Below, one piece after another: positions 1 through 64,000 of a DNA stretch of 64,000 bases. A program made the translations under genes and the position numbers. Source of the DNA: Arthrobacter sp. UNC362MFTsu5.1 (GTDB taxonomy: Bacteria > Actinomycetota > Actinomycetes > Actinomycetales > Micrococcaceae). The notes under the pieces were generated by a model that saw only the letters and a list, made by a program, of their open reading frames with translations, had not been told where the DNA came from and did not search any database. The stretch is taken from NCBI RefSeq assembly GCF_000685965.1, contig NZ_JMLE01000004.1, forward strand, positions 62,001 through 126,000. The letters are read 5' to 3'. Every line of letters begins with the position of its first letter. Positions within the stretch are counted from its first letter, which is position 1.

Positions 1-195
1 GCCGGCATCCTCCAGCACGGTCCCGCCGGCGGCCGGGAGGGCCGTGGCCTTCCACGCCGGGACGTCAGCGTTCTCGATGGACACGGCCGGGGAGCAGGCC
101 GAGGCGGCCACCACGAGGCTGGCGCCGAGGGCCGCCGTGCCGACGACGCGCCTCAGCGCAGACAGCCGCCGGGGCCCGGTTGAACGTGAAAACAT
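1..195 (-). CDS. N-terminus of a putative lipoprotein (partial, runs off the left edge)
   Basis: Reading leftwards from an ATG at 195 gives 65 open codons to the window edge. The protein starts MFSRSTGPRRLSALRRVVG, followed by a hydrophobic stretch and VVAASAC. This is a positively charged n-region, an h-region and a lipobox with Cys near residue 34, so it is a lipoprotein signal peptide of an exported protein. A GGAGG lies only 1 nt before the ATG, unusually close, so the start is provisional. The mature part is too short to assign a function. It shares its direction with the ligase gene to its right but is separated from it by a terminator hairpin. Confidence 0.6.
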   Translation of the reverse strand, partial: MFSRSTGPRRLSALRRVVGTAALGASLVVAASACSPAVSIENADVPAWKATALPAAGGTVLEDAG

Positions 196-218
196 ACCTC
201 CAACTTACCTGTTGAAAA

Positions 219-256
219 GGGCTGGTCCGGACCCCGGCCGGGGCCCGGACCAGCCC
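219..256 (-). terminator. Rho-independent terminator after the PheS-like ligase gene
   Basis: A perfect 12-bp stem (GGGCTGGTCCGG / CCGGACCAGCCC) encloses a 14-nt loop. On the minus strand it is followed by CCTTTTC. It lies 10 nt past the stop codon of the ligase gene and separates it from the lipoprotein gene. Confidence 0.75.
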
Positions 257-266
257 CGGGGAAGGC

Positions 267-1424
267 CTACCCGGCGATCAGCTCCTGCACTTTTCCCCGG
301 TGGAGCGCAACATACACCCGGTCCCGCAGCCGGTTCGCCTGCTCATCGGTCAGCGTCCGGTCGAGCGGCTGGAGCACCAGCCGGAGCAGGACATTGACGT
401 CGCCCGGTCCCATGCGGAGGCGGTCGACGGCGGCAGGCGGCAGCTCCGCCGTCGGCGTCACCGCTTTGATCTCCAGGGCTGCAAGGACATCGGCCTCCGT
501 GCCAAGGGCGGAGCGTGCCCGGTCGCCCAGCAGCTCGACGTCGGCCTCGGCCGGGCCCGTGAGCACCAGCGAGAGATCCCGGCGGACTGCCGGCATGAGT
601 GAAACCGGACGGTAGGGCGCCAGGTCCAGCAGCTGCGCCTGGATCTCCGGATTTTCCGAACGGAGCAGCCGGATGTCATCCATGCCCTTGCGCAGCATGA
701 GGGCCCTGTCCAGCCCCATGCCCAAGGCCAGCCCGGCCCACCTCCTGGGATCCAGCCCCGCGCTGCGCAGCACGGGCGCAGCCACCAGGCCGCACTCGGC
801 GAGTTCCAGCCATTCGCTGCGGCCGTCCGGCAGGGCGACCAACACGTCCAGCTGCCGGCCAGCCGCCGTATAGCTGTGCGTGGCCGGGGTGGCCCGCCAC
901 TGCACGCCGGGGTGCTCAGCCGCCGGAAGAACGGCTTCAACAACTGCCGCCATCATCGCTTGCAGATCAGCCGGCCCCAGCAGCCCGCGCGCCTTGATGC
1001 GCCACAGATCAACCTGGTGCGGCGCACCCACGTGCGTGCGGTCAATGGCGTCCCGGCGGTAGACCAGCCCCGGCAGCACATGCAGCCGGTCGTAGCGGCC
1101 CTGCTCGCCGCGGAGTGAGTCGAGGAGCGCCGGGATCCCCGCTGACGTGTGGCTCCGCAGCATTACGGTGGGGCTGACATGGCGCGAATACCGGGAGTCC
1201 CGGGTCACGTCCCCTGGCGCATAGCCCAGCCTGTCGTAGTTGTCCGCGGTGGCCACCAGCGGATTGAGCCGGTGGGTTTCGGTCGGGATATCCCAACACC
1301 GTTGCAGCGCGGTGACCACGTCCGCCAGCAGCCGCTGCATGGCGTGCGCTCCGGCGCCGGGGTCAGTCAGGTCGCGCAGGGCGAGTGCGGAATTGAGTTC
1401 TGTCAGGGAGAGATAGTTCTTCAT
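267..1424 (-). CDS. Stand-alone PheS-like ligase with C-terminal FDX-ACB domain (SrmL-like)
   Basis: This 385-aa class II aminoacyl-tRNA-synthetase-fold protein resembles the alpha subunit of phenylalanyl-tRNA synthetase. Visible are LRSHTSAGIP, the motif 2 region YRRDAIDRTHVGAPHQVD, and the motif 3 region GLALGMGLDRALMLRKGMDD. The last ~95 residues begin YRPVSLMPAVRRDLSLVL and match the FDX-ACB anticodon-binding domain normally at the end of PheT. Catalytic core plus FDX-ACB in one chain is the layout of mitochondrial PheRS, and no pheT is adjacent. I recall an actinobacterial family annotated as 'PheS-related mystery ligase SrmL' with this appearance; the substrate is unknown to me. The ATG at 1424 has AAAGGA 6 nt upstream. 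A longer ATG start at 1478 lacks such support. A short upstream ORF at 1503-1574 may be its leader. Confidence 0.8.
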   Translation of the reverse strand: MKNYLSLTELNSALALRDLTDPGAGAHAMQRLLADVVTALQRCWDIPTETHRLNPLVATADNYDRLGYAPGDVTRDSRYSRHVSPTVMLRSHTSAGIPALLDSLRGEQGRYDRLHVLPGLVYRRDAIDRTHVGAPHQVDLWRIKARGLLGPADLQAMMAAVVEAVLPAAEHPGVQWRATPATHSYTAAGRQLDVLVALPDGRSEWLELAECGLVAAPVLRSAGLDPRRWAGLALGMGLDRALMLRKGMDDIRLLRSENPEIQAQLLDLAPYRPVSLMPAVRRDLSLVLTGPAEADVELLGDRARSALGTEADVLAALEIKAVTPTAELPPAAVDRLRMGPGDVNVLLRLVLQPLDRTLTDEQANRLRDRVYVALHRGKVQELIAG

Positions 1425-1502
1425 GGGGGTCCTTTGGGGCAGCTTTGGGACGGGAGGAATCACCCTCAGCCGCTGCACCGGACGGACCCCGGCGGCCGCA
1501 GA

Positions 1503-1574
1503 TTATGCGCGCAACAAGAAGCCCGTGCGGCCGGGAAGCGGCCGAGGGCTGATAAATCGTTGCTGCAGATGCAT
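1503..1574 (-). CDS. Possible 23-residue leader peptide upstream of the PheS-like ligase
   Basis: An ATG-TAA frame encodes MHLQQRFISPRPLPGRTGF followed by LLRA, 78 nt before the ligase start and on the same strand. Its central DNA can form a GC-rich hairpin (GGCCG / CGGCC around 1527-1546), as expected for an attenuator. There is no good Shine-Dalgarno. A longer frame from an ATG at 1582 is also open and Cys-rich. It may simply be untranslated leader. I list it because the 230-nt gap holds no other gene and an amino-acid-linked ligase is a plausible target of attenuation. Confidence 0.3.
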   Translation of the reverse strand: MHLQQRFISPRPLPGRTGFLLRA

Positions 1575-1655
1575 AGGACCATGGTGCCCCGGAACCAGCC
1601 CGGGCCGCAACCAACTCATGCGGGCCAGCCTCTGCGGGGCGTTGCCGTGGCGCTG

Positions 1656-2834
1656 TTACACCAGCTCGTCGAGGCGGCGCCAGAACGCAGCCCTGATGGC
1701 CTTCCGGATGTCCTGGAGGTCCGTCTTCGCTTCGCCGATCTTCGCGGCACAGTCCTTGATCAGGACCCGGTCAATCGTCGGCGGGAGCAGCGGACGCTCT
1801 GCGAGGAGTTCGTTGAGTTCCCGCTGGCTGACGCTGCCGTGCCAGTTGTCCGCGAGGCTGACTGCCACCGCTTCGGCGCTCTCCACCAGGTCGAACCACG
1901 GGCTCTGGGCAGCGGGGGCACCTGTTGCGGTGGAATACACCGGTTCGCGGCGCACCATACCGGCTGCCGGGACCGGCCGCAGGTCCTGCGGTGCCCGCCG
2001 TGGGCCCGGCGTCGGCACCGGGCGGCCGGGGGTGCCTGCCGGGCTGGCAGCAGCGGACACGGAATCATCGGCGGGCTCGGCGCCGGCGGGAGGCCCGGCA
2101 GCCTCGGGACCCGAGGCCGTGGCAGCGCCTGCTTCCGGCCCCGCGGGACTGAAGGCCGGCAAAACACCCGGCCCCGGAACCGGCCTCGTACCGGGAGCAT
2201 GGCCCGCGCCGTTGCTTGAAACACCGTTGCCCAGGCTGGCGCCGGCCGGCGCAGCAGCCTGGGCGGCAGCCTCCGCCACCGGCGCCGACTTCGCAAAGCA
2301 GCGGTCCAAGAGCGACTGCGGCAGGGTGGCGATGTCGTCTACCTGAAGCGCCAGATGCTCGGCCACTGCCGTGACGCCAAGCCGGTGGCCCTGGTTTTCA
2401 ATCCCCAGCAGCACCACTTTCATGCCGAGGTCCTGGGCTGCTTCCACCGCTTCGGCAAGGTCGTCGTCGCCGGACAACAGGTAGGCGACGTCGGCCGAAC
2501 GGTTCCGCGCAACTCCCACGAGGTCCAGGCCGAGCTTGAGGTCCACACCCTTCTGCTCGCCGTTATAAGACATCCGGCCCAACCGGACCTTGACCCCCGG
2601 CAGCAGGCCGATCCGCTTGTGTTCGTCGCTGAACACTCCGTCCTTGGCCGCGTCATACCAGTACATCCTCAGCAGATCCCGGCTGTCGCGCTCGCTGACA
2701 AATTCCTGGATGCCGTCCACAAGGTTCTTGTACTGGACCGAAAATGCTGAACGCAGCGAGTTCCCGGTGACCCGCAGCCCGCCCGTGGCCAGGAGGAAAC
2801 CTGCGTCAACGAAGATCACACTTTTGCGGCTCAT
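1656..2834 (-). CDS. NYN-domain (PIN-like) protein with long Ala/Pro linker
   Basis: About 392 aa. The N-terminal ~190 residues form a NYN/DUF88 (LabA-like) domain: the first strand is SVIFVDAGFL with Asp10, followed by YWYDAAKDG, GVDLKLGLDL and LLSGDDDLAEA, the acidic positions that bind metal in PIN-like RNases. A low-complexity Ala/Pro/Gly linker of ~110 residues follows. The C-terminal ~85 residues (PWFDLVESAEAVAVSLADNW onward) are helical and could be an OST-HTH/LOTUS-like module, which often accompanies NYN domains; I could not confirm this. The start is uncertain: ATG 2834 fits the domain, ATG 2846 is an alternative, and neither has a strong Shine-Dalgarno. It diverges from the methyltransferase gene. 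Confidence 0.75.
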   Translation of the reverse strand: MSRKSVIFVDAGFLLATGGLRVTGNSLRSAFSVQYKNLVDGIQEFVSERDSRDLLRMYWYDAAKDGVFSDEHKRIGLLPGVKVRLGRMSYNGEQKGVDLKLGLDLVGVARNRSADVAYLLSGDDDLAEAVEAAQDLGMKVVLLGIENQGHRLGVTAVAEHLALQVDDIATLPQSLLDRCFAKSAPVAEAAAQAAAPAGASLGNGVSSNGAGHAPGTRPVPGPGVLPAFSPAGPEAGAATASGPEAAGPPAGAEPADDSVSAAASPAGTPGRPVPTPGPRRAPQDLRPVPAAGMVRREPVYSTATGAPAAQSPWFDLVESAEAVAVSLADNWHGSVSQRELNELLAERPLLPPTIDRVLIKDCAAKIGEAKTDLQDIRKAIRAAFWRRLDELV

Positions 2835-2960
2835 GCTCAGAAGCATAGGTGGTGCTGCCGACAATCCCGCCGAAGGCGGACTGATCCCAGTGAATCGGCC
2901 CGGCGACCCCGGGTGTGGGAACTCCGGCAAGCGCAGGCCGGCGGGCGCATCCCGGAACCA

Positions 2961-2972
2961 TAGACTTGCTCA
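2961..2972 (+). promoter_or_regulatory. Leaderless promoter -10 of the methyltransferase gene
   Basis: TAGACT at 2961-2966 is followed by 6 nt and then the GTG start at 2973, with no Shine-Dalgarno. This is the standard actinobacterial leaderless arrangement. No convincing -35 is visible. Confidence 0.6.
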
Positions 2973-4655
2973 GTGACTGAAACAGCTATGCACTTCACGT
3001 CCGGCAACACTCCCGACGCCCCTCGCAGCGACCTCCCGGAGCTGCTGTCCGCCCTCGCCGCGGACCTGCGCGGCATCGGGTACACGGTCGACGGAGTCGC
3101 CGCGCTGCTCGGCGAATCCGCTTACTCTGCGCTCGGCCGGGACCAGCTCATCCCGTCGCTGATCGCCACAGAAGCCGCCGCGAAAGGTGACCCCGACGCA
3201 GCGGCGCTCGCCGCCGTCGTACGCCTGTGGCTCCTGGCCGTGCCCCAGCATGCTGAAGTGCTCGACGCCGCCCTCCCGGGGATCCGCACCGAGGGCCTCC
3301 TCACGCTGGGGCTCGTCGAACCGTCCGCGGCGGAGGAGACCGGCACGGATTCCGCTTCGGGAACCGTCAGGGCAAAGGCTGACCTCCGGCCGTACGGCTG
3401 GAGCGGCAATGCCGCGGCGGGTGCGGACGAAACCGACGCGGACAATGGCGGCGGGGCCGAGCTGTGGGTGGCCAGCGACCTCGCGGCGCATCAGCAGCCC
3501 GGCGTCCTGCGCCACGACCATGTGCTGGGCATCGGGCAGGCCTCCACCACGCTGGTGCAGACCACCATCCGCCGGCAGGTTTCCAAAGCCCTGGATCTGG
3601 GCACCGGCTGCGGCATCCAGACCTTCCACCTCCTGCAACACGCGGACCACGTGACAGCTACGGACATCTCGGCACGGGCCCTTGCCTTCACCCGGTTCAA
3701 CCTGCTCCTCAACGCCGAAGCACTGCGCATCGACCCCGCCAGGCCGGAGGACCGGATAAGCCTGCGCCTGGGTTCGCTGCTGGAACCCGTGGCCGGCGAA
3801 ACCTTCGACCTGGTGGTGTCCAATCCGCCGTTCGTGATCACGCCCCGGAGCCTGGGAGAGGCCGCCGCGGACCAATTCACCTACCGCGACGGCGGGCTGC
3901 CCGGAGACGACATTGTTGCGTCGCTGGTCCGCGAACTGCCGTCCGTCCTGGCCCCGGCCGGAACAGCCCAGCTCCTGGGCAACTGGGAGGTCACGGCGGG
4001 GACCGCCTGGCAGGAAAGGCCGCAAAGCTGGGCCGGACCGGACGTGGACGCCTGGTTCATCCAGCGCGAGCTCGTGGGCCCGGAACAGTACGCCGAAACG
4101 TGGCTGCGGGACGCCTCCGAGTCCCGCGACCGGCAGCACTACCAGGACGCCTACGCCGCCTACCTGGACGACTTTGCCTCACGCAACGTGGCCGGGATCG
4201 GCTTCGGCATGATCTTCCTCCGGCGCCCCGCCGCGGGCGTCCGGCCGGTCATCAGCCGCTTCGAGGAAATCACCTATCCCATCGAGCAGCCCATTGGCCC
4301 GTGCCTGGGCGCAGCGGTGGAGCGGGCGGACTGGGTGGCCGCGAACAATCTTGCCGCCACCCACCTGCTGGTGGCGGAGGACGTCACGGAGGAGCGCCAC
4401 CAGCGGCCCGGTGCGGAACACCCCGGCGTGATCCTGTTGCGCCAGGGCTCGGGGCTTCGGCGCACCAACCTGCTCAGTACTGAGCTTGCCGGCTTCGTGT
4501 CAGCGTGCGACGGTGATCTGTCCGTCGGGCAGATCACCGGTGCCCTTGAAGCGCTGCTGGGCGGGGGCGACGGGTTCGACGGCGAAACGTTCCGGAACGG
4601 GCTCCTCGCCGAAGTCCGGAACCTGGTCCTCGACGGGTTCCTCCTGCCGGCCTGA
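2973..4655 (+). CDS. Class I SAM-dependent methyltransferase (PrmC/RsmC-like core, DUF7059-type N-domain)
   Basis: 560 aa. The centre carries the SAM motif ALDLGTGCGIQTFHLL, the acidic strand end TATDIS and the catalytic VSNPPFVI, so it belongs to the NPPF group that methylates N or amide groups in RNA or protein. The first ~150 residues match the N-terminal domain of actinobacterial DUF7059 methyltransferases, and the last ~150 are a family-specific extension. The exact target (23S/16S rRNA base or protein glutamine) cannot be told from sequence. GTG 2973 is a leaderless start. The last 156 nt lie opposite the end of the convergent MFS gene, so both C-termini share the same DNA. Confidence 0.8.
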   Translation: MTETAMHFTSGNTPDAPRSDLPELLSALAADLRGIGYTVDGVAALLGESAYSALGRDQLIPSLIATEAAAKGDPDAAALAAVVRLWLLAVPQHAEVLDAALPGIRTEGLLTLGLVEPSAAEETGTDSASGTVRAKADLRPYGWSGNAAAGADETDADNGGGAELWVASDLAAHQQPGVLRHDHVLGIGQASTTLVQTTIRRQVSKALDLGTGCGIQTFHLLQHADHVTATDISARALAFTRFNLLLNAEALRIDPARPEDRISLRLGSLLEPVAGETFDLVVSNPPFVITPRSLGEAAADQFTYRDGGLPGDDIVASLVRELPSVLAPAGTAQLLGNWEVTAGTAWQERPQSWAGPDVDAWFIQRELVGPEQYAETWLRDASESRDRQHYQDAYAAYLDDFASRNVAGIGFGMIFLRRPAAGVRPVISRFEEITYPIEQPIGPCLGAAVERADWVAANNLAATHLLVAEDVTEERHQRPGAEHPGVILLRQGSGLRRTNLLSTELAGFVSACDGDLSVGQITGALEALLGGGDGFDGETFRNGLLAEVRNLVLDGFLLPA

Positions 4656-5951
4656 ACCGGACACGGCGGGCGGTTCCGCCGGACCGTCCGGGTCTGAACC
4701 GAAGCGCCACAGAACAGTAATCGCGATGGCCAGCGACACCAGCGCGCCGATGCCGCCGACCAGCAGGAAGGCGGCCCGGACCGGCAGCAGGACGCCGAGT
4801 AGGCCCCCGAACGCCAACGCCACCACGGTGATGGCGCGGGTCAGGCCGCCGATCATGGACATCGCCTGCCCGCGGCCTTCCTCGGGCATCCGAAGGATGA
4901 CGATCGCTCCGAAGCAGGCGTTGAGGACACCGCAGAAGACTCCCATCCCGGTGTAGGCCACGAACATCAGCTCCACGGTGGGCACCAGCCCGATGACCGC
5001 GAGTACCGTGGACGTCAGCGCCATGGACCCCAGGAGGACGCGGAGCCTGACCGGGGCTGATGTGATGCGGGCGGCGAGAACGGCTCCGGCGGCCATTCCC
5101 AGGGCAAAAGAGGCCACGAGCAGGCCGTATTGCGTTTCGGACGCGCCCATCTCGCCCCGGACGAGGAAAACTTCAAGGACGTTGGTTGCTTCCCCCACGG
5201 CAATAAAGAACAGTGCGCCGAGCACCAGGGCCCACACCAGGCTGTCCCGCCGGATAAGCCGGAGCCCGTCCATCAAAGCGGGCAGCTTCCTGCCGGCTCG
5301 TTCGGCGGAGGTGCCCCTCCGGGTCCGGATCAGGAACGCGCCCACTCCCATCAGGACGTAGAGGGCGCTTGCCACGGAAAACACCAGCAGCGAACCGCCC
5401 CACCCACTAAGCACTCCGCCTGCCGCAGGCCCTGCCATTCCCGCGATCATGATGGTTGCCTGCATGGTTCCCACGGCCCTGGGTGTCCGCTCTTCCCCGA
5501 CAATGCGGGGCAGCAGGGCCTGAAACGTCGGGCCGGCCACGGCCTGGCAGGCGTTCAGCAGGAACGTGAGGGCGAAGAGCACGGGAATGTAGTTTTCCAG
5601 GTAGTGCATGCTTAGGCCCATGCCTGCAATGGCTGCGGCACTTCCGGCGGAGGCCGCCGTCGCGATTGTCCGGGAATCCCTCGTGTCAGCGAGCCGCCCG
5701 GCCCAGGGGGCAAGGATCACCAGCGGCAGGGCCGAGCACAGCAGGTAGGCGGCCACGAGCCAGGAGCCCGCGAGCGTGACGGTGCCGGCCGCGGTCAGTG
5801 CCTGCAGATGCAGCATTACGCTGACCACCACGGCACCCATGCCGGTGGCAGCCAGGAACCGGGCACTGCTTGCCAACAGGAAGTCCCGGTTTCGCCAAAG
5901 CGCTGGATTTACTTGTATTAAGGCAGGCGATCTCCCGGCCATGTCCCCCAT
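4500..5951 (-). CDS. Major facilitator superfamily transporter
   Basis: 483 aa with about 12 predicted membrane helices and the MFS loop motif GRLADTRDSRT after helix 2, so a proton-driven transporter, possibly for drug efflux. A hydrophilic tail of ~50 residues (from GSDPDGPAEP to the end) is encoded almost entirely on the strand opposite the methyltransferase 3' end. ATG 5951 is chosen because a TTGACA-18-TAGTTT promoter ends 7 nt before it (leaderless); an internal ATG at 5942 is possible. It diverges from an ArsR-type regulator gene, the usual partner of such exporters. The substrate is unknown. Confidence 0.85.
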   Translation of the reverse strand: MGDMAGRSPALIQVNPALWRNRDFLLASSARFLAATGMGAVVVSVMLHLQALTAAGTVTLAGSWLVAAYLLCSALPLVILAPWAGRLADTRDSRTIATAASAGSAAAIAGMGLSMHYLENYIPVLFALTFLLNACQAVAGPTFQALLPRIVGEERTPRAVGTMQATIMIAGMAGPAAGGVLSGWGGSLLVFSVASALYVLMGVGAFLIRTRRGTSAERAGRKLPALMDGLRLIRRDSLVWALVLGALFFIAVGEATNVLEVFLVRGEMGASETQYGLLVASFALGMAAGAVLAARITSAPVRLRVLLGSMALTSTVLAVIGLVPTVELMFVAYTGMGVFCGVLNACFGAIVILRMPEEGRGQAMSMIGGLTRAITVVALAFGGLLGVLLPVRAAFLLVGGIGALVSLAIAITVLWRFGSDPDGPAEPPAVSGSGRQEEPVEDQVPDFGEEPVPERFAVEPVAPAQQRFKGTGDLPDGQITVAR

Positions 5952-5958
5952 GTCCGCG

Positions 5959-5988
5959 AAACTACTCCCCGGTGCGATGGAATGTCAA
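5959..5988 (-). promoter_or_regulatory. Leaderless sigma70 promoter of the MFS gene
   Basis: On the minus strand TTGACA (5983-5988), an 18-nt spacer and TAGTTT (5959-5964) end 7 nt before ATG 5951. It lies back-to-back with the regulator promoter at 6019-6024, so a repressor bound between them could control both. Confidence 0.7.
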
Positions 5989-6018
5989 GCGTTTCTTTCA
6001 GAGTTGGCTGATCGCCGA

Positions 6019-6030
6019 TAGAATGGAGTC
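6019..6030 (+). promoter_or_regulatory. Leaderless -10 of the ArsR-type regulator
   Basis: TAGAAT at 6019-6024 followed by 6 nt and GTG 6031. No Shine-Dalgarno is present and the -35 is weak. Confidence 0.6.
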
Positions 6031-6666
6031 GTGAATGCAGAAACTCCAGAAACGGAGCCGGCCGCACAAGAGGGTGCCAAACGCAGGGCACGGCCGGAAA
6101 AGAAGGTGGAGATCACCGACCCGAAGGCCATCCGCGCGCTGGCCCATGCGGCACGGCTGGAAGTGATCTCGGAACTGTATTCCACGCAGGTCAGCCGGAC
6201 GGCGACGGAGCTTGCCGCGCAGACCGGCCTGACGCCGAGCGCCATGAGCTACCACCTGCGGGCCTTGCAGAAATGGGGAATCGTGGAGCCGGCCGCCACT
6301 GCCGGCGACGCCAGGGAACGCCGGTGGCGGGCCGCCGGAACGGACTTCACCATCAATTCAGGCGGGGGAGTGGCCAGCCCCGAGTTTGCCGTCCTCGACC
6401 TGGAGCTGGATGCCTTCCGGCGCAGGGTCAACGCCTACGCCAAGGTCCGTGACGAACGCCGGAAGAACAGCGAATCGACCGAGGCGCCCGGTGTCGTGGT
6501 GCTCTCCAGCAACCTGCTGTACCTGACACCGGCGCAGCGCTCCGAGCTCACCGCCAAGGTGTTCGGGCTGCTCAAGGATTACGAGCTCGAAGACCCGGAC
6601 CAAGTTCCCCACGGCGCCGAGAGAATGGCCACGATGTGGTCCATGATTCCTGACGACCGTAAGTGA
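6031..6666 (+). CDS. ArsR-type winged-helix regulator
   Basis: 211 aa. Residues ~30-105 form a winged helix: KAIRALAHAARLEVISELY, then TATELAAQTGLTPSAMSYHLRAL as the recognition helix, then a wing with RERRWRAA. The C-terminal half is helical and lacks the metal-binding Cys/His pattern of ArsR/SmtB metal sensors, so it probably senses an organic ligand. The divergent MFS gene is the likely target, and autoregulation is expected because the two promoters face each other across 79 nt. Confidence 0.8.
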   Translation: MNAETPETEPAAQEGAKRRARPEKKVEITDPKAIRALAHAARLEVISELYSTQVSRTATELAAQTGLTPSAMSYHLRALQKWGIVEPAATAGDARERRWRAAGTDFTINSGGGVASPEFAVLDLELDAFRRRVNAYAKVRDERRKNSESTEAPGVVVLSSNLLYLTPAQRSELTAKVFGLLKDYELEDPDQVPHGAERMATMWSMIPDDRK

Positions 6667-6773
6667 TGCCCGGCACCCGTTTTCCACATGAATGCGCATC
6701 ATCCTTCAAAATATGGTGAACTAGGCGAGTATGGGCTCATCTGCCCGAGCCAACCTTTTTCTGTAGGAGCACC

Positions 6774-9509
<2,736 letters not shown>

Positions 9510-9529
9510 GGGCCCTTCCGCCCGAGACG

Positions 9530-9583
9530 GTGGGTGCGGGCCGTGGACTGCGTTCCGAAACGCAGCCCACGGCCCGCACCCAC
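9530..9583 (+). repeat. 54-nt palindromic element, copy 1 (downstream of topA)
   Basis: Arms of 25 nt with one mismatch and a 4-nt centre. The outer arms are GTGGGTGCGGGCC and its complement; the core is GTTCCGAAAC. It is 48/54 identical to the element at 10712-10765, in the same orientation. It may act as the topA terminator, although there is no T-run. Confidence 0.85.
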
Positions 9584-9651
9584 GTCCTGGGTTCTCCACA
9601 TGGCCCGGCGCCGTGCTTCCGCGCTTCCCGACGCCAGTGGAGGCTGGTGCA

Positions 9652-10707
9652 ATGAACAATCAGGGAATGCCCCAGCCGCGTGAAGCCACAGATCCGCTCG
9701 CTAACATCTGGGCGGAGGCCACGCCGTTCCCCTCCATCGCGTCCGCTCGCGTCATGCCCACGGGCCCCGTGAGCAGTGCCGCCGTCGTACCCGGGAGTCT
9801 GCTACCGGCCGGCGACGTCATGTGGCGGACGGAAGAGCTGCTGGCCCAGGGTCTCAGCAAACGGCGCATCAGCGAGCACCTCCTTGCTGGCGTCCTCGTC
9901 CGAGTACGCACTGGCATCATGGCCCGCGGCAGCTACTGGAATGCCCTTTCTGACGGTGACCGGGGGCGTGCGCGGCTCGTCGCCTACAGCAAGCGGACCC
10001 TGCCGGCGACGGCCGACGGCCTGACGTTCAGCCACACGTCCGCCGCCCGGTTGCACCGCCTGTATCTGTGGCGGGCCGACCAACTGATTCACGTGACCAT
10101 TCCCTACCACGCGGCCCGGGGTTCCCACGCTGCCGATGTCAGGGCGCATTCAGCTCATATCCTGGACAGCGACCGCATCGAGGTAGGCGGTCTGCCAGTA
10201 ACGTCATTGGACCGAACGGTGTTGGACTGCGCCCGGATGCTCAGCTACCGGCAGGCACTGATCCTCCTCGACCACGGGCTACGGAGCGGAGCGGATCGGC
10301 ACTGGCTGGAATCGGAGTGCACCCGGCTGGCCGGGGTCCGGGGCGTGGCCGGCCTCCGCCGGGCGCTGGCTTTTGCGGACCCACTGTCCGAGTCGCCCGG
10401 CGAGTCGTTGACCAGGGACGTCATTGCGCGGTTGACGTTTCCTGCCCCTGTGCTCCAGTTTCCGGTGCAAACAGCCCGTGGTACCTACCGGTTCGACTTC
10501 GCATGGCCGGAACTCCGCGCCGCTTTGGAATTCGATGGGAAGTCAAAGTACTTCGATTACAAACCGACAGCCCAAGTGATTTATGAGGAGCGGGAACGGG
10601 AGAAGCTGTTGACCGAGCAGGGGTGGCGGATCCTGCGCATTGGCTGGAAGGACCTGTTCGACGAGCGGGGCATGAAAGTGCGGCTGCTGCGGCTCCTGCG
10701 TGGCTGA
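9652..10707 (+). CDS. AbiEi-like / DUF559-type protein with PD-(D/E)XK nuclease signature
   Basis: 351 aa. Residues ~55-200 resemble the AbiEi-type antitoxin region common in actinobacterial DUF559 proteins (a short helix-turn-helix with EELLAQGLSKRRISEHLLAG, then a long mixed domain). Residues ~275-345 look like a Vsr-type endonuclease fold: Asp282 in RFDFAWPE, then ALEFDGKSKY with Glu293, Asp295 and Lys297, then GWRILRIGWKDL. Whether it cuts DNA is unknown. ATG 9652 has GGAGG 8 nt upstream. The gene is flanked on both sides by copies of the same 54-nt palindrome, which is why it deserves attention. No toxin gene lies beside it. Confidence 0.65.
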   Translation: MNNQGMPQPREATDPLANIWAEATPFPSIASARVMPTGPVSSAAVVPGSLLPAGDVMWRTEELLAQGLSKRRISEHLLAGVLVRVRTGIMARGSYWNALSDGDRGRARLVAYSKRTLPATADGLTFSHTSAARLHRLYLWRADQLIHVTIPYHAARGSHAADVRAHSAHILDSDRIEVGGLPVTSLDRTVLDCARMLSYRQALILLDHGLRSGADRHWLESECTRLAGVRGVAGLRRALAFADPLSESPGESLTRDVIARLTFPAPVLQFPVQTARGTYRFDFAWPELRAALEFDGKSKYFDYKPTAQVIYEEREREKLLTEQGWRILRIGWKDLFDERGMKVRLLRLLRG

Positions 10708-10711
10708 GGCC

Positions 10712-10765
10712 GTGGGTGCGGGCCGGGGGCTCCGTTCCGGAACACAGCCCCCGGCCCGCACCCAC
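10712..10765 (+). repeat. 54-nt palindromic element, copy 2 (downstream of the DUF559-type gene)
   Basis: Perfect 20-bp arms around a 14-nt centre that itself contains GTTCCGGAAC. Compared with copy 1 it differs at 6 of 54 positions. One pair of changes (positions 15 and 40) keeps the stem paired, so the fold is conserved. Confidence 0.85.
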
Positions 10766-10826
10766 GAAGTCGAAGCCGGACGCCGCACGTTTGCGCCCCG
10801 CCCGGCAAACGTGGTCGAGTAGAGAC

Positions 10827-11276
10827 ATGACTGAACAGCCTGCACCCGCGGAAATCCAGCCCCTGAACGACCTCGAAGAGAAGCTCGCCACAGGTGACCA
10901 CCCGGATGCCAACCCGGTGGACGTCATCCTGTCCTTCCTCAACAACGAGGTCTACATCATCAGCTCCGACGCCCTTGAAGGCGAAGACGCGCAGGTGGAG
11001 CCCCTGGTGCTCTCCAACGCCGAGGGCAAGCCCGTACTTGCCGTCTTCTCGCACCCGAGCCGGGTGGACCAGCAGTTCCTCGACGCGGCCCCCAACGTCC
11101 TGGGCACCCAGGGCGCCGCCATCATCGGCAACCTCGGCGACGAGCTCGGCATGGTGATCAATCCGGGCAGCGCCTTCGGCTTTGAAATCGATCCCGAGGG
11201 CGTGGCCAACATCCGCCGTGACTTCAAGCGGGCGGACCAGCCGTCAGAGGATTCCGCCGAAGCAGCAGCCGAGTAG
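10827..11276 (+). CDS. SseB-family protein
   Basis: 149 aa, about the length of a single SseB N-terminal-type domain: VILSFLNNEVYIISSD, LVLSNAEGKPVLAVFSHPSRV, GMVINPGSAFGFEIDPEGV. The family name comes from a type III secretion chaperone, but in Actinobacteria it is a common soluble protein of unknown role. No secretion genes are nearby. ATG 10827 is the natural start by alignment of the domain; there is no strong Shine-Dalgarno. A hairpin follows 27 nt after the stop. Confidence 0.75.
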   Translation: MTEQPAPAEIQPLNDLEEKLATGDHPDANPVDVILSFLNNEVYIISSDALEGEDAQVEPLVLSNAEGKPVLAVFSHPSRVDQQFLDAAPNVLGTQGAAIIGNLGDELGMVINPGSAFGFEIDPEGVANIRRDFKRADQPSEDSAEAAAE

Positions 11277-11303
11277 CAGCTGCTTTAATCCCGACGCGGA
11301 CGG

Positions 11304-11337
11304 GCAAGCCGCCGACGCAGTTGCGCCGGCGGCTTGC
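11304..11337 (+). terminator. Hairpin between the SseB-like gene and ppx
   Basis: A perfect 11-bp stem GCAAGCCGCCG / CGGCGGCTTGC with a 12-nt loop, between two genes on the same strand. There is no T-run, so termination is likely but not certain. Confidence 0.55.
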
Positions 11338-11357
11338 TATCGGTGAATAATGGCAGA

Positions 11358-12443
11358 ATGCGTCTTGGCGTCCTCGACATAGGATCAAACACCGTCCACC
11401 TGCTCCTGGTTGATGCGCATCCCGGCGCTCGGCCGGTGCCCTTTGCCTCGCACAAACGCCCGTTGTCGCTCGTGCAGTTCCTCGACGCCGAGGGAAACAT
11501 CAACGACGCCGGCCAGCACGAGCTCATCGAATTCGTCCTGGAAGCGTGGGAGTTCGCTGCCAAGCACAAAGCCCAGGACTTGCTGGCCTTTTGTACGTCG
11601 GCCATCCGCGAAGCCACCAACGGGCCGGCCGTGCTGGCCAGGGTCAAGCACGAAACCACGGTGACGCTCCAGGAACTCACCGGCAGCGAGGAAGCGTCCA
11701 TGACGTTCTTTGCGGTCCGGCGCTGGTACGGCTGGGGCGCCGGACCGATCCTGAACCTCGACATCGGCGGCGGCTCCTTCGAAATGGCCCTGGGCCAGGA
11801 TGAGCTGCCGGAACTGGCCACCTCCGTGCCGCTGGGAGCAAGCCGCCTCACCCGCGACTGGCTGCACGAGGACCCGCCCACGGCCAAGAGCGTCAAGGAG
11901 CTCCGGCGCTACATCCGGGCCACCCTGAAACCCGCTGTCAAAAGCTTCAATGAGCTGGGCAGGGCCAACGTGGTGGCCGGGACGTCCAAAACCTTCCGCT
12001 CCCTGGCGCGCATAGCCGGCGCTGCCCCGAGCGCCGCCGGACCGTACGTTAAGCGCCAACTGGGCGCCACGGACCTCGGCATCTGGGCCCAGCGGATATC
12101 GGCCATGAAAACCGAGGACCGGCTGCACCTCCCCGGCGTCTCCGAAGCCCGCGCCAACCAGCTCCTCGCGGGAGCACTCGTGGCCGAGGCCGCCCTGGAA
12201 CTCTTCGAATTCAAGAAGGTCAAGATCTGCCCGTGGGCGTTGCGTGAAGGACTGATCCTCCGCAGGCTGGACCAGCTGATTTTCGAAGGTCCCCTGGAAC
12301 CCGCCTCCCACGTAGCGCTGCCGCCGGTTACGGCAGCCCCCGCCGCCGTAACCGCGCAAGCCGCCGAAATCGCGGAGGCCGTCGAAACCGCCCCGGCTGC
12401 CGCAGCGGCCCCGGCCACCGTATCCGGCGGGAGGGCCGACTGA
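11358..12443 (+). CDS. ppx: Exopolyphosphatase / guanosine pentaphosphatase family protein
   Basis: 361 aa of the Ppx/GppA family (ASKHA fold), which hydrolyses inorganic polyphosphate or pppGpp. Phosphate-binding loops are visible: GVLDIGSNTVHLLLVD at the start and LNLDIGGGSFEMAL near residue 140; the catalytic Glu is expected in LQELTGSEEA. It is the short form without the C-terminal HD domain and ends in a low-complexity Ala-rich tail of ~50 residues. ATG 11358 is preceded by AATAAT and 6 nt, a possible leaderless start. The TIM-barrel gene follows after one base, so the two are co-transcribed, and proC follows further on, as in mycobacteria. Confidence 0.85.
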   Translation: MRLGVLDIGSNTVHLLLVDAHPGARPVPFASHKRPLSLVQFLDAEGNINDAGQHELIEFVLEAWEFAAKHKAQDLLAFCTSAIREATNGPAVLARVKHETTVTLQELTGSEEASMTFFAVRRWYGWGAGPILNLDIGGGSFEMALGQDELPELATSVPLGASRLTRDWLHEDPPTAKSVKELRRYIRATLKPAVKSFNELGRANVVAGTSKTFRSLARIAGAAPSAAGPYVKRQLGATDLGIWAQRISAMKTEDRLHLPGVSEARANQLLAGALVAEAALELFEFKKVKICPWALREGLILRRLDQLIFEGPLEPASHVALPPVTAAPAAVTAQAAEIAEAVETAPAAAAAPATVSGGRAD

Positions 12444-12444
12444 G

Positions 12445-13281
12445 ATGAGCGCCGGCGTCGAGCGTTCCCCTGAAGAGAACCGCGTCATTCCGGTGGCGCT
12501 GTCCAGCGCGTCCGTCTACCCGCTGAGCGTGCACGATGCCTTCGCCGTGGCGCAGGACCTGGGCTTTGACGGCGTGGAAGTGATGGTCACCAACAACACG
12601 ACCAGCCAGAGCCCGCACTCCCTCCTGGAGCTCAGCCACCGCTACCGGCAGCCGATCGTCTCCATCCATGCACCCACGCTGCTGCTGACCCAGAAGGTGT
12701 GGGGTTCGGCGTGGAACAAGATCGAAATGTCCTGCCGGATGGCCCGAGAGGTGGGCTGCGGCACCGTGGTGGTTCATCCGCCGTTCCGCTGGCAGAACAA
12801 CTACGCGGAGAATTTCCCGGCCGGCATCCGGCAGCTCGCCGATATGTACCAGGTGCGGATCGCCGTCGAAAACATGTATCCGTGGCGCGTGCGGGGACGG
12901 GAGACGGTTGCCTACCTGCCGCACTGGGACCCGCTGGGGCAGGATTACGACGACGTCACCTGGGACTTCTCGCATGCCGCCACCGCGGGGGCCAACAGCG
13001 TTGAGGCGATCAAAGCCCTGGGCAGCAAGCTCAGGCACATCCACCTGACGGACGGATCAGGTTCCGGACGGGACGAGCACCTGATTCCCGGTCGCGGCAA
13101 CCAGGGCTGCGCCGAAGCGCTGCAACACCTGGCAAGGACCGGCTTCGACGGCGTGGTGGTGGCGGAAATCTCCACCCGGCGGGCGAAGTTCGCGGGGGAG
13201 CGCGAAGAGTGGCTGAACGAAACCCTGACGTTCGCACGCCAGCACCTGAGCCACCCGCTGGTCGGTGCGCGGGAGGCCTAG
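12445..13281 (+). CDS. Xylose-isomerase-like TIM barrel protein
   Basis: 278 aa AP-endonuclease-2/xylose-isomerase-like barrel. Metal-site candidates are in GFDGVEVMV, TVVVHPPFRW, IAVENMYPW, VTWDFSHA, HIHLTDG and VVVAEIS. It corresponds to the conserved gene between ppx and proC in mycobacteria (Rv0498-like) and is probably a sugar-phosphate isomerase or epimerase of unknown substrate. It starts one base after the ppx stop codon, which suggests translational coupling. Confidence 0.8.
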   Translation: MSAGVERSPEENRVIPVALSSASVYPLSVHDAFAVAQDLGFDGVEVMVTNNTTSQSPHSLLELSHRYRQPIVSIHAPTLLLTQKVWGSAWNKIEMSCRMAREVGCGTVVVHPPFRWQNNYAENFPAGIRQLADMYQVRIAVENMYPWRVRGRETVAYLPHWDPLGQDYDDVTWDFSHAATAGANSVEAIKALGSKLRHIHLTDGSGSGRDEHLIPGRGNQGCAEALQHLARTGFDGVVVAEISTRRAKFAGEREEWLNETLTFARQHLSHPLVGAREA

Positions 13282-13321
13282 CCACACTGTCGACAGGCTT
13301 TCTCAACGGGGTGGTGCGGGA

Positions 13322-13350
13322 TGTCGATACGGGCGGCGGCCGTTCGTGTA
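13322..13350 (+). promoter_or_regulatory. Candidate ECF42-type promoter of the DGPF gene
   Basis: TGTCGA (13322-13327), a 17-nt spacer, then CGTGTA (13345-13350), 52 nt before the DGPF start codon. TGTCGA in the -35 and a CGT/CGA-type -10 is the motif I know for ECF42 sigma factors, one of which is encoded just downstream. A second TGTCGA occurs at 13288-13293 without a matching -10. Confidence 0.6.
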
Positions 13351-13401
13351 GAGGGTGAGACGCCGGCACCTGGCCGGCCGAATCCGCAAGGAGGAAACCA
13401 A

Positions 13402-13743
13402 ATGTCACAGTACCTGCTCAGCATTTACCAGCCCGACGGCCCCGTGCCGGACGCGGAGTTCCTGGAGCCCATCATGCGCGAGCTGGGGACCCTTAACGAG
13501 GAGATGAAGGCAGCCGGCGCCTGGGTGTTCGCAGCCGGCCTGTATCCGGCGGACACCGCCACGGTCCTGCGGCCGCAGGGGGACGAGGTGCTCATCACCG
13601 ACGGCCCCTTCACCGAGGGCAAGGAGCATCTGGGCGGTTTCACCGTCGTTGACGTGGGCGACCTGGACGCGGCCCTCGGCTGGGCCCGCAGGCTGGCAAA
13701 GATCGTGACCCTGCCGGTCGAAGTCCGCCCCTTCCAGCACTAG
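13402..13743 (+). CDS. YCII-related (DGPF) protein
   Basis: 113 aa, starting [13 protein letters not shown] and containing [21 protein letters not shown], the DGPF signature of YCII-related domains (a ferredoxin-like fold with a conserved His/Asp pair). The biochemical role is unknown; members are the hallmark partners of ECF42 sigma factors. ATG 13402 has a perfect AAGGAGG 7 nt upstream. The sigma gene follows 17 nt after the stop. Expression is probably driven by that sigma factor through the TGTCGA promoter upstream. Confidence 0.9.
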
Positions 13744-13760
13744 GCGTTCGGACGCATCCG

Positions 13761-15077
13761 ATGACGGGACCCGTTTCCGGGACCGGTGCGGGGGATCCTG
13801 GCGGGGATCCCGCGGTGGCGATAGCCCGCGTCTTCCGCCGCGAGTACGGCCGCGCCGTGGCGGTCCTGGTCCGGGTGTTCGGCAGCATTGACATCGCCGA
13901 GGACGCCGTCCAGGACGCGTTCACGGCAGCGGTGCAGCGCTGGCCGTCCGCGGGCATCCCGCCCAGTCCCGCCGGCTGGATCATCACTACTGCCCGCAAC
14001 AGAGCCATCGACCGGCTCCGGCGTGACGCCGCCCGCGACGACAAATATGCCCAGGCGGCGCTGCTCCACTCCCGGAACGGGGAAGCCCCGGGAGCGGCGC
14101 CCGAAGACCTGCTGATGGATGAGCTGGGGGAGGAGGCCGGAGTGAACGATGACACGCTGCGGCTGATCTTTACCTGCTGCCACCCCGCCCTCGGAATGCC
14201 GGCGCGCGTGGCGCTGACGCTTCGCCTCTTGGGCGGGCTGGGTACTGCGGAAATTGCGCACGCCTTCATGGTGCCGGAAAAGACCATGGCCCAGCGGCTG
14301 GTCCGGGCCAAGGCCAAAATCCGGGACGCCCGGATTCCCTACCGCGTTCCCCGCGGTGCCGAACTGCCGGAGCGGCTGACAGCCGTGCTCGCCGTCGTCT
14401 ACCTCATCTTCAACGAGGGATACAGCGCGAGCTCCGGCGAGGCAATGGTCCGGGACGAGCTTTGCACGGAGGCCGTCAGGCTGGCCCGGCTCCTGGTCGC
14501 GCTGATGCCGGACGAACCCGAAGCCCAGGGGCTGCTGGCGCTGCTGCTGCTGATTGGGTCGCGGCGCGCCGCCAGAACGGCGCCCGACGGCGGCACGGTG
14601 CTGTTGGCGGACCAGGACCGGGCGCTGTGGGACCAGGACCTGATCCTCGAAGGCCAGGCGATTGTGCGCCGCTGCCTCCGCCTGAACCGGCCGGGACCGT
14701 ACCAGCTTCAGGCTGCCATCAACGCCGTCCACAGCGACTCCCCGTCGGCCGGTGCGACGGACTGGAACCAGATCCTGCGGCTGTACGACCAGCTCCTGCA
14801 GGTGTCGCCCGGCCCGGTGGTGGCCCTCAACCGGGCGGTGGCTGTTGCCGAAGTGCAGGGCCCCGCCGCGGCCCTCGGGCTGGTTGATGCCCTGGACCTT
14901 GGGGGCTACGGCGTATTCCACTCGGTGCGAGCGGACCTCCTCCGGCGCCTGGGCCGGTACTCCGAAGCCAGGAAGGAGTACCGGAAGGCGCTGGCGCTGG
15001 CAGGAAATGCGGCTGAGCGGCGGTTCCTTGACGGCCGGCTGCTGGAACTGCCCCCGGCTGGCGAGCCGTCGTCGTGA
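13761..15077 (+). CDS. ECF42-group RNA polymerase sigma factor
   Basis: 438 aa. Sigma-2 domain at ~20-90 ([52 protein letters not shown]) and sigma-4 domain at ~140-195 ([27 protein letters not shown]). Then comes a long C-terminal extension with the ECF42 signatures [19 protein letters not shown] and [13 protein letters not shown], and TPR-like helices to the end. In this group the extension is needed for activity and there is no anti-sigma factor, consistent with none being encoded here. Its partner DGPF gene precedes it. ATG 13761 lacks a strong Shine-Dalgarno. Confidence 0.9.
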
Positions 15078-15100
15078 ATGCTTCCGTTCGAGGCGCAAGG

Positions 15101-15165
15101 CCCCGGTGAGCGAGCAAAGCCCCGGTGAACGAGAAAAGCGCCGGAGAACCTGCCAAACCCCGGAG
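15101..15165. repeat. Degenerate 19-bp tandem repeat
   Basis: Units begin at 15101, 15120, 15139 and 15158, exactly 19 nt apart, on the pattern CCCCGGTGAACGAGAAAAG; the fourth is partial. It lies between the sigma gene and the first structured RNA. Part of it (15132-15156, read on the minus strand) resembles the terminator end of those RNAs, so it may be a decayed further copy. Confidence 0.65.
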
Positions 15166-15170
15166 ACCTT

Positions 15171-15283
15171 AAAAGAGAAAGCGCCGGACGGTCCTGCCGA
15201 AGGAATTGGGGGAACCCTTCCGCAGCCGCCCGGCGCCGCGCCGGTCCCGAAGAACCGGCTGTCATCACTCGCACCTGTGAGGC
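15171..15283 (-). ncRNA. Structured small RNA, copy A of a tandem pair
   Basis: Read on the minus strand. A -10 TAGCTT (15290-15295) precedes a transcript of about 113 nt that starts near GGTGCGAGTGATG. It contains hairpin 1 (GCCGGT / ACCGGC with a GGG-containing loop) and a long outer stem GGCGCCGG / CCGGCGC enclosing a second hairpin (GAAGG / CCTTC) with loop GTTCCCCCAATT. It ends in TTTCTCTTTT, a rho-independent terminator. The G-rich and C-rich loops could pair. The 15078-15610 gap holds no protein gene. Copy B at 15390-15498 has the same plan with different stem sequences. End coordinates are estimates. It could belong to the C-loop '6C RNA' group, but only one loop is C-rich, so I leave it unassigned. 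Confidence 0.55.
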
Positions 15284-15389
15284 ACTTCCAAGCTAGCGAC
15301 CCAGTTTGGGTGTTTCAGGAATTTTCCCTGTGCGTTGGCTGGCAATGTGCACTGGCCGGGGCTGAGGACGGGGCCGGGAGCCCGGACTT

Positions 15390-15498
15390 AAAAAGAGAAG
15401 CACCGGCGGCCCTGGCAGGAAAATGGGGGAAACCTGCTGCAGACCACCGGTGCCGGGCAAACATCCCCATGCTTGCCGCATCACTCGCACCCTCAATG
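15390..15498 (-). ncRNA. Structured small RNA, copy B of a tandem pair
   Basis: Read on the minus strand. A -10 TAGTTA (15505-15510) precedes GGTGCGAGTGATG. Hairpin 1 is GCAAGCAT / ATGTTTGC with a GGGG tetraloop. An outer stem GCACCGG / CCGGTGC encloses GCAGG / CCTGC with loop TTTCCCCCATTTT, and the element ends TTCTCTTTTT. Stems differ from copy A but pair equally well, while the 5' GGTGCGAGTGATG and the CCCCC loop are kept. Compensatory change plus a terminator argues for a real small RNA. It lies about 110 nt from proC on the opposite strand. Confidence 0.6.
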
Positions 15499-15610
15499 AG
15501 GTAATAACTACGTTAGGCGTCCACTTTGTGAAGAAGCTGCGGCCATCATGTGAGCCAGCTGTGAATGGGGCCGGATGCGACAATGCTCGGCGAACTGCCA
15601 TGATGGACCA

Positions 15611-16444
15611 ATGAGCAACCGAATCGCATTCCTTGGCTGTGGATCCATGAACGAGGCCGTCATGAGCGGCATGCTGGAGGCCGGAACGGACCCCGCGGAT
15701 GTCGTGGCCACCGTCCGGCGCGCTGAACGTGCCGCCGAACTTGCCCAGCGGCACCCCGGCATAACGGCCATAGCCGGCGAAGAGGAGCCGGAAAACAACA
15801 TGCAGGCGGCCACCGGCTCCGACATCGTGATCCTTGGCGTCAAGCCTGTGGGAATTGCCGATCTCGCGAGGGAAATCAGCGGTGCGTTGTCCCCGAAGAC
15901 CATCGTCATCAGCGTGGCCGCCGCGGTGTCCATCGCGCAGCTCGAAGCTGCACTGCCGGCCGGACAGCCCGTGATCCGCACCATGCCGAACACGCCTGCA
16001 AAACTCGGGCGCGGCGTCGTGTCCGTCTCGCCCGGAACCCACTGCTCTGCCGAACAGCTGCAGCTGGCCAAGGACGTCCTCAAAGGTACCGGGACCGTCG
16101 TGGAGGTGCCCGAAGAACAGGTGGATGCGCTGTCCGCCATCAGCGGTTCGGGTCCCGCCTACGTGTTCTACCTGGCCGAAGCGATGGCGGCCGCCGGCGT
16201 CGAACTGGGGCTGGATCCCGAGCTGTCACTCCTGCTGGCGCGGGAAACGGTTGCGGGCGGCGGCCTGATGCTGGCTGAGCCCGGCGCGGATCCCACCACA
16301 ATGCGGAAGGCGGTGACCAGCCCGAACGGCACCACCGAGCGGGCCATCGCCACATTCGACGAGCGCGGCCTGCCGGCGATCATCGCCGACGGCGCCCGCG
16401 CCGCAGCCGCCCGCGCCGCCGAAATCACCCGGCAGCTCGGCTAG
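15611..16444 (+). CDS. proC: Pyrroline-5-carboxylate reductase
   Basis: 277 aa. Catalyses NAD(P)H-dependent reduction of 1-pyrroline-5-carboxylate to L-proline, the last step of proline synthesis. The Rossmann domain opens IAFLGCGSMNEAVMSGML and includes VILGVKPVG and VIRTMPNTPAKLGRGV. The C-terminal helical dimer domain has ALSAISGSGPAYVFYLAEAM and the proline-reductase signature around LLARETVAGGGLML and VTSPNGTT. ATG 15611 is preceded by CATGAT and 6 nt, a possible leaderless start. Confidence 0.95.
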   Translation: MSNRIAFLGCGSMNEAVMSGMLEAGTDPADVVATVRRAERAAELAQRHPGITAIAGEEEPENNMQAATGSDIVILGVKPVGIADLAREISGALSPKTIVISVAAAVSIAQLEAALPAGQPVIRTMPNTPAKLGRGVVSVSPGTHCSAEQLQLAKDVLKGTGTVVEVPEEQVDALSAISGSGPAYVFYLAEAMAAAGVELGLDPELSLLLARETVAGGGLMLAEPGADPTTMRKAVTSPNGTTERAIATFDERGLPAIIADGARAAAARAAEITRQLG

Positions 16445-16459
16445 CGGCCCCGGCGGGGG

Positions 16460-16495
16460 CCACCGCAGGCTCGCGGCCCACCGCAGGCTCGCGGC
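16460..16495. repeat. Perfect 18-bp tandem duplication
   Basis: CCACCGCAGGCTCGCGGC occurs twice back to back, in the 54-nt gap between the convergent proC and RCK genes. Confidence 0.9.
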
Positions 16496-16498
16496 TGG

Positions 16499-17185
16499 CT
16501 ACGGGCGGGCGGCGAACCGTTCCAGCAGGTCCACGTGGCCGGACACGATCAGCATGTCCCGCGACGACACCTTGGTCTCCGGGCGGGCGTACGTGAAGTC
16601 CTCGCCCGGGGTCTTCACGCCCACGATGGTCACGCCGTACTTGGAACGGACCTTGGATTCCTCGAGGGTAAACCCGACAGTCTCCCGCGGCGGATACATC
16701 TTCACGATCGCGTAGTCGTCGTCGAACTCGATGAAGTCCAGCATCCGTCCGGACACCAGGTGCGCGGCACGGACACCGGCGTCGGCCTCCGGGTAGATCA
16801 CGTGGTTGGCGCCGATCCGGGTCAGGATCTTGCCATGGGACGGGGTGATCGCCTTGACCCAGAGATGCTGGATCCCGAGGTCCACCAGGTTCACGGTGAT
16901 CAGCACCGAGGATTCGATGGACGTTCCCACCCCCACCACGGCGGAACTGAACTCCTGCGCGCCGAGCTGGCGCAGGGCGTCGATGTTCGTGGCGTCGGCC
17001 TCGACGACGTGCGTGAGCACGGGCGCCCATTTCTGCACCAGGTTGCGGTCGCGTTCGATCGCCAGGACCTCGCGCCCCTGCTTGACCAGCTGCTCGGCGG
17101 TGGATGAGCCGAAGCGGCCCAGTCCAATCACCAGCACGGGGGCGTTGTGGGCGGGGCGATTTACGGCGCCTGAGGAATCAGCCAA
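16499..17185 (-). CDS. RCK/TrkA-type potassium uptake regulatory subunit
   Basis: 228 aa cytosolic ring-forming regulator of a K+ channel or transporter. The N-terminal RCK_N nucleotide-binding domain starts PVLVIGLGRFGSSTAEQL (GxGxxG) with ERDRNLVQKW, EADATNIDALRQLG and VVGVGTSIESSVL. The C-terminal RCK_C domain spans ~145-228. It follows the TrkH gene with an 8-nt overlap, so the two products are made together. It corresponds to KtrA/CeoB-type proteins. Confidence 0.92.
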   Translation of the reverse strand: MADSSGAVNRPAHNAPVLVIGLGRFGSSTAEQLVKQGREVLAIERDRNLVQKWAPVLTHVVEADATNIDALRQLGAQEFSSAVVGVGTSIESSVLITVNLVDLGIQHLWVKAITPSHGKILTRIGANHVIYPEADAGVRAAHLVSGRMLDFIEFDDDYAIVKMYPPRETVGFTLEESKVRSKYGVTIVGVKTPGEDFTYARPETKVSSRDMLIVSGHVDLLERFAARP

Positions 17186-18611
17186 TGATGGGCCTCTCTT
17201 CCGGGTAGTGGTACAGCTGGCTGCGCTGGCGCAACGCCAGCGCAGCGGCGAGGGTCACGGTGCCCACGCGTCCGGCGAACATCAGCGCGGACAGGACATA
17301 AACGCCCGACGGCGGCAGCTCGGCACTGAGGTTCGTGCTGAGGCCAACAGTGGCGAAGGCTGAGATGGTTTCGAAGAGCACCCGGTCCAGGGAGGCCCCG
17401 CTGATGTGCAGGAGCAGGAAGGCCGAGACGGAGACGAGGGTGGCGCCGGCGACGATCACCGAGATGGCCACCCGCATGGTTCCCTGTGGAATGGTGCGGC
17501 CGTAAACCTTCACATCGGCGTCGCCGCGGGCCTCGGCCACGATGGCCAGGAACATGACGGCGATGGTGGTCACCTTGATGCCGCCGGCCGTGGAAGCCGA
17601 CCCGCCACCGGCGAACATCAGGGCGTCGGTGAGCAGCATGGTGGTGGATTCCATGTGGTTCTGGTCCACCAGGTTGAAGCCGCCGGACCGGGTCATGACG
17701 GAGGCAAACAGCGAGTGGGCGATTTTATCGCCGACATCCATGGAACCGATGGTCCGCATGTTTTCCCACTCCATGAGCCCCCACAGCAGCGTTCCGGCAG
17801 CCAGCAGGATGAACGACACCTGGATGGTCAGCTTGGTGTGCAGGTTCCATTTCTTCCAGTTCAGCCCGTTCTGCTGCAGCACCATCACCACGGGAAAGCC
17901 CAGGCTGCCCAGGAAGACGCCGAGCATCAGCGGGACCAGGATCCAGAGATCGGTCTCGTAGGGGACGATGCCGTCCGAGTGCGGCGTGAAACCGGCGTTG
18001 TTGAAGGCCGAGATCGCATAAAAGACGCCGTGCCACACCGACTGTCCCAAGCTCTCGCCGAGCGTCAGGAAGCGGGGGATCAGGGTGACCGCGAGGGCGG
18101 CCTCAATGACCACGGACGTGGTGATGACGATCCGCAGCAGGGTGCCCACCTCGCCGAGGCGGCCGGCGTTGTTCATGGCTTCCTGGGCAATCAGCTTGCC
18201 CCGGACGCCGAGCTTCTTGCTGACCATCAGCGCCAGCAGCGAGGCCAGCGTCAGCGTGCCGAGGCCGCCGACGAAGATGCCGATCAGGATGACCAGCTGG
18301 CCGAAGAAGGACCAGTGCACCGCCGTGGACACGACGGTCAGGCCGGTGACGCAGACCGCGGACACCGCGGTGAAGAGAGCCTGGTGCAGGGGAGTGAAAT
18401 CGCCGGAGGCGGAGGACGCCGGCAGGGACAGGAGCCCGGTGAACAAAATGATGACAACACCGAACGCGGTCAGCGCCAGCCGTGCCGGCGACGTGTTGGC
18501 GATGTTGTCGATAAAGTCGCGGATACCCGTGAAAATCCACAGGCCCTCACGCTCCGGCATGCCGGGATGCCAGTTAGCCGGGCTCTGGGACCTCGGCTGG
18601 CTTTGCGTCAT
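17178..18611 (-). CDS. TrkH/KtrB-family potassium transporter
   Basis: 477 aa membrane protein with four fused pore repeats. The four selectivity-filter loops are visible in order: AVCVTGLTV, AFNNAGFTP, TRSGGFNLV and ATVGLSTNL, each with its key glycine. A K+-selective uptake system energised by Na+ or H+ is expected. ATG 18611 has GAGGA ~12 nt upstream; longer in-frame starts up to 18722 would add non-conserved residues. It is transcribed with the RCK subunit and diverges from acuC. Confidence 0.9.
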   Translation of the reverse strand: MTQSQPRSQSPANWHPGMPEREGLWIFTGIRDFIDNIANTSPARLALTAFGVVIILFTGLLSLPASSASGDFTPLHQALFTAVSAVCVTGLTVVSTAVHWSFFGQLVILIGIFVGGLGTLTLASLLALMVSKKLGVRGKLIAQEAMNNAGRLGEVGTLLRIVITTSVVIEAALAVTLIPRFLTLGESLGQSVWHGVFYAISAFNNAGFTPHSDGIVPYETDLWILVPLMLGVFLGSLGFPVVMVLQQNGLNWKKWNLHTKLTIQVSFILLAAGTLLWGLMEWENMRTIGSMDVGDKIAHSLFASVMTRSGGFNLVDQNHMESTTMLLTDALMFAGGGSASTAGGIKVTTIAVMFLAIVAEARGDADVKVYGRTIPQGTMRVAISVIVAGATLVSVSAFLLLHISGASLDRVLFETISAFATVGLSTNLSAELPPSGVYVLSALMFAGRVGTVTLAAALALRQRSQLYHYPEERPIIG

Positions 18612-18656
18612 GTGCGGCTTTTCCTCGGTTGAAACTGCTTCCTTCAGTAGTAAACC

Positions 18657-18662
18657 ACTATA
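18657..18662 (-). promoter_or_regulatory. -10 of the TrkH/RCK operon
   Basis: TATAGT on the minus strand, 45 nt before the TrkH start. The -35 (GATTTC at 17 nt) is poor. Confidence 0.4.
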
Positions 18663-18702
18663 TTCCGCGCGATGACCGGGAAATCCGGGTGCCCCGCTCA
18701 GG

Positions 18703-18715
18703 TAGCCTGTCCTTG
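18703..18715 (+). promoter_or_regulatory. Leaderless -10 of acuC
   Basis: TAGCCT at 18703-18708 followed by 7 nt and the ATG at 18716. No Shine-Dalgarno is present. Confidence 0.55.
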
Positions 18716-19939
18716 ATGACATTCCTGCCCGGACTCACGCAGCCCGCACTGCCAACGATGGTGGTGTGGGACATGGCCATGACTGCATACAACTTCGGCC
18801 ACGGGCACCCGATGGCACCGGAACGGATGGAGCTGACCGCCCGCCTGGCCCGCAGCCTGCGCCTGCTGGACCTGGGGCACGTCACCGTGGCCGCCCCGGA
18901 CGTGGCCGGCGACGAGGAACTGTGCACCGTCCACAGCCCCGAGTACGTGGCCGCGGTCCGCCGGGTCAGCGCAAACCCGGACGTCCCCGACCTTGCCCGG
19001 GGCCTGGGCACGGAGGACGATCCCGCTTTTGCCGGCATGCACGAGGCCAGCGCCCGGCTGGCCGGCGGGTCACTGCTGGCTGCCCGCGCCATCCTGGACG
19101 GCAGCGCCGTCCGGGCCGTCAACTTCGGCGGCGGCATGCACCACGCGGCCCGGGAACGCGCCAGCGGATTCTGCATCTACAACGATGCCGCCCTGGCGAT
19201 CCAGAAACTGCTCGACGGCGGCGTGCAGCGCGTGGCATATATCGACGTCGACGCCCACCACGGCGACGGGACGCAGAGCATCTTCTGGGATGATCCCCGG
19301 GTCCTCACCATTTCCCTGCACGAGACCGGCCTGACCCTGTTCCCCGGGACGGGCTTTGCGAACGAGATCGGCGGCCCCAACGCGGAAGGCAGCGCGGTCA
19401 ACGTGGCACTGCCCGCCGGCACCGGCGACGCCGGCTGGCTCCGGGCATTCCACGCGGTGGTGCCCCAGCTGATCGGTGCCTTCGAGCCCGAGGTGATTGT
19501 GAGCCAGCACGGCTGCGACTCGCACCGGCTGGATCCGCTCACGCACCTCAACATCAGCGTGGACGGCCAGCGTGAAGCGGCCACCGCCGTCGGGAACCTC
19601 GCTGCCCGCTACTGTGACAACCGGTGGATTGCCACCGGCGGGGGCGGCTACAACGTGATCAGCGTGGTGCCGCGCTCCTGGAGCCACCTGATTGCCATCG
19701 CGGCCGGCCGGCCGGTGCCGCTCCGCACCCCGGTCCCCGCAGACTGGCGCCAGTACGTCCAGGAGAAGTACGGGGCCGTTTACGGCGTGCCGGCGCCCGA
19801 ATTCATGGGCGACGACGTGGACGTGTGGTGGCGTTCGTGGGAGGTGGGCTTCGATCCCAACGACGAAGTGGACCGCACCGTAATGGCCACGCGCAAGGAA
19901 GTGTTCCCGCTGTACGGGCTGGATCCCTGGTTCGACTAG
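18716..19939 (+). CDS. acuC: Acetoin utilization protein AcuC / class I-II-like deacetylase
   Basis: 407 aa zinc-dependent deacetylase of the histone-deacetylase superfamily; in bacteria AcuC removes acetyl groups from lysines, for example on acetyl-CoA synthetase. Active-site signatures are visible: FGGGMHHAARERASGFCIYND (catalytic His pair), YIDVDAHHGDG (Zn-binding Asp and His), QHGCDSHRLDPL (second Zn Asp) and ATGGGGYNV. The full catalytic set is present. The last codons (TGGTTCGACTAG) are repeated twice after the stop. Confidence 0.9.
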   Translation: MTFLPGLTQPALPTMVVWDMAMTAYNFGHGHPMAPERMELTARLARSLRLLDLGHVTVAAPDVAGDEELCTVHSPEYVAAVRRVSANPDVPDLARGLGTEDDPAFAGMHEASARLAGGSLLAARAILDGSAVRAVNFGGGMHHAARERASGFCIYNDAALAIQKLLDGGVQRVAYIDVDAHHGDGTQSIFWDDPRVLTISLHETGLTLFPGTGFANEIGGPNAEGSAVNVALPAGTGDAGWLRAFHAVVPQLIGAFEPEVIVSQHGCDSHRLDPLTHLNISVDGQREAATAVGNLAARYCDNRWIATGGGGYNVISVVPRSWSHLIAIAAGRPVPLRTPVPADWRQYVQEKYGAVYGVPAPEFMGDDVDVWWRSWEVGFDPNDEVDRTVMATRKEVFPLYGLDPWFD

Positions 19940-19967
19940 CGCTGTTCGACTAAATCTGGTTCGACTA
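19928..19967 (+). repeat. Three near-tandem copies of the acuC stop-codon segment
   Basis: TGGTTCGACTA at 19928-19938 (includes the stop), TGTTCGACTA at 19943-19952 and TGGTTCGACTA at 19957-19967. It looks like a small replication-slippage duplication. Confidence 0.8.
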
Positions 19968-19984
19968 ACTCTGGCCCGGCCGGG

Positions 19985-20476
19985 CTAGGAAACCGGCTTC
20001 TCGGTCTGGAACACCACCCCGGCGGCCCCGATCAGCCAGCCCAGCAATGACAGCGCGAAGGCGCCGATCAAGTCCGTGGACGCTGTTCCCTTCACCAGCC
20101 AGAGCAGCAGCACCAGCAGCCCCACCGCCAGGTACACCACCACTGCGGCCACGATCCGGCCGGACAGGCGGGCAGTGACCTCCGCCGGGTTGAAGGAGAC
20201 GGCATCCGCGTCGCCCGGGGCGAGGTCGCGCTGCACCTGTTCGTCACGGCGCACCTCGGCGATGGTGAATCCGAGGGCCGACGCCGTCAGCGAACTCAGT
20301 GAGGTGGCCAGCACGCCAGCCGCGGTGACCAGGGCACCGTTCAGCGGCGGCGCAACCGTCCTGCCGTCCGGCACCCAGAAGCCGACGCGCAGCAGCACGG
20401 AGCCCCAGACCGCGACGAACAGGCCCAAAAACACAAACGCGATGATGTTGAACAGCTGCTGGCGGAGGAAATCCAT
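19985..20476 (-). CDS. Small integral membrane protein of unknown function
   Basis: 163 aa with four likely membrane helices: IIAFVFLGLFVAVWGSVLL near the N-terminus, LVTAAGVLATSLSSLTASAL, IVAAVVVYLAVGLLVLLLWL and LIGAFALSLLGWLIGAAGVVF. A charged cytoplasmic loop (EVRRDEQVQRDLAPGD) lies between helices 2 and 3. I do not recognise a family. ATG 20476 has AGGGGTGGG upstream; a sigma70 promoter lies at 20538-20566. It diverges from an ArsR-type gene, which may control it. Confidence 0.7.
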   Translation of the reverse strand: MDFLRQQLFNIIAFVFLGLFVAVWGSVLLRVGFWVPDGRTVAPPLNGALVTAAGVLATSLSSLTASALGFTIAEVRRDEQVQRDLAPGDADAVSFNPAEVTARLSGRIVAAVVVYLAVGLLVLLLWLVKGTASTDLIGAFALSLLGWLIGAAGVVFQTEKPVS

Positions 20477-20537
20477 GGCCACCCACCCCTCATGTTTGAG
20501 CGGCCGCAGCCGGAGAGCCCGGGGCAACCGTGAGTCC

Positions 20538-20566
20538 GTTCTAGCACCGGTGCCGGTACAGGGCAA
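20538..20566 (-). promoter_or_regulatory. Sigma70-type promoter of the small membrane protein
   Basis: On the minus strand TTGCCC (20561-20566), a 17-nt spacer and TAGAAC (20538-20543). Confidence 0.55.
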
Positions 20567-20618
20567 TGGCCGTCGTGCGCGGGACGAAATAGTGGATGCC
20601 ATCCGGCGTATATGTCGC

Positions 20619-20631
20619 TAGGGTGGATCAC
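20619..20631 (+). promoter_or_regulatory. Leaderless -10 of the ArsR-type gene
   Basis: TAGGGT at 20619-20624 followed by 7 nt and ATG 20632; TGCCAT at 20600-20605 could be a weak -35. No Shine-Dalgarno is present. Confidence 0.55.
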
Positions 20632-21192
20632 ATGGTGACAGACGACGTATTTGCCGTCATTGCTGAGGCAACCCGGCGTGACATTCTGGTATCCCTCCGC
20701 TCGGGGGACAAAGCAGTGGGGGAACTGGTAGAGGAACTGGATGCCAGCCAGCCCACCATTTCCAAGCATTTGAAGGTTCTCCGCGAGGCCGACCTCGTCA
20801 GCATGCGGGCCCAGGGCCAGAAGCGTTACTACGCCCTGAACCCCAAGCCCCTTGCCGGCGTCGCCGATTGGCTGGGGACGTTCGACGTCGGGCCGCAGGC
20901 CGCCGCCGTCGTCAGCTCCCCGGCCGCCCAGATCCTGGAGGGAAAAACGGAGCAGGCTGCGGAAACCGCGGCACCGTCGCCGGTGCCGGCCGCTGCGGGC
21001 ACCGCCCGTCCGGCCGCCGCGGCGGTGCCCGGCGCCTCGGAGGGCGGCCAGCTGAGCCCGGCCGTTGCGATCCCCGTGGCCACCGCCGGGGACGACACCG
21101 TCCCGCAGCAGATCGGCCGTACCGTGGGCCGCGCCGCCACGAAGGCCGCGGACCTCATCGCAAACCTGCCCAAGTTCGGCCGCAAGAAGTAG
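20632..21192 (+). CDS. ArsR-type winged-helix regulator with Ala/Pro-rich tail
   Basis: 186 aa. Residues 1-75 are a compact ArsR-type winged helix: FAVIAEATRRDILVSLRSGD, VGELVEELDASQPTISKHLKVL as the recognition helix, then AQGQKRYYALN as the wing. No metal-binding Cys is present. A low-complexity Ala/Pro linker follows, and the end is basic (AATKAADLIANLPKFGRKK), unusual for the family and possibly a DNA- or membrane-contacting tail. A 26-bp palindrome follows the stop. Confidence 0.8.
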   Translation: MVTDDVFAVIAEATRRDILVSLRSGDKAVGELVEELDASQPTISKHLKVLREADLVSMRAQGQKRYYALNPKPLAGVADWLGTFDVGPQAAAVVSSPAAQILEGKTEQAAETAAPSPVPAAAGTARPAAAAVPGASEGGQLSPAVAIPVATAGDDTVPQQIGRTVGRAATKAADLIANLPKFGRKK

Positions 21193-21200
21193 CCCGGTAC

Positions 21201-21264
21201 CCAAGTAGGTAGCAGCAGGTGTCGTTCTGAGCGTTCAAAACGACATCTGCTGCTACCTAGTTGG
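21201..21264. repeat. Large palindrome between convergent genes
   Basis: 26-nt arms with two mismatches and a 12-nt loop. The arms start CCAAGTAGGTAGCAGCAGG. It sits between the convergent ArsR-type gene and lldD and probably stops transcription from both sides. Its sequence is unrelated to the 54-nt element at 9530 and 10712. Confidence 0.8.
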
Positions 21265-21290
21265 GCGGGGCCTCCGAAAGCCGGGGCGGC

Positions 21291-22673
21291 CTACCTGCCG
21301 AGGATCCGCACGTGGTCCGGGGTCAGCTCGGAGAGCTTGCTGACGCCCAGCAGCGCCATGGTGCGGGTCATGTCCTTTTCCAGGATCTGGATGGCCCGGT
21401 CCACGCCGGCGCGGCCGCCGGCCATGAGGCCGTACAGGTAGGCGCGGCCGATCAGCGTGAAATCGGCGCCCAGTGCCAGCGCGGCAATGATGTCCGCGCC
21501 GCTCATGATGCCGGTGTCCAGCATGATCGCGGCGTCCGAGTTGTCCTTGGTGAACGCTTCCTTGACGTCCGGCAGCAGGTGGAACGGGATGGGTGCGCGG
21601 TCCAGCTGGCGGCCGCCGTGGTTGGAGAGCACCACGCCGTCGGCGCCGTGGTCCACCACCTTGCGGGCGTCGTCGACGGTCTGGATGCCCTTCACCACCA
21701 GCTTGCCCTTCCAGGTTTCGCGCAGCCAGTCCAGGTCCTCGAAGGTCAGGGTGGGATCGAACATGGAGTTGATCAGGTCCGCCACGGTGCCGGTGTAGCG
21801 GGAGAGCGACGCGAAGGTCAGCGGTTCGTGCGTGAGGAAGTTGAACCACCAGGCCGGGCGGTACGACGCATCCAGGACGGTCTTCAGCGTGAGCGCCGGC
21901 GGGATGGTCATGCCGTTGCGGACGTCCCGGAGGCGGGCGCCGGCGACGGCGGTATCCACCGTGACCATCAGGGTGTCGTTTCCTGCCTTGGCGGCGCGTT
22001 CAATGAGTTCGAGGGAACGGTCGCGGTCCGTCCACAGGTACAGCTGGAACCAGTTCCGTCCGTTGGGTGCCGCCTCGGCAACGTCCTCGATGGACGCGGT
22101 GCCCATGGTGGAAAGCGTGTAGGGAATCCCGGCGGCCTCGGCGGCCTGGGACCCGGCGTACTCACCTTCGGACTGCATCATCCGGGTGAAACCGGTGGGT
22201 GCGATGCCAACGGGCAGCCGGGACGGCCTGCCCAGGATGTCGGTGCTCAGGTCGATACTGGAGACGTTCCGGAGGATGCCCGGCCGGAATTCAATGTCCA
22301 GGAAGGCCTCACGGGCGCGGCGCAGGGTGATTTCGGCTTCTGCCGCGCCGTCGGTGTAGTCGAAGGGAGCCTGCGGGGTGCGGCGCTTGGCCATGTCGCG
22401 CAGCTCCCAGATGGTGCTGGCGCGCTGCAGCTTCGCGGCACGGCTGAACTCCGGCTTCTTGAACTGCATCAGCGGCGCGAGGTCCGAATACTTGGGCACC
22501 CGGCGCTTGAGGGCCGCCGGGACCGCCGCTGCGGCACGGTTCACGGCGCCGTTCACGGCTCCGGACAGGGACGTACCCGCAGGCGCGGCAGCGCCGGCCA
22601 CGTCAGTTCCGGCCACGTCAGTCTCAGGGGCCGGGGTGGTCTCGGGGTTGTTGGGCTGGATGGTGTGCGTCAT
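21291..22673 (-). CDS. lldD: FMN-dependent L-lactate dehydrogenase (alpha-hydroxy acid dehydrogenase family)
   Basis: 460 aa flavin enzyme that oxidises L-lactate to pyruvate. The FMN barrel shows [58 protein letters not shown] and the active-site segment [12 protein letters not shown], where the His is the catalytic base and the Arg binds the carboxylate. The first ~55 residues are an Ala/Thr-rich extension with the repeat [11 protein letters not shown] 22673 has GGAGG 7 nt upstream. It diverges from the FadR-type regulator lldR; two palindromic operators lie between them. Confidence 0.92.
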
Positions 22674-22706
22674 TGCTGCCTCCGGGGCATCGGGCTGTGG
22701 TGGCTC

Positions 22707-22721
22707 TGTGGTCTAACCACA
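22707..22721. promoter_or_regulatory. LldR operator O1
   Basis: TGTGGTCTAACCACA, a perfect palindrome of the FadR-subfamily type (TNGTNNNACNA). It lies just downstream of the lldD -10. Confidence 0.8.
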
Positions 22722-22750
22722 CTCTAAAGGATGTGGTCCAACCACATCAA
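22721..22750 (-). promoter_or_regulatory. lldD promoter
   Basis: On the minus strand TTGATG (22745-22750), an 18-nt spacer and TAGAGT (22721-22726). Operator O2 fills the spacer and O1 abuts the -10. Confidence 0.6.
22731..22747. promoter_or_regulatory. LldR operator O2
   Basis: ATGTGGTCCAACCACAT, a 17-bp palindrome. Its centre is 25 bp from that of O1. It overlaps the lldD spacer and lies upstream of the lldR -10. Confidence 0.8.
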
Positions 22751-22751
22751 G

Positions 22752-22763
22752 TACCATTGGCCC
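22752..22763 (+). promoter_or_regulatory. Leaderless -10 of lldR
   Basis: TACCAT at 22752-22757, then 6 nt and ATG 22764. No Shine-Dalgarno is present. Confidence 0.55.
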
Positions 22764-23471
22764 ATGCGTACTCATCAATTGGTCCTGCAATGGATCGAGA
22801 ACCAGCTTTCCAGCGGCGAACTTGCCCTGGGCGGCCGGCTGCCGGCGGAGCGGACGCTGGCCGAGCAGCTGCAGGTCTCGCGCACTTCCGTCCGTGAAGC
22901 GATCCGCATCCTGGAAGCCATGGGCGTTGTCCGGGCAGGCGTGGGATCCGGTCCCGACGCCGGCACCGTGGTCATCGCGGACCCGACGGCGGCGCTCGGC
23001 TCGGCGCTGCGCCTGCATGTGGCCACCTCGCACCTGCCGGTGGCGGACATTGTGCAGACCCGCGTCCTGCTCGAGTCCTGGGCTGTCGCCCGGGCGCGCA
23101 CGGACTCGCCGGCCCTCGCGGAGGCCGCCTCACTGCTCGAAAAGATGGACGCCTGCCCGGACACCGATGAATTCCTGGCCCTCGACGTCCGCTTTCACCT
23201 GGCCCTCGCCGAGGCGGCGGGCAACGCCGTGGTCAGCGCCATGATGGGCTCGCTCCGGGAAGCGATCCAAAGCTACGCCGGCAAACTCACGGCAAACCTT
23301 CCGGACTGGGACGCCACCGCCGCACGGCTCCGCTCCGAACACCGCAACATCCTCGCCGCCATCAACAACCACGACGGCGGCAGGGCAGCCGGGCTCGTTG
23401 CGGCCCACATCGAGGGGTATTACAAAGAAGCCGGGCTGGGTCCGAAGGATTCGGACCCAGCCCGGCTTTAG
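22764..23471 (+). CDS. lldR: FadR/GntR-family lactate-responsive repressor
   Basis: 235 aa. N-terminal GntR winged helix (GGRLPAERTLAEQLQVSRTSVREAIRILEAMGVV) and C-terminal FCD ligand-binding domain (~80-230) with FLALDVRFHLALAEAAGN and the His-rich EHRNILAAINNHD, the metal/ligand pocket of FCD regulators. Together with lldD and two TNGTNNNACNA operators this is a typical LldR repressor released by lactate. The last 15 codons are also one strand of a perfect 19-bp terminator stem. Confidence 0.88.
   Translation: MRTHQLVLQWIENQLSSGELALGGRLPAERTLAEQLQVSRTSVREAIRILEAMGVVRAGVGSGPDAGTVVIADPTAALGSALRLHVATSHLPVADIVQTRVLLESWAVARARTDSPALAEAASLLEKMDACPDTDEFLALDVRFHLALAEAAGNAVVSAMMGSLREAIQSYAGKLTANLPDWDATAARLRSEHRNILAAINNHDGGRAAGLVAAHIEGYYKEAGLGPKDSDPARL
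23428..23468. terminator. Bidirectional terminator embedded in the end of lldR
   Basis: A perfect 19-bp stem (left arm 23428-23446, right arm 23450-23468) with a 3-nt loop lies wholly within the lldR coding sequence, ending 3 nt before its last base. It is followed by TTTAG on the plus strand (CTTTAG counting the last stem base); on the minus strand it is followed by CTTTG. It separates lldR from the convergent GH3 gene, whose stop is only 14 nt away. Confidence 0.8.
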
Positions 23472-23485
23472 CCCGGACAGCTCAG

Positions 23486-25984
23486 TTAGCGCAGCTCGAT
23501 CTCCAGCGTCTGGAAGTCGTCGGCCGAGTGCCGGCCCACCAGCAGGCGGAACGTGCCCTGCTCGAACTGCCAGCCGCCGTCGTAATGCCCGAAGGCCTTG
23601 GCCGGGATACGGACTTCAACGCTGTCCGTTCCTGCCGGCGCCAGGTGCGTTCCGGCGTAGCCGGCCAGCCAGCGGACCGGCCGCTCCACGGCGGACTCCG
23701 CACGGTCGAGGTACACCTGGACCACTTCGCGGCCGGTGCGTGTGCCGGTGTTACGGACCGGGACGTGCAGCACAACGTCCTGGCCGGCGCTCACGTACTG
23801 CGGTGCGTGGGCGGTGCCCAGCTCAAAGGTGGTGTAGCCCAGCCCGAAGCCGAACGGCAGCGCCGGAGCGGCCCCGCCCGCGGCTTCCTGCTTGAGCCAT
23901 GCCCGGTAGCCCACGTGGATGCCCTCCGAGTAGACCACCTTGCCGTCCACCGGCGTGGTGTTGAGGACGGGGACATCCGCCAGCGCTGCCGGCCACGTGG
24001 TGGGCAGGCGCCCGCCCGGTTCCTCCGTGCCCAGCAGGATGTCGGCGATGGCAGTGCCGAATTCCTGGCCGCCGAACCAGCCCAGCAGTACCGCGCCCAC
24101 CTTGTCCAGCCACGGCATGAGCACGGGCGATCCGGAGTTCACCACCACCACGGTGCGCGGATTCACGGCGGCCACGGCTTCCACCAGCTGGTTCTGCAGG
24201 CCGGGGAGGTCCAGGTCCTTGCGGTCGAAGCCTTCCGACTCGATGGCCGCGTTGGTGCCAACCACCACAACGGCGACGTCCGCTGCGCGGGCGGCTTCCA
24301 CGGCGGCGTCGATCTCCGACTGCGGGTCCGCCACCACGGTTTCCTCACCCAGCAGGATGGCGGTGAAGGGGATGACCTGTTCTTTGGGCAGCTGGTATTC
24401 GGCCTCGATCCGGACGCTCTGGCCGGCGGCTGTTTCGATGGCATGGACGGTCTTGGGCGGATCGAACAAGGCGGCGCCGAGGACGTCGGTGTCGTCTTCG
24501 AGCTCGCTGTTGAACACCTCGGCTCCGTCAAGCGCCAGCCGGATCTGGCCCACGGTGCCGACGCCCAGGTGGTGGACGCCCGCCGTGTCGGCAGTCCAGT
24601 CGGCCTCCATCCGGATGGAAGCGGCGCCAGCGGGAATTCCGATGCCGAACCAGATCAGGTGCGAGGCGAGGCGGTCTTCGCCGAAAATCTCGCTGCCGTC
24701 AGCGGCAAGGAACGTCACGCGGATTCCGGGAACACCGGAGACCGGGTTTCGGAGCGAGGTGCGGGGGAAGGCCTGGAGGCCCTCGGCCACCTTGGCGCCG
24801 CGGACATAGGTGACCTTGACGTCGTCGGGCAGTGCCTTGCGGAGGCCCTGCAGGGGCGAGACGGTGTACTTGGGCATCACGGTGGCGCTGCCGCCGCCCT
24901 GCGTGCGTGCTTCCTCGGCGTTGTGGCCGATGACCGCCACACTGCCGAGCTTCGTGGCGTCGAGCGGCAGGAGGCCGCCTTCGTTGCGGACCAGCACAGC
25001 GCCGCGCACAGCCACTTCACGGGCGACGGCGGCGCCGTTCAGCTGGGCGGGGAGCTCGGTCACTGCAGGCGTGAAACCTTCGAGGGAGCCGACGCGTGCC
25101 GCCAGCCGCAGGATGCGGGTGACTTTCTCCACGATGGCGTCGCGGCTGACGCGGCCGTCCTTGACGGCGGCCAGCAGCTTGGGGCCCCAGTGCCCGACAG
25201 GTCCCGGCATTTCCAGGTCCTGGTGGGCGTTCGCCGCATCCACCGAGCGCACGCCGGTCCAGTCCGAGACCACTACGCCGTTGAAACCCCATTCCGTGGA
25301 CAGCGGGGTTTCGAGCAGCTTGTTTTCGCTCGCGGTGGTGCCGTTGATGGAGTTGTAGGAGCTCATCACCAGCCACGCGCGGGCTTCGGTGATGGCGTCT
25401 TCGAAGGCCGCCAGGTAGAGCTCGCGCAGCGGACGTTCGTCCACTACCGAGTCTGCGGTGAAGCGGTCCGTCTCGGCCTCGTTGGCCAGGTAGTGCTTGG
25501 GGGTTGCGCCCACACCCATGGACTGCACGCCGGCAACATACCCGGCGGCCATGGTTGCGGTCAGCCGCGGATCCTCGCTCATGCATTCGAAGTGCCGGCC
25601 GCCCAGCGGGGAGCGGTGCAGGTTGATGGTGGGGCCCAGGACGGCGTGCACGCCCTTGCGGCGTGCCTCCTGGCCCAGGACCTGGCCGTAGCGGCGCGCC
25701 GTTTCGACGCTCCAGGTGGCGGACAACGCGGACGACGACGGCAGGGAGACGGAGTCGTGGCGCTCATCGAAGTCTTCACCGCGGACCCCGGCGGGGCCGT
25801 CGGACATCACCACGCGGCTCAGTCCGATTTCCGGAATCGCATGGGTGGACCAGACATCCGCACCTGTCAGCAGCTGTGCCTGCTGTTCGAGGGTGAGGCT
25901 GCGGGCGAGTTCGCGGATCCGGGCCTCGGCGTCCGGGGAATCCGGTGCCGGGGCCAGCGCGGCCGGTGAGAGTGCGGGATTCAT
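23486..25984 (-). CDS. Glycoside hydrolase family 3 beta-glycosidase with PA14 insert
   Basis: 832 aa, cytoplasmic (no signal peptide). The N-terminal GH3 barrel has DGPAGVRGED, GPTINLHRSPLGGRHFECMSEDP and the nucleophile Asp241 in VVSDWTG. The second GH3 domain is split by a PA14 domain (about residues 400-540, FLAADGSEIFGEDRL onward), which shapes substrate choice in this subgroup. The C-terminal fibronectin III-like domain covers the last ~75 residues. Likely a beta-glucosidase or beta-xylosidase on imported oligosaccharides. ATG 25984 directly abuts the stop codon of the MFS sugar transporter gene, so the two form an operon. Confidence 0.9.
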   Translation of the reverse strand: MNPALSPAALAPAPDSPDAEARIRELARSLTLEQQAQLLTGADVWSTHAIPEIGLSRVVMSDGPAGVRGEDFDERHDSVSLPSSSALSATWSVETARRYGQVLGQEARRKGVHAVLGPTINLHRSPLGGRHFECMSEDPRLTATMAAGYVAGVQSMGVGATPKHYLANEAETDRFTADSVVDERPLRELYLAAFEDAITEARAWLVMSSYNSINGTTASENKLLETPLSTEWGFNGVVVSDWTGVRSVDAANAHQDLEMPGPVGHWGPKLLAAVKDGRVSRDAIVEKVTRILRLAARVGSLEGFTPAVTELPAQLNGAAVAREVAVRGAVLVRNEGGLLPLDATKLGSVAVIGHNAEEARTQGGGSATVMPKYTVSPLQGLRKALPDDVKVTYVRGAKVAEGLQAFPRTSLRNPVSGVPGIRVTFLAADGSEIFGEDRLASHLIWFGIGIPAGAASIRMEADWTADTAGVHHLGVGTVGQIRLALDGAEVFNSELEDDTDVLGAALFDPPKTVHAIETAAGQSVRIEAEYQLPKEQVIPFTAILLGEETVVADPQSEIDAAVEAARAADVAVVVVGTNAAIESEGFDRKDLDLPGLQNQLVEAVAAVNPRTVVVVNSGSPVLMPWLDKVGAVLLGWFGGQEFGTAIADILLGTEEPGGRLPTTWPAALADVPVLNTTPVDGKVVYSEGIHVGYRAWLKQEAAGGAAPALPFGFGLGYTTFELGTAHAPQYVSAGQDVVLHVPVRNTGTRTGREVVQVYLDRAESAVERPVRWLAGYAGTHLAPAGTDSVEVRIPAKAFGHYDGGWQFEQGTFRLLVGRHSADDFQTLEIELR

Positions 25985-27307
25985 TTACTTGACTCCTTTG
26001 ATGCGGATGACGAGGACGGCGCCGATGATGCCGATGGCCGCACCGCCGAGGAACAGGGCGGGGTAGCCGCCGAATGCAATGACCGGGAAGGCGACGGCGG
26101 GCACCAAGGACTGGGGGAGAGCCTGGGCGATGTTGAAGACGCCGAAGGTCTTGGCGTTGTCGCCCTGGCTTCCGGGCAGGAGGTCGGTAATGAGGGCGAC
26201 GTCCACGGCGCTGAAGCAGCCAAGGCCCAGTCCGGCGATCGCCTGGCCCACCAGGACCTGGCCGGTGGTGCTGCTGGTGGCAATGACAATCAGGCCCACC
26301 ATCATGATCAGGGCGGAGATGATCACCATGCCTTTGCGCTTGCCGATGCGGTCGCTGATCCAGCCGCCGGCGAGGCTGGTGGCCACCGTACCGGCGGAGC
26401 TGACCAGCGTGGCCTGGAACACCAGGCTGGTGACCTGTGATTCAGCCACGTGCAGGTGGTCGGTGAAGAAGTACGGCAGGTAGAGCAGGCCGGCGCAGTA
26501 GCCGATGTACACCATGAACTTGGTAAGCCAGGCCCAGCCCAGGCCGGGGTAGAGGCGGGGATTGAAGTAGAAGGAACCCAGGATTTCCTTGAGGTTCAGC
26601 GGGGCGGGCTTTTCCGTCAGCACGCGGTCCTTGAAGGTGAAGGCGAAAGCGATGGCCACTGCGGTGCCGACGATTCCGGGCACAACGGCCATCTGCAGCG
26701 CGTTATCGAACATTTGCGCGAAGAAGGCGGCGGCCACGAGGCCGATCGGAAGGGTCATGCCGATCAGGCCGGACAGGCGCCCGCGCTCAGCCGGCGCGGC
26801 CTGGTCCGGAAGCGTTGCCACAAGTGCTGCCAGGGCGGCGTTGAAGCCAAGCTGGGCGATGACCCAGGCAACCAGCACGCCCGCAACACCCGTGGCTGAA
26901 CCCAGCAGGAAGAGGGAGGCGAGGCCCAGGAGCGAGCCGCCGACGATCCACGGTTTGCGCATGCCGAACCGCGACGTGGTGCGGTCGCTCAGCCTGCCGA
27001 AGAACGGGTTGGCGAGCAGGGCAACCAGGGCGCCGACGCCGGCCACGAGGCTCAGTGCCCCGGCGCGGGTGTCCGGCGTGGTGATTTCTGAGACCTTGAT
27101 GGCCAGGACCACCAGGGCCGGTGCCAGGACCGCCATCCAGAGTCCCGCGCTGGCGATGGGCATGCCGATGACGTAGGCACGCGGGGCCTTGGTCTGTGCC
27201 GCAGCGGGCGGTGTACCCGGAGCGATGGTGCTTGTTGAAGTACTGCTGATCTGTGTTCCGCTGGCCGGAGAAGCCTCGGAATCCTGGGGAATGGTCTTGA
27301 CGGCCAC
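25985..27307 (-). CDS. MFS sugar transporter (SLC45/GPH-like)
   Basis: 440 aa with ~12 helices and the loop motifs GRLSDRTTSRFGMRKPWIVGG (after helix 2) and GGWISDRIGKRKGMVI (after helix 8). These resemble glycoside/sucrose symporters, so it probably brings in the disaccharide that the downstream GH3 enzyme cleaves. GTG 27307 is chosen because AGGAGG lies 4 nt upstream; the open frame extends further but runs into the divergent TetR promoter region. The TetR gene is the probable regulator. Confidence 0.85.
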   Translation of the reverse strand: MAVKTIPQDSEASPASGTQISSTSTSTIAPGTPPAAAQTKAPRAYVIGMPIASAGLWMAVLAPALVVLAIKVSEITTPDTRAGALSLVAGVGALVALLANPFFGRLSDRTTSRFGMRKPWIVGGSLLGLASLFLLGSATGVAGVLVAWVIAQLGFNAALAALVATLPDQAAPAERGRLSGLIGMTLPIGLVAAAFFAQMFDNALQMAVVPGIVGTAVAIAFAFTFKDRVLTEKPAPLNLKEILGSFYFNPRLYPGLGWAWLTKFMVYIGYCAGLLYLPYFFTDHLHVAESQVTSLVFQATLVSSAGTVATSLAGGWISDRIGKRKGMVIISALIMMVGLIVIATSSTTGQVLVGQAIAGLGLGCFSAVDVALITDLLPGSQGDNAKTFGVFNIAQALPQSLVPAVAFPVIAFGGYPALFLGGAAIGIIGAVLVIRIKGVK

Positions 27308-27352
27308 GTTGCCTCCTGACGAAAAGTGACCCTCCGTTGGGTCCTGAGAACG

Positions 27353-27416
27353 ATGGTAGCGACAAAAACCGAGTGTGACTAGATTTTCGCTGAAAAAAGT
27401 GAAATACACTGACTCA
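27353..27416. promoter_or_regulatory. Divergent control region of the MFS-GH3 operon and tetR
   Basis: Plus strand: TACACT (27405-27410), then 6 nt and the tetR ATG at 27417 (leaderless). Minus strand: TACCAT (27353-27358) with TAGTCA 17 nt upstream for the MFS gene. An imperfect inverted repeat spans the plus promoter, with AGTGT (27373-27377) and ACACT (27406-27410) as outer ends and TTTCGCT / AGTGAAA inside. This is a candidate TetR operator. Confidence 0.5.
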
Positions 27417-28010
27417 ATGTCAACGTCGAAGCCACGCGGCCAGTACGCAAAGGGAGCGGAACGCCGCGAACAGATCATCCAGACGGCCACTGATGTTTTT
27501 GCCACGGAAGGCTTCGAAGGGACCGCGCTCAAGCGCGTAGCGGAGCTGGTGGGGGTCAAGGAGGCCACTCTGTTCCACTACTTCCGGGGCAAACAGGAAC
27601 TGCTGACGGCCGTGCTGGCTGAGCGGGACCGGCGGAGCCTGGCCGTCAGTGACCAGGAGGAAGCGGGCCTTCAGCTGTTGGCGCTGATCGCTGAGCGCAA
27701 CCGCAAGGAGCCGGGGCTGACCACGCTCTATGCCGTGGCCTCGGCGACGGCAAATGATCCGGGGCATGACTCCCACCCCTATTTCCAGGAACGCTATGCC
27801 CAGGTGGTGGCGGACCTGGCCGAGGACATCGGCCGGCGCCAGGGTGCCGGCGAAGTGCGCACGGACGTGTCCGCCACCATGCTGGCCCGGCTGGTGGTGG
27901 CGGCCTTCGACGGCCTGCAGTTGCAGTGGCTCTACGACAAAAACGTCGACATGGCGGAGGGCCTGTCCCAGCTCGTCGACGTGCTGCTGGCCCCGCCCGG
28001 CGGGAGTTAG
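27417..28010 (+). CDS. TetR-family regulator
   Basis: 197 aa. N-terminal helix-turn-helix (EQIIQTATDVFATEGFEGTALKRVAELVGVKEATLFHYFRGKQELL) and a helical ligand domain with AYVASAT-like and FDGLQLQWLYDK segments. It diverges from the MFS-GH3 operon and probably represses it until a sugar binds. ATG 27417 is leaderless. The stop overlaps the stop of the convergent LacI gene by 4 bp. Confidence 0.85.
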   Translation: MSTSKPRGQYAKGAERREQIIQTATDVFATEGFEGTALKRVAELVGVKEATLFHYFRGKQELLTAVLAERDRRSLAVSDQEEAGLQLLALIAERNRKEPGLTTLYAVASATANDPGHDSHPYFQERYAQVVADLAEDIGRRQGAGEVRTDVSATMLARLVVAAFDGLQLQWLYDKNVDMAEGLSQLVDVLLAPPGGS

Positions 28011-29035
28011 TTGGTCGCGGGTGCGGTTCCTGAGCTGCTGCGGACTTCGAGCTTCGGTTCGAATACCGTGGGCCCCCCGGCGGGTGCGTCGGAGGGGACC
28101 TGGCGGATCAGGTCCCGCATCCGGTGCCACGCCTGCTGGCCAAGTTCGGTGATGGGAACCGCCGCCGTGGTGAGTGTCGGGGTGGTGTAGCGGGCAAACG
28201 GAATGTCGTCGAAGCCGGTGACGGACATGTCGTCAGGGACCCGGATCCCGCGCTCGTGGAGTCCGCTCAGCAGGCCCATGGCCACGAGGTCGTTGAAGGC
28301 CAGGATGCCGGTGGCGCCGCTTGCCAGAACGGCATCCACTGACTGGTGCCCTGCCTCGAAGGTGGAACCGCCGTCGAGCATTTGCAGCTCAATCCCCGGG
28401 TGGGCCGCCGTGAACTTTGCCAGGCCCGCGAGGCGCAGGCCGTTGGACGCGCTCCGGGCAGGACCGGCCAGGAAGGCGAGGCGCGTATGGCCCAGGCCCA
28501 CGAGGTGCTCGGCCAGTTCCTGGATTCCCTGGCCGTAGTCCACCATAAGGCTCGGCGTATGGGTGTCCACGGTGGTGCGGTTGATCAGCACCATGGGCTG
28601 GAGTGACGGCGCCAGCTCTTCCAGTTCGGCGTCGGCCATGCGCGGCGCGCACAGCACCAGGCCGTCGCAGCGGCGGCGCGCCTCGCCCGCGAGGATGGCC
28701 TCCTCGCTTGACACCTCGGACGAATCGGCGATCAGGACGCGGTAGCCATCCTGGGCGGCCGCCATGCTGAGGCCGCGGAGGATGGCCTGGAAAGTGGGGT
28801 TGGAGAGGTCCGGCACCACGATCCCGATGGTGTCCGTTTTGCCCAGCGCCAGGCTGCGGCCCACCGGGTTCGGCTGGTAGTTCAGCTCGGTTGCGGCCGC
28901 CCGGACCCGCTCGGCGATGGTGGGGTCAACCGTGAAGTTGCCGTTCATGACACGCGACACGGTGGCGTGCGAAACGCCGGCCTTGAGGGCGACGTCGGCA
29001 ATGCCGATTCGCCGGGTGGTGGCTCTCCTGCCCAA
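28007..29035 (-). CDS. LacI-family transcriptional regulator
   Basis: 342 aa. DNA-binding head GIADVALKAGVSHATVSRVMNGNFTVDPTIAERVRAA with hinge helix NPVGRSLALGKT, then a periplasmic-binding-protein-like core (TIGIVVPDLSNPTFQAILRG through VTGFDDIPFARYTTPTLTTA). The start is a TTG at 29035 with AAAGGGG 5 nt upstream; no ATG fits. A GAGAAAACGCTTTCTC palindrome lies 120 bp upstream, between this gene and the divergent uronate operon. Similar boxes recur eight times to the right, so it is the best candidate for repressor of the whole catabolic island. Confidence 0.88.
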   Translation of the reverse strand: MGRRATTRRIGIADVALKAGVSHATVSRVMNGNFTVDPTIAERVRAAATELNYQPNPVGRSLALGKTDTIGIVVPDLSNPTFQAILRGLSMAAAQDGYRVLIADSSEVSSEEAILAGEARRRCDGLVLCAPRMADAELEELAPSLQPMVLINRTTVDTHTPSLMVDYGQGIQELAEHLVGLGHTRLAFLAGPARSASNGLRLAGLAKFTAAHPGIELQMLDGGSTFEAGHQSVDAVLASGATGILAFNDLVAMGLLSGLHERGIRVPDDMSVTGFDDIPFARYTTPTLTTAAVPITELGQQAWHRMRDLIRQVPSDAPAGGPTVFEPKLEVRSSSGTAPATN

Positions 29036-29110
29036 TGCTGCCCCTTTCCGGGCTTCTCCGACCCCTGCCGGATTTGTCTTCCCGTTCGGGCCTCCCCGTT
29101 CGGGGGATGG

Positions 29111-29149
29111 TTGACGGGACCGCCAGAGTCTTGATACAAAGCTTATAAC
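29111..29149 (+). promoter_or_regulatory. Candidate promoter of the uronate/aldarate operon
   Basis: TTGACG (29111-29116), an 18-nt spacer, TACAAA (29135-29140). TATAAC at 29144-29149 is an alternative -10 just before the LacI box, without a clear -35. Confidence 0.45.
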
Positions 29150-29154
29150 GCTCC

Positions 29155-29170
29155 GAGAAAACGCTTTCTC
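29155..29170. promoter_or_regulatory. LacI-type box 1
   Basis: GAGAAAACGCTTTCTC, one of the strongest matches to the island consensus, between the LacI gene and the operon starting at 29242, directly 3' of its -10 region. Confidence 0.8.
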
Positions 29171-29241
29171 ACAATTCTCACCGCACCACTACCGGCCGTC
29201 AAGCGGCCAGCGTTCCTGCCTTCCGAAAGGGTTACACCGCA

Positions 29242-30759
29242 ATGGGCAACACCGCCAATACCGTCACTCCGGGCAGCACCGTCGCAGCCGACGGCACAAC
29301 AGCCAGCGGGACAGCAGCCAGCGGGACAGCAGCCGCAGCCGCCGGCTCTGTCTCCGCCCACCCCGTCCGCAAAGCGCGCATCGCGCTGATCGGCACCGGG
29401 GGCCGGTCCGAGATGTACATCCGTGCCATCTTCGGCAAGCACTCGGATACCGCCGAACTGGTGGCCTTCTCCGACGTGAACCCCGGCCGCGTGGAGTTCT
29501 ACCAGAAACTCATCCAGGAACTCGGCGCTCCGGGTCCTGTCGCGGCCTTCGATCCCGCCGATCTGACCGCCTTCATCCGGGCCAACGACATTGACCGGGT
29601 CGTGGTGACCACGCCGGACTACACCCACGCCGACTACATCGTGGAAGGCCTCGAGGCCGGTGCCGACGTCGTCGTCGAAAAGCCGCTGACCATCGACGCC
29701 GAAGGCTGCCGCCGGATCACCAAGGCGGTGGAAGAGACTGGCCGGAACGTGGTGGTCACCTTCAACTACCGCTACTCGCCGCGCAACAGCGCGCTGAAGG
29801 AGATCATCCAGAGCGGCGTGATCGGCAAGGTCACGTCCATCGACTTCAGCTGGGTCCTGGACACGGTCCACGGCGCCGACTACTTCCGCCGCTGGCACCG
29901 CGAAAAGAAGAACTCCGGCGGCCTGCTGATCCACAAAGCCTCCCACCACTTCGACCTGGTCAACTGGTGGATCGACGATGTGCCGGAGCGCGTTTTCGCA
30001 TCCGGCGGACTGAAGTTTTACGGCGACACGAACGCCGCCGAGCGCGGCCTGGGCCCCCGTCCGGAGCGGGGAACCGTGGACACGGAGGTCCGGGACCCCT
30101 TCGCGCTGGACCTGCGTGAAGACGAGCGGCTCAAGGCGCTGTTCCTGGACAACGAGCATTACGACGGCTACCGCCGCGACCAGGACGTCTTCACGGCCGG
30201 CATCACCATCGAGGACAACCTGGCGCTGGTGGTGGACTACCAGGGCGGTCCCGTCCTCAGCTACTCGCTCAATGCGCACAGCCCGTGGGAGGGCTACCGC
30301 GTGGCCGTCAACGGCACCGAGGGCCGCGCCGAACTCGAAGTGGTGGAACGCGCAGCGGTGGTGCACAGCACCGACAAGAAGACCGTGGTGGATCCCTCCG
30401 CGACGCCGGTCGATGAAGACGACGCGGTCCGCCGCAACGGTGAACGGCTGGTGGTCCAGCGGCATTGGGAGGCGGCCTATGAAGTGCCGATCGTCAACGG
30501 CGAAGGCGGCCACGGCGGCGGCGACGAGCTCCTCCTGTCCGATCTCTTCAACGGCCCCGGCGAGGACCCGCTGGGCCGTCCGTCCGGCTACCTCGACGGC
30601 CTCCGTTCCGTTTCAGTCGGCATTGCCGGCAATGCGTCCCTGGAGTCCGGGCTGCCGGTCCGCACCGCGGACCTGGGACTCGGCGCCGACCTCCGCCGGG
30701 CCGCCCGGCCGGCGGCCCGATCGGCGTCGACCGGGCCGGCGTCGACCCGTGCCCAGTGA
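29242..30759 (+). CDS. Gfo/Idh/MocA-family oxidoreductase
   Basis: 505 aa. Rossmann domain at ~45-165 (ARIALIGTGGRSEMYIRAIF, FSDVNPGR, VVVTTPDYTHADYIVEGLEAG, VVVEKPLTID with the EKP motif) and the C-terminal alpha/beta dimer domain with SGGLLIHKASHHFDLVNWW. NAD(P)-dependent oxidation of a sugar or sugar acid is expected; the substrate is unknown. The N-terminal ~40 residues are Ala/Thr/Gly-rich, contain a 15-bp DNA duplication (AGCCAGCGGGACAGC) and are not part of the fold. The C-terminus is also long and basic. Start ATG 29242 with GAAAGGG upstream. First gene of a five-gene operon. Confidence 0.85.
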   Translation: MGNTANTVTPGSTVAADGTTASGTAASGTAAAAAGSVSAHPVRKARIALIGTGGRSEMYIRAIFGKHSDTAELVAFSDVNPGRVEFYQKLIQELGAPGPVAAFDPADLTAFIRANDIDRVVVTTPDYTHADYIVEGLEAGADVVVEKPLTIDAEGCRRITKAVEETGRNVVVTFNYRYSPRNSALKEIIQSGVIGKVTSIDFSWVLDTVHGADYFRRWHREKKNSGGLLIHKASHHFDLVNWWIDDVPERVFASGGLKFYGDTNAAERGLGPRPERGTVDTEVRDPFALDLREDERLKALFLDNEHYDGYRRDQDVFTAGITIEDNLALVVDYQGGPVLSYSLNAHSPWEGYRVAVNGTEGRAELEVVERAAVVHSTDKKTVVDPSATPVDEDDAVRRNGERLVVQRHWEAAYEVPIVNGEGGHGGGDELLLSDLFNGPGEDPLGRPSGYLDGLRSVSVGIAGNASLESGLPVRTADLGLGADLRRAARPAARSASTGPASTRAQ

Positions 30760-30793
30760 CCTGACCCCCAGACCGAGTAAGGACCAGATCACC

Positions 30794-31762
30794 ATGAGCA
30801 GGATTTTTGTTACCGGCGGCTCCGGCAGGCTGGGGCGCAGCGTTGTTGCCGGCCTCGCCGCCGCAGGCCACTACGTCATCTCCGTGGACCGGGACGCTGT
30901 CCCCGCGGCCCAGCTGCCCGACGGCGTTGAGCAGCACACAGCCGACCTCCTGGCGCCGGGGGAGGCGGTGCGCCTCCTGCGCGAAACAGCGCCCGACGCC
31001 GTCGTCCACCTTGCGGCGATCGCCGTACCGTTCAGCGCGCCGGAAGACGTCATCTTCAGCACCAACACGAGGCTGGCATACGCCGTCGTCAGTGCGGCGA
31101 CCGAACTGCGCATCGGCAAGATCGTCACCGCAAGCAGCCCCACCGTGCTGGGGTACGGTTCGCCGGCCGGCTGGCTGCCGGAGGGCTTCCCGGTGGACGA
31201 ACGCACCACCCCCAAACCGTGGAACGCCTACGCGCTGTCCAAGCTCATTGCCGAGCAGACAGTGCAGATGTTCGCCGCTGCCCAGGGAGATGCCATCCGC
31301 TACGCGGCCTTCCGGCCCTGCTATGTGATCTCGCCCGAGGAATGGGACGGGGCACCCACCCAGCAGGGCCACACCGTGGCCGAACGCCTGGCCGACCCCG
31401 CCCTGTCCGCACCGGCGCTCTTCAACTACGTGGACGCCCGCGACGTCGCCGATTTCCTGGACGTGCTCCTGCAGAAGATGGACACCATCCCCAACGGGGA
31501 AACCTTCTTCGTGGGCGCCGCCGACGCGCTGGCCACCGCACCGCTAGCCGAACTGATGCCGCGGTTCCTGCCCGGCAGCTCGGAGCTTGCGGCCGGACTC
31601 ACCGGCACCAGCCCGGCCTTTTCGATTGCCAAGGCCCGCGAACTGCTCGGCTGGGAGCCCCGGCGAAGCTGGCGGACCGAGCTGAAGACTGACACCACCC
31701 TCAACGACGAGACCCCTGCCGTGCTGGTCGCGGCAGGCACAGGATCAAAGGAGACCCGATGA
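30794..31762 (+). CDS. NAD-dependent extended SDR (uronate dehydrogenase-like)
   Basis: 322 aa. FVTGGSGRLGRSVVAGL is the NAD-binding loop, VVHLAAIAVPF follows strand 4, and NAYALSKLIAEQ gives the catalytic Tyr-xxx-Lys. The neighbours (KdgD, enolase-superfamily enzyme, semialdehyde dehydrogenase) make a uronate dehydrogenase that oxidises D-galacturonate or D-glucuronate to the aldarolactone the most sensible role. Known uronate dehydrogenases are shorter (about 265 aa), so an epimerase remains possible. AAGGA lies 10 nt before ATG 30794; the last 4 nt overlap kdgD. Confidence 0.8.
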   Translation: MSRIFVTGGSGRLGRSVVAGLAAAGHYVISVDRDAVPAAQLPDGVEQHTADLLAPGEAVRLLRETAPDAVVHLAAIAVPFSAPEDVIFSTNTRLAYAVVSAATELRIGKIVTASSPTVLGYGSPAGWLPEGFPVDERTTPKPWNAYALSKLIAEQTVQMFAAAQGDAIRYAAFRPCYVISPEEWDGAPTQQGHTVAERLADPALSAPALFNYVDARDVADFLDVLLQKMDTIPNGETFFVGAADALATAPLAELMPRFLPGSSELAAGLTGTSPAFSIAKARELLGWEPRRSWRTELKTDTTLNDETPAVLVAAGTGSKETR

Positions 31763-32664
31763 AATTCGACGGCGTACTGTTCTTCCCCGTCACGCCCTTC
31801 ACACCGGAAGGGGCCGTGGACGTGGACATCCTCAAGGAGCACATCACGTCCCGCCTGCCGCACGGGCCGGGCGGCGTGTTTCCGGCCTGCGGCACCGGCG
31901 AGTTCCATGCGCTGAGCCTCGACGAGGTGCGCACCGTGGTGACCGCCGCCGTCGAGGCCGTTGCGGGACAGGTGCCGGTGGTGGCCGGTGCCGGCGGTCC
32001 GCTGGGCCATGCGCTGGCCGCCGCCCGGGTGGCCGAGGAAGCGGGAGCGGACGCGCTGCTGGTCCTTCCGCCGTACCTGGTGACCGGCCCCACCGACGGC
32101 CTGGTGGCGTACATCGAGGCAGTGGCCTCGGCCAGCAGCCTGCCGGTGATCGTCTACCACCGCGGCAACGCCAAGTACACGGCCGCCTCCATGACCCGCC
32201 TGGCAGCCAACCCCAAGGTGATCGGCTTCAAGGACGGCCTGGGCGACGTTGGCCTCGCCCAGGAAATCGTCAGCGCCATCAACGCCACCGGCCGCGAGGA
32301 CTTCCTGCTCTTCAACGGCCTGCTCACCGCGGAACTGACCCAGGGCGCCTACCGCGGCCTGGGCATCCCGCTCTATTCCTCCGCCGCGTTCGCCATGGCA
32401 CCGGAGATCGCCAAGGCCTACTACGACGCCTACATCTCCGGCGACGAGGACCGCCGGCACGCCCTGCTGGACGGCTTCTACGCGCCGCTGGTCCGCCTCC
32501 GCGACCAGACCCCGGGGTTCGGCGTCTCCCTGATCAAGGCCGGACTGCGCCTGGGCGGCCTGCCGGTCGGTCCGGTCCGCGCCCCGCTCGTTGACCCCAC
32601 CGAGGAACAACTCGTCCAGCTCAAGTCCATCCTGGCCAAGGGCTACGAGCTGGCCGGCCGCTAA
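31759..32664 (+). CDS. kdgD: 5-dehydro-4-deoxyglucarate dehydratase
   Basis: 301 aa of the DHDPS/NAL aldolase superfamily. It dehydrates and decarboxylates 5-dehydro-4-deoxy-D-glucarate to 2,5-dioxopentanoate. The Schiff-base lysine is Lys158 in VIGFKDGLGD, the catalytic tyrosine Tyr133 in VIVYHRGN, and the substrate loop is FPACGTGEFHAL. Starts with an ATGA overlap with the SDR gene, and its stop TAA shares a base with the next ATG. Confidence 0.9.
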   Translation: MKFDGVLFFPVTPFTPEGAVDVDILKEHITSRLPHGPGGVFPACGTGEFHALSLDEVRTVVTAAVEAVAGQVPVVAGAGGPLGHALAAARVAEEAGADALLVLPPYLVTGPTDGLVAYIEAVASASSLPVIVYHRGNAKYTAASMTRLAANPKVIGFKDGLGDVGLAQEIVSAINATGREDFLLFNGLLTAELTQGAYRGLGIPLYSSAAFAMAPEIAKAYYDAYISGDEDRRHALLDGFYAPLVRLRDQTPGFGVSLIKAGLRLGGLPVGPVRAPLVDPTEEQLVQLKSILAKGYELAGR

Positions 32665-33821
32665 TGGGTTCGCCAGTTGCCGGAGCCCAGCTTGCCGAAG
32701 CCCCAGTTGCCGATGCGGTCCGCACCGCACCGCTCATCACGGGTCTGTCCAGCCGCATCCTGACCGTTCCGCTCCTGCGGAGCTGGGGCGCGGAGGCGCC
32801 GGAAAACCATGTGATCGTCACCGAACTCCAAACGGACGACGGCGGCACCGGCCATGGCTTCTCCTGGACGCCCACCATCGGCCCGCAAGCGGTCAAAGCC
32901 CTCCTCGACTTCGACGTCGCGCCTTTCATCAGGGGGCTCGACGCGAATCCCGAAGGAGTGTGGGACCAGCTGTGGAAGCGGCTGCACGAAGCCGGCGGCG
33001 GGGGACTGACCACCATCGCCATGGCCGGCGTTGACCTTGCGTTGTGGGACCTGCAGGCACGGCGCGCCGGAACCTCGGTGACCGGGCTGCTGGGCCAGCG
33101 CCAGGATTCCGTGGAGGTGTATGGCTCCGGCGTGAACCTGCACTATTCACTCGGGGAGCTCGTGGACCAGGTGGAGCGCTGGGTTGCCGCCGGGCATAAC
33201 GCCGTCAAGATCAAGGTGGGAAAGCCGGACATCCGGGAGGACGCCGAGCGCGTGGCCGCCGTCCGCAAGGTCCTGGGGCCCGACCGCAAGCTCATGATCG
33301 ACGCCAACCAGCGCTGGGACCTGCCCGCCACCTTCCGGGCCCTGGACGTGCTGGCGGAGTTCGGCCTCGAATGGCTGGAAGAACCGCTCCGCGCGGACGA
33401 TCTCTGGGCCTACCGCAGGCTCCGCCAACACTCGCCGGTGCCCATCGCGCTGGGCGAGAACCTGCACACCATCTACCGCTTCCGCGACTTCATCGAAGCC
33501 GGCGCGGTGGACATCATCCAGCCCAACATCATCCGCGTCGGCGGCATCACCCCGTTCCGGCGCATCGTGGAACTTGCCCGCACGCACAGCATCAGGGTCC
33601 TGCCGCACCTGCTGCCGGAGCTCTCCGGCCAGCTCGCCTTGACCATGGCCGAGCCCACCCTGGTGGAGGACGTCGAGGACGCCTCCTTCGAACAGCTCGG
33701 CATACTGGACGCGCCCTCGCCCGTGCACGTCAGCAACAGCCGGCTCACGCTTGCCGGCCGGCCCGGGCTGGGGTTCGCTTTCTCGGACCCCTCCGACCAC
33801 CAGGACAGGAAATTACTGTGA
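32664..33821 (+). CDS. Enolase-superfamily enzyme (galactarolactone cycloisomerase or aldarate dehydratase)
   Basis: 385 aa of the mandelate racemase/muconate lactonizing group. Catalytic KxK at 182-184 (KIKVG); metal ligands Asp213 (MIDANQRWD), Glu239 (WLEEP) and Glu265 (LGENLH); a His in VLPHLLPEL fits the second base. Beside a uronate dehydrogenase-like gene and kdgD, either cycloisomerisation of galactaro-1,4-lactone or dehydration of galactarate/glucarate would feed KdgD. Sequence alone does not decide. The first ~25 residues are a non-conserved extension. Overlaps the ALDH gene by 4 nt. Confidence 0.85.
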   Translation: MGSPVAGAQLAEAPVADAVRTAPLITGLSSRILTVPLLRSWGAEAPENHVIVTELQTDDGGTGHGFSWTPTIGPQAVKALLDFDVAPFIRGLDANPEGVWDQLWKRLHEAGGGGLTTIAMAGVDLALWDLQARRAGTSVTGLLGQRQDSVEVYGSGVNLHYSLGELVDQVERWVAAGHNAVKIKVGKPDIREDAERVAAVRKVLGPDRKLMIDANQRWDLPATFRALDVLAEFGLEWLEEPLRADDLWAYRRLRQHSPVPIALGENLHTIYRFRDFIEAGAVDIIQPNIIRVGGITPFRRIVELARTHSIRVLPHLLPELSGQLALTMAEPTLVEDVEDASFEQLGILDAPSPVHVSNSRLTLAGRPGLGFAFSDPSDHQDRKLL

Positions 33822-35287
33822 CAACTGCAACCCTCGACCTCACGGCCCTGACGGCCGCCGCCACCCGGGCGGCCAAAGCGGCCGCTGCAGCGTCCGACGT
33901 CGAACGGTCCCGTTGGCTGCACGCCGTCGCCGACGCCCTGGACGCCAACGTGACCGAACTGGTGGCCATCGCCGATGCGGAAACCCGGCTGGGTGCCGCA
34001 CGGCTGACCGGCGAGGTAGCCCGCACCACCGGCCAGCTGCGGCTTTTCGCCGCGGTGATCACCGAAGGCTCCTACCTGGAAGCGGTGATCGACCATGCCG
34101 ATCCCTCGGCCACGCCGCCCAAACCGGACCTGCGGCGGCTGCTGAAGCCGATCGGCCCCGTGGCTGTGTTCTCGGCGTCGAACTTCCCTTTCGCGTTCTC
34201 GGTGGCGGGCGGTGACACGGCGTCTGCCCTCGCCGTCGGCTGTTCCGTGATTGTGAAGGCCCACTCCGGCCACCTCAGGCTGTCAGAGCGGACGGCGGAC
34301 ATCGTCACGGCGGCGCTGGCTGCGGCCGGTGCCCCCGACGGCCTGTTCGCGCTGGTCAGCGGCCGGGAAGCCGGCACCGCGCTGGTGCAGGATCCGGCGA
34401 TCAAAGCCGTGGGCTTCACCGGATCCATTCCCGGCGGCCGGGCGCTGTTCGACCTGGCCGTTTCCCGGCCCGAGCCCATCCCGTTCTACGGCGAACTCGG
34501 CAGCCTCAACCCCGTGGTGGTCACCGCCGCAGCGCTGCGGGCCCGGGACGGCGAGCTGGCCGCAGGCCTCGCAGGGTCCTTCACCCTCGGCGCCGGGCAG
34601 TTCTGCACCAAACCGGGGCTCGTGTTCATCCCGGCCGGCACCGACTTCCCGGCGCTGCTGGCCGAAGCCACCAAGGACAAGGCGGCCGCGCCCATGCTGA
34701 CGGAGCGCATCGCCGAGGCCTACCCGGACGGACTGCAGGCGGTGGCTGGACTGACCGATGCCGCGGGCGCGGCAGCCGTCGAGGTGGTCAGCGGTTCGGT
34801 GGAGCAGGACGCGGCTGCAGACGGTGCCGCCCCGGTGGTGTTCCTGACCTCCGCGGCAAACGTACTGGAGCGCCCGGAGGAACTGCTGGAGGAGTGCTTC
34901 GGGCCCACCACGCTGCTGATCGAATACTCGGACCAGGACGAGTTGGCCGAAGCCCTTGCCGTGGTGCCCGGCAGCCTGACGGCCACCGTCCACGCGGAGC
35001 CGGGCGAGGATGTTTCCGGCCTGGTGGAGCTGCTCTCCGGCCTCGCCGGCCGTGTGCTGTTCGACGGCTGGCCCACCGGCGTTGCGGTGAACTGGGCGCA
35101 GCAGCACGGCGGGCCGTACCCGGCCACCACGTCGCTGTTCACCTCGGTGGGGGCGACGGCGGTGCGCCGCTTCCAGCGTCCCGTTGCCTATCAGGAGGCT
35201 CCCGAAGCAGTGCTGCATCCTGCCCTGCGTGAAGCTAACACGCTCGGCATTCCGCGCCGCGTGGACGGCGTGCTGGTGCTTCCGTAG
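33818..35287 (+). CDS. 2,5-dioxopentanoate (alpha-ketoglutarate semialdehyde) dehydrogenase
   Basis: 489 aa aldehyde dehydrogenase. Asn122 in SASNFPF, general base Glu226 in FYGELGSLNP and nucleophile Cys263 in GAGQFCTKPG. The FYGELGSLNP/QFCTKPG pattern is typical of the KGSADH subgroup. It oxidises the KdgD product to 2-oxoglutarate, closing the route into the TCA cycle. GTG 33818 overlaps the preceding stop (GTGA) and has AGGA upstream. Confidence 0.9.
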   Translation: MTTATLDLTALTAAATRAAKAAAAASDVERSRWLHAVADALDANVTELVAIADAETRLGAARLTGEVARTTGQLRLFAAVITEGSYLEAVIDHADPSATPPKPDLRRLLKPIGPVAVFSASNFPFAFSVAGGDTASALAVGCSVIVKAHSGHLRLSERTADIVTAALAAAGAPDGLFALVSGREAGTALVQDPAIKAVGFTGSIPGGRALFDLAVSRPEPIPFYGELGSLNPVVVTAAALRARDGELAAGLAGSFTLGAGQFCTKPGLVFIPAGTDFPALLAEATKDKAAAPMLTERIAEAYPDGLQAVAGLTDAAGAAAVEVVSGSVEQDAAADGAAPVVFLTSAANVLERPEELLEECFGPTTLLIEYSDQDELAEALAVVPGSLTATVHAEPGEDVSGLVELLSGLAGRVLFDGWPTGVAVNWAQQHGGPYPATTSLFTSVGATAVRRFQRPVAYQEAPEAVLHPALREANTLGIPRRVDGVLVLP

Positions 35288-35398
35288 CTTCACAGGGCAG
35301 TTCACGGCAGGCGACACAGGAAGATCACCGCCCGGAAACGTTGCCGCAATCTTGTTGGGGGAAGCTGTTCCCAGGAGCATCGCCAGGGGAGGCACACA

Positions 35399-35869
35399 GT
35401 GGAAGCAAGCGGGAATTCAACCATCCGGACGTGTTCGGATTTGGCAGTCGGGGAAGAAATTGAGGCCTGGCACAAGGGCCGGCTGTTCCACCGGGGGAGC
35501 GTGACGGAGACAATTCCTTCCACGGACCTGTTCTGGATCGTGGATTCGCGAACCGGGGCGCGCAAGCTGCTGGACGTGGAGGCCCTGGAAATTGTCAGGG
35601 TTGAAAAGACCGTTGCGGTTGAGGCTGTCCGGGCTGAGCCTGTGGGTGCTCGCCCGGCCAGGCCTGAACCGGCCAAGCCTGCGGCCGCGAGGCGCGAACC
35701 GGCCAAGCCTGCGGCCGCAAGGCCTGAGCCGGCCAAGCCCGCTGCCGCGAGGCGCGAATCTGCCCGTGTGGAATCTGCCTACGTGGACAAGGCGGCACGC
35801 GCGGAGCGGCTCGCCGCTCCGCGCGCAGCCCGTCGGGAACCGCACGTCGTGTGGTTCTCCAACGCCTGA
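35399..35869 (+). CDS. Small protein with PAKPAAARRE repeats, function unknown
   Basis: 156 aa. Residues 1-75 look like a small beta-rich domain (LAVGEEIEAWHKGRLFHRGSVTET, LFWIVDSRTGARKLLDVEAL). Residues ~85-125 are three near-perfect 10-residue repeats (PAKPAAARRE type) encoded by 30-bp DNA repeats; the rest is basic. Similar small proteins with the same N-terminal half are, as far as I recall, common in Arthrobacter and unnamed. GTG 35399 has GGGGAGG 6 nt upstream. It follows the uronate operon by 111 nt without an obvious own promoter. Confidence 0.65.
   Translation: MEASGNSTIRTCSDLAVGEEIEAWHKGRLFHRGSVTETIPSTDLFWIVDSRTGARKLLDVEALEIVRVEKTVAVEAVRAEPVGARPARPEPAKPAAARREPAKPAAARPEPAKPAAARRESARVESAYVDKAARAERLAAPRAARREPHVVWFSNA
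35666..35755 (+). repeat. Three 30-bp in-frame tandem repeats
   Basis: Units 35666-35695, 35696-35725 and 35726-35755 on the pattern GAACCGGCCAAGCCTGCGGC. Length variation between strains would be expected. Confidence 0.9.
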
Positions 35870-35896
35870 ATCCCGGACCGTTCCGGCTCACACAGT

Positions 35897-38314
35897 TCAG
35901 CGGCTGCTTGCAGCGGGGTCCAGGTGGCCGATGCCGTCGGGCGTGATCTGCAGGACGCGGGCCGTGGAGATGTCGTAGAACAGCCCCGCAACATGGACGC
36001 GTCCTGACTTAAGCGCTTCCTGCAGCCCGGGGTGGCCCTGGAGCCTGTCGAGCTGGACTGCAACGTTCACCATGGCCAGCTGGTCCACGGCACCGTAACC
36101 GGCCTCGGCTGCAGCCACCTGTACGGGATGTCCGTTGCGGAAAGCCGTCAGGCTTGGCCGGGCATGGTCCAGCCAGACGTCGATGGCGCCTCGATCGCCC
36201 GCGCCATCAGGTTCAACAGCGCCGTCAGGTTCAACAGCACCATCAGGTTCAACAGCGCCGTCCGGGTCTGCCCACAGGGCGGTCATGGCACCGCAGCCCG
36301 AATGCCCGCAGACCACAATCGATTCCACCGAGAGTTCGTTGAGGGCAAACTCCAGTGCTGCCTCGATGGAGGCGTCCCGGCCGTCGTCGCCCACCACATT
36401 GCCCACGTTCCGTACGGTGAAGAGATCACCCGGGCCGCTGCTGGTGATGAGGTTCGGCACCAGGCGGGAATCCGAGCAGGCCACGAAGAGGGTGCCCGGA
36501 TCCTGGTACGAGGACAGCTCCTGCACATGGGGACGCACCAGATGGGCGTTCCGCCGGTGGTAGTTGTCCACGCCATCCAGTACCGAACGCAGGGGTCCCG
36601 GAACGTGCGGCCCCGGAACGTGCGGTCCCGCAGCGTCCGGTCCCGGAGCATCCGGCGCGGCAGCTTGCGGCCCTGCCGCGCCCTGCCCGATCAGCCGTCG
36701 CTGCCAGCTGCGCCACGGGGCGAAGCCGCTCCTCAGGGCCGAACGCGAACTGCCGCGGCTCGGCGGCCCCGCCTGGGCGTCGTGCAGCGTAGCGGTGCCG
36801 CTTTCCTCGATGACCACGGTGCCGCCGTTGCCCACGTGGCGGTTCCGCCAGGCCTCAAGGGTGTCGTGCACGGGATGGTCGAGGAAGTCCACCTCCAGCT
36901 CAACGGTCACGTGCGTGCCGGCCGGAACAGAGGCCAGGACAGTGCTCAGGCGCGGCAGCGAGAGGAAGCTGCAGGACCCGTCGATCACCACGCGCCAGCG
37001 GTTGCCGTCGCTGGCGCCTGTCGGTTCCGCATGGATGCTGGCCCGCGCCACCCGCCAGAGAACCAGGGCGACGGCCAGGACGAGGCCGGTCAACACTCCC
37101 ACCAGGAGGTTGATGAACACCACGCAGAACAGGGTGACGCCGTAGACGGTGAGGTCACCGGTCCGCCGTGCGGTCCGGATGTCGGCCGCTCGGACCAGGC
37201 GGGAGCCGATCACGATCAACAGTCCCGCCAGGACAGCCTGCGGAATCAGCTGGATGAGTCCCGCCAGCAGCAGCGAGAACACCAGCACCCAGACGCCGTG
37301 GAGTATGGCCGACTTGCGCGTCCGTGCACCGGCTTCAAGGTTGGTGGCGCTCCGCACGATCACTCCGGTGACGGGCAGGCCGCCCAGCATTCCGGAGGTC
37401 ACATTGGCGGCGCCCTGTCCCAGGAGTTCGCGGTTGAAATCCGTCCGCGGTCCGTGGTGCATCTTGTCTACTGCCACGGCGGAGAGCAGGGATTCGACGC
37501 TGCCAATCAGTGCCACAGTCACCACGCCAATCACCACGGCGGTCCAGTTCCCGCCGGGCATCTCGGGCAGGGACAGCGCCGCCAGCAGGGAACCGTCGAA
37601 GGTGATCCGGTCCACGTTGAAGGGCAGGGAGAGGGCGGTGGCCGCGATGACGGCGACCAGGGGCCCGGGAACCCGGCGTACCGCCGCGGGAAGGTGCTTC
37701 CAGCCGAGCAGCACGGCGATGACCACCGCGCCGAGGACCGCCGCGGCGAGGTCCGCGGCGAAAATGCTGCCCGGCATGGCCATGATGTTGTCCCAGGCCT
37801 CGCTGGCGGACTCGGCGCCGAGCAGCACGTGCAGCTGCTGCAGCACGATAGTGATGCCGATGCCGGCGAGCATGGCGTGAACCACCACCGGTGCGATGGC
37901 CAGCGCAATTCGGCCCACCCGTGCCAGGCCGAGCAGCGCCTGGAGCACGCCCGCCGCGGCCGTGATGGCGCAGGTGGCCGGCCAGCCGAATTGTTCGATC
38001 AGGCCGGCGACGATGACTGTCAGCCCGGCTGCGGGTCCGCTGACCTGCAGGGGTGAGCCGCCCAGGCTTCCGGCGACGATCCCGCCCACGGCGGCTGCGA
38101 TCAGGCCGGCCATGACCGGGGCGCCCGAGGCGGCCGCGATGCCCAGGGACAGCGGGACGGCCACCAGGAACACCACAAGGGATGCCGGCAGGTCCCAGCG
38201 GAGTCCGTCGGTCAGGAACCGGCGCCGGTTTGCCGGGGCCCGGTTGGCCGGCTGGTTCCCTGCCGGTGGTTTTGTGGGGGCGGGCGGGTCCGTCTTGGCG
38301 GGTGCTGATGGCAT
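35897..38314 (-). CDS. SulP-family anion transporter fused to STAS and beta-carbonic anhydrase domains
   Basis: 805 aa. Residues ~30-420 are a SulP/SLC26 transporter with ~12-14 helices (DGLRWDLPASLVVFLVAVP, GGSPLQVSGPAAG, SVESLLSAVAVDKMHHGPRTDFNRELLGQGAAN). A STAS domain follows (~450-530), then a Pro/Gly-rich linker, then a beta-class carbonic anhydrase with the zinc/active-site pattern CSDSRLVP and HSGCGAM. A bicarbonate (or sulfate) carrier with the hydrating enzyme on its tail fits. A PDGAVE hexapeptide repeat is inserted after HSGCGAM. ATG 38314 has AAGGA 7 nt upstream. Confidence 0.92.
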   Translation of the reverse strand: MPSAPAKTDPPAPTKPPAGNQPANRAPANRRRFLTDGLRWDLPASLVVFLVAVPLSLGIAAASGAPVMAGLIAAAVGGIVAGSLGGSPLQVSGPAAGLTVIVAGLIEQFGWPATCAITAAAGVLQALLGLARVGRIALAIAPVVVHAMLAGIGITIVLQQLHVLLGAESASEAWDNIMAMPGSIFAADLAAAVLGAVVIAVLLGWKHLPAAVRRVPGPLVAVIAATALSLPFNVDRITFDGSLLAALSLPEMPGGNWTAVVIGVVTVALIGSVESLLSAVAVDKMHHGPRTDFNRELLGQGAANVTSGMLGGLPVTGVIVRSATNLEAGARTRKSAILHGVWVLVFSLLLAGLIQLIPQAVLAGLLIVIGSRLVRAADIRTARRTGDLTVYGVTLFCVVFINLLVGVLTGLVLAVALVLWRVARASIHAEPTGASDGNRWRVVIDGSCSFLSLPRLSTVLASVPAGTHVTVELEVDFLDHPVHDTLEAWRNRHVGNGGTVVIEESGTATLHDAQAGPPSRGSSRSALRSGFAPWRSWQRRLIGQGAAGPQAAAPDAPGPDAAGPHVPGPHVPGPLRSVLDGVDNYHRRNAHLVRPHVQELSSYQDPGTLFVACSDSRLVPNLITSSGPGDLFTVRNVGNVVGDDGRDASIEAALEFALNELSVESIVVCGHSGCGAMTALWADPDGAVEPDGAVEPDGAVEPDGAGDRGAIDVWLDHARPSLTAFRNGHPVQVAAAEAGYGAVDQLAMVNVAVQLDRLQGHPGLQEALKSGRVHVAGLFYDISTARVLQITPDGIGHLDPAASSR
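36204..36257. repeat. 18-bp tandem repeat inside the carbonic anhydrase domain
   Basis: Three units (36204-36221, 36222-36239, 36240-36257) on CCATCAGGTTCAACAGCG encode the acidic PDGAVE repeat. Confidence 0.9.
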
Positions 38315-38638
38315 TGCAGTCCTTCGCTGGTACGTCGCGGTCCCGTGCCACGCTATTGACGCTCCAGTCCGGCCCGCAAGGGAACCGATCGTGAGAAAGA
38401 ACACGCCAAAAAACCCGCTGCCGGCCACGTAACGGAGGCTCAATGGGCCCTATCCCGCGGATTGTGGAGCCGACCATTTCAGCGCTGCCGGGAGTCGGCG
38501 GACCCCACCGAATCGGACTAGGTTTTCAAGTCAAATCCAATCGATGGGCCATCTGATCGGCGTCCAAGGCAGAAAAAATTCCGTGGTTTCGCCCTGATAC
38601 TGCCTACCGGTCTATACCGGTGACTCCATGTTGCGTGC
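38315..38638. other. Gene-free 324-bp stretch upstream of the SulP fusion
   Basis: I see no ORF with a plausible start here. It must hold the SulP promoter. Around 38518-38552 the minus strand reads GGATTTGACTTGAAAACC then TAGTCC, which contains a TTGACT but no well-spaced -10. No hairpin with a T-run, riboswitch or LacI box is evident. Confidence 0.5.
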
Positions 38639-39775
38639 TCACAGCTCCAGTGTGAGCGGCCGCCGGATCCCGTTCACGACGGCGGCGGGCCAGCGCGGAT
38701 CCACGCTGAGGACTGCGATCCCGGCCCCGGTGAGCTGCACCGTGTCCTCGATCTTCACTTCCGGACCGGACGGGTTCCAGGTGAAGGTCTGGTTGGGAAC
38801 CACCAGGTCCTCGGTTGCGGGAGTCGCCCGGGGATCGCGGCCTGCATATCCGGCCGGACCGCCCTGGTGGTGGAGGGTCCACTGGTCGGGGCCGAAGCCG
38901 TGCCGGACGTAGGCCTCCCGGATTTCCGCGAAGATGCCGTCAAGGCGTGCCCCGGGAACGGTGGCGTCAAAGATGTCCGCCTCCACCGCGGCAATCCGGG
39001 CTTCGGCATCGAGTTCGGCCGGGGTGCCGGCGTCGAACCGGACCCAGCGCGTTACGTTGGCCACCAGCCCGTTGCGCCGCGCGCACACCACCGCCATAGC
39101 CCGCCGGCCGATCGGTGCGGGGGTGGGCAGCGGATGCCGGAACCCGCTGCGTTCCGCACCGTTGCACAGGAGCACCAGCGGCTCGGCCCCCATCGCCACG
39201 ATCCGGGCGGCCAGGGCGGAAGCCACGGCGAACTCCGTGGTTTCCGGAGTGGCTTCGGCGAGGACGTCGGTCATGGCGGCCGCTGCGCCGGCGCACAGCC
39301 GGGCGTACCGGCTGCTTTCCCCGGGCAGGAACTGCTGGCGGGCCGTCCTCAGCTCGTCCGCAACATCGGCTTCCGAGAGCGGCTTCCCTCCCGGAGCGAG
39401 CATGGATGCGGCGGCATGCAGCTGCCCGTGCCACGGCACCGCGTGGAGGGCGACGCCGTCGGGCAGTTCCTCCGCCGCGATCCGGGCGGCCTCGTTGTTG
39501 AAGGTGACCAGATGGTCGCCGTCACGGTCAACCAGCATTGCTGCGACGGGGTCACCGGCCAGGCTGATGTGGACCCGGCTCCCGTCCAGGTACCACGTCA
39601 GCGCCGTGTTGGTGGTGAGCAGGAGGGACTCCCGGCCCGCGGCGTCCAGGATGTCCAGGACGCGCCGCCGTTTGACTGCCCGGTCGGCCGGGTTCCCCGG
39701 GGCCTCGGCGTCGCTCAGATTCGACACCTGATGTGTCTCCTGTGCCTGTTGCGTTTGCTGTGTGACGGTGTTCAT
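38639..39775 (-). CDS. M24-family (creatinase/prolidase fold) protein lacking most metal ligands
   Basis: 378 aa. N-terminal creatinase-N domain (~40-170) and C-terminal pita-bread domain. In active M24 peptidases the metal sites read D...D...H...E...E. Here the Asp-Asp region is RRNGLVANVTRWVRF, without the aspartates; the His region is HHQGGPAGYAGRD; the first Glu site is TFTWNPSG without Glu; and only IEDTV keeps its Glu. It may therefore be metal-independent like creatinase, or a binding protein. It overlaps the upstream DUF6807 fusion by 4 nt (ATGA) and is third in the esterase operon, so a role in the same catabolic pathway is likely. Confidence 0.75.
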   Translation of the reverse strand: MNTVTQQTQQAQETHQVSNLSDAEAPGNPADRAVKRRRVLDILDAAGRESLLLTTNTALTWYLDGSRVHISLAGDPVAAMLVDRDGDHLVTFNNEAARIAAEELPDGVALHAVPWHGQLHAAASMLAPGGKPLSEADVADELRTARQQFLPGESSRYARLCAGAAAAMTDVLAEATPETTEFAVASALAARIVAMGAEPLVLLCNGAERSGFRHPLPTPAPIGRRAMAVVCARRNGLVANVTRWVRFDAGTPAELDAEARIAAVEADIFDATVPGARLDGIFAEIREAYVRHGFGPDQWTLHHQGGPAGYAGRDPRATPATEDLVVPNQTFTWNPSGPEVKIEDTVQLTGAGIAVLSVDPRWPAAVVNGIRRPLTLEL

Positions 39776-41862
39776 GCGGTTTCCCCCAAAGTGGTGATGA
39801 GCTGTTCGATATCGCTAGAGGACAGGAGCCCGTCGGCCACCAGGACGGTGACGGTCCGGTGCAACGGGTTGGCGTGGCTGGCCACTGCCGGCTGCTCCCA
39901 GGCTAGGGAGAGGCCGACGCCGGGATACCCCGCCACGCGGACAAACCAGGGGTCGCCGGGCTGCTCGGGCCCCGGCCGGGGCAGGAAGACCAGGGTGGCG
40001 CGACCGCCGTCGGGCTCTCCCTGCCGGAAGATGCCCGACCACGCCAGCCACGGCGCCGCAGCGGACGGGACGGCCCCGTGCAGGGATTCTTCCCCCTCCG
40101 CGGACGCCGTCCACACCCTTGGCCCGTCGACGGCGGGAAGCCGCCAGAAGAAGCCCCCGTAGCCGCCCTGCGGCCGGCCGTTCGAGCCCGGACTGCCGAG
40201 CGTGACCGGGTCCGGTCCGTTCGGCGTCAGGGTGAAGTCCAGCGTGAGCCGCCACACGGAAGAGCCGACGGCGGCCCAGCTCCACGCCCGCTGTTCGTTC
40301 AGGAGCGGTGTGCCGTCCGGCCGGAGCCATTGCAGTGTTTCGGTCCGCACGTTCCCGTCACGGTCAGCCGCGACCGTGACAATGCGGCCGTGGTCGTTCC
40401 GCCAGACGTAGGCGCCGGCGTCGCGGGTATAGGTGCGGCCGCCCCAGAAGTTCACGCCGTCCACGTCCTGGACGGCAACCCCCGCGCCGAGGTGCCACAC
40501 ATGGTCCTCGGGCAAATGGTCCGTCACCACGGTCCCGGCCAGGGTTCTGACCGGGTGGAGGTACGGGCGGGACGAGGACGTGGGTGCAATCCGGCGGCCG
40601 TCGTTTCCGCGGGCCACTTCGCGGCCGTCCACCGTGAAGCCGTCCACCATGAACTCGGGATGTTCGGTATCCAGCTCCCGGGCCCACGGCACACCAAGTT
40701 CAGCGAAAGTTGCCTGCGCCGCGGCGGCCCGGCGCAGCAGCTGGCCGATTCCGCGGACCACCGGATGGGCGTCGTCGTCCCCGCCCTTCCACGTGACGTG
40801 CCCAGCGCCGATCGCACGCGGAGGTTCCGCGGTCCGGATGGCCTCCAGCACCGTCATAAAGGCGCCGTTGCCGGCCAGCGGGCTCAGCAGCCCGTGCGCA
40901 CCGGCAGGGGAGCGGCGGGCAGCCAGGAGGTTCTCCAGCAGATCGGTGCGGCCGAAAGTTTCCGTGCGCTCGCGGTCGGGCGTTGTCACGGTCAGCCGGT
41001 CCTCGGTGTAGAAGAAGTCAGCCCTGCCCAGGGTGCCGTGGACGGTGACAGCCGGCGCGGTCTGTTCCTCGGCGCAGAGTGTCAGCGCGCAGAGGAGGAC
41101 GCCGCCGCGGGACGTGCGGACCCGGATCACCGAGGTGTCGTCGCTTTCGGTGGCGTGGGCGCGGTAGAGGTCCGTTTCCACGGACAGGACGTCGTCAGCC
41201 TTTTCCGCACCGGCGATCTTCAGTCCGGTGGCCACGGCGTGCGCCAGGGCATTGGTGGCTACGCCGTCCACCACGTCCGTGCCGTCCAGGCTGCGTTTGC
41301 CGGCCCAGCGTGAGCGTTTGAAATAGCCCCTGGTGCGCACCCACGTGCCGACCGCGCTCACTCCGCGGACCTCGCCGATTTCACCGGACGCCACAATCCG
41401 GTCCAGGGCCGGCAGGGCGTGGGAGCCGAGGCTTTGGAAGCCCACCTGGACCAGTCGGCCGGCCCGCCGCGCTGCGGCGAGCACTTCGTCGTACTGGGCC
41501 AGGGACGCCATCGGCGGCTTTTCCACGTACACATCGGCCCCCGCAGCGATCGCCGCCAGGGCAAGCGGCGCGTGGGTCTGGATGGGGGTGGCCAGAATGA
41601 CGACGTCGGGCGCCGGCCCGGCGGCCAGCAGTTCCTCCAGCGACGCGAACGTGGCCACGCCCTCGGGAAGCGTGCCCTCGGCCGGCGGGCGGGGGTCCGC
41701 CACCGCCGCGAGCTGCACGAGGTTGAGCTCGCCCAGGCGGGCCAGGTTGTCCAGGTGGCGGGTCCCGTAGCCTTGCGCGCCCACGAGGGCGATGCGCGGC
41801 ACCGGGGAAGTGGCCGGCCGGCGTCGTTCGTCGGTGGCGGAAGTAAAAGTATCGGCTGTCAT
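39772..41862 (-). CDS. Gfo/Idh/MocA oxidoreductase fused to DUF6807
   Basis: 696 aa. Residues ~20-395 are a Gfo/Idh dehydrogenase: RIALVGAQGYGTRHLDNLARL, VVILATPIQTHAPLALAAI, VYVEKPPMAS, then the second domain with KRSRWAGKRSLDGTDVVDG and TNALAHAVATGLK. Residues ~430-695 match DUF6807 (formerly PmoA-like): RPYLHPVRTLAGTVVTDH, DHVWHLGAGVAVQDV, NFWGG, GYGGFFWRLP, DPWFVRVAGYPGVG. The two halves are usually separate genes, so the fusion suggests they act on one substrate. ATG 41862 overlaps the esterase stop by 4 nt. A paralogue lies at 59170-61275. Confidence 0.85.
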   Translation of the reverse strand: MTADTFTSATDERRRPATSPVPRIALVGAQGYGTRHLDNLARLGELNLVQLAAVADPRPPAEGTLPEGVATFASLEELLAAGPAPDVVILATPIQTHAPLALAAIAAGADVYVEKPPMASLAQYDEVLAAARRAGRLVQVGFQSLGSHALPALDRIVASGEIGEVRGVSAVGTWVRTRGYFKRSRWAGKRSLDGTDVVDGVATNALAHAVATGLKIAGAEKADDVLSVETDLYRAHATESDDTSVIRVRTSRGGVLLCALTLCAEEQTAPAVTVHGTLGRADFFYTEDRLTVTTPDRERTETFGRTDLLENLLAARRSPAGAHGLLSPLAGNGAFMTVLEAIRTAEPPRAIGAGHVTWKGGDDDAHPVVRGIGQLLRRAAAAQATFAELGVPWARELDTEHPEFMVDGFTVDGREVARGNDGRRIAPTSSSRPYLHPVRTLAGTVVTDHLPEDHVWHLGAGVAVQDVDGVNFWGGRTYTRDAGAYVWRNDHGRIVTVAADRDGNVRTETLQWLRPDGTPLLNEQRAWSWAAVGSSVWRLTLDFTLTPNGPDPVTLGSPGSNGRPQGGYGGFFWRLPAVDGPRVWTASAEGEESLHGAVPSAAAPWLAWSGIFRQGEPDGGRATLVFLPRPGPEQPGDPWFVRVAGYPGVGLSLAWEQPAVASHANPLHRTVTVLVADGLLSSSDIEQLITTLGETA

Positions 41863-43004
41863 GAGAGTCCGTTCTGGCGGGCTGTGGCGAGGGGAACCGG
41901 GGAAAGCTGTTGCCGCAGGAAGGCGGCGGCTTCCTCCTGCATGTCCGTAGTGAAAGCGTGTCCGCCCGGCCAAAAACTGCCGGTGTAGCGGCCGTGCTGC
42001 GGAGCGCCCAGGATGGCGTCAGCGTCGCGCATTCCGTCCTCGGGGAACAGCTCATCCGCCAGCGCGTACTGCACCAGGAAGCTGTCCGCGGTGGAGCGTG
42101 ACGCCAGTTCGGGAAAGTCGCCCAGCCGGGACAGTCCGGGGGTCTGGAGGAGCCAGGAATGGGCGTCCAGGTAGGCAGGGACCAGCGAGCGGTAAGTGGT
42201 CATCATGCAGGTGACCACGAAGCTGCGGACCAGCGGACTGAGCGCGGCCAGCACCAGTGACCTGCCGCCGCCGCCGGAGAACCCGGCGCTGCCCAGCCGG
42301 CCGGCGTCCACGCCCGGAAGCCCGGCAAGGACCTGCAGGGCTGCGAGGTCGTCATGCGCCACCATCCCCGCGAAGCTCGTGCCCAGGAGTCCCGCCGCTT
42401 TCGCCACGGTGTCCTCGTGGGCCGCCGCGGCGGCGTCGTAAAGCTCCGTTTCGGAAGGCACGACGCCGGCCTCCCGCCAGAGCGCCTTGCGGCCCTCCAT
42501 GACGGCGGCAGTCCGCCACGGGGGCGTGCCCAGGGCGAAACGGCGGCTGCCCCACGAGAAGGTGTCGTGCGCCAGGACCGCGAAGCCCTGCGTTGCAAGC
42601 CAGGTGGCAAACGGGCGGCCGCCGTAGAGGCGTTGTTGGAGGTCCGCGGCCAGCGGATCCACCAGGCGTCCGGCTCCTGCGGACTTGATGCCGGCGTGGC
42701 AATGGAGCGCCAGGATCCCCGGCAAAGGCCCTGTTGCGCCGGCCGGGCGCAGGAACCAGGCACGGGTGCGGGGACCGAAGCCCAACTGCCAGCTGACCCG
42801 CGAAGTAGTGACGCCGTCGTGCGTTGCTTCCGACTCGATCACCGTGCCCGGCGCTGCCGGACCGGCCGGAACCCCGAGTGCGTCCGCCAGTTCCTGCCCC
42901 GCCGAAGTCTCCGCAAGGTGCCGCGGATGGGTGCGCAGGTAGGACGGCCAGTCCTCGTAGCCGCCGATGGCGCTGGGCCGCGGCGCGGTGCCGGGTGCAA
43001 GCAT
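41859..43004 (-). CDS. Alpha/beta hydrolase (acetyl-xylan esterase / dienelactone hydrolase-like)
   Basis: 381 aa without a signal peptide, so intracellular. The nucleophile elbow is GFSGGGGRSLVLA (Ser), an oxyanion region is LALHCHAG, and the C-terminal GGHAF gives the catalytic His; an Asp in DELFPEDG fits the acid. Such large hydrolases are often sugar-ester esterases beside glycosidases. ATG 43004 has AGGAC upstream. First gene of the minus-strand operon that continues into the DUF6807 fusion and the M24 protein. It is behind promoter 43071-43099 and LacI boxes 2 and 3. Confidence 0.8.
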   Translation of the reverse strand: MLAPGTAPRPSAIGGYEDWPSYLRTHPRHLAETSAGQELADALGVPAGPAAPGTVIESEATHDGVTTSRVSWQLGFGPRTRAWFLRPAGATGPLPGILALHCHAGIKSAGAGRLVDPLAADLQQRLYGGRPFATWLATQGFAVLAHDTFSWGSRRFALGTPPWRTAAVMEGRKALWREAGVVPSETELYDAAAAAHEDTVAKAAGLLGTSFAGMVAHDDLAALQVLAGLPGVDAGRLGSAGFSGGGGRSLVLAALSPLVRSFVVTCMMTTYRSLVPAYLDAHSWLLQTPGLSRLGDFPELASRSTADSFLVQYALADELFPEDGMRDADAILGAPQHGRYTGSFWPGGHAFTTDMQEEAAAFLRQQLSPVPLATARQNGLS

Positions 43005-43052
43005 CGTTGTCCTGCCTTTCGCTGGTGCTCTGATCCGGAGGTAACCGAAAGT

Positions 43053-43068
43053 CAGAAAACGCTTTCTC
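43053..43068. promoter_or_regulatory. LacI-type box 2
   Basis: CAGAAAACGCTTTCTC, 2 nt downstream of the minus-strand -10 of the esterase operon, so it would block initiation. Confidence 0.8.
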
Positions 43069-43070
43069 AA

Positions 43071-43099
43071 AAATTAGCAAAAGGCTGTACACCGGTCAA
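43071..43099 (-). promoter_or_regulatory. Promoter of the esterase-DUF6807-M24 operon
   Basis: On the minus strand TTGACC (43094-43099), a 17-nt spacer and TAATTT (43071-43076). Confidence 0.7.
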
Positions 43100-43114
43100 G
43101 AAAGCGTTTACTTT
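43086..43114 (+). promoter_or_regulatory. Possible promoter and LacI-type box 3 of the first ABC operon
   Basis: TGTACA (43086-43091), 17 nt, TACTTT (43109-43114). Box AAGAAAGCGTTTACTT (43099-43114) overlaps this -10 and the -35 of the opposite promoter. The remaining ~200 nt up to the permease start is leader with no other gene. Confidence 0.5.
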
Positions 43115-43312
43115 GGTACAAAGCCGCTGTTGGCCCGGTCACTCCGGAAGCCAGGCAGCCGGGTAGTGTCGGAACGGTCCGCGCGGCCCGGGACGGCGAA
43201 AAGCACCTCACACCAGCCCGCCGTGGAAGGCCACGATGACCAAAGGAGACCACATGGCCGCACAGCATCACCCGGGGACGCCGGCAGGCGTCCGTCAACC
43301 GAGGGGGAGGCA

Positions 43313-44257
43313 ATGAGCGCTATCAGCGAACTGTCCTCCATCAGCCGGCGCAAAGGGCCGGCCACCCCCGAGGAAAAACGCGCGAACCGCCGCGACAACA
43401 AGGCCGCCTACATCTTCCTGCTGCCATGGCTGATCGGCCTCGTGGCCATCACCGTCGGCCCCATGATCATGTCCCTCTACCTGTCCTTTACGGACTACAA
43501 CCTCCTGCAGCCGCCGGAGTGGGTGGGGCTGGACAACTTCACCCGCATGCTCGGTGATGCGCGGCTCCACAATTCACTCCGCGTAACATTCACCTACGTC
43601 CTGGTCGGAGTTCCGCTCCAGCTGGCCGTTGCACTGCTGATCGCACTGGTGCTGGACAAGGGCCTGCGGGGCCTGCCGTTCTACCGGTCCATTTTCTACT
43701 TGCCGTCCCTGCTCGGCGGCTCGGTGGCCGTCGCCATCCTCTGGAAGCAGATCTTCGGAACCTCCGGCCTGGTGAACCAGGTGCTGGCCATGTTCGGAAT
43801 CACCGGGCCGGGCTGGATCTCGGACCCGTCCACATCGCTGGGATCCATCATCCTGCTCCATGTGTGGACCTTCGGCAGCCCCATGATCATCTTCCTCGCC
43901 GGCCTCCGCCAGATTCCCAACATGTACTACGAGGCGGCCGAGGTCGACGGAGCCACCACCCTGCAGAAGTTCTGGCGGATCACGTTGCCCATGCTGAGCC
44001 CGATCATCTTCTTCAACCTCGTCCTGCAGATCATCGGCTCGTTCCAGTCCTTCACCCAGGCGTTCATCGTCTCGGGAGGCAACGGCGGACCGTCCGACTC
44101 CACCATGTTCTTCACGCTTTACCTCTACCAGAAGGGATTCGGCCAGTTCGACATGGGGTACGCCTCGGCGATGGCGTGGTTCCTGCTGGTAATCATCGGC
44201 GCTTTCACGGCCATCAACTTCATCGCTTCAAAGTATTGGGTGTTCTACGATGACTGA
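43313..44257 (+). CDS. Carbohydrate ABC transporter permease (MalF/UgpA type)
   Basis: 314 aa with 6 membrane helices, the first IFLLPWLIGLVAITVGPMIM. The EAA motif that contacts the ATPase is EAAEVDGATTLQKFWRITLP near residue 210. It pairs with the permease that overlaps its end by 8 nt and with the binding protein at 45518. GGGGGAGG lies just before ATG 43313. Confidence 0.92.
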   Translation: MSAISELSSISRRKGPATPEEKRANRRDNKAAYIFLLPWLIGLVAITVGPMIMSLYLSFTDYNLLQPPEWVGLDNFTRMLGDARLHNSLRVTFTYVLVGVPLQLAVALLIALVLDKGLRGLPFYRSIFYLPSLLGGSVAVAILWKQIFGTSGLVNQVLAMFGITGPGWISDPSTSLGSIILLHVWTFGSPMIIFLAGLRQIPNMYYEAAEVDGATTLQKFWRITLPMLSPIIFFNLVLQIIGSFQSFTQAFIVSGGNGGPSDSTMFFTLYLYQKGFGQFDMGYASAMAWFLLVIIGAFTAINFIASKYWVFYDD

Positions 44258-45203
44258 ACTACAGACCAAGCCGGCTCCGGAGAAAGTGCCGTCCGCCGGA
44301 GGAAAAACGAAGGGCGCGAGCTTCAAGAGCGGCGGCCGGAAACGCGAATCCCGCGGGTCCCTGGCCTTCAGCCGCAGCGCCCGGATCAAGGCACTGGCCA
44401 AGCATGCCGTCCTGATCCTCACCGGCGGTATCATGATCTACCCGCTGCTGTGGATGGTTGTCTCGTCGCTGCGTCCCAATGACCTGATCTTCCGCGAACC
44501 GGGCCTCTGGCTGAACAGCCTGGAGATGGGCAACTACGTTGACGGCTGGTCCGCGCTGACCCATCCCTTCGGCCACTACATGCTCAACTCCGCGGTGGTG
44601 GTGATCGGCTCCATCCTGGGAAACCTGATCTCCTGCTCCATGGCCGCCTACGCCTTCGCCAGGCTGCAGTTCAGCGGCAAGAAGCTGTTCTTCGGCGTCA
44701 TGCTGCTGACCATCATGTTGCCGTTCCATGTGATCATCGTTCCGCAGTACATCCTGTTCTCGCAGATCGGCTGGGTGAACACCTTCTGGCCGCTGATTGT
44801 GCCGAAGCTCCTGGCCACGGATGCGTTCTTCGTGTTCCTGATGGTGCAGTTCATCCGCGGGATTCCCAAGGAACTGGACGAGGCTGCCCGTATCGACGGC
44901 GCCGGCCACCCGCGCATCTTCCTGCGGGTCATCCTGCCACTGATGGTCCCTGCCCTGGCCACCACCACCATCTTCACGTTCATCTGGACCTGGAACGACT
45001 TCTTCGGCGCGCTGATCTACCTGACCGATCCGGAGATGTTCACGGTGCCGGTTGCCCTCCGGGCCTTCGTGGATTCCCAGTCGGCCACCAGTTGGGGCTC
45101 GCTCTTCGCGATGTCCATCGTGTCCCTGCTGCCGGTGTTCCTCGTGTTCCTGTTCGGCCAGCGCTTCCTGATCAAGGGAATCGCGACCACGGGCATCAAG
45201 TAA
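44250..45203 (+). CDS. Carbohydrate ABC transporter permease (MalG/UgpE type)
   Basis: 317 aa. A basic cytoplasmic head of ~50 residues, then 6 helices, with the EAA loop LDEAARIDGAGHPRIFLRVI around 210. It overlaps the first permease by 8 nt. No ATP-binding subunit follows; a shared MsiK-type ATPase elsewhere is assumed. A GC-rich hairpin at 45305-45341 ends the operon. Confidence 0.92.
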   Translation: MTELQTKPAPEKVPSAGGKTKGASFKSGGRKRESRGSLAFSRSARIKALAKHAVLILTGGIMIYPLLWMVVSSLRPNDLIFREPGLWLNSLEMGNYVDGWSALTHPFGHYMLNSAVVVIGSILGNLISCSMAAYAFARLQFSGKKLFFGVMLLTIMLPFHVIIVPQYILFSQIGWVNTFWPLIVPKLLATDAFFVFLMVQFIRGIPKELDEAARIDGAGHPRIFLRVILPLMVPALATTTIFTFIWTWNDFFGALIYLTDPEMFTVPVALRAFVDSQSATSWGSLFAMSIVSLLPVFLVFLFGQRFLIKGIATTGIK

Positions 45204-45226
45204 GCCTGCCCGTGCACCGGCCGTGA

Positions 45227-45259
45227 TTCGTGCGCAGCCTTCCTTCGTGCGCAGCCTTC
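45227..45259 (+). repeat. 16-bp direct repeat after the permease gene
   Basis: TTCGTGCGCAGCCTTC at 45227-45242 and again at 45244-45259. Confidence 0.85.
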
Positions 45260-45304
45260 GCGGCTGACTGCGGTAGCTCCTGGCTGTTAGCTGTGCAGCA
45301 GTCC

Positions 45305-45341
45305 CCGGGGTGGGCGGATGTTCGTTGTCCGCCCACCCCGG
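45305..45341 (+). terminator. Terminator hairpin between permease operon and binding-protein gene
   Basis: A perfect 14-bp stem CCGGGGTGGGCGGA / TCCGCCCACCCCGG with a 9-nt loop. There is no T-run. Confidence 0.6.
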
Positions 45342-45379
45342 CGCGTGGGGCGGGCATCAAATTGGTCCATCGAAACACC

Positions 45380-45408
45380 TTGTATTACAAGTTCCTTGCT
45401 TGTATTCT
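45380..45408 (+). promoter_or_regulatory. Promoter of binding protein 1
   Basis: TTGTAT (45380-45385), 17 nt, TATTCT (45403-45408). LacI box 4 begins 8 nt later. The rest of the 45204-45517 gap is a 16-bp direct repeat, a hairpin and the leader. Confidence 0.7.
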
Positions 45409-45415
45409 CAGTGAT

Positions 45416-45431
45416 GAGAAAGCGTTTTCTC
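45416..45431. promoter_or_regulatory. LacI-type box 4
   Basis: GAGAAAGCGTTTTCTC, extended on both sides to a palindrome spanning 45413-45434. It covers the expected start of transcription of binding protein 1. Confidence 0.85.
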
Positions 45432-45517
45432 ATCAACTTCCAGACTCGCAGGCTTTCCAGACCCCTCAGTACCTAAACCCCATCCGCTTTCAAGATCAAA
45501 GAAGATCGGAGAATCAA

Positions 45518-46876
45518 GTGCCGCTATTTTCCCGCCCTGCCTCAGCCGCCCGTCGTGGTGCAGCAGAGGCAACATCTGCCCAGTCCGGACGGAGGCTGCG
45601 CCGAACCGGCGCAGTCGCCGCAGCTGCCGCCGTCGTCCTGGCCCTTAGTGCCTGCGGCGGGGGAGCGGCGCCGCAGAGCGCCGACGGCAAAGTCGAACTC
45701 CGCTTCTCCTGGTGGGGAGGGGACAAGCGGGCGCAGCTGACGCAGGCCGCGATTGCGGCTTTCGAAGCCGAGAATCCGAACATCAAGATCAAGCCGGAGT
45801 TCGGCGACTGGAGCGGCTACTGGGACAAGCTTGCCACCCAGGTGGCAGCCAACGACGCCCCGGACATCATCCAGATGGACGAAAAATACATCACGGAGTA
45901 CTCCAGCCGCGGCGCCCTCCTGGATCTTTCCAAGTACAACATCGACACGTCGAAGCTTGACGAAGCGGCCCTCAACGCCGGCAAGAACGAGGACGGCCTG
46001 ACAGGCATTGCCGCGGGCATCAACGCAGCGACCATCCTGGCCAACCCCGCCGTGTTCAAGGCAGCCGGGGTTGAACTGCCGGACGACAGCACGTGGACGT
46101 GGGAAGACTTCGAGCGCATTTCCGCCGAGGTCACCGCGAAGTCGCCAAAGGGCACCTACGGCGCTGCAGCCTACGGCACCGACGAAGCCTCGCTCGGCGT
46201 CTGGCTTCGGCAGAACGGCAAGTCGCTGTACACCAACGACGGCAAGCTGGGCTTCGAGCCGGGCGACATTGCCGAGTGGTGGGCGTTCCTGAAGGAACTC
46301 AGCGAGAAGAAGGCTGTGCCCTCAGCCTCCGAGGTGGTTGAGGCCGAAGCTGCGCCGCTGGACCAGAGCGGCCTGGCGACGGGCAAGAACGGGCTCGCCT
46401 TCTGGTGGTCCAACCAGCTGCCGGCCCTGGAGAAGGCAGCGGGCGGAGAACTCCAGATCCTGCGGTTCCCGTCCAAGACCGGCACCTCCGCCGACGCCAA
46501 ACTCTGGTACAAGGCCTCCCAGTTCTGGTCCGCGTCGTCCCGCACCAAGCACCCGGAAGAAACCGCCAAGTTCATCAACTTCCTGGCCAACAACACGAAG
46601 GCCGGCGAAACGCTCCTGGCCGACCGCGGCGTTTACCCCAACTCCGAGGTCCGGGCAGCAATCGCATCCAAGCTGACCCCCGCCGACATCAAGGTGGTCA
46701 AGTTCATCGACCAGATCAAGGACGAGCTCGGTGAAGCCCCGGCCCCGCCGCCGAAGGGAGCCGGCGCCATCGCGGAGATCGTCAAGCGGTACACCTCGGA
46801 GGTCCTCTTCAACAGGCTGTCCACCGAGGAAGCCGGCAAGAAGGCGGTTGACGAGATGAAGTCAGCCATCAGCTAG
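45518..46876 (+). CDS. Sugar ABC transporter substrate-binding lipoprotein 1
   Basis: 452 aa, family 1 extracellular solute-binding protein. A basic n-region (GRRLRRT), hydrophobic AAAAAVVLALSAC with the lipobox Cys, then a mature domain starting VELRFSWWGGDKRAQLTQAA. Tryptophans in DWSGYWDKL and FWWSNQLPAL are typical of sugar pockets. GTG 45518 has GGAGA 6 nt upstream. It probably serves the two permeases just upstream, although it has its own promoter and LacI box. It is closely similar to binding protein 3 at 54599. Confidence 0.92.
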   Translation: MPLFSRPASAARRGAAEATSAQSGRRLRRTGAVAAAAAVVLALSACGGGAAPQSADGKVELRFSWWGGDKRAQLTQAAIAAFEAENPNIKIKPEFGDWSGYWDKLATQVAANDAPDIIQMDEKYITEYSSRGALLDLSKYNIDTSKLDEAALNAGKNEDGLTGIAAGINAATILANPAVFKAAGVELPDDSTWTWEDFERISAEVTAKSPKGTYGAAAYGTDEASLGVWLRQNGKSLYTNDGKLGFEPGDIAEWWAFLKELSEKKAVPSASEVVEAEAAPLDQSGLATGKNGLAFWWSNQLPALEKAAGGELQILRFPSKTGTSADAKLWYKASQFWSASSRTKHPEETAKFINFLANNTKAGETLLADRGVYPNSEVRAAIASKLTPADIKVVKFIDQIKDELGEAPAPPPKGAGAIAEIVKRYTSEVLFNRLSTEEAGKKAVDEMKSAIS

Positions 46877-46888
46877 CAGGTCCTGCCG

Positions 46889-46924
46889 AAGTGCCCCCAT
46901 TCGATGATTCGGGCGGGGGCACTT
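46889..46924 (+). terminator. Terminator of binding protein 1
   Basis: A perfect 10-bp stem AAGTGCCCCC / GGGGGCACTT with a 16-nt loop, 12 nt after the stop codon. Confidence 0.65.
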
Positions 46925-46941
46925 CTGCGTGCGCTTCCAGA

Positions 46942-46988
46942 TGGCATTTCGCGGCAATGCCGGGAGCCGGCACTGCCGCGAAATGCCA
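46942..46988. repeat. Large palindrome between convergent genes
   Basis: 20-nt arms with one mismatch and a 7-nt loop; the arms begin TGGCATTTCGCGGC. It lies between binding protein 1 and the convergent GH42 gene and probably ends the latter's transcript. It is a third palindrome sequence type in this window. Confidence 0.8.
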
Positions 46989-47001
46989 GTTCGGTGCGGG
47001 A

Positions 47002-49038
47002 TCAGTCCTCCGCGACCACCGCCACGCCACCGGCGGGAACCGATCCCGTGAACCGTTCGCCGGAGAGAAGCTCGGTCCCGGCCACCTCCACCCTGGCGTC
47101 GGCGCGGGAATGGTTGATGGCGAACACGAATCCGGTGCCGTCGGCGTTGCGGCGCCGGGTCAACTCGACGCCCTGGTCCGCGTTGGCCACCGCGGAAACT
47201 CCCGACTCCGCGACCAGGCGGTCCACCAGTGACTCGATGCCGTCCCGGTCCGGGAAGGTGGCCAGGTACCACGCCGATCCGGAGCCCGCCGGGCGCCGCG
47301 TGAGGGCCGGAACGCCGTCGAGCGGGTATTCGGTGAACGTCGCCAGGACTTCAGCGGCGTCTTCACCGGCAGCCCCGCCCGCCACATGGACGTGCTCGCT
47401 CCACACTGTTCCGACGCCGCCGTCGCTCAGTTTGACGGAGGACCCGGCCAGCAGCGGATGGAATTCCTCCACCCGGACGCCCAGCAGGTCACGGAACGCG
47501 CCCGGGTACCCGCCGAGCCGGATGTGGTCCTGTTCGTCAACGATGCCGCTGAAGTAGCTGACCAGGACCGTCGCCCCCGCCCGCGCAGCCGAGGCGATGC
47601 TGGCTGCGGCGGCGTCGGTGACGTTGTACAGGGTGCACACGAGCACCAGGTCGTAACCGTCCAGCGGGGCGGACGGGTGCACAAAATCCGTCGAAATCCC
47701 GCGCAGGACCAGTGAGCGGTGCAAGGCGCGCATAAGGTCCAGGTACTTCACGTCAACGCTGGGTTTGGAGTCAATTTCGCTGGCCCACCATGCCTCGTAA
47801 TCGAACACGATGGCCACCCGTGATTCCACGCGGGATCCGCGCACCGGCGCCAGTTTCCGCAGCGCGGAGCCGAGCCCCACCACCTCCCGGAACACCCGGG
47901 TGTCCTGGCCGCCGTGGGGGACCATGGCGGAATGGAATTTCTCCGAGCCGGCGAAGCTCTGCCGCCACTGGAAGAACATCACGGCGTCCGCGCCGCGGGC
48001 CACATGCGCCAGCGAGTTGCGCAGCATTTCGCCCGGCATCTTCGGCTGGTTGCGCGGCTGCCAGTTGACGGCCGACGTCGAATGTTCCATCAGGATCCAC
48101 GGGTCGCCGCCGGCAACACCGCGGGTGAGGTCCGCGCTGAACGCGAGTTCGATCTGCCGTTCCGGATCGGCGGCCACAAGGTAGTGGTCGTTGGCGATCA
48201 CGTCCAGGTCCCCGGCCCAGTCGAAGTAGTCCATGGACCTGGTGGCGCTGGACACCATGAGGTTGGTGGTGGCGGGCACCTCCGGCGTCACCTCCCGGAG
48301 CACGCCGAGCAGGGTGCGGTAGTAGTCCATCAGGGCCCAGGAGCTGAAGCGCTGGAAGTCCAGCTGCTGGCCCGGGTTGAGCGTGGACGGTGCCACGCCG
48401 GGAGGCAGGATCTCCTCGAACGAGGCGTAATGCTGGGACCAGAACGCCGTTCCCCAGGAGGCGTTGAGCGCCTCGATGCTTCCGTAGCGCTGTTCAAGCC
48501 AGCGGCGGAAGGCGGCGGCGTCCTCGTCACCGTAAAACTCCGAAACGTGGCAGCCGAGCTCGTTGTCCACATGCCACAGCGCCAGTGCCGGGTGGTCCTT
48601 GTAGCGTTCCGCCAGCACCCTGGTGATGCCGGTTGCGTACCGCCGGTAGACGGCCGACGACGGCGTGTAGTGCCGCCGGGAGCCGGGTCCCAGCACGGTG
48701 CCGTCAACCGTGACCGGGAGGATTTCCGGGTGCTTGCGCACCAGCCAGGCCGGGGGAGCTGCCGTGGCGGTTGCGAGGGCCACCTTGATGCCGGACGCCG
48801 CCAGGTTGTCCAGGACCTCGTCCAGCCAGCCGAAGTCATAGTCGCCCTCGGAGGGCTCCAGCAGCGCCCAGGAGAAGATGCCGACGCTGAGGAAGGTGAC
48901 TCCGGCTTCCTTCATCAGTTCCAGGTCCTCCAGCCGGGTGCTGACCGGCCACTGCTCCGGGTTATAGTCGCCTCCGAAGGCAATGCCTTCAAGGCTGTTC
49001 CACACCGGTGGCGGGGTGGATTCTTGCTGGGATGACAT
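47002..49038 (-). CDS. Glycoside hydrolase family 42 beta-galactosidase
   Basis: 678 aa, no signal peptide. GH42 barrel with the early motif GIAFGGDYNPEQWP, acid/base Glu160 in WHVDNELGCH and nucleophile Glu318 in PWILMEHSTSAVNWQ. The trimerisation and C-terminal beta domains follow. It releases terminal beta-galactose, or alpha-L-arabinose in some members, from imported oligosaccharides such as galactan fragments. ATG 49038 has AAGGAGT 5 nt upstream. It diverges from the second ABC importer; LacI-like boxes 5 and 6 lie between. Confidence 0.93.
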   Translation of the reverse strand: MSSQQESTPPPVWNSLEGIAFGGDYNPEQWPVSTRLEDLELMKEAGVTFLSVGIFSWALLEPSEGDYDFGWLDEVLDNLAASGIKVALATATAAPPAWLVRKHPEILPVTVDGTVLGPGSRRHYTPSSAVYRRYATGITRVLAERYKDHPALALWHVDNELGCHVSEFYGDEDAAAFRRWLEQRYGSIEALNASWGTAFWSQHYASFEEILPPGVAPSTLNPGQQLDFQRFSSWALMDYYRTLLGVLREVTPEVPATTNLMVSSATRSMDYFDWAGDLDVIANDHYLVAADPERQIELAFSADLTRGVAGGDPWILMEHSTSAVNWQPRNQPKMPGEMLRNSLAHVARGADAVMFFQWRQSFAGSEKFHSAMVPHGGQDTRVFREVVGLGSALRKLAPVRGSRVESRVAIVFDYEAWWASEIDSKPSVDVKYLDLMRALHRSLVLRGISTDFVHPSAPLDGYDLVLVCTLYNVTDAAAASIASAARAGATVLVSYFSGIVDEQDHIRLGGYPGAFRDLLGVRVEEFHPLLAGSSVKLSDGGVGTVWSEHVHVAGGAAGEDAAEVLATFTEYPLDGVPALTRRPAGSGSAWYLATFPDRDGIESLVDRLVAESGVSAVANADQGVELTRRRNADGTGFVFAINHSRADARVEVAGTELLSGERFTGSVPAGGVAVVAED

Positions 49039-49089
49039 GGGACTCCTTCGTCGATGCTGGTGCACGATCATGGCATGAAAGCAGATGTT

Positions 49090-49105
49090 TGGAAAACGCT
49101 TGCCC
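49090..49105. promoter_or_regulatory. LacI-type box 5
   Basis: TGGAAAACGCTTGCCC, a weaker match that overlaps the -35 of the binding protein 2 promoter. Confidence 0.6.
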
Positions 49106-49128
49106 AAATCTGGGAATGGGGATATTGT
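49100..49128 (+). promoter_or_regulatory. Promoter of the second ABC operon
   Basis: TTGCCC (49100-49105), 17 nt, TATTGT (49123-49128). The complementary strand reads TACAAT at 49124-49129, a possible -10 for GH42, so the two promoters would share their -10. Confidence 0.55.
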
Positions 49129-49135
49129 ATCGTTT

Positions 49136-49151
49136 CAGAAAGCGTGTAAGC
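49136..49151. promoter_or_regulatory. LacI-type box 6 (weak)
   Basis: CAGAAAGCGTGTAAGC keeps one good half-site and a poor second half, 7 nt downstream of the plus-strand -10. Confidence 0.4.
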
Positions 49152-49219
49152 CAGATCACTACTCTCGTTGTAGAGAATCACAGGGAATCGCGCTTACACA
49201 ACCGAGCAAGGAGGCTCTT

Positions 49220-50503
49220 ATGATCAACAGACGGAATTTCCTCACCACCGTGGCACTAGGCACCGCATCTGCCGCTGTCCTGGCGGCCTGCGGACAGTCC
49301 GCTCCGGCGCAGACTGGTTCCGCGTCAAACCCGGTCACGATCAACTACACCTGGTGGGGCAACGACGACCGCGCAGAGCGCACCCGCAAGGCGATCGCCC
49401 TGTTTGAGTCCAAAAACCCGGATATCAAAGTCAAGGGCAACTTCTCCGACTTCGCAGGTTACTGGCAGAAGCGCGCCACCGAGGCGGCCGGCGGCGGCCT
49501 CCCGGACGTCATGCAGTGGGATCTCTCCTACCTCCGCGATTACGGCCAGCGGAACCAGCTCCTGGACCTCGGCACCGTGAAGATCAACACGGATGCCTTC
49601 GAGAAGTCGTTGCTGCCTTCCGGCCAGATCAAGGGCAAGACCTACGGCATCCCCACCAGCACCAACGCCTTCGCCGTGTACTACGATCCCGCCAAGGTGG
49701 CCTCACTCGGGATCGCCGAGCCGGACGGCAACTGGACCTACGCCGAATTCAACAAGTTCCTGACCGAGGTCGGCGCCAAGGGCAACGGCGCGCTCTTCGG
49801 CTCCACCGACTACACCGGCGTCTGGTGGATGTTCAACATCTGGCTGCGCCAGAACAACATCGAAGCCTTCACCGGGGACGGCAAGCTCGGCTTCACCAAG
49901 GACGACATGAAGAAGTGGTGGAACCTCACCAAGGACCTGCGCGGCACCCCCGCCATCGTCTCCGAGGAACGCACCACCCAGCTCGCCCCCAAGTCCCCGT
50001 TCGGCTCGAACGTGACCGCCACCGAAGTCACCTGGGACAACTTCATGGCCGGCTACCTCGCCGACAGCGGCGCCAAGGAACTCAAGCTCGTCCCGGTTCC
50101 CTCCGATGACCCGGACAACCTGGGCCTGTTCCTCAAGCCCTCCATGCTGATGGTGGCCAGCGCCAAGACCAAGTACAAGGACGCGGCCGCCCGGTTCATC
50201 GACTTCATGGTCAACGACCCCGAGGTGGGCCAGATCTTCAAGACCTCCCGCGGTGTCCCGGCCTCCAAGACCCAGCGTGACGGCACAACGTTCGAAGGCA
50301 CCGACAAGCTCGTGGTCGATTACGAGAAGTCCATTGAGAAGTACCTCAAGGACGCCCCCGAGCCGCCCATTGTCGGTTTCGGCACCCTCGAAACCTCCTT
50401 CAAGCGCATCAGCTCCGACCTGAACTTCGGCAAGGTGACCGTGGACGGCGCAGCCGACGCGTGGTTCAAGGAAGCCGAAGACCTCATCAAGCAGAATTCC
50501 TGA
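49220..50503 (+). CDS. Sugar ABC transporter substrate-binding lipoprotein 2 (Tat-type signal)
   Basis: 427 aa. The start MINRRNFLTTVALG carries a twin-arginine RRNFL motif, followed by AAVLAAC with a lipobox Cys, so it is probably a Tat-exported lipoprotein. The mature domain begins VTINYTWWGNDDRAERTRKA, a family 1 sugar-binding fold. AAGGAGG lies 6 nt before the ATG. It heads an operon with two permeases and a DUF624 protein. Confidence 0.92.
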   Translation: MINRRNFLTTVALGTASAAVLAACGQSAPAQTGSASNPVTINYTWWGNDDRAERTRKAIALFESKNPDIKVKGNFSDFAGYWQKRATEAAGGGLPDVMQWDLSYLRDYGQRNQLLDLGTVKINTDAFEKSLLPSGQIKGKTYGIPTSTNAFAVYYDPAKVASLGIAEPDGNWTYAEFNKFLTEVGAKGNGALFGSTDYTGVWWMFNIWLRQNNIEAFTGDGKLGFTKDDMKKWWNLTKDLRGTPAIVSEERTTQLAPKSPFGSNVTATEVTWDNFMAGYLADSGAKELKLVPVPSDDPDNLGLFLKPSMLMVASAKTKYKDAAARFIDFMVNDPEVGQIFKTSRGVPASKTQRDGTTFEGTDKLVVDYEKSIEKYLKDAPEPPIVGFGTLETSFKRISSDLNFGKVTVDGAADAWFKEAEDLIKQNS

Positions 50504-50548
50504 TCCGCTTACTGTCCGCCCGACACTCGCAACTGACGGAATATAGAC

Positions 50549-51502
50549 ATGACTCAAAGCCCAACCCTGAACAGGCGTTCGGCGTCGTCCACGCCCCCGC
50601 TGCCGCGCAAGTCGCGGCAACGGGGCGCGGACGCCCGCGCCGGCTACACCTTCCTGCTGCCCTGGCTGCTGGGATTCATCGCCCTGACCGTGGGGCCGAT
50701 GATTTCCTCGCTGTACCTGTCCTTCACCAACTACAACCTGTTCGATCCGCCCAAGTGGATCGGGCTGGACAACTACACCACCCTGTTCCAGGACGAACGC
50801 TTCCTGCAGTCGGTCGGCGTGACCGTGTCCTACGTGGTCTTCGGAACCCCGATGAAGCTCGCCGCCGCACTGGCCATCGCCATGCTGCTCAACAGCAAGC
50901 GCAAAGGGCAGGGCTTCTACCGCTCGGCGTTCTACGCCCCCTCCCTGATCGGCGCGTCCGTCTCCATCGCGATCGTGTGGAAGGCGATGTTCGGCGATTC
51001 CGGCCCGGTGGACCAGGGACTGTCCTTCTTCGGCATCAACCTCGGCGGCTGGGTGGGCAACCCCTCCATGACCATGCCGATGATGATCCTGCTGACCGTC
51101 TGGCAGTTCGGCGCCCCGATGGTCATCTTCCTCGCCGGCCTCAAGCAGATCCCGGCCGACCTCTATGAAGCGGCGTCGATGGACGGCGCGGGTCCGGTCC
51201 GGAAGTTCTTCAACATCACCTGGCCCATGCTCTCCCCGGTGATCTTCTTCAACCTGCTGATGGAAACCATCCACGCATTCCAGATCTTCGCCTCGGCCTA
51301 TATCATCTCCAATGGTGAAGGCGGCCCGGCCGGCTCCACCCTCTTCTACACCCTCTACCTGTACCTGCGGGGCTTCAGCGACTTCCGGATGGGCTACGCC
51401 TCGGCGATGGCCTGGCTCCTGGTGATCGTCGTCGGCATCATCACGCTGATCTTCTTCCGCACGTCCAAGTCCTGGGTCCACTACAGCGGTGATTCGAAAT
51501 GA
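50549..51502 (+). CDS. Carbohydrate ABC transporter permease (MalF/UgpA type)
   Basis: 317 aa with 6 helices (first FLLPWLLGFIALTVGPMIS) and EAA loop EAASMDGAGPVRKFFNITWP. It is a close paralogue of the permease at 43313. It begins 46 nt after binding protein 2 and overlaps the next permease by 4 nt. Confidence 0.92.
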   Translation: MTQSPTLNRRSASSTPPLPRKSRQRGADARAGYTFLLPWLLGFIALTVGPMISSLYLSFTNYNLFDPPKWIGLDNYTTLFQDERFLQSVGVTVSYVVFGTPMKLAAALAIAMLLNSKRKGQGFYRSAFYAPSLIGASVSIAIVWKAMFGDSGPVDQGLSFFGINLGGWVGNPSMTMPMMILLTVWQFGAPMVIFLAGLKQIPADLYEAASMDGAGPVRKFFNITWPMLSPVIFFNLLMETIHAFQIFASAYIISNGEGGPAGSTLFYTLYLYLRGFSDFRMGYASAMAWLLVIVVGIITLIFFRTSKSWVHYSGDSK

Positions 51503-52431
51503 CAACCATGGCAACACCCACACAGCCGAAACCCGTCAAGCAGGCAGCCGAAGCCCCGGCGCCCGTGTACAACCCGAAGTCCGAGTCAGCGGGCGCCAAA
51601 CGCGCCAAGAGCGTCATCTTCCACATCGTGGCGCTGGCACTGACCGCCGTCGTCCTCTACCCGGCGCTCTGGATGATTGCCTCGTCCTTCAAGCCGAACG
51701 CCGAAATCGGCGGGTCGAACACCTCCCTGTGGTCCAGCAACTTCAGCTTCGACAACTTCGTCACGGCCATGGAAGGGATCGGCGGGGTCTCCACCCTGCA
51801 GTTCTTCACCAACTCCCTGGTCCTGGCCGTCGGCGCCGTGGTGGGCACCATCCTCTCCGCCTCCGTCTCGGCCTACGCCTTCGCCCGGATCAAGTTCCCC
51901 GGCCGCAGCATCTTCTTCGGCATGATGATTGCCACCCTGCTGCTGCCCTTCCACGTGGTGATCATTCCGCAGTACATCGTCTTCCAGCAGCTGGGCCTGG
52001 TGGACACCTACGTTCCGCTGCTGATCGGCAAGTTCCTGGCCGCGGACGCGTTCTTCGTGTTCCTGATGGTCCAGTTCATGCGGAACCTTCCGGCCGAACT
52101 GGACGAGGCGGCCCGCATCGACGGCGCCGGGCACGTGCGGATCTTCACCTCGATCATGCTTCCGCTGATGAAACCGGCGCTGATCTCCACCTCGATCTTC
52201 TCCTTCATCTGGAGCTGGAACGACTTCCTGGGCCCGCTGCTCTACCTGAACTCCCCGGAGAAGTATCCGCTGCCGCTGGCGCTGCGCCTCTTCGTGGACC
52301 AGACCCAGTCCTCTGACTACGGGGCAATGATCGCCATGTCCGTGATGGCCCTCCTTCCCGTCCTGGTGTTCTTCCTGGTCTTCCAGCGCTACATCGTTGA
52401 AGGCGTCTCAACCCAGGGCCTCAAGGGCTGA
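51499..52431 (+). CDS. Carbohydrate ABC transporter permease (MalG/UgpE type)
   Basis: 310 aa with 6 helices and EAA loop LDEAARIDGAGHVRIFTSIM. Paralogue of the permease at 44250. Starts with an ATGA overlap; the DUF624 gene follows after 4 nt. No ATPase gene is present. Confidence 0.92.
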   Translation: MTTMATPTQPKPVKQAAEAPAPVYNPKSESAGAKRAKSVIFHIVALALTAVVLYPALWMIASSFKPNAEIGGSNTSLWSSNFSFDNFVTAMEGIGGVSTLQFFTNSLVLAVGAVVGTILSASVSAYAFARIKFPGRSIFFGMMIATLLLPFHVVIIPQYIVFQQLGLVDTYVPLLIGKFLAADAFFVFLMVQFMRNLPAELDEAARIDGAGHVRIFTSIMLPLMKPALISTSIFSFIWSWNDFLGPLLYLNSPEKYPLPLALRLFVDQTQSSDYGAMIAMSVMALLPVLVFFLVFQRYIVEGVSTQGLKG

Positions 52432-52435
52432 CGGC

Positions 52436-53053
52436 GTGGACAGCACCACACCCGCGTCCGGCCGCGAGGAACCGATCCCGGTCAACCGCTTCGCCCTGTT
52501 TTCCGAGACCCTGCTGGCCGGACTGCTGGTGCTGGTGCTGTCCATCCCGCTGGTGACGATCCCCGCCGCGTATGCGGCGGGGATCGCCCACCTCGAGCGG
52601 CACCTCTCGGGCAGGGATGACTCAGTCCGCGGCCTCTGGGGCACGTTCCGCTCGGCGTTGCCGGGCAGCTGGAAGCTGGGAATCACGACGGCGGCAGCCG
52701 CCGTCGTGGTTGTCCTGAACCTCCTGCTCGCAACGGCCGGGCAGTTGCCGGGCAGCTCCGTTGTCCTGCCGGCCACGGTCGTCCTGGCGGCCGCAGGAGC
52801 CATCCTGCTGCTGCGCACCGCAGCAGCGTGGTCGGACTTTGCGGGCGGCCAGGCGCCCGGGCGCGGCTGGCCGTCCGCCCTGGCAGCCGCGAAGGCACTC
52901 TCGGTCCGCGACTGGACCGGCTCCCTCCTGCTGGCCGCCGCGCTCTTCGCCGCCGTGGTGTTTGTGTGGATGCTGGCAGCCCTGTTCGTCGTGGTGCCGG
53001 GCACCCTGGTCCTGGCCGCGGCCGCAGTCAAGATGCGCGCGGCGCGCGCGTAG
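52436..53053 (+). CDS. DUF624-like (YesL-type) membrane protein
   Basis: 205 aa with about five membrane helices (ETLLAGLLVLVLSIPLVTIPAAYAAG, AAAVVVVLNLLLATAG, VVLPATVVLAAAGAILLLR, SLLLAAALFAAVVFVWML, ALFVVVPGTLVLAAAAV). DUF624/YesL proteins accompany oligosaccharide ABC importers, but their role is unknown. GTG 52436 has AAGGG upstream and sits 4 nt after the permease stop, so it is part of the operon. A second member of the family is at 61594. Confidence 0.75.
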   Translation: MDSTTPASGREEPIPVNRFALFSETLLAGLLVLVLSIPLVTIPAAYAAGIAHLERHLSGRDDSVRGLWGTFRSALPGSWKLGITTAAAAVVVVLNLLLATAGQLPGSSVVLPATVVLAAAGAILLLRTAAAWSDFAGGQAPGRGWPSALAAAKALSVRDWTGSLLLAAALFAAVVFVWMLAALFVVVPGTLVLAAAAVKMRAARA

Positions 53054-53101
53054 CACCACACCGTCCCAGCAGGTCCCCTTCACAACCGAGTTGAGCCAGA
53101 C

Positions 53102-54439
53102 GTGACTTCCGAGCGCCACCCGTCCGAAGAGTCCCTCCAAGCCCCCGAACATGGTCCAGGACATGGTTCAGGACAACGTTCAGCGCCGGCAGCTGCGCCA
53201 GGATTAGAACGGCCGCCGCGCTGGTACCACCCGCTGGCCCAGCGCAACTACCGCCTGTTCGTAGCCATTCAGCTGGCCGGCAGCACGGGCGTCTGGATGC
53301 AGCGCCTGGCCCAGGACTGGCTGGTCCTGCAGCTGACGGGAAGCCCCGCGGCCGTGGGCGTGGCGGTGGCGCTCCAGTTCCTGCCCATGCTGGTGGTGGG
53401 ACCGCTCAGCGGCGTGCTGGTGGACCTCTTCCCGAAGCGCCGCATCCTGCTGATCTGCCAGTCCGTCACTGCCCTCCTGGCCCTCACCCTCGCCGTCCTG
53501 GATGCCGGCGGCGGGATCACCGTCTGGGCCGTATACGCCTGCTGTGCGGCCTTGGGTGTCACGTCCGCCGTGGATGGCCCGGCCCGCCAGGCTTTCGTCA
53601 ACGAGGTGGTGGGGGATGCCGCCCTGCGACCCGCGATCGGCCTGAACAACGCTATCGGCCAGCTCGGGGCGATGGTGGGCCCCGCCCTCGGCGGCCTGCT
53701 GATCGCCAGGGCGGGTTCGGCTGCCGCCTTCGCCGCGAACGCGCTGGTGTGCCTGGCGGTACTGGGCATGATCATCGCCATCAGGACCTCCCAGCTGCAC
53801 CCCAGCGAACCGCCCCTCCGCGGGCGCGGGCAGGTCCTGGCCGGCTTCCGCTACGTGCGCCACCGGCCGTCCCTCCTGCTGGTGATGCTGCTGGCCGGGC
53901 TCCTCGGCGCGTTCGGCATGAACGGACCCGTGGTGCTTGCGGCGTTCGCCAGCGACGTCTGGCACAGCGGCGCCGCCGGCTTTGGCATGTTCAACACGTT
54001 CAGTGCCGGCGGTGCCCTGGCCGGCGCGTTGCTGGCGGCGCGGCTCCGCACCCTGGGGCGCCGCGGAATCGTGGTGAGCGCGGGGCTGTTCGGCCTTACC
54101 CAGCTGGTGGCCGCCCTGATGCCGACGCAGGAGCTGTTTGTGGCCATGCTGGTACTGGTGGGGGTGATGACGCTGCTCTTCCTGACCAGCGCGGCAACCA
54201 CCGTCCAGCTGGAAGCCGGAGCGGAAGTCCGGGGCCGCGTCCTTGCCCTGTACCTGCCGCTGCTGCTGGGCGGGCACGCCCTTGGCGGGCTGCTCGCCGG
54301 CTGGCTTACGGAAGAGTTCGGCGTCAGGACCGGACTGGTGGTGACCGGCGCGCTCGGAATGCTGTCCGCTGCAGTCATCGGGCTGCTGCTGTGGCTGACT
54401 GCCAGGCGGCGGTCCGGCGACGGGTCTTTTGCCAGCTAA
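53102..54439 (+). CDS. Major facilitator superfamily transporter
   Basis: 445 aa, ~12 helices after a hydrophilic N-terminal ~40 residues. The opening WYHPLAQRNYRLFVAIQLAGSTGVWMQRLAQDWLVLQLTGSP and GVLVDLFPKRRIL are typical of the EntS-like/DHA3 exporters. It follows the DUF624 gene by 48 nt on the same strand and could be co-transcribed; possible sugar or drug efflux. GTG 53102 has no good Shine-Dalgarno. Confidence 0.85.
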   Translation: MTSERHPSEESLQAPEHGPGHGSGQRSAPAAAPGLERPPRWYHPLAQRNYRLFVAIQLAGSTGVWMQRLAQDWLVLQLTGSPAAVGVAVALQFLPMLVVGPLSGVLVDLFPKRRILLICQSVTALLALTLAVLDAGGGITVWAVYACCAALGVTSAVDGPARQAFVNEVVGDAALRPAIGLNNAIGQLGAMVGPALGGLLIARAGSAAAFAANALVCLAVLGMIIAIRTSQLHPSEPPLRGRGQVLAGFRYVRHRPSLLLVMLLAGLLGAFGMNGPVVLAAFASDVWHSGAAGFGMFNTFSAGGALAGALLAARLRTLGRRGIVVSAGLFGLTQLVAALMPTQELFVAMLVLVGVMTLLFLTSAATTVQLEAGAEVRGRVLALYLPLLLGGHALGGLLAGWLTEEFGVRTGLVVTGALGMLSAAVIGLLLWLTARRRSGDGSFAS

Positions 54440-54514
54440 CCCGAGCCGTCGACCGCCGTAGTCCCTCGAGCCGGACAAAACCGGCAGCGCATCCGCATTG
54501 ACTGCGACAGGGCA

Positions 54515-54543
54515 TTGACTGTGACCGGGCACACATTTAGGGT
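54515..54543 (+). promoter_or_regulatory. Promoter of binding protein 3
   Basis: TTGACT (54515-54520), 17 nt, TAGGGT (54538-54543), followed after 4 nt by LacI box 7. Confidence 0.75.
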
Positions 54544-54547
54544 AAGT

Positions 54548-54563
54548 GAGAAAGCGTTTTCTC
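54548..54563. promoter_or_regulatory. LacI-type box 7
   Basis: GAGAAAGCGTTTTCTC, identical over 16 bp to box 4, covering the expected transcription start of binding protein 3. Confidence 0.85.
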
Positions 54564-54598
54564 GCTCGTTTCAATCCACCCGTCGAAGAGGACATCGA

Positions 54599-55888
54599 AT
54601 GATTTTTCGCGCCCTAAAATCCCGGACTCCCAAGATTGCGGCAGTGGCGGCCGCCCTCGCGCTGACCCTTTCCGGCTGCGGAGGCGGTGCCCAGTCCGAT
54701 GCCGGCGGCCCTGTGACGCTGCGCTTTACCTGGTGGGGCTCGGATGTCCGGCACAAAATGACGCAGAAGCTGATTGACGCGTTCGAGGCCAAGAACCCCA
54801 ACATCAAGGTTGAGGGAGAGTACGGGGACTGGTCCGGCTACTGGGACAAGCTCGCCACCCAGGTGGCTTCGCAGCAGGCTCCGGACGTCATCCAGATGGA
54901 CCTCCAGTACCTGGGTGAATATGCCAAGCGCGGGGCGCTGCTGGACCTCAAGGACGTGGACCTGTCCAAATTCGACAAGGCTGCGGCAGACGCGGGGAAG
55001 ACCCCGGACGGACAGTTTGCCGTGACGGCGGGAATGAATGCACTGGTGGTGCTGGCCAACCCCTCGCTGGTCTCCGCCAGCGGCGTGCCGTTGCCGGACG
55101 ACCAGTCCTGGACCTGGCAGGACTACGAGAAGACGGCCGCCGACATCACAGCCAAAGGCAAGGCGGGCACCTACGGATCCGGGCCCATCACCGGAGACGC
55201 CTCCTTCAATCTCTGGCTGCGGCAGCATGGGAAGTCCCTCTTCGCCGCGGACGGGAAGCTGGGGTTCGATGAGTCCGACGCCACGTCCTACTTCGAGTTC
55301 CAGGCCGGGCTCCGCGACGCCAAATCGGTGCCGCCCGCCTCCGTCATGACTGAAGAGGCCAGCGCATCGCTGGACCAGACAGGCCTCGCCACCAACAAGT
55401 TCGCCATGGGGTGGCTGTGGTCCAACCAGCTGGGAGCCCTGACCAAGGCCTCCGGCCAGCCCCTGGAGATCAAGCGGCCGCCGAGCACGGACGGTGATGC
55501 CAAGTCGGCAAAGCAGTACTACAAGGCGTCCCAGCTCTGGTCCGCGAGCTCGCGCACCAAGCACCCGAAAGAGGCACAGCAGTTCATCGATTTCCTGGCG
55601 AACAGCGTCGAAGCGGGCGAGATCGCGCTGGCTGACCGCGGCATCCCCGGCAACTCCGAAGTGCGCGACGCCATCCAGCCCAAACTCAGCCCGGCGGACG
55701 CCGCCACGGCCACCTTCATCAACGACATTGCGGATGAAGTGGGCGACGCCCCTGTTGTCCCGCCGGCAGGTTCAAGCCCGGCCTCGGAAATCCTCACCCG
55801 CTTCGTCACCGAGGTCCACTTCGGCCGGCTGAGCCCGGAGGAGGCCGCGAAGAAGTCGATCGACGAGATCAAGAGCGGACTCAGCTAG
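54599..55888 (+). CDS. Sugar ABC transporter substrate-binding lipoprotein 3 (orphan)
   Basis: 429 aa. Signal peptide with lipobox LTLSGC, mature start VTLRFTWWGSDVRHKMTQKL, and YGDWSGYWDKLATQVA as in binding protein 1, to which it is strongly similar throughout (QLWSASSRTKHPKEAQQFIDF versus QFWSASSRTKHPEETAKFINF). ATG 54599 has AAGAGGA upstream. No permease lies beside it, so it may deliver its sugar to the permeases at 43313-45203. Confidence 0.92.
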   Translation: MIFRALKSRTPKIAAVAAALALTLSGCGGGAQSDAGGPVTLRFTWWGSDVRHKMTQKLIDAFEAKNPNIKVEGEYGDWSGYWDKLATQVASQQAPDVIQMDLQYLGEYAKRGALLDLKDVDLSKFDKAAADAGKTPDGQFAVTAGMNALVVLANPSLVSASGVPLPDDQSWTWQDYEKTAADITAKGKAGTYGSGPITGDASFNLWLRQHGKSLFAADGKLGFDESDATSYFEFQAGLRDAKSVPPASVMTEEASASLDQTGLATNKFAMGWLWSNQLGALTKASGQPLEIKRPPSTDGDAKSAKQYYKASQLWSASSRTKHPKEAQQFIDFLANSVEAGEIALADRGIPGNSEVRDAIQPKLSPADAATATFINDIADEVGDAPVVPPAGSSPASEILTRFVTEVHFGRLSPEEAAKKSIDEIKSGLS

Positions 55889-55915
55889 CGGGCCGAGCCA
55901 GGGCCGGCCGCCTGG

Positions 55916-58900
55916 CTATTCCGGCCGGAAGTGCCAGGTCCCCGGATGGATCCGGAACGTAACGGGGCCGGCTCCCGTGGAGGGCCCGACGACGGCGGAA
56001 ACCGGCGTCGTCGGGCCCTCCGCCGTGTAGCGTCCGGCCGGCAGCACCACCACGGCGCGGACGCCGGCGGGCACCGTGCAGCCCAGTTCCATCCCGGCGG
56101 GGCCGCGATGCCAGCTGGCCGAAACCGTTCCGCGCTGGAGCGGGACACTCCCGCGGGCGTGCCCCAGCCGGCCGGCCGGCGGTTCGATGCGGGCCTCCGC
56201 GCCCCCGTCAGCCACCCGGATGCCGAGCAGGTGGCTCAGGATTTCCCGGATCACGGAAGCGGACCACGCGTGCGACTGGCTGTAGTCCGTGGCCTCGTCC
56301 AGTTCCCAGGCTTCCCAGGTGAAACTGGCCCCTGATTCCAGCAGCCGTGCCCAGCCGGGCTGCCCGGGGTTGGTCAGCAGGTCCAGCACCTCGTCCACCA
56401 GCCCCGCCGCCAGCAGTGCGCGCACCAGGCGGTGCACGGTCATGGGACCCTGCCGCATTCCCATCCCGGCCAGCCGCCGCCCGTCGTGCAGGACCCACTC
56501 CGGCGGGGTGATGCCGAGCGACAACGGGAAGGACGTGGCGTGCTGGGAGGCGTGGCTGCTGGGGGTGCCGTCCCCGTGCAGCCCGTCCACCATCACTCCG
56601 TCCACGCGCAGGCGGGCGTTGATCGCGGCGGAGAGCTCAACCGAGCGTGCACGGTACTCCTCGGCTTCCCGGCGTCGACCGGTCAGCCCGCACAACCCGG
56701 CCACCGCGTCCAGGACCGAAAAGGCCTGCGCGTTGACAGTGGTTTTGGCCGCGCATGCCATGTCGTAGCCGAACCGGCCGGGCGCCGGCCAGTCCACAAT
56801 CCCGTGGAGGTAGGGACCGGAGCCGCCGCCGAGGCAGGTGACGAGTCCCGCCGTCGGGCCGTCCGCCGGGATGTGCCGCAGCACGTAACCGGCGGTGGCG
56901 CGCAGGGCCGGCAGCAGCTCTTCCACCAGGGCGGTATCGCCGCTGTTCCGGTGGTAATCCTCCACCCATTCCGGCATCATCAGGGAGAAATCCGGGATGT
57001 CGCGCTTGCCGTCGCCGTTGGGATACACCGCGTTGTAGCGGCCGTGGTCGCCGCCGCCGGACCAATACCGACCGGCCGACGCCGCAAACTCGCGCAAGGC
57101 CTGGGCCGTGAGCTGCCGCTCGCCGAAAAGTGCCATGGTGGCGTAAGAGATATTGACGGCGTCGCCCAGGAACTGGCCCTTTTCGCGGGTGGGGGTATCC
57201 ACGAACTGTTCCTGCGCGCCGTACAGCGCGGAGTCCCGCAGCAGCGTGAACACGGCGTCAAGCGCCGGATCGGAACTGCTGAAGCCGCCCTCCCGCTGTC
57301 CGCTTCCGGGATGTTCGGAATGGACGACGACGCCGCCCACCGCGGCGATTTCCGCCGCCGGGATTCCGGGTACTTCGACGTACCGGAACCCCAGATGGAC
57401 GGCGGCTTCGTAACGTTGCGGCCCGGAAGCCTGGGTGTAGGGAAAGGACATGTCCGTGTTCTGGCTGGCCGACTTGCCGCGGTCAACCCGGCCCTCTTTA
57501 TCCAGGGTGTAGCCGGCCCGGATCATCACCGTGCGGCCGGCCCGGCCGTCGGCGAACTCCACCACCGGCCGGGCTGGAAGCACGCGGCCGAAGTCGGCCA
57601 CCACCGTACCGTCCTGCGCCGTCAGCAGCCTGGCCGCAGGCACGGGTATCCGGGCCAGGAACGTGCGCCGGGGGAGAACGGCGGGAAAATCTGCCACGGG
57701 GTGCCTGCCGAGCGACGTGGCGGGTTCCCAGGTGGCGGACTCCGAGGCTGCCGGGGCGGTGGCGTCCAGATGCTCCACCGGGTCGCCTTCGTCGTTCCGG
57801 TAACCGGACTGCCGGTACGGACCTTCCGCCACCTGCCAGCCGGGACCGGTGCCGAACACTTCGCGGCGGCCGTCGTCGTAGTCGACATGGAGCTGGGCCA
57901 GGAGCCCGGGAACGCCGGCGGCCCTGCCCTGGCCCGGCCCGTACCAATGCACCCGGGCGGAGAGGACCACATCGCGGACCCCGGCCTGCAGCAGGGCGGT
58001 GACGTCGGCGGCGTCGTAATAGCCCTCACCCGGGTAGCCGAAGGACGACGTCTCCAGGACTGCCCTGCCTGAGGACGCTGTGTCGATGCGGAACACGGCC
58101 TGGTGGCTGGCGGCGGCGAACAGCCTGGCGCGCACCACGGTGCCGGAAAGCGGTATGTCCGTGCGGGCCAGCGTCCACTCGTCGGGCTGGCGGTGGGTGG
58201 TGGTGCGGGTCCATTTGGCGAGGCAGGCAGTTGCGCGGTCAGCCCCGACGTCGTAGAGGTGGTCAACAAGCGCCGTTCCGCCCGTGGTTTCAGTGACCAG
58301 GAGCGAGCCGTATTCGGCCTGGCTCCGCGGGCCCTGATGCAAGGCAAGGCTTCCCCGGAACCCGGCAGGGGCGGGCTCGTCCACAGTGAGTAGCTCCGCG
58401 CCGTCGAGCATCACCGTGATGGTGCGTCCGTCGTCGGTGACTGTCAGGTCCTGCCAGGTGCCGGGGACCAGGTCCTTGCCGGGCAGCCGTTCCTGGCCGA
58501 TGGTCACGTCGCGTTCCCGCTGGGCGCTGGCGAGGACCTCGGTTGCGGGCACGGAAGCGCAGGGGATCTCCCACCGGGCCGCGCGCCGGAGGACCACGGC
58601 CCCGGCGGAATTCAGTTCCAGCAGCAGGCCGGTACCGGGGCCGGTGGTGCGCAGGAGCAGGCCCGCCCATCCCATCGCAGGCCTCAGGCGCGCCTCCAGC
58701 CGGACCTGGCGGACGGGCGGGGAGGGGAGCGGGAGGTACGGCGAACCGGCAACCCGCAGGGCGCCGTCGAACAATTCCAGCGGGGCGCGGCCGCCGGGCT
58801 CCCGGCGGATCCATTCGGCGTCCCAGTCCGGAGTGTCGAGGCCCGTGCTGAAACCCTGCGGCGCGGACCAGGGCCCGGGGACGCCGCTGGCGTCGTGGAC

Positions 58901-59173
58901 GCGGACGGCCCACCGGTAGTCGGCGTCCGGTGCGAGCTCAAGGCCGCCGTAGGGGACATAGTGCTGCTCACCGGAGGCCACGATGCCCGAGTCCCACAGT
59001 TGCGTGCCGGCCGCGTCGTTGACCCGGAGCTGATAGGCGCTCTGATGGCGGGAGGCCGGATCACTTCCCTCTCCGGCCGCCAGGACCCAGCCGAAGTGCG
59101 GGCGCTTTGAGGCGGTCAGGCAGGCTTCAAGCCCGTCGGTGAGAAGACCGGCGGGGGCAAGGTGCCCCGTCAC
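55916..59173 (-). CDS. Glycoside hydrolase family 78 alpha-L-rhamnosidase
   Basis: 1085 aa, no signal peptide. The N-terminal region has the typical LTASKRPHFGWVL and fibronectin-like segments. Then come carbohydrate-binding beta domains and the GH78 (alpha/alpha)6 barrel with DTPTREKGQFLGDAVN, which holds the general acid Glu, followed by GDHGRYNAVYPNGDGKRDIPDF. The C-terminal beta domain ends the protein. It removes terminal alpha-L-rhamnose, for example from rhamnogalacturonan pieces or flavonoid glycosides. GTG 59173 is chosen because it overlaps the preceding stop as GTGA; a longer start at 59230 would overlap the neighbour by 61 nt. Confidence 0.93.
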   Translation of the reverse strand: MTGHLAPAGLLTDGLEACLTASKRPHFGWVLAAGEGSDPASRHQSAYQLRVNDAAGTQLWDSGIVASGEQHYVPYGGLELAPDADYRWAVRVHDASGVPGPWSAPQGFSTGLDTPDWDAEWIRREPGGRAPLELFDGALRVAGSPYLPLPSPPVRQVRLEARLRPAMGWAGLLLRTTGPGTGLLLELNSAGAVVLRRAARWEIPCASVPATEVLASAQRERDVTIGQERLPGKDLVPGTWQDLTVTDDGRTITVMLDGAELLTVDEPAPAGFRGSLALHQGPRSQAEYGSLLVTETTGGTALVDHLYDVGADRATACLAKWTRTTTHRQPDEWTLARTDIPLSGTVVRARLFAAASHQAVFRIDTASSGRAVLETSSFGYPGEGYYDAADVTALLQAGVRDVVLSARVHWYGPGQGRAAGVPGLLAQLHVDYDDGRREVFGTGPGWQVAEGPYRQSGYRNDEGDPVEHLDATAPAASESATWEPATSLGRHPVADFPAVLPRRTFLARIPVPAARLLTAQDGTVVADFGRVLPARPVVEFADGRAGRTVMIRAGYTLDKEGRVDRGKSASQNTDMSFPYTQASGPQRYEAAVHLGFRYVEVPGIPAAEIAAVGGVVVHSEHPGSGQREGGFSSSDPALDAVFTLLRDSALYGAQEQFVDTPTREKGQFLGDAVNISYATMALFGERQLTAQALREFAASAGRYWSGGGDHGRYNAVYPNGDGKRDIPDFSLMMPEWVEDYHRNSGDTALVEELLPALRATAGYVLRHIPADGPTAGLVTCLGGGSGPYLHGIVDWPAPGRFGYDMACAAKTTVNAQAFSVLDAVAGLCGLTGRRREAEEYRARSVELSAAINARLRVDGVMVDGLHGDGTPSSHASQHATSFPLSLGITPPEWVLHDGRRLAGMGMRQGPMTVHRLVRALLAAGLVDEVLDLLTNPGQPGWARLLESGASFTWEAWELDEATDYSQSHAWSASVIREILSHLLGIRVADGGAEARIEPPAGRLGHARGSVPLQRGTVSASWHRGPAGMELGCTVPAGVRAVVVLPAGRYTAEGPTTPVSAVVGPSTGAGPVTFRIHPGTWHFRPE

Positions 59174-61275
59174 CTGCCAGCAGCCAATGCGCCAGCCTCG
59201 GACGGGGCCAGCGTGCCGTCGGCGATCCACACCGTGAAGGAGCGACGGATCGATTCTCCCGCGGCGAGGATCACCGGACTGTCCCAGGCCAGCGCCGAAC
59301 CCACCCCCGGGTAGCCGTGCAGCCGGACGAACCAGGGATCGGGTGCCTCGGCCGGCGCCGCAAACACCAGGCTCGCCGCGCCCTCCGGGAACTCCGCGGT
59401 CCAGGCCAGCCAGGGCGAGACGGAGCCGTGGACGGCTGCCTCACCCTCCCGGTCCGCCGTGAAGACGTCCGCCGCGGAGCAAGCAGGCAGCCGCCAGAAG
59501 AACCCGCCGTAGCCGCTGCCCGCGGCACCGTTGGACCCGGGACCGCCCAGCGAAGCGTCGACGACGGCGGTCAGTTCGGTTGCCAGGTCCAGCCGCCAGG
59601 TCCGGTGGTCCACCCTCCCTGCGCGGGTGGTGCGGCGCTCGCGGAGGAGTTCGCTGCCGTCCGGCGCCTGCCAGCTCAGGTCCTGGTGGAGGGATACGCC
59701 GGCCGGTGATGCCGTCTCCGGCCTTGCCGCGAGCTGCACAATCCGGCCGTGGTCCGGGCGTTCCTCGTACCGTCCGGCGGCGCGGGTATACGTCTTGCCG
59801 CCCCAGAAGTTCGCGCCGTTCACGTCCTGCAGGGCGATGCCGGCGCCCAGGTGCCACGGATGGTCCGCGGGCAAGTGGTCGGTGACGGTGACGCCGCCGA
59901 ATGACCGCACCGGATGCAGGTACGGGCGGGGCGAGAGGCGGGCCGCGAGGGCGGAACCGCTTCGGACCGTAACGATCGGCACTGCGGAAAGAGGCACTGT
60001 GGAAAGAGGCGCTGCGGAAAGAGGCGCTGCGGAAAGGGACAGGGTGTCCGCGCCGTCGGCAGAAGGCCGCGCCCAGGGCAGGCCGAGTTCGCTGAAGGTG
60101 GCGTGCGCCGCCGTCGCGCGTTCCAGGGCATCTTCGATGCCAGCGATCACCGGGTGGGCGGAGTCGCCCTCGCCTACCCAGTCGATATAGCGGGCAGGAA
60201 CCAACTCAGGGGCAGCGGCGGTGCGGATCGCCTCCAGCACGCGCATGAACGCGCCGCTGTCCGCGAGGGAACTGATCAGCGGCGCACCGGTCGGCAGGTC
60301 CTGCGGGCGGCGGTTCCGCAAGTGCTCCAGCAGGTTCTCGGTAAGGTCGAGCCGGCCGAACACCTGATGGCGCTCGCCGGCGGCAGTGCTGACGGTCAGG
60401 CGGTCTTCGGTGTAGTGGAACACCGCAGTGCCTTCACTGCCCTGCAGGGTGACGTACGGTTCCACGGATTCCGTGGCGCAGAGGGTCAGTGCACAGGTGA
60501 TGGGAAGGCCTGATGCGGTGCGGACGCGGATGACGGAGGTGTCGTCCGACTCGATGTCATTGGCGCGGTAGAGGTCAGTTTCCACCGAGGCGAGATCGTC
60601 CCCGGTCCGCGCGCCGGCGATCCGCAAAGCAGTGGCGATGGCGTGGGCCAGGGGGTTGGTCGCCACGCCGTCCACCACGTCGACGCCGTCCAGGCTGCGT
60701 TTGCCCGCCCAGCGCGACCTCTTGTAGTAGGCGCGGTCGCGTACCCAGCGGCCGGTCGCGGAGATTCCCAGGAGGGTGCCGATTTCGCCGGCGGCCAGCA
60801 GCTCTTCGATGGCCTGCAGGGCTTGCGAGCCCAGGCTCTGGAAGCCGATCTGGACGCTCCGTCCGGCCGCTGCGGCGGCGTCCTGCAGCCTGGTGAAATC
60901 GGCCAGGGAAGCCACCGGGGGCTTCTCCAAGTAGAGGTCGGCGTGGGGGAGGGCCGTGAGCGCGAGCGGTGCGTGCGTCTGGATGGGCGTGGCCACAATA
61001 ATGAGGTCCAGCGCCGGGGTTGCCGCCAGGAGCTCGTCCAGGGTGCCGAACACTCCGGTTCCGGGCGGGAGCGCGCCGGCGGCCGGAGGATTCGGGTCGG
61101 CAACGGCCACCAGGGTGACGGCTCCATCGTGCTGGAGCCTTTCAAGGTTGTGGAGGTGGTGGGTGCCGAAGCCGTGAACGCCGACGAGGGCCACCCTGGC
61201 CGGGGCGGAGGCGATCCTGCCTTCTGTGGCAGGCATGTCGGGTTCTTCCGGGACGGGCGCGGACAGGGTGCCCAT
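59170..61275 (-). CDS. Gfo/Idh/MocA oxidoreductase fused to DUF6807 (paralogue 2)
   Basis: 701 aa with the same plan as the gene at 39772-41862. The Gfo/Idh half has RVALVGVHGFGTHHLHNLERL, IIVATPIQTHAPLALTAL, LYLEKPPVAS and KRSRWAGKRSLDGVDVVDGV. The DUF6807 half has RPYLHPVRSFGGVTVTDH, DHPWHLGAGIALQDV, ANFWGGKTYTR, GYGGFFWRLP and DPWFVRLHGYPGVG. The linker between them holds a 5-residue repeat (LSAAP/LSTVP) encoded by a 15-bp DNA repeat. GAGGAGAG precedes ATG 61275. It is the first gene of a two-gene operon with the rhamnosidase, behind LacI box 8. Confidence 0.87.
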   Translation of the reverse strand: MGTLSAPVPEEPDMPATEGRIASAPARVALVGVHGFGTHHLHNLERLQHDGAVTLVAVADPNPPAAGALPPGTGVFGTLDELLAATPALDLIIVATPIQTHAPLALTALPHADLYLEKPPVASLADFTRLQDAAAAAGRSVQIGFQSLGSQALQAIEELLAAGEIGTLLGISATGRWVRDRAYYKRSRWAGKRSLDGVDVVDGVATNPLAHAIATALRIAGARTGDDLASVETDLYRANDIESDDTSVIRVRTASGLPITCALTLCATESVEPYVTLQGSEGTAVFHYTEDRLTVSTAAGERHQVFGRLDLTENLLEHLRNRRPQDLPTGAPLISSLADSGAFMRVLEAIRTAAAPELVPARYIDWVGEGDSAHPVIAGIEDALERATAAHATFSELGLPWARPSADGADTLSLSAAPLSAAPLSTVPLSAVPIVTVRSGSALAARLSPRPYLHPVRSFGGVTVTDHLPADHPWHLGAGIALQDVNGANFWGGKTYTRAAGRYEERPDHGRIVQLAARPETASPAGVSLHQDLSWQAPDGSELLRERRTTRAGRVDHRTWRLDLATELTAVVDASLGGPGSNGAAGSGYGGFFWRLPACSAADVFTADREGEAAVHGSVSPWLAWTAEFPEGAASLVFAAPAEAPDPWFVRLHGYPGVGSALAWDSPVILAAGESIRRSFTVWIADGTLAPSEAGALAAGR
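59978..60037. repeat. Four 15-bp tandem repeats in the DUF6807 fusion linker
   Basis: Units start at 59978, 59993, 60008 and 60023 on the pattern GGCGCTGCGGAAAGA; in frame, encoding LSAAP-type repeats. Confidence 0.9.
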
Positions 61276-61406
61276 GGCTCTCCTCTTCTGTGCCCGGGGC
61301 TTCCCTTTCCGGGGCCGGGTCTGACGTCGGTGTCGATGCGGAAATCGCCGGGGCGGGGCCCGCGACCGTCGCTTTCAGGGTAGGCCGGGGGGCCCTCCTC
61401 ATCGGA

Positions 61407-61422
61407 TGGTAAGCGCTTTCCA
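61407..61422. promoter_or_regulatory. LacI-type box 8
   Basis: TGGTAAGCGCTTTCCA, a palindrome with the same AAnCGnTT core, 16 nt downstream of the minus-strand -10. Confidence 0.7.
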
Positions 61423-61438
61423 ATTTGCTGCTGCCATC

Positions 61439-61467
61439 AGTCTAACCCGGCTCGGGCCAATATGTAA
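61439..61467 (-). promoter_or_regulatory. Promoter of the DUF6807 fusion-rhamnosidase operon
   Basis: On the minus strand TTACAT (61462-61467), 17 nt, TAGACT (61439-61444). It lies in the 318-bp divergent gap 61276-61593, which holds only the two promoters, two LacI boxes and leaders. Confidence 0.6.
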
Positions 61468-61483
61468 CGATTCAAATTTCGCC

Positions 61484-61512
61484 TTGACCGCCGCAGTAAA
61501 AGCGTCTAGATT
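61484..61512 (+). promoter_or_regulatory. Promoter of the DUF624-binding protein 4 operon
   Basis: TTGACC (61484-61489), 17 nt, TAGATT (61507-61512), with LacI box 9 starting 4 nt later. Confidence 0.75.
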
Positions 61513-61515
61513 TTC

Positions 61516-61531
61516 GAGAAACCGCTTACTG
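61516..61531. promoter_or_regulatory. LacI-type box 9
   Basis: GAGAAACCGCTTACTG directly after the -10, covering the start of transcription. Confidence 0.75.
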
Positions 61532-61593
61532 AGGTGACGTGGACCACTGTGGCCCCCGTTTCTGCAACGATGGAGATCCGAAGGGGGCTGGCT

Positions 61594-62277
61594 GTGCTGG
61601 CTGGAAGTTTTAGCGCCAAGGCGTACTCATTTTTCGACACCCTGCTCTGGATTGCCTGCCTGAACCTGCTGTGGATGGTGTTCTCGCTCGCCGGGCTGGG
61701 CGTCCTCGGGGCGGGCCCCGCCACGGCCGCCGCGCAGGTCATGGTGCGCCGCCGGGTCCGGGGCGAGGCTGCTCCGCTGTTCCGCTCCTTCGCCCGGGAG
61801 TATGGACGCAACTTTGGCCGCGGCAATGCCCTGGCGCTGCCGATCCTGCTGGCCGGAGCCGCCCTGGCCTTGAACTGGAACTACTTCTCCCGCTCCGGCG
61901 ACCTTCTTTCGCAGCTGCTGGCGGCCGGGACCTTTGTTGCCGCGATCTTCCTGGTGGCTGTTGCCTGCCATCTCTTTCCGATGTTTGCCCGCTACGAGCT
62001 TCCGCTTCCGCAGTACCTCCTGATGTCCTCGCGGTTTGCCCTCCGGCACCTGGCGGGGACGGCGATCCTGCTGTTCGTGACCGCCGTCGCGCTGTTCGCC
62101 AGCCAGGCGCTGCCGGGACTTATCCCTTTCTTCAGCGTCGGAGCGTGGCTCTACGTGACCGGGTGGCTGTGCGACCGCTTCTTCACTGCGAACGACGAAT
62201 CGGTGACCGGTAGTGCTGGCGAGCCTGCCGCGGGCGCCACGCTCCCGGCCGCCATGGTCGGAGCCCCCCTTGCCTGA
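61594..62277 (+). CDS. DUF624 (YesL-family) membrane protein
   Basis: 227 aa with five predicted helices; the opening SFFDTLLWIACLNLLWMVFSLAG and GPATAAAQVMVRRRVRGE match the YesL family, found next to LipO/YtcQ-type oligosaccharide importers. GTG 61594 has AAGGGGG 6 nt upstream; ATG 61570 and GTG 61534 are in frame but lack a ribosome site. It precedes the LipO-type binding protein by 193 nt on the same strand. Confidence 0.8.
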   Translation: MLAGSFSAKAYSFFDTLLWIACLNLLWMVFSLAGLGVLGAGPATAAAQVMVRRRVRGEAAPLFRSFAREYGRNFGRGNALALPILLAGAALALNWNYFSRSGDLLSQLLAAGTFVAAIFLVAVACHLFPMFARYELPLPQYLLMSSRFALRHLAGTAILLFVTAVALFASQALPGLIPFFSVGAWLYVTGWLCDRFFTANDESVTGSAGEPAAGATLPAAMVGAPLA

Positions 62278-62470
62278 GCCGTCCGACGCCCGCCGGAGCC
62301 TGGAGTCCTCCGCGTTGGCGCGGGCCAGCTTTCCCGGGCACGTAATGAAACGTATCAAAATGATGCCGGCACTTCCCGGACACACACCTGACTCCAGAGC
62401 CAGCCCCAAAAACTGACCAACCGAACCACCTGACCCAACCGACCCCGAAGAAGTGGAAAAGGAAATCACC

Positions 62471-64000
62471 ATGATCCGTAGAAAACTCAGCCTGGCGGCC
62501 GCCGTCGTCACCGCCACCGCCTTGACCCTCACGGCGTGCAGCGGGGGTGAAGCGCCGGCTGCCGATTCCTCGAAGATCACCATCATGGCGCCGTTCCTGG
62601 AGGCACAGCCGCCGTCCGCCGACGGCGCGGTGCAGCAGAAGCTGGAGGAACTCACCGGCAAGGACGTGAGCATCACCTGGACGCCGAACGCGTCCTACGA
62701 GGACAAGATGAACATCACGCTCGCCTCCTCCGAGATCCCCCAGGTCATGGTGGTGCAGGGCAAGTCGCCGGGCTTCGTCAAGAATGCCGAGGCGGGGGCC
62801 TTCTGGGACCTCACCGACAAACTGGACGAGTACCCCAACCTGAAGACCACCTTCCCGGAGGTCGAGAAGAACGCCAGCGTCAACGGCAAGGTCTACGGCG
62901 TCTTCCGTGCCCGCAACCCCATCCGCTCGGCCGTCATGTTCCGCCAGGACTGGCTGGACAAGCTCGGACTGAAAGCTCCCGAAACCACTGAGGACCTCTA
63001 CAAGGTGGCCAAAGCATTCACCGAACAGGACCCGGACGGCAACGGCCAGAACGACACCTGGGGCATCACCGTTCCCAAGTTCGGCGCCCTGGGCACCAAC
63101 AGCCCGTACGACATGATTGAAACCTGGTACGGCGCGGGCAACCGGTGGACCGAAAGGGACGGAAAGCTGATTCCCAGCTTCGAGACCGAGGAATTCCTGG
63201 AAGCCAACCGCTTCGTCAAGAAGATGGTGGACGAGAAACTCATCAACCCGGACTTCGCCACCTTTGACGGCACCAAGTGGAACGAACCGTTCTTCAACGG
63301 CAAGGGCGGCATCATCGTTGACGTCGACTCCCGCGTCAGCGTCCTCATCAGCCTGTTCAAGCAGGCCAACCCGAACGACTTCCAGAACAAGGTGGGCTTC
63401 GTCGGCGGGCTCAAAGGCCCGGACGGCGAACTGCACACCCATCCCACGGACGGCTACTCCGGCTTCCTGGCCGTGCCCAAGACCAGCGTCCGCACCGAGG
63501 CTGAGCTGAAGAACGTTCTGCAGTTCCTCGACAAGATGAACTCCAAGGACGTGGCCGCGCTCCTCAACAACGGCATCGAAGGCATCAACTTCACTGTCCA
63601 GGACGGCAAGGCAGCCGCCATCAAACCCGAAACCCCTGAAGGCAAGGCCGTGGCCACGGACATCAAGAGCTACGCGCAGCTGGGCACCAACGTCACGGGC
63701 AACAACTTCTACCCCGTCAAGCAGGCCTCGGACTACGAGCAGGAAGTCTTCGACAAGCGGGTCGAGGTCATGGCTGAGGACCTGAAGAGCGCCGTCTACA
63801 ACCCCGCCGCAGCGTTCGTTTCGCCCACCTACGTCGCCAAGGGCGCACAGCTGGACAACATCGTGGCCGACGCCCGGATCAAGTACCTCGCCGGCCAGAC
63901 CGATGAGCAGGGCCTGAAGGATGCCATCAAGCTGTGGAAGACCAGCGGAGGCGACAAGGTCCAGGACGAGATCAACAAGCTCTGGCAGGACAGCAAGTGA
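62471..64000 (+). CDS. Extracellular solute-binding lipoprotein 4 (LipO/YtcQ type)
   Basis: 509 aa, complete: the TGA is the last codon of the window. Signal peptide MIRRKLSLAAAVVTATALTLTAC with lipobox LTAC, then a large family 1 fold (~500 aa) of the LipO/YtcQ group. PDGNGQNDTWGI is its Ca-binding-like loop, and GAGNRWTERDGKLIPSFETEE also matches the group. These take up oligosaccharides, often unsaturated rhamnogalacturonan products, with LplB/YtcP-type permeases expected just past the right edge. AAAGGA lies ~9 nt before ATG 62471. Confidence 0.93.
   Translation: MIRRKLSLAAAVVTATALTLTACSGGEAPAADSSKITIMAPFLEAQPPSADGAVQQKLEELTGKDVSITWTPNASYEDKMNITLASSEIPQVMVVQGKSPGFVKNAEAGAFWDLTDKLDEYPNLKTTFPEVEKNASVNGKVYGVFRARNPIRSAVMFRQDWLDKLGLKAPETTEDLYKVAKAFTEQDPDGNGQNDTWGITVPKFGALGTNSPYDMIETWYGAGNRWTERDGKLIPSFETEEFLEANRFVKKMVDEKLINPDFATFDGTKWNEPFFNGKGGIIVDVDSRVSVLISLFKQANPNDFQNKVGFVGGLKGPDGELHTHPTDGYSGFLAVPKTSVRTEAELKNVLQFLDKMNSKDVAALLNNGIEGINFTVQDGKAAAIKPETPEGKAVATDIKSYAQLGTNVTGNNFYPVKQASDYEQEVFDKRVEVMAEDLKSAVYNPAAAFVSPTYVAKGAQLDNIVADARIKYLAGQTDEQGLKDAIKLWKTSGGDKVQDEINKLWQDSK

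Follow-up and report, generated by a model that had tools for sequence, protein, structure and literature searches.

A covarying small-RNA family encoded divergently from proC in Arthrobacter and its relatives

The window analysed here, a 64,000-nucleotide stretch of the genome of Arthrobacter sp. UNC362MFTsu5.1, contains a gap between a sigma-70-family gene and proC, in which one structured element is present twice, both times on the minus strand. The genes and the parts of the two copies are as follows, with the evidence for each in brackets.

13761-15077, plus strand: sigma-70-family gene (Pfam)
15611-16444, plus strand: proC, the conserved divergent neighbour (Pfam P5CR_dimer; synteny by tblastn in 66/67 genus members)
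15388-15502, minus strand: sRNA copy A (type A), predicted transcript beginning with ACCUC and ending in a UUUUUAA tail (about 115 nt), its start set from the position of the -10 element (covariance model R1, 132 bits, E 3e-34)
15479-15491, minus strand: leader GGTGCGAGTGATG of copy A, invariant (60/60 sampled same-genus genomes)
15510-15515, minus strand: -10 element TAACGT of copy A (TANNNT 8 nt before CCTC in 142/165 thinned members)
15522-15554, minus strand: putative OmpR/PhoB-type response-regulator box of copy A, three 11-bp units CTCACATGATG GCCGCAGCTTC TTCACAAAGTG (family-wide CNCA units in 11-bp phase)
15456-15477, minus strand: hairpin 1 of copy A, loop GGGG (folding; helix 1 covaries)
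15400-15453, minus strand: hairpin 2 of copy A, terminator-like, with the C-loop TTTCCCCCA at 15432-15424 (folding, covariation)
15169-15283, minus strand: sRNA copy B (type B), predicted transcript of about 115 nt with a predicted start (R1, 94 bits, E 2e-23)
15263-15275, minus strand: leader GGTGCGAGTGATG of copy B, invariant (exact 13-mer genome search)
15290-15295, minus strand: -10 element TAGCTT of copy B (position of the -10 in the family, and sequence)
15302-15334, minus strand: region of copy B that corresponds to the copy A box, in 11-bp phase, CGCACAGGGAA AATTCCTGAAA CACCCAAACTG, with a degenerate middle unit (family phasing and sequence)
15240-15259, minus strand: hairpin 1 of copy B, loop TTCG (folding; helix 1 covaries)
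15181-15236, minus strand: hairpin 2 of copy B, terminator-like, with the C-loop TTCCCCCAA at 15214-15206 (folding, covariation)

Two tandem copies of an unassigned structured small RNA had been postulated for this gap from the sequence alone, and this original prediction is borne out: the copies are real, and the Rfam check that it suggested gave 0 matches of Rfam 15 models at gathering score in the 64-kb window, while a search of 15080-15620 at E up to 10 returned only low-scoring microRNA models and one Xanthomonas sRNA model. The conserved 5' stretch said to be common to both copies is the exact 13-mer GGTGCGAGTGATG in each of them, and these are its only two sites in the whole 5.1-Mb genome. 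Equally present in both copies is the announced second hairpin, which is long, has a CCCCC loop and is followed by a short T-rich tail. Other details held for one copy but not for the other. A -10 of the form TAGYTW is found in copy B, but in copy A TAACGT is likelier than the TAGTTA originally proposed, as judged by the TANNNT spacing that is seen in 142/165 family members; likewise, the G-rich loop of hairpin 1 is a feature of copy A, whereas copy B has TTCG in this place. The proposed T-run terminator survives in the form of the terminator-like hairpin 2, but the tails are only moderately U-rich, and a simple scan of 15000-15700 found neither a terminator nor a sigma-70 promoter. The label 'antisense' turned out to be misleading, since both copies are oriented away from proC and lie wholly outside its coding sequence, which starts at 15611.

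Compared with shuffled sequences, copy A folds with a z-score of -2.6 (4 of 200 shuffles are equally good) and copy B with -3.1 and -3.3 (0 of 200). In a model-fitted alignment of 100 sequences, all 28 base pairs show changes on both sides, and 93.6% of the cells are paired versus 31-44% when the partners are slid against each other; for the 67 distinct rows from outside the genus this value is 93.7%. Because a model-fitted alignment leans towards its own structure, the count was redone on a sequence-only MAFFT alignment, in which both-sided changes are found in 17 of the 28 pairs, with 91.9% of the cells paired versus 37-57% with slid partners. That the stems differ between the two copies yet stay paired, as had been stated for this one genome, is also correct: in the model-fitted alignment, 9 of the 28 pairs are changed on both sides between A and B, 2 on one side only, 13 are identical and 4 lack pairing in at least one copy. 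Shorter members of the family, i.e. those of about 75-100 nt, have no hairpin 1, and their leader is followed by a single hairpin. At the very 5' end, a 4-bp stem ACCU/RGGU with a loop of variable length can be drawn in almost every one of 288 members; of the full set of 292, there were four in which the leader could not be parsed, and another four have no TANNNT in range. Among the 288, an A-U closes the stem on the outside in 249 cases and a G-U in 35, and U4 stands opposite G in 144 and opposite A in 142; as these changes are one-sided only, they amount to no proof, and the stem may be called plausible. The kissing of the G-rich with the C-rich loop that had been suggested is unsupported, since the 72 distinct loop pairs have a mean complementarity of 1.667, which is also the mean of the shuffled pairs (555 of 1000 shuffles are as high as the observed value). 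Moreover, several species have GCGG in place of GGGG, and their C-loop has not changed to match.

The leader 13-mer is present in the own genome and in all 60 sampled genomes of the same genus, as well as in 2 of 38 genomes from elsewhere in the order, in which the remainder of the RNA is absent. By exact 13-mer, the genus members comprise 56 of type A and 11 of type B, with four loci that have the 13-mer without the RNA (L009, L010, L063 and L069) left out of the genus counts. The covariance model R1, built from 65 genus sequences, carries the distribution much further: the search of family genomes recommended by the original prediction gave hits in 218 of 245 genomes from the taxonomic family, with 1-8 matches per genome and often just one, and the homologous loci covary. 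Thus, a structured RNA family, often multicopy and without an Rfam 15 match in the window, extends over 31 of the 32 sampled genera of one bacterial family; for genus g35 there was no R1 match among the matches listed. In the own genome, R1 matches copies A and B only, even at E up to 1. A second model, R2, built from 100 sequences, matched 19 of 248 genomes in an order-wide sample, 17 of them within the family and two in other families of the order, where the matches score 22-23 bits and do not have the exact leader; in a phylum sample it matched 2 of 246 genomes, both of the same genus. The RNA is almost confined to one taxonomic family, therefore, with outside matches being nearly nil. When 80 of 118 stretches were scored with R2, leader and model match coincided at least in records named Arthrobacter, Pseudarthrobacter, Paenarthrobacter, Glutamicibacter and Paeniglutamicibacter, and further in Micrococcus, Kocuria, Zhihengliuella, Auritidibacter and Citricoccus, from which we infer that the family in question is the Micrococcaceae. 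Plasmids gave no match to 15080-15620. Among viral contigs there were 15 pattern matches, 4 of them with a model score and the best at 20.6 bits, and pattern matches also came from Rhizobium (19.9 bits) and Oceanobacillus (21.5 bits); all of these are read as chance. A search of the literature on the family or its hosts found no description of it; four sRNAs are reported from the transcriptome of Arthrobacter oxidans KQ11 (PMC6696678), and these may overlap with it.

Two individual loci stand out. In one genome (L289, G120:C5:178000-180800), four short members follow one another in tandem on the same strand, and each has both the leader and its own hairpin. A record titled Sporosarcina beigongshangi (L159, contig NZ_JADHDY010000003.1) contains an 8-kb stretch of 66.9% GC with an sRNA copy of 89.9 bits; this stretch also matches the ppx, TIM-barrel, proC and trkA genes of the window and is up to 91% identical at the DNA level to another locus of the set (L117). 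Most likely, the contig is a contamination in the Sporosarcina beigongshangi assembly.

The position of the RNA relative to proC is highly conserved in the genus, where the single member without divergently upstream proC (L011) has no proC match in its stretch. Of the 70 matches from other genera (two of them counted twice, as L106 repeats L100), 51 have a divergent proC, one lies just downstream of proC on the proC strand (in L129, which has a second copy in the usual place) and 18 are without a proC match. Two of these 18 stretches (L113) keep the usual ppx and TIM-barrel neighbours; several others, by our reading, appear to lie near histidine ammonia-lyase-like (hutH-like), mmsA-like, inositol-monophosphatase/manganese-transport or MFS genes. 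Because the RNA is encoded on the opposite strand, runs away from proC and in some copies has no proC match in the stretch, it is a separate divergent gene; it is not a proC leader, and it is not antisense to the proC coding sequence. The own genome has a second proC-like gene (L310, G000:C53:2850-5850), about 55% identical to the ProC of the window, with a leader-like 13-mer (1 mismatch) about 130 nt past its end and no model match.

Promoters were compared in a set that had been thinned for near-identical sequences from 284 to 165 members. In 142 of these, TANNNT, mostly in the form TANNGT, precedes CCTC at a distance of exactly 8 nt. Upstream of it, the members with C-N-C-A at -37, -26 and -15 relative to the -10 number 91, 41 and 111 of the 165, respectively, whereas other offsets are occupied in 0-9 members, except for -39 (29 members) and -17 (25 members). 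At least two such units are present in 87 of the 165 versus a mean of 0.3 in shuffled sequences; 21 have none. What characterizes these promoters is thus TCMCAG units at 11-bp spacing and no recognisable -35. Units with an 11-bp period that adjoin the -10, with no -35 region, are the layout of promoters controlled by OmpR/PhoB-family regulators. Because the 11-bp-spaced TCMCAG units stand in place of the -35, the activator of the sRNA is most likely a response regulator of this family (MtrA-, PhoP- or RegX3-like). In M. tuberculosis, PhoP is reported to bind TCACAGC-N4-TCACAGC, with three- and four-unit arrays being bound more tightly (PMC4832192), and for mycobacterial MtrA binding to direct repeats of GTCACAgcg is described (PMC13189361). 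MtrA of Corynebacterium glutamicum, which controls osmolyte uptake and cell-wall genes, has a reported site of 8-bp repeats with a 3-bp linker, i.e. the same 11-bp period with a different sequence (PMC3353115). Occurrences of the box outside the two copies did not reveal the regulator. The genome contains a single further exact triple box (L302, G000:C28:1887-1913), located about 35 nt upstream of a Ferric_reduct gene, and this site points to no regulator; the Ferric_reduct gene may be under the control of the same regulator as the sRNA copies. A stricter search with a double box gave a match in 1 of 61 genomes.

The second conserved part of the RNA is the loop of the terminator hairpin, which exposes UUUCCCCCA and comes as UUUCCCCCAUU in type A and as UUCCCCCAAUU in type B. 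When members were folded singly (L298 and L299 were left out of this, the two-loop and the ORF counts), CCC or more was unpaired in the last loop of 97 of 101 long members and CCCC in 87. Of the short members, 8 of 19 expose CCC and 11 do not, i.e. the C-loop is not universal, whereas the leader is. The complement of the type A loop close to a gene start, AATGGGGGAAA-N0-14-RTG, gave 48 rows in 37 of 61 genus genomes versus 5 for the reversed pattern; these rows represent 44 sites, of which 6 are the sRNA gene's own complement (5 by locus and one by its sequence). Thirty AATGGGGGAAA loci were read, 25 of which are not the sRNA gene, and 25 background loci with other bases before GGGGGAAAATG served for comparison. 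Counting ORFs of 80 or more codons (present at 17 of the 25 test and 12 of the 25 background loci), a hydrophobic N-terminus is encoded by 11/17 genes behind AATGGGGGAAA versus 1/12 behind other bases plus GGGGGAAAATG (Fisher p 0.003), in tests that are small, partly orthologous, unequal in spacing between test and background and designed after the first hits; with orthologues merged by hand, the figures are 8/14 versus 1/9 (p 0.04). AAT precedes GGGGGAAAATG in 7 of 38 sites, some of the 7 being orthologous, versus 0.6 expected from the other sites' marginals. Overall, the enrichment of loop complements at gene starts, many of them for secreted or membrane proteins, is suggestive.

Compared with Pfam, six candidate targets turned out to be an acyltransferase, a GmrSD_C/Excalibur protein, an L,D-transpeptidase and an FG-GAP protein, with two remaining unmatched. 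In the own genome, the single AATGGGGGAAA start site overlaps the start of an ECF sigma-factor gene (Sigma70_r2, Sigma70_r4_2), and the loop-complement site has the same ECF sigma-factor context in a second genome (L344); a AATGGGGGAAAATG gene is a candidate target alongside the ECF sigma-factor gene. The predicted targets vary between species, the largest orthologous group being found in 3 genomes, with a fourth (L348) added by reading. Within the window itself, there is one candidate target:

39773-39790, minus strand: TTTGGGGGAAACCGCATG at the start of a Peptidase_M24 gene (39775-38639), with 11 nt exactly complementary to loop A

The predicted duplex of this gene start with loop A has -22.6 kcal/mol, a value reached by 1 of 500 shuffles in what is a single case, and among 45 crude gene starts it ranks first for loop A and second for loop B. 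In three genomes (L350, L368 and L371), a gene that by our reading resembles tadA/cpaF starts behind ATTGGGGGAAAATG or TTGGGGGGAAAATG; ATTGGGGGAAAATG partly matches the type B loop.

On these observations, i.e. a family with a covarying fold, with loop, box and synteny conserved and with complementary sites at gene starts, we base the following reading. Each copy would be a gene in its own right, encoding a small RNA of about 115 nt in which a tiny ACCU/AGGU hairpin is followed by the invariant stretch GCGAGUGAU(G), a variable hairpin and a terminator hairpin. A two-component regulator of the OmpR/PhoB family would switch on both copies, which would act as sibling sRNAs, with their C-loops pairing with G-rich ribosome-binding sites, often of mRNAs for envelope or secreted proteins, and this pairing would probably block translation. 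The copies would thus be two-component-controlled antisense sRNAs that resemble LhrC and 6C RNA in their action but do not belong to 6C, a reading to which we give a probability of roughly 0.55. The family also supplies a covariance model, a promoter box and candidate targets in soil and skin bacteria, in which riboregulation is little known.

Several known sRNAs share elements of this design, all of them compared here by description. Mcr7 of M. tuberculosis, a PhoP-regulated sRNA present in a single copy, is likewise actinobacterial and has an OmpR-family regulator and TCACAGC-like boxes. LisR, the regulator in the case of LhrC, is of the OmpR type. LhrC of Listeria monocytogenes is described as having five copies, all of which need the two-component system LisRK for expression, and as using UCCC motifs in loops and a single-stranded stretch to bind mRNA, with the cell-wall adhesin mRNA lapB as a target (PMC4132741). 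The likeness lies in multicopy sibling sRNAs (2 in the own genome, 1-8 across the 218 genomes) and would extend to two-component control and a C-rich mRNA-binding motif if the phased promoter repeats and the loop complements at gene starts have the proposed roles; the difference is that LhrC belongs to another phylum and that the present RNA has an invariant 5' leader. Also RNAIII, RsaE, SprD and FsrA, listed as UCCC-motif sRNAs of low-GC bacteria (PMC4132741), are similar in using an unpaired C-rich motif for mRNA binding but come from another phylum.

The invariant leader, being the part that long and short members alike have kept, allows a different reading, in which it is itself the working part that sequesters a protein or the ribosome (AAGGUG-N6-AUG looks like a translation start), with the hairpins providing mere structure and termination. 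The short members from Glutamicibacter, Micrococcus and Kocuria, which keep the leader often without a C-loop, would fit this, as would the tandem array of four members in one genome and the ATG that directly follows GAGTG in 250 of 292 members. However, the remaining 42 have another triplet in this position, the C-loop is retained in 97 of 101 long members, and an ORF is not conserved. As 126 of the 250 ATG frames had met no stop codon within the stretch read, the ORF test was redone on 120 distinct delimited members: 33 have no ATG, 40 have a frame that ends after 2 to 33 codons, and in 47 the frame continues as far as the RNA does, with leader-to-end distances spreading over all three frames, and a small protein gene is unsupported for want of a conserved ORF. 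Taken together, we regard a leader-only function as unlikely, though worth keeping in view. With much less probability, the region from +1 to +24 could be a DNA operator or promoter-proximal element, i.e. a protein-binding DNA site that is transcribed incidentally. In favour of this, the leader is conserved as DNA, and partial palindromes are formed by CCTC/GAGG and, in a few copies, by CACTC/GAGTG; against it, the CCT-GGT spacing varies from 4 to 9 bases, which does not fit a dimer operator, and strong covariation is seen in the hairpins downstream. CACTC-N9-GAGTG, as found in these few copies, resembles the HrcA/CIRCE operator motif; an HrcA operator was nevertheless rejected, since most members do not have the left arm and the spacing varies. 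Pairing of the leader with mRNA was also considered: the 13-mer has 11 genome matches with up to 1 mismatch, two of which are copies A and B, and among the other nine, all of which were read, no evident antisense partner near a gene start on the pairing strand turned up. Our guess is that the leader is a stability element or a protein-binding handle. A more specific and rather doubtful version of this would have the invariant 5' module (the 4-bp hairpin followed by GCGAGUGAUG) as a tag for an RNA-binding protein, i.e. an sRNA chaperone, with the C-loops being delivered to mRNA starts as an envelope-stress regulon. If so, the leader would be a handle for an RNA chaperone in a phylum that is still seeking its equivalent of Hfq, and for mycobacteria such an Hfq-like chaperone is described as still being sought (PMC8628891).

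Returning to the reading as two-component-controlled antisense sRNAs, this has also to be weighed against membership in a known family and against a function in cis. 6C RNA, which is RF01066 and the same as B11 of M. tuberculosis, is likewise an actinobacterial sRNA with C-rich hairpin loops, and the present family could be a divergent branch of it, with a C-rich loop in the terminator hairpin and with CCC or more in both loops of 19 of 101 two-hairpin members. Yet the window copies have one C-rich loop each, versus the two C-loops that serve as a criterion for 6C, and their hairpin 1 loops are GGGG and TTCG. Furthermore, neither the window nor any of 14 member loci was matched by the 6C model, 15080-15620 gave nothing even at E up to 10, and the own genome gave no match in a search that is insensitive, as it matched 1 of 14 control genomes (Corynebacterium glutamicum, below cut-off) and none above cut-off. 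In a sample of 100 genomes of the family, 4 have an RF01066 score above cut-off and 29 a match at E up to 1; the eight best of these 6C loci are without a leader-like stretch or a proC match and reach R2 scores of 10.6 bits or less, and no sequence was found that scores well with both models. The original prediction had been reminded of 6C by the C-rich loop next to a terminator, and of this the similarity in design stands, whereas membership does not: the two families appear to be convergent in design rather than members of one family, and we consider common membership improbable. Less probable again is a cis-acting element of proC, i.e. an attenuator, an antisense RNA or a structure in its 5' untranslated region, even though the place upstream of proC is conserved. 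Such an element is hard to reconcile with an RNA that is encoded on the other strand and runs away from proC, and with the 18 of 70 non-genus matches that have no proC match, several of which lie near hutH-like, mmsA-like or Mn-transport-like genes.

For 6C RNA itself, interactions with the panD and dnaB mRNAs are reported (PMC8628891). Several loci encountered in the course of this comparison contain 6C-like RNAs. In genus g35 (L311, L314, L315 and L317), these appear by eye as chains of several hairpins, i.e. more than two, with C-rich loops, whereas those of genus g39 (L312, L313 and L316) have three C-rich hairpins by eye, with L312 and L316 lying near genes that resemble ribosomal protein genes. 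Genus g39 thus holds 6C-like RNAs together with up to 7 matches of the present family.
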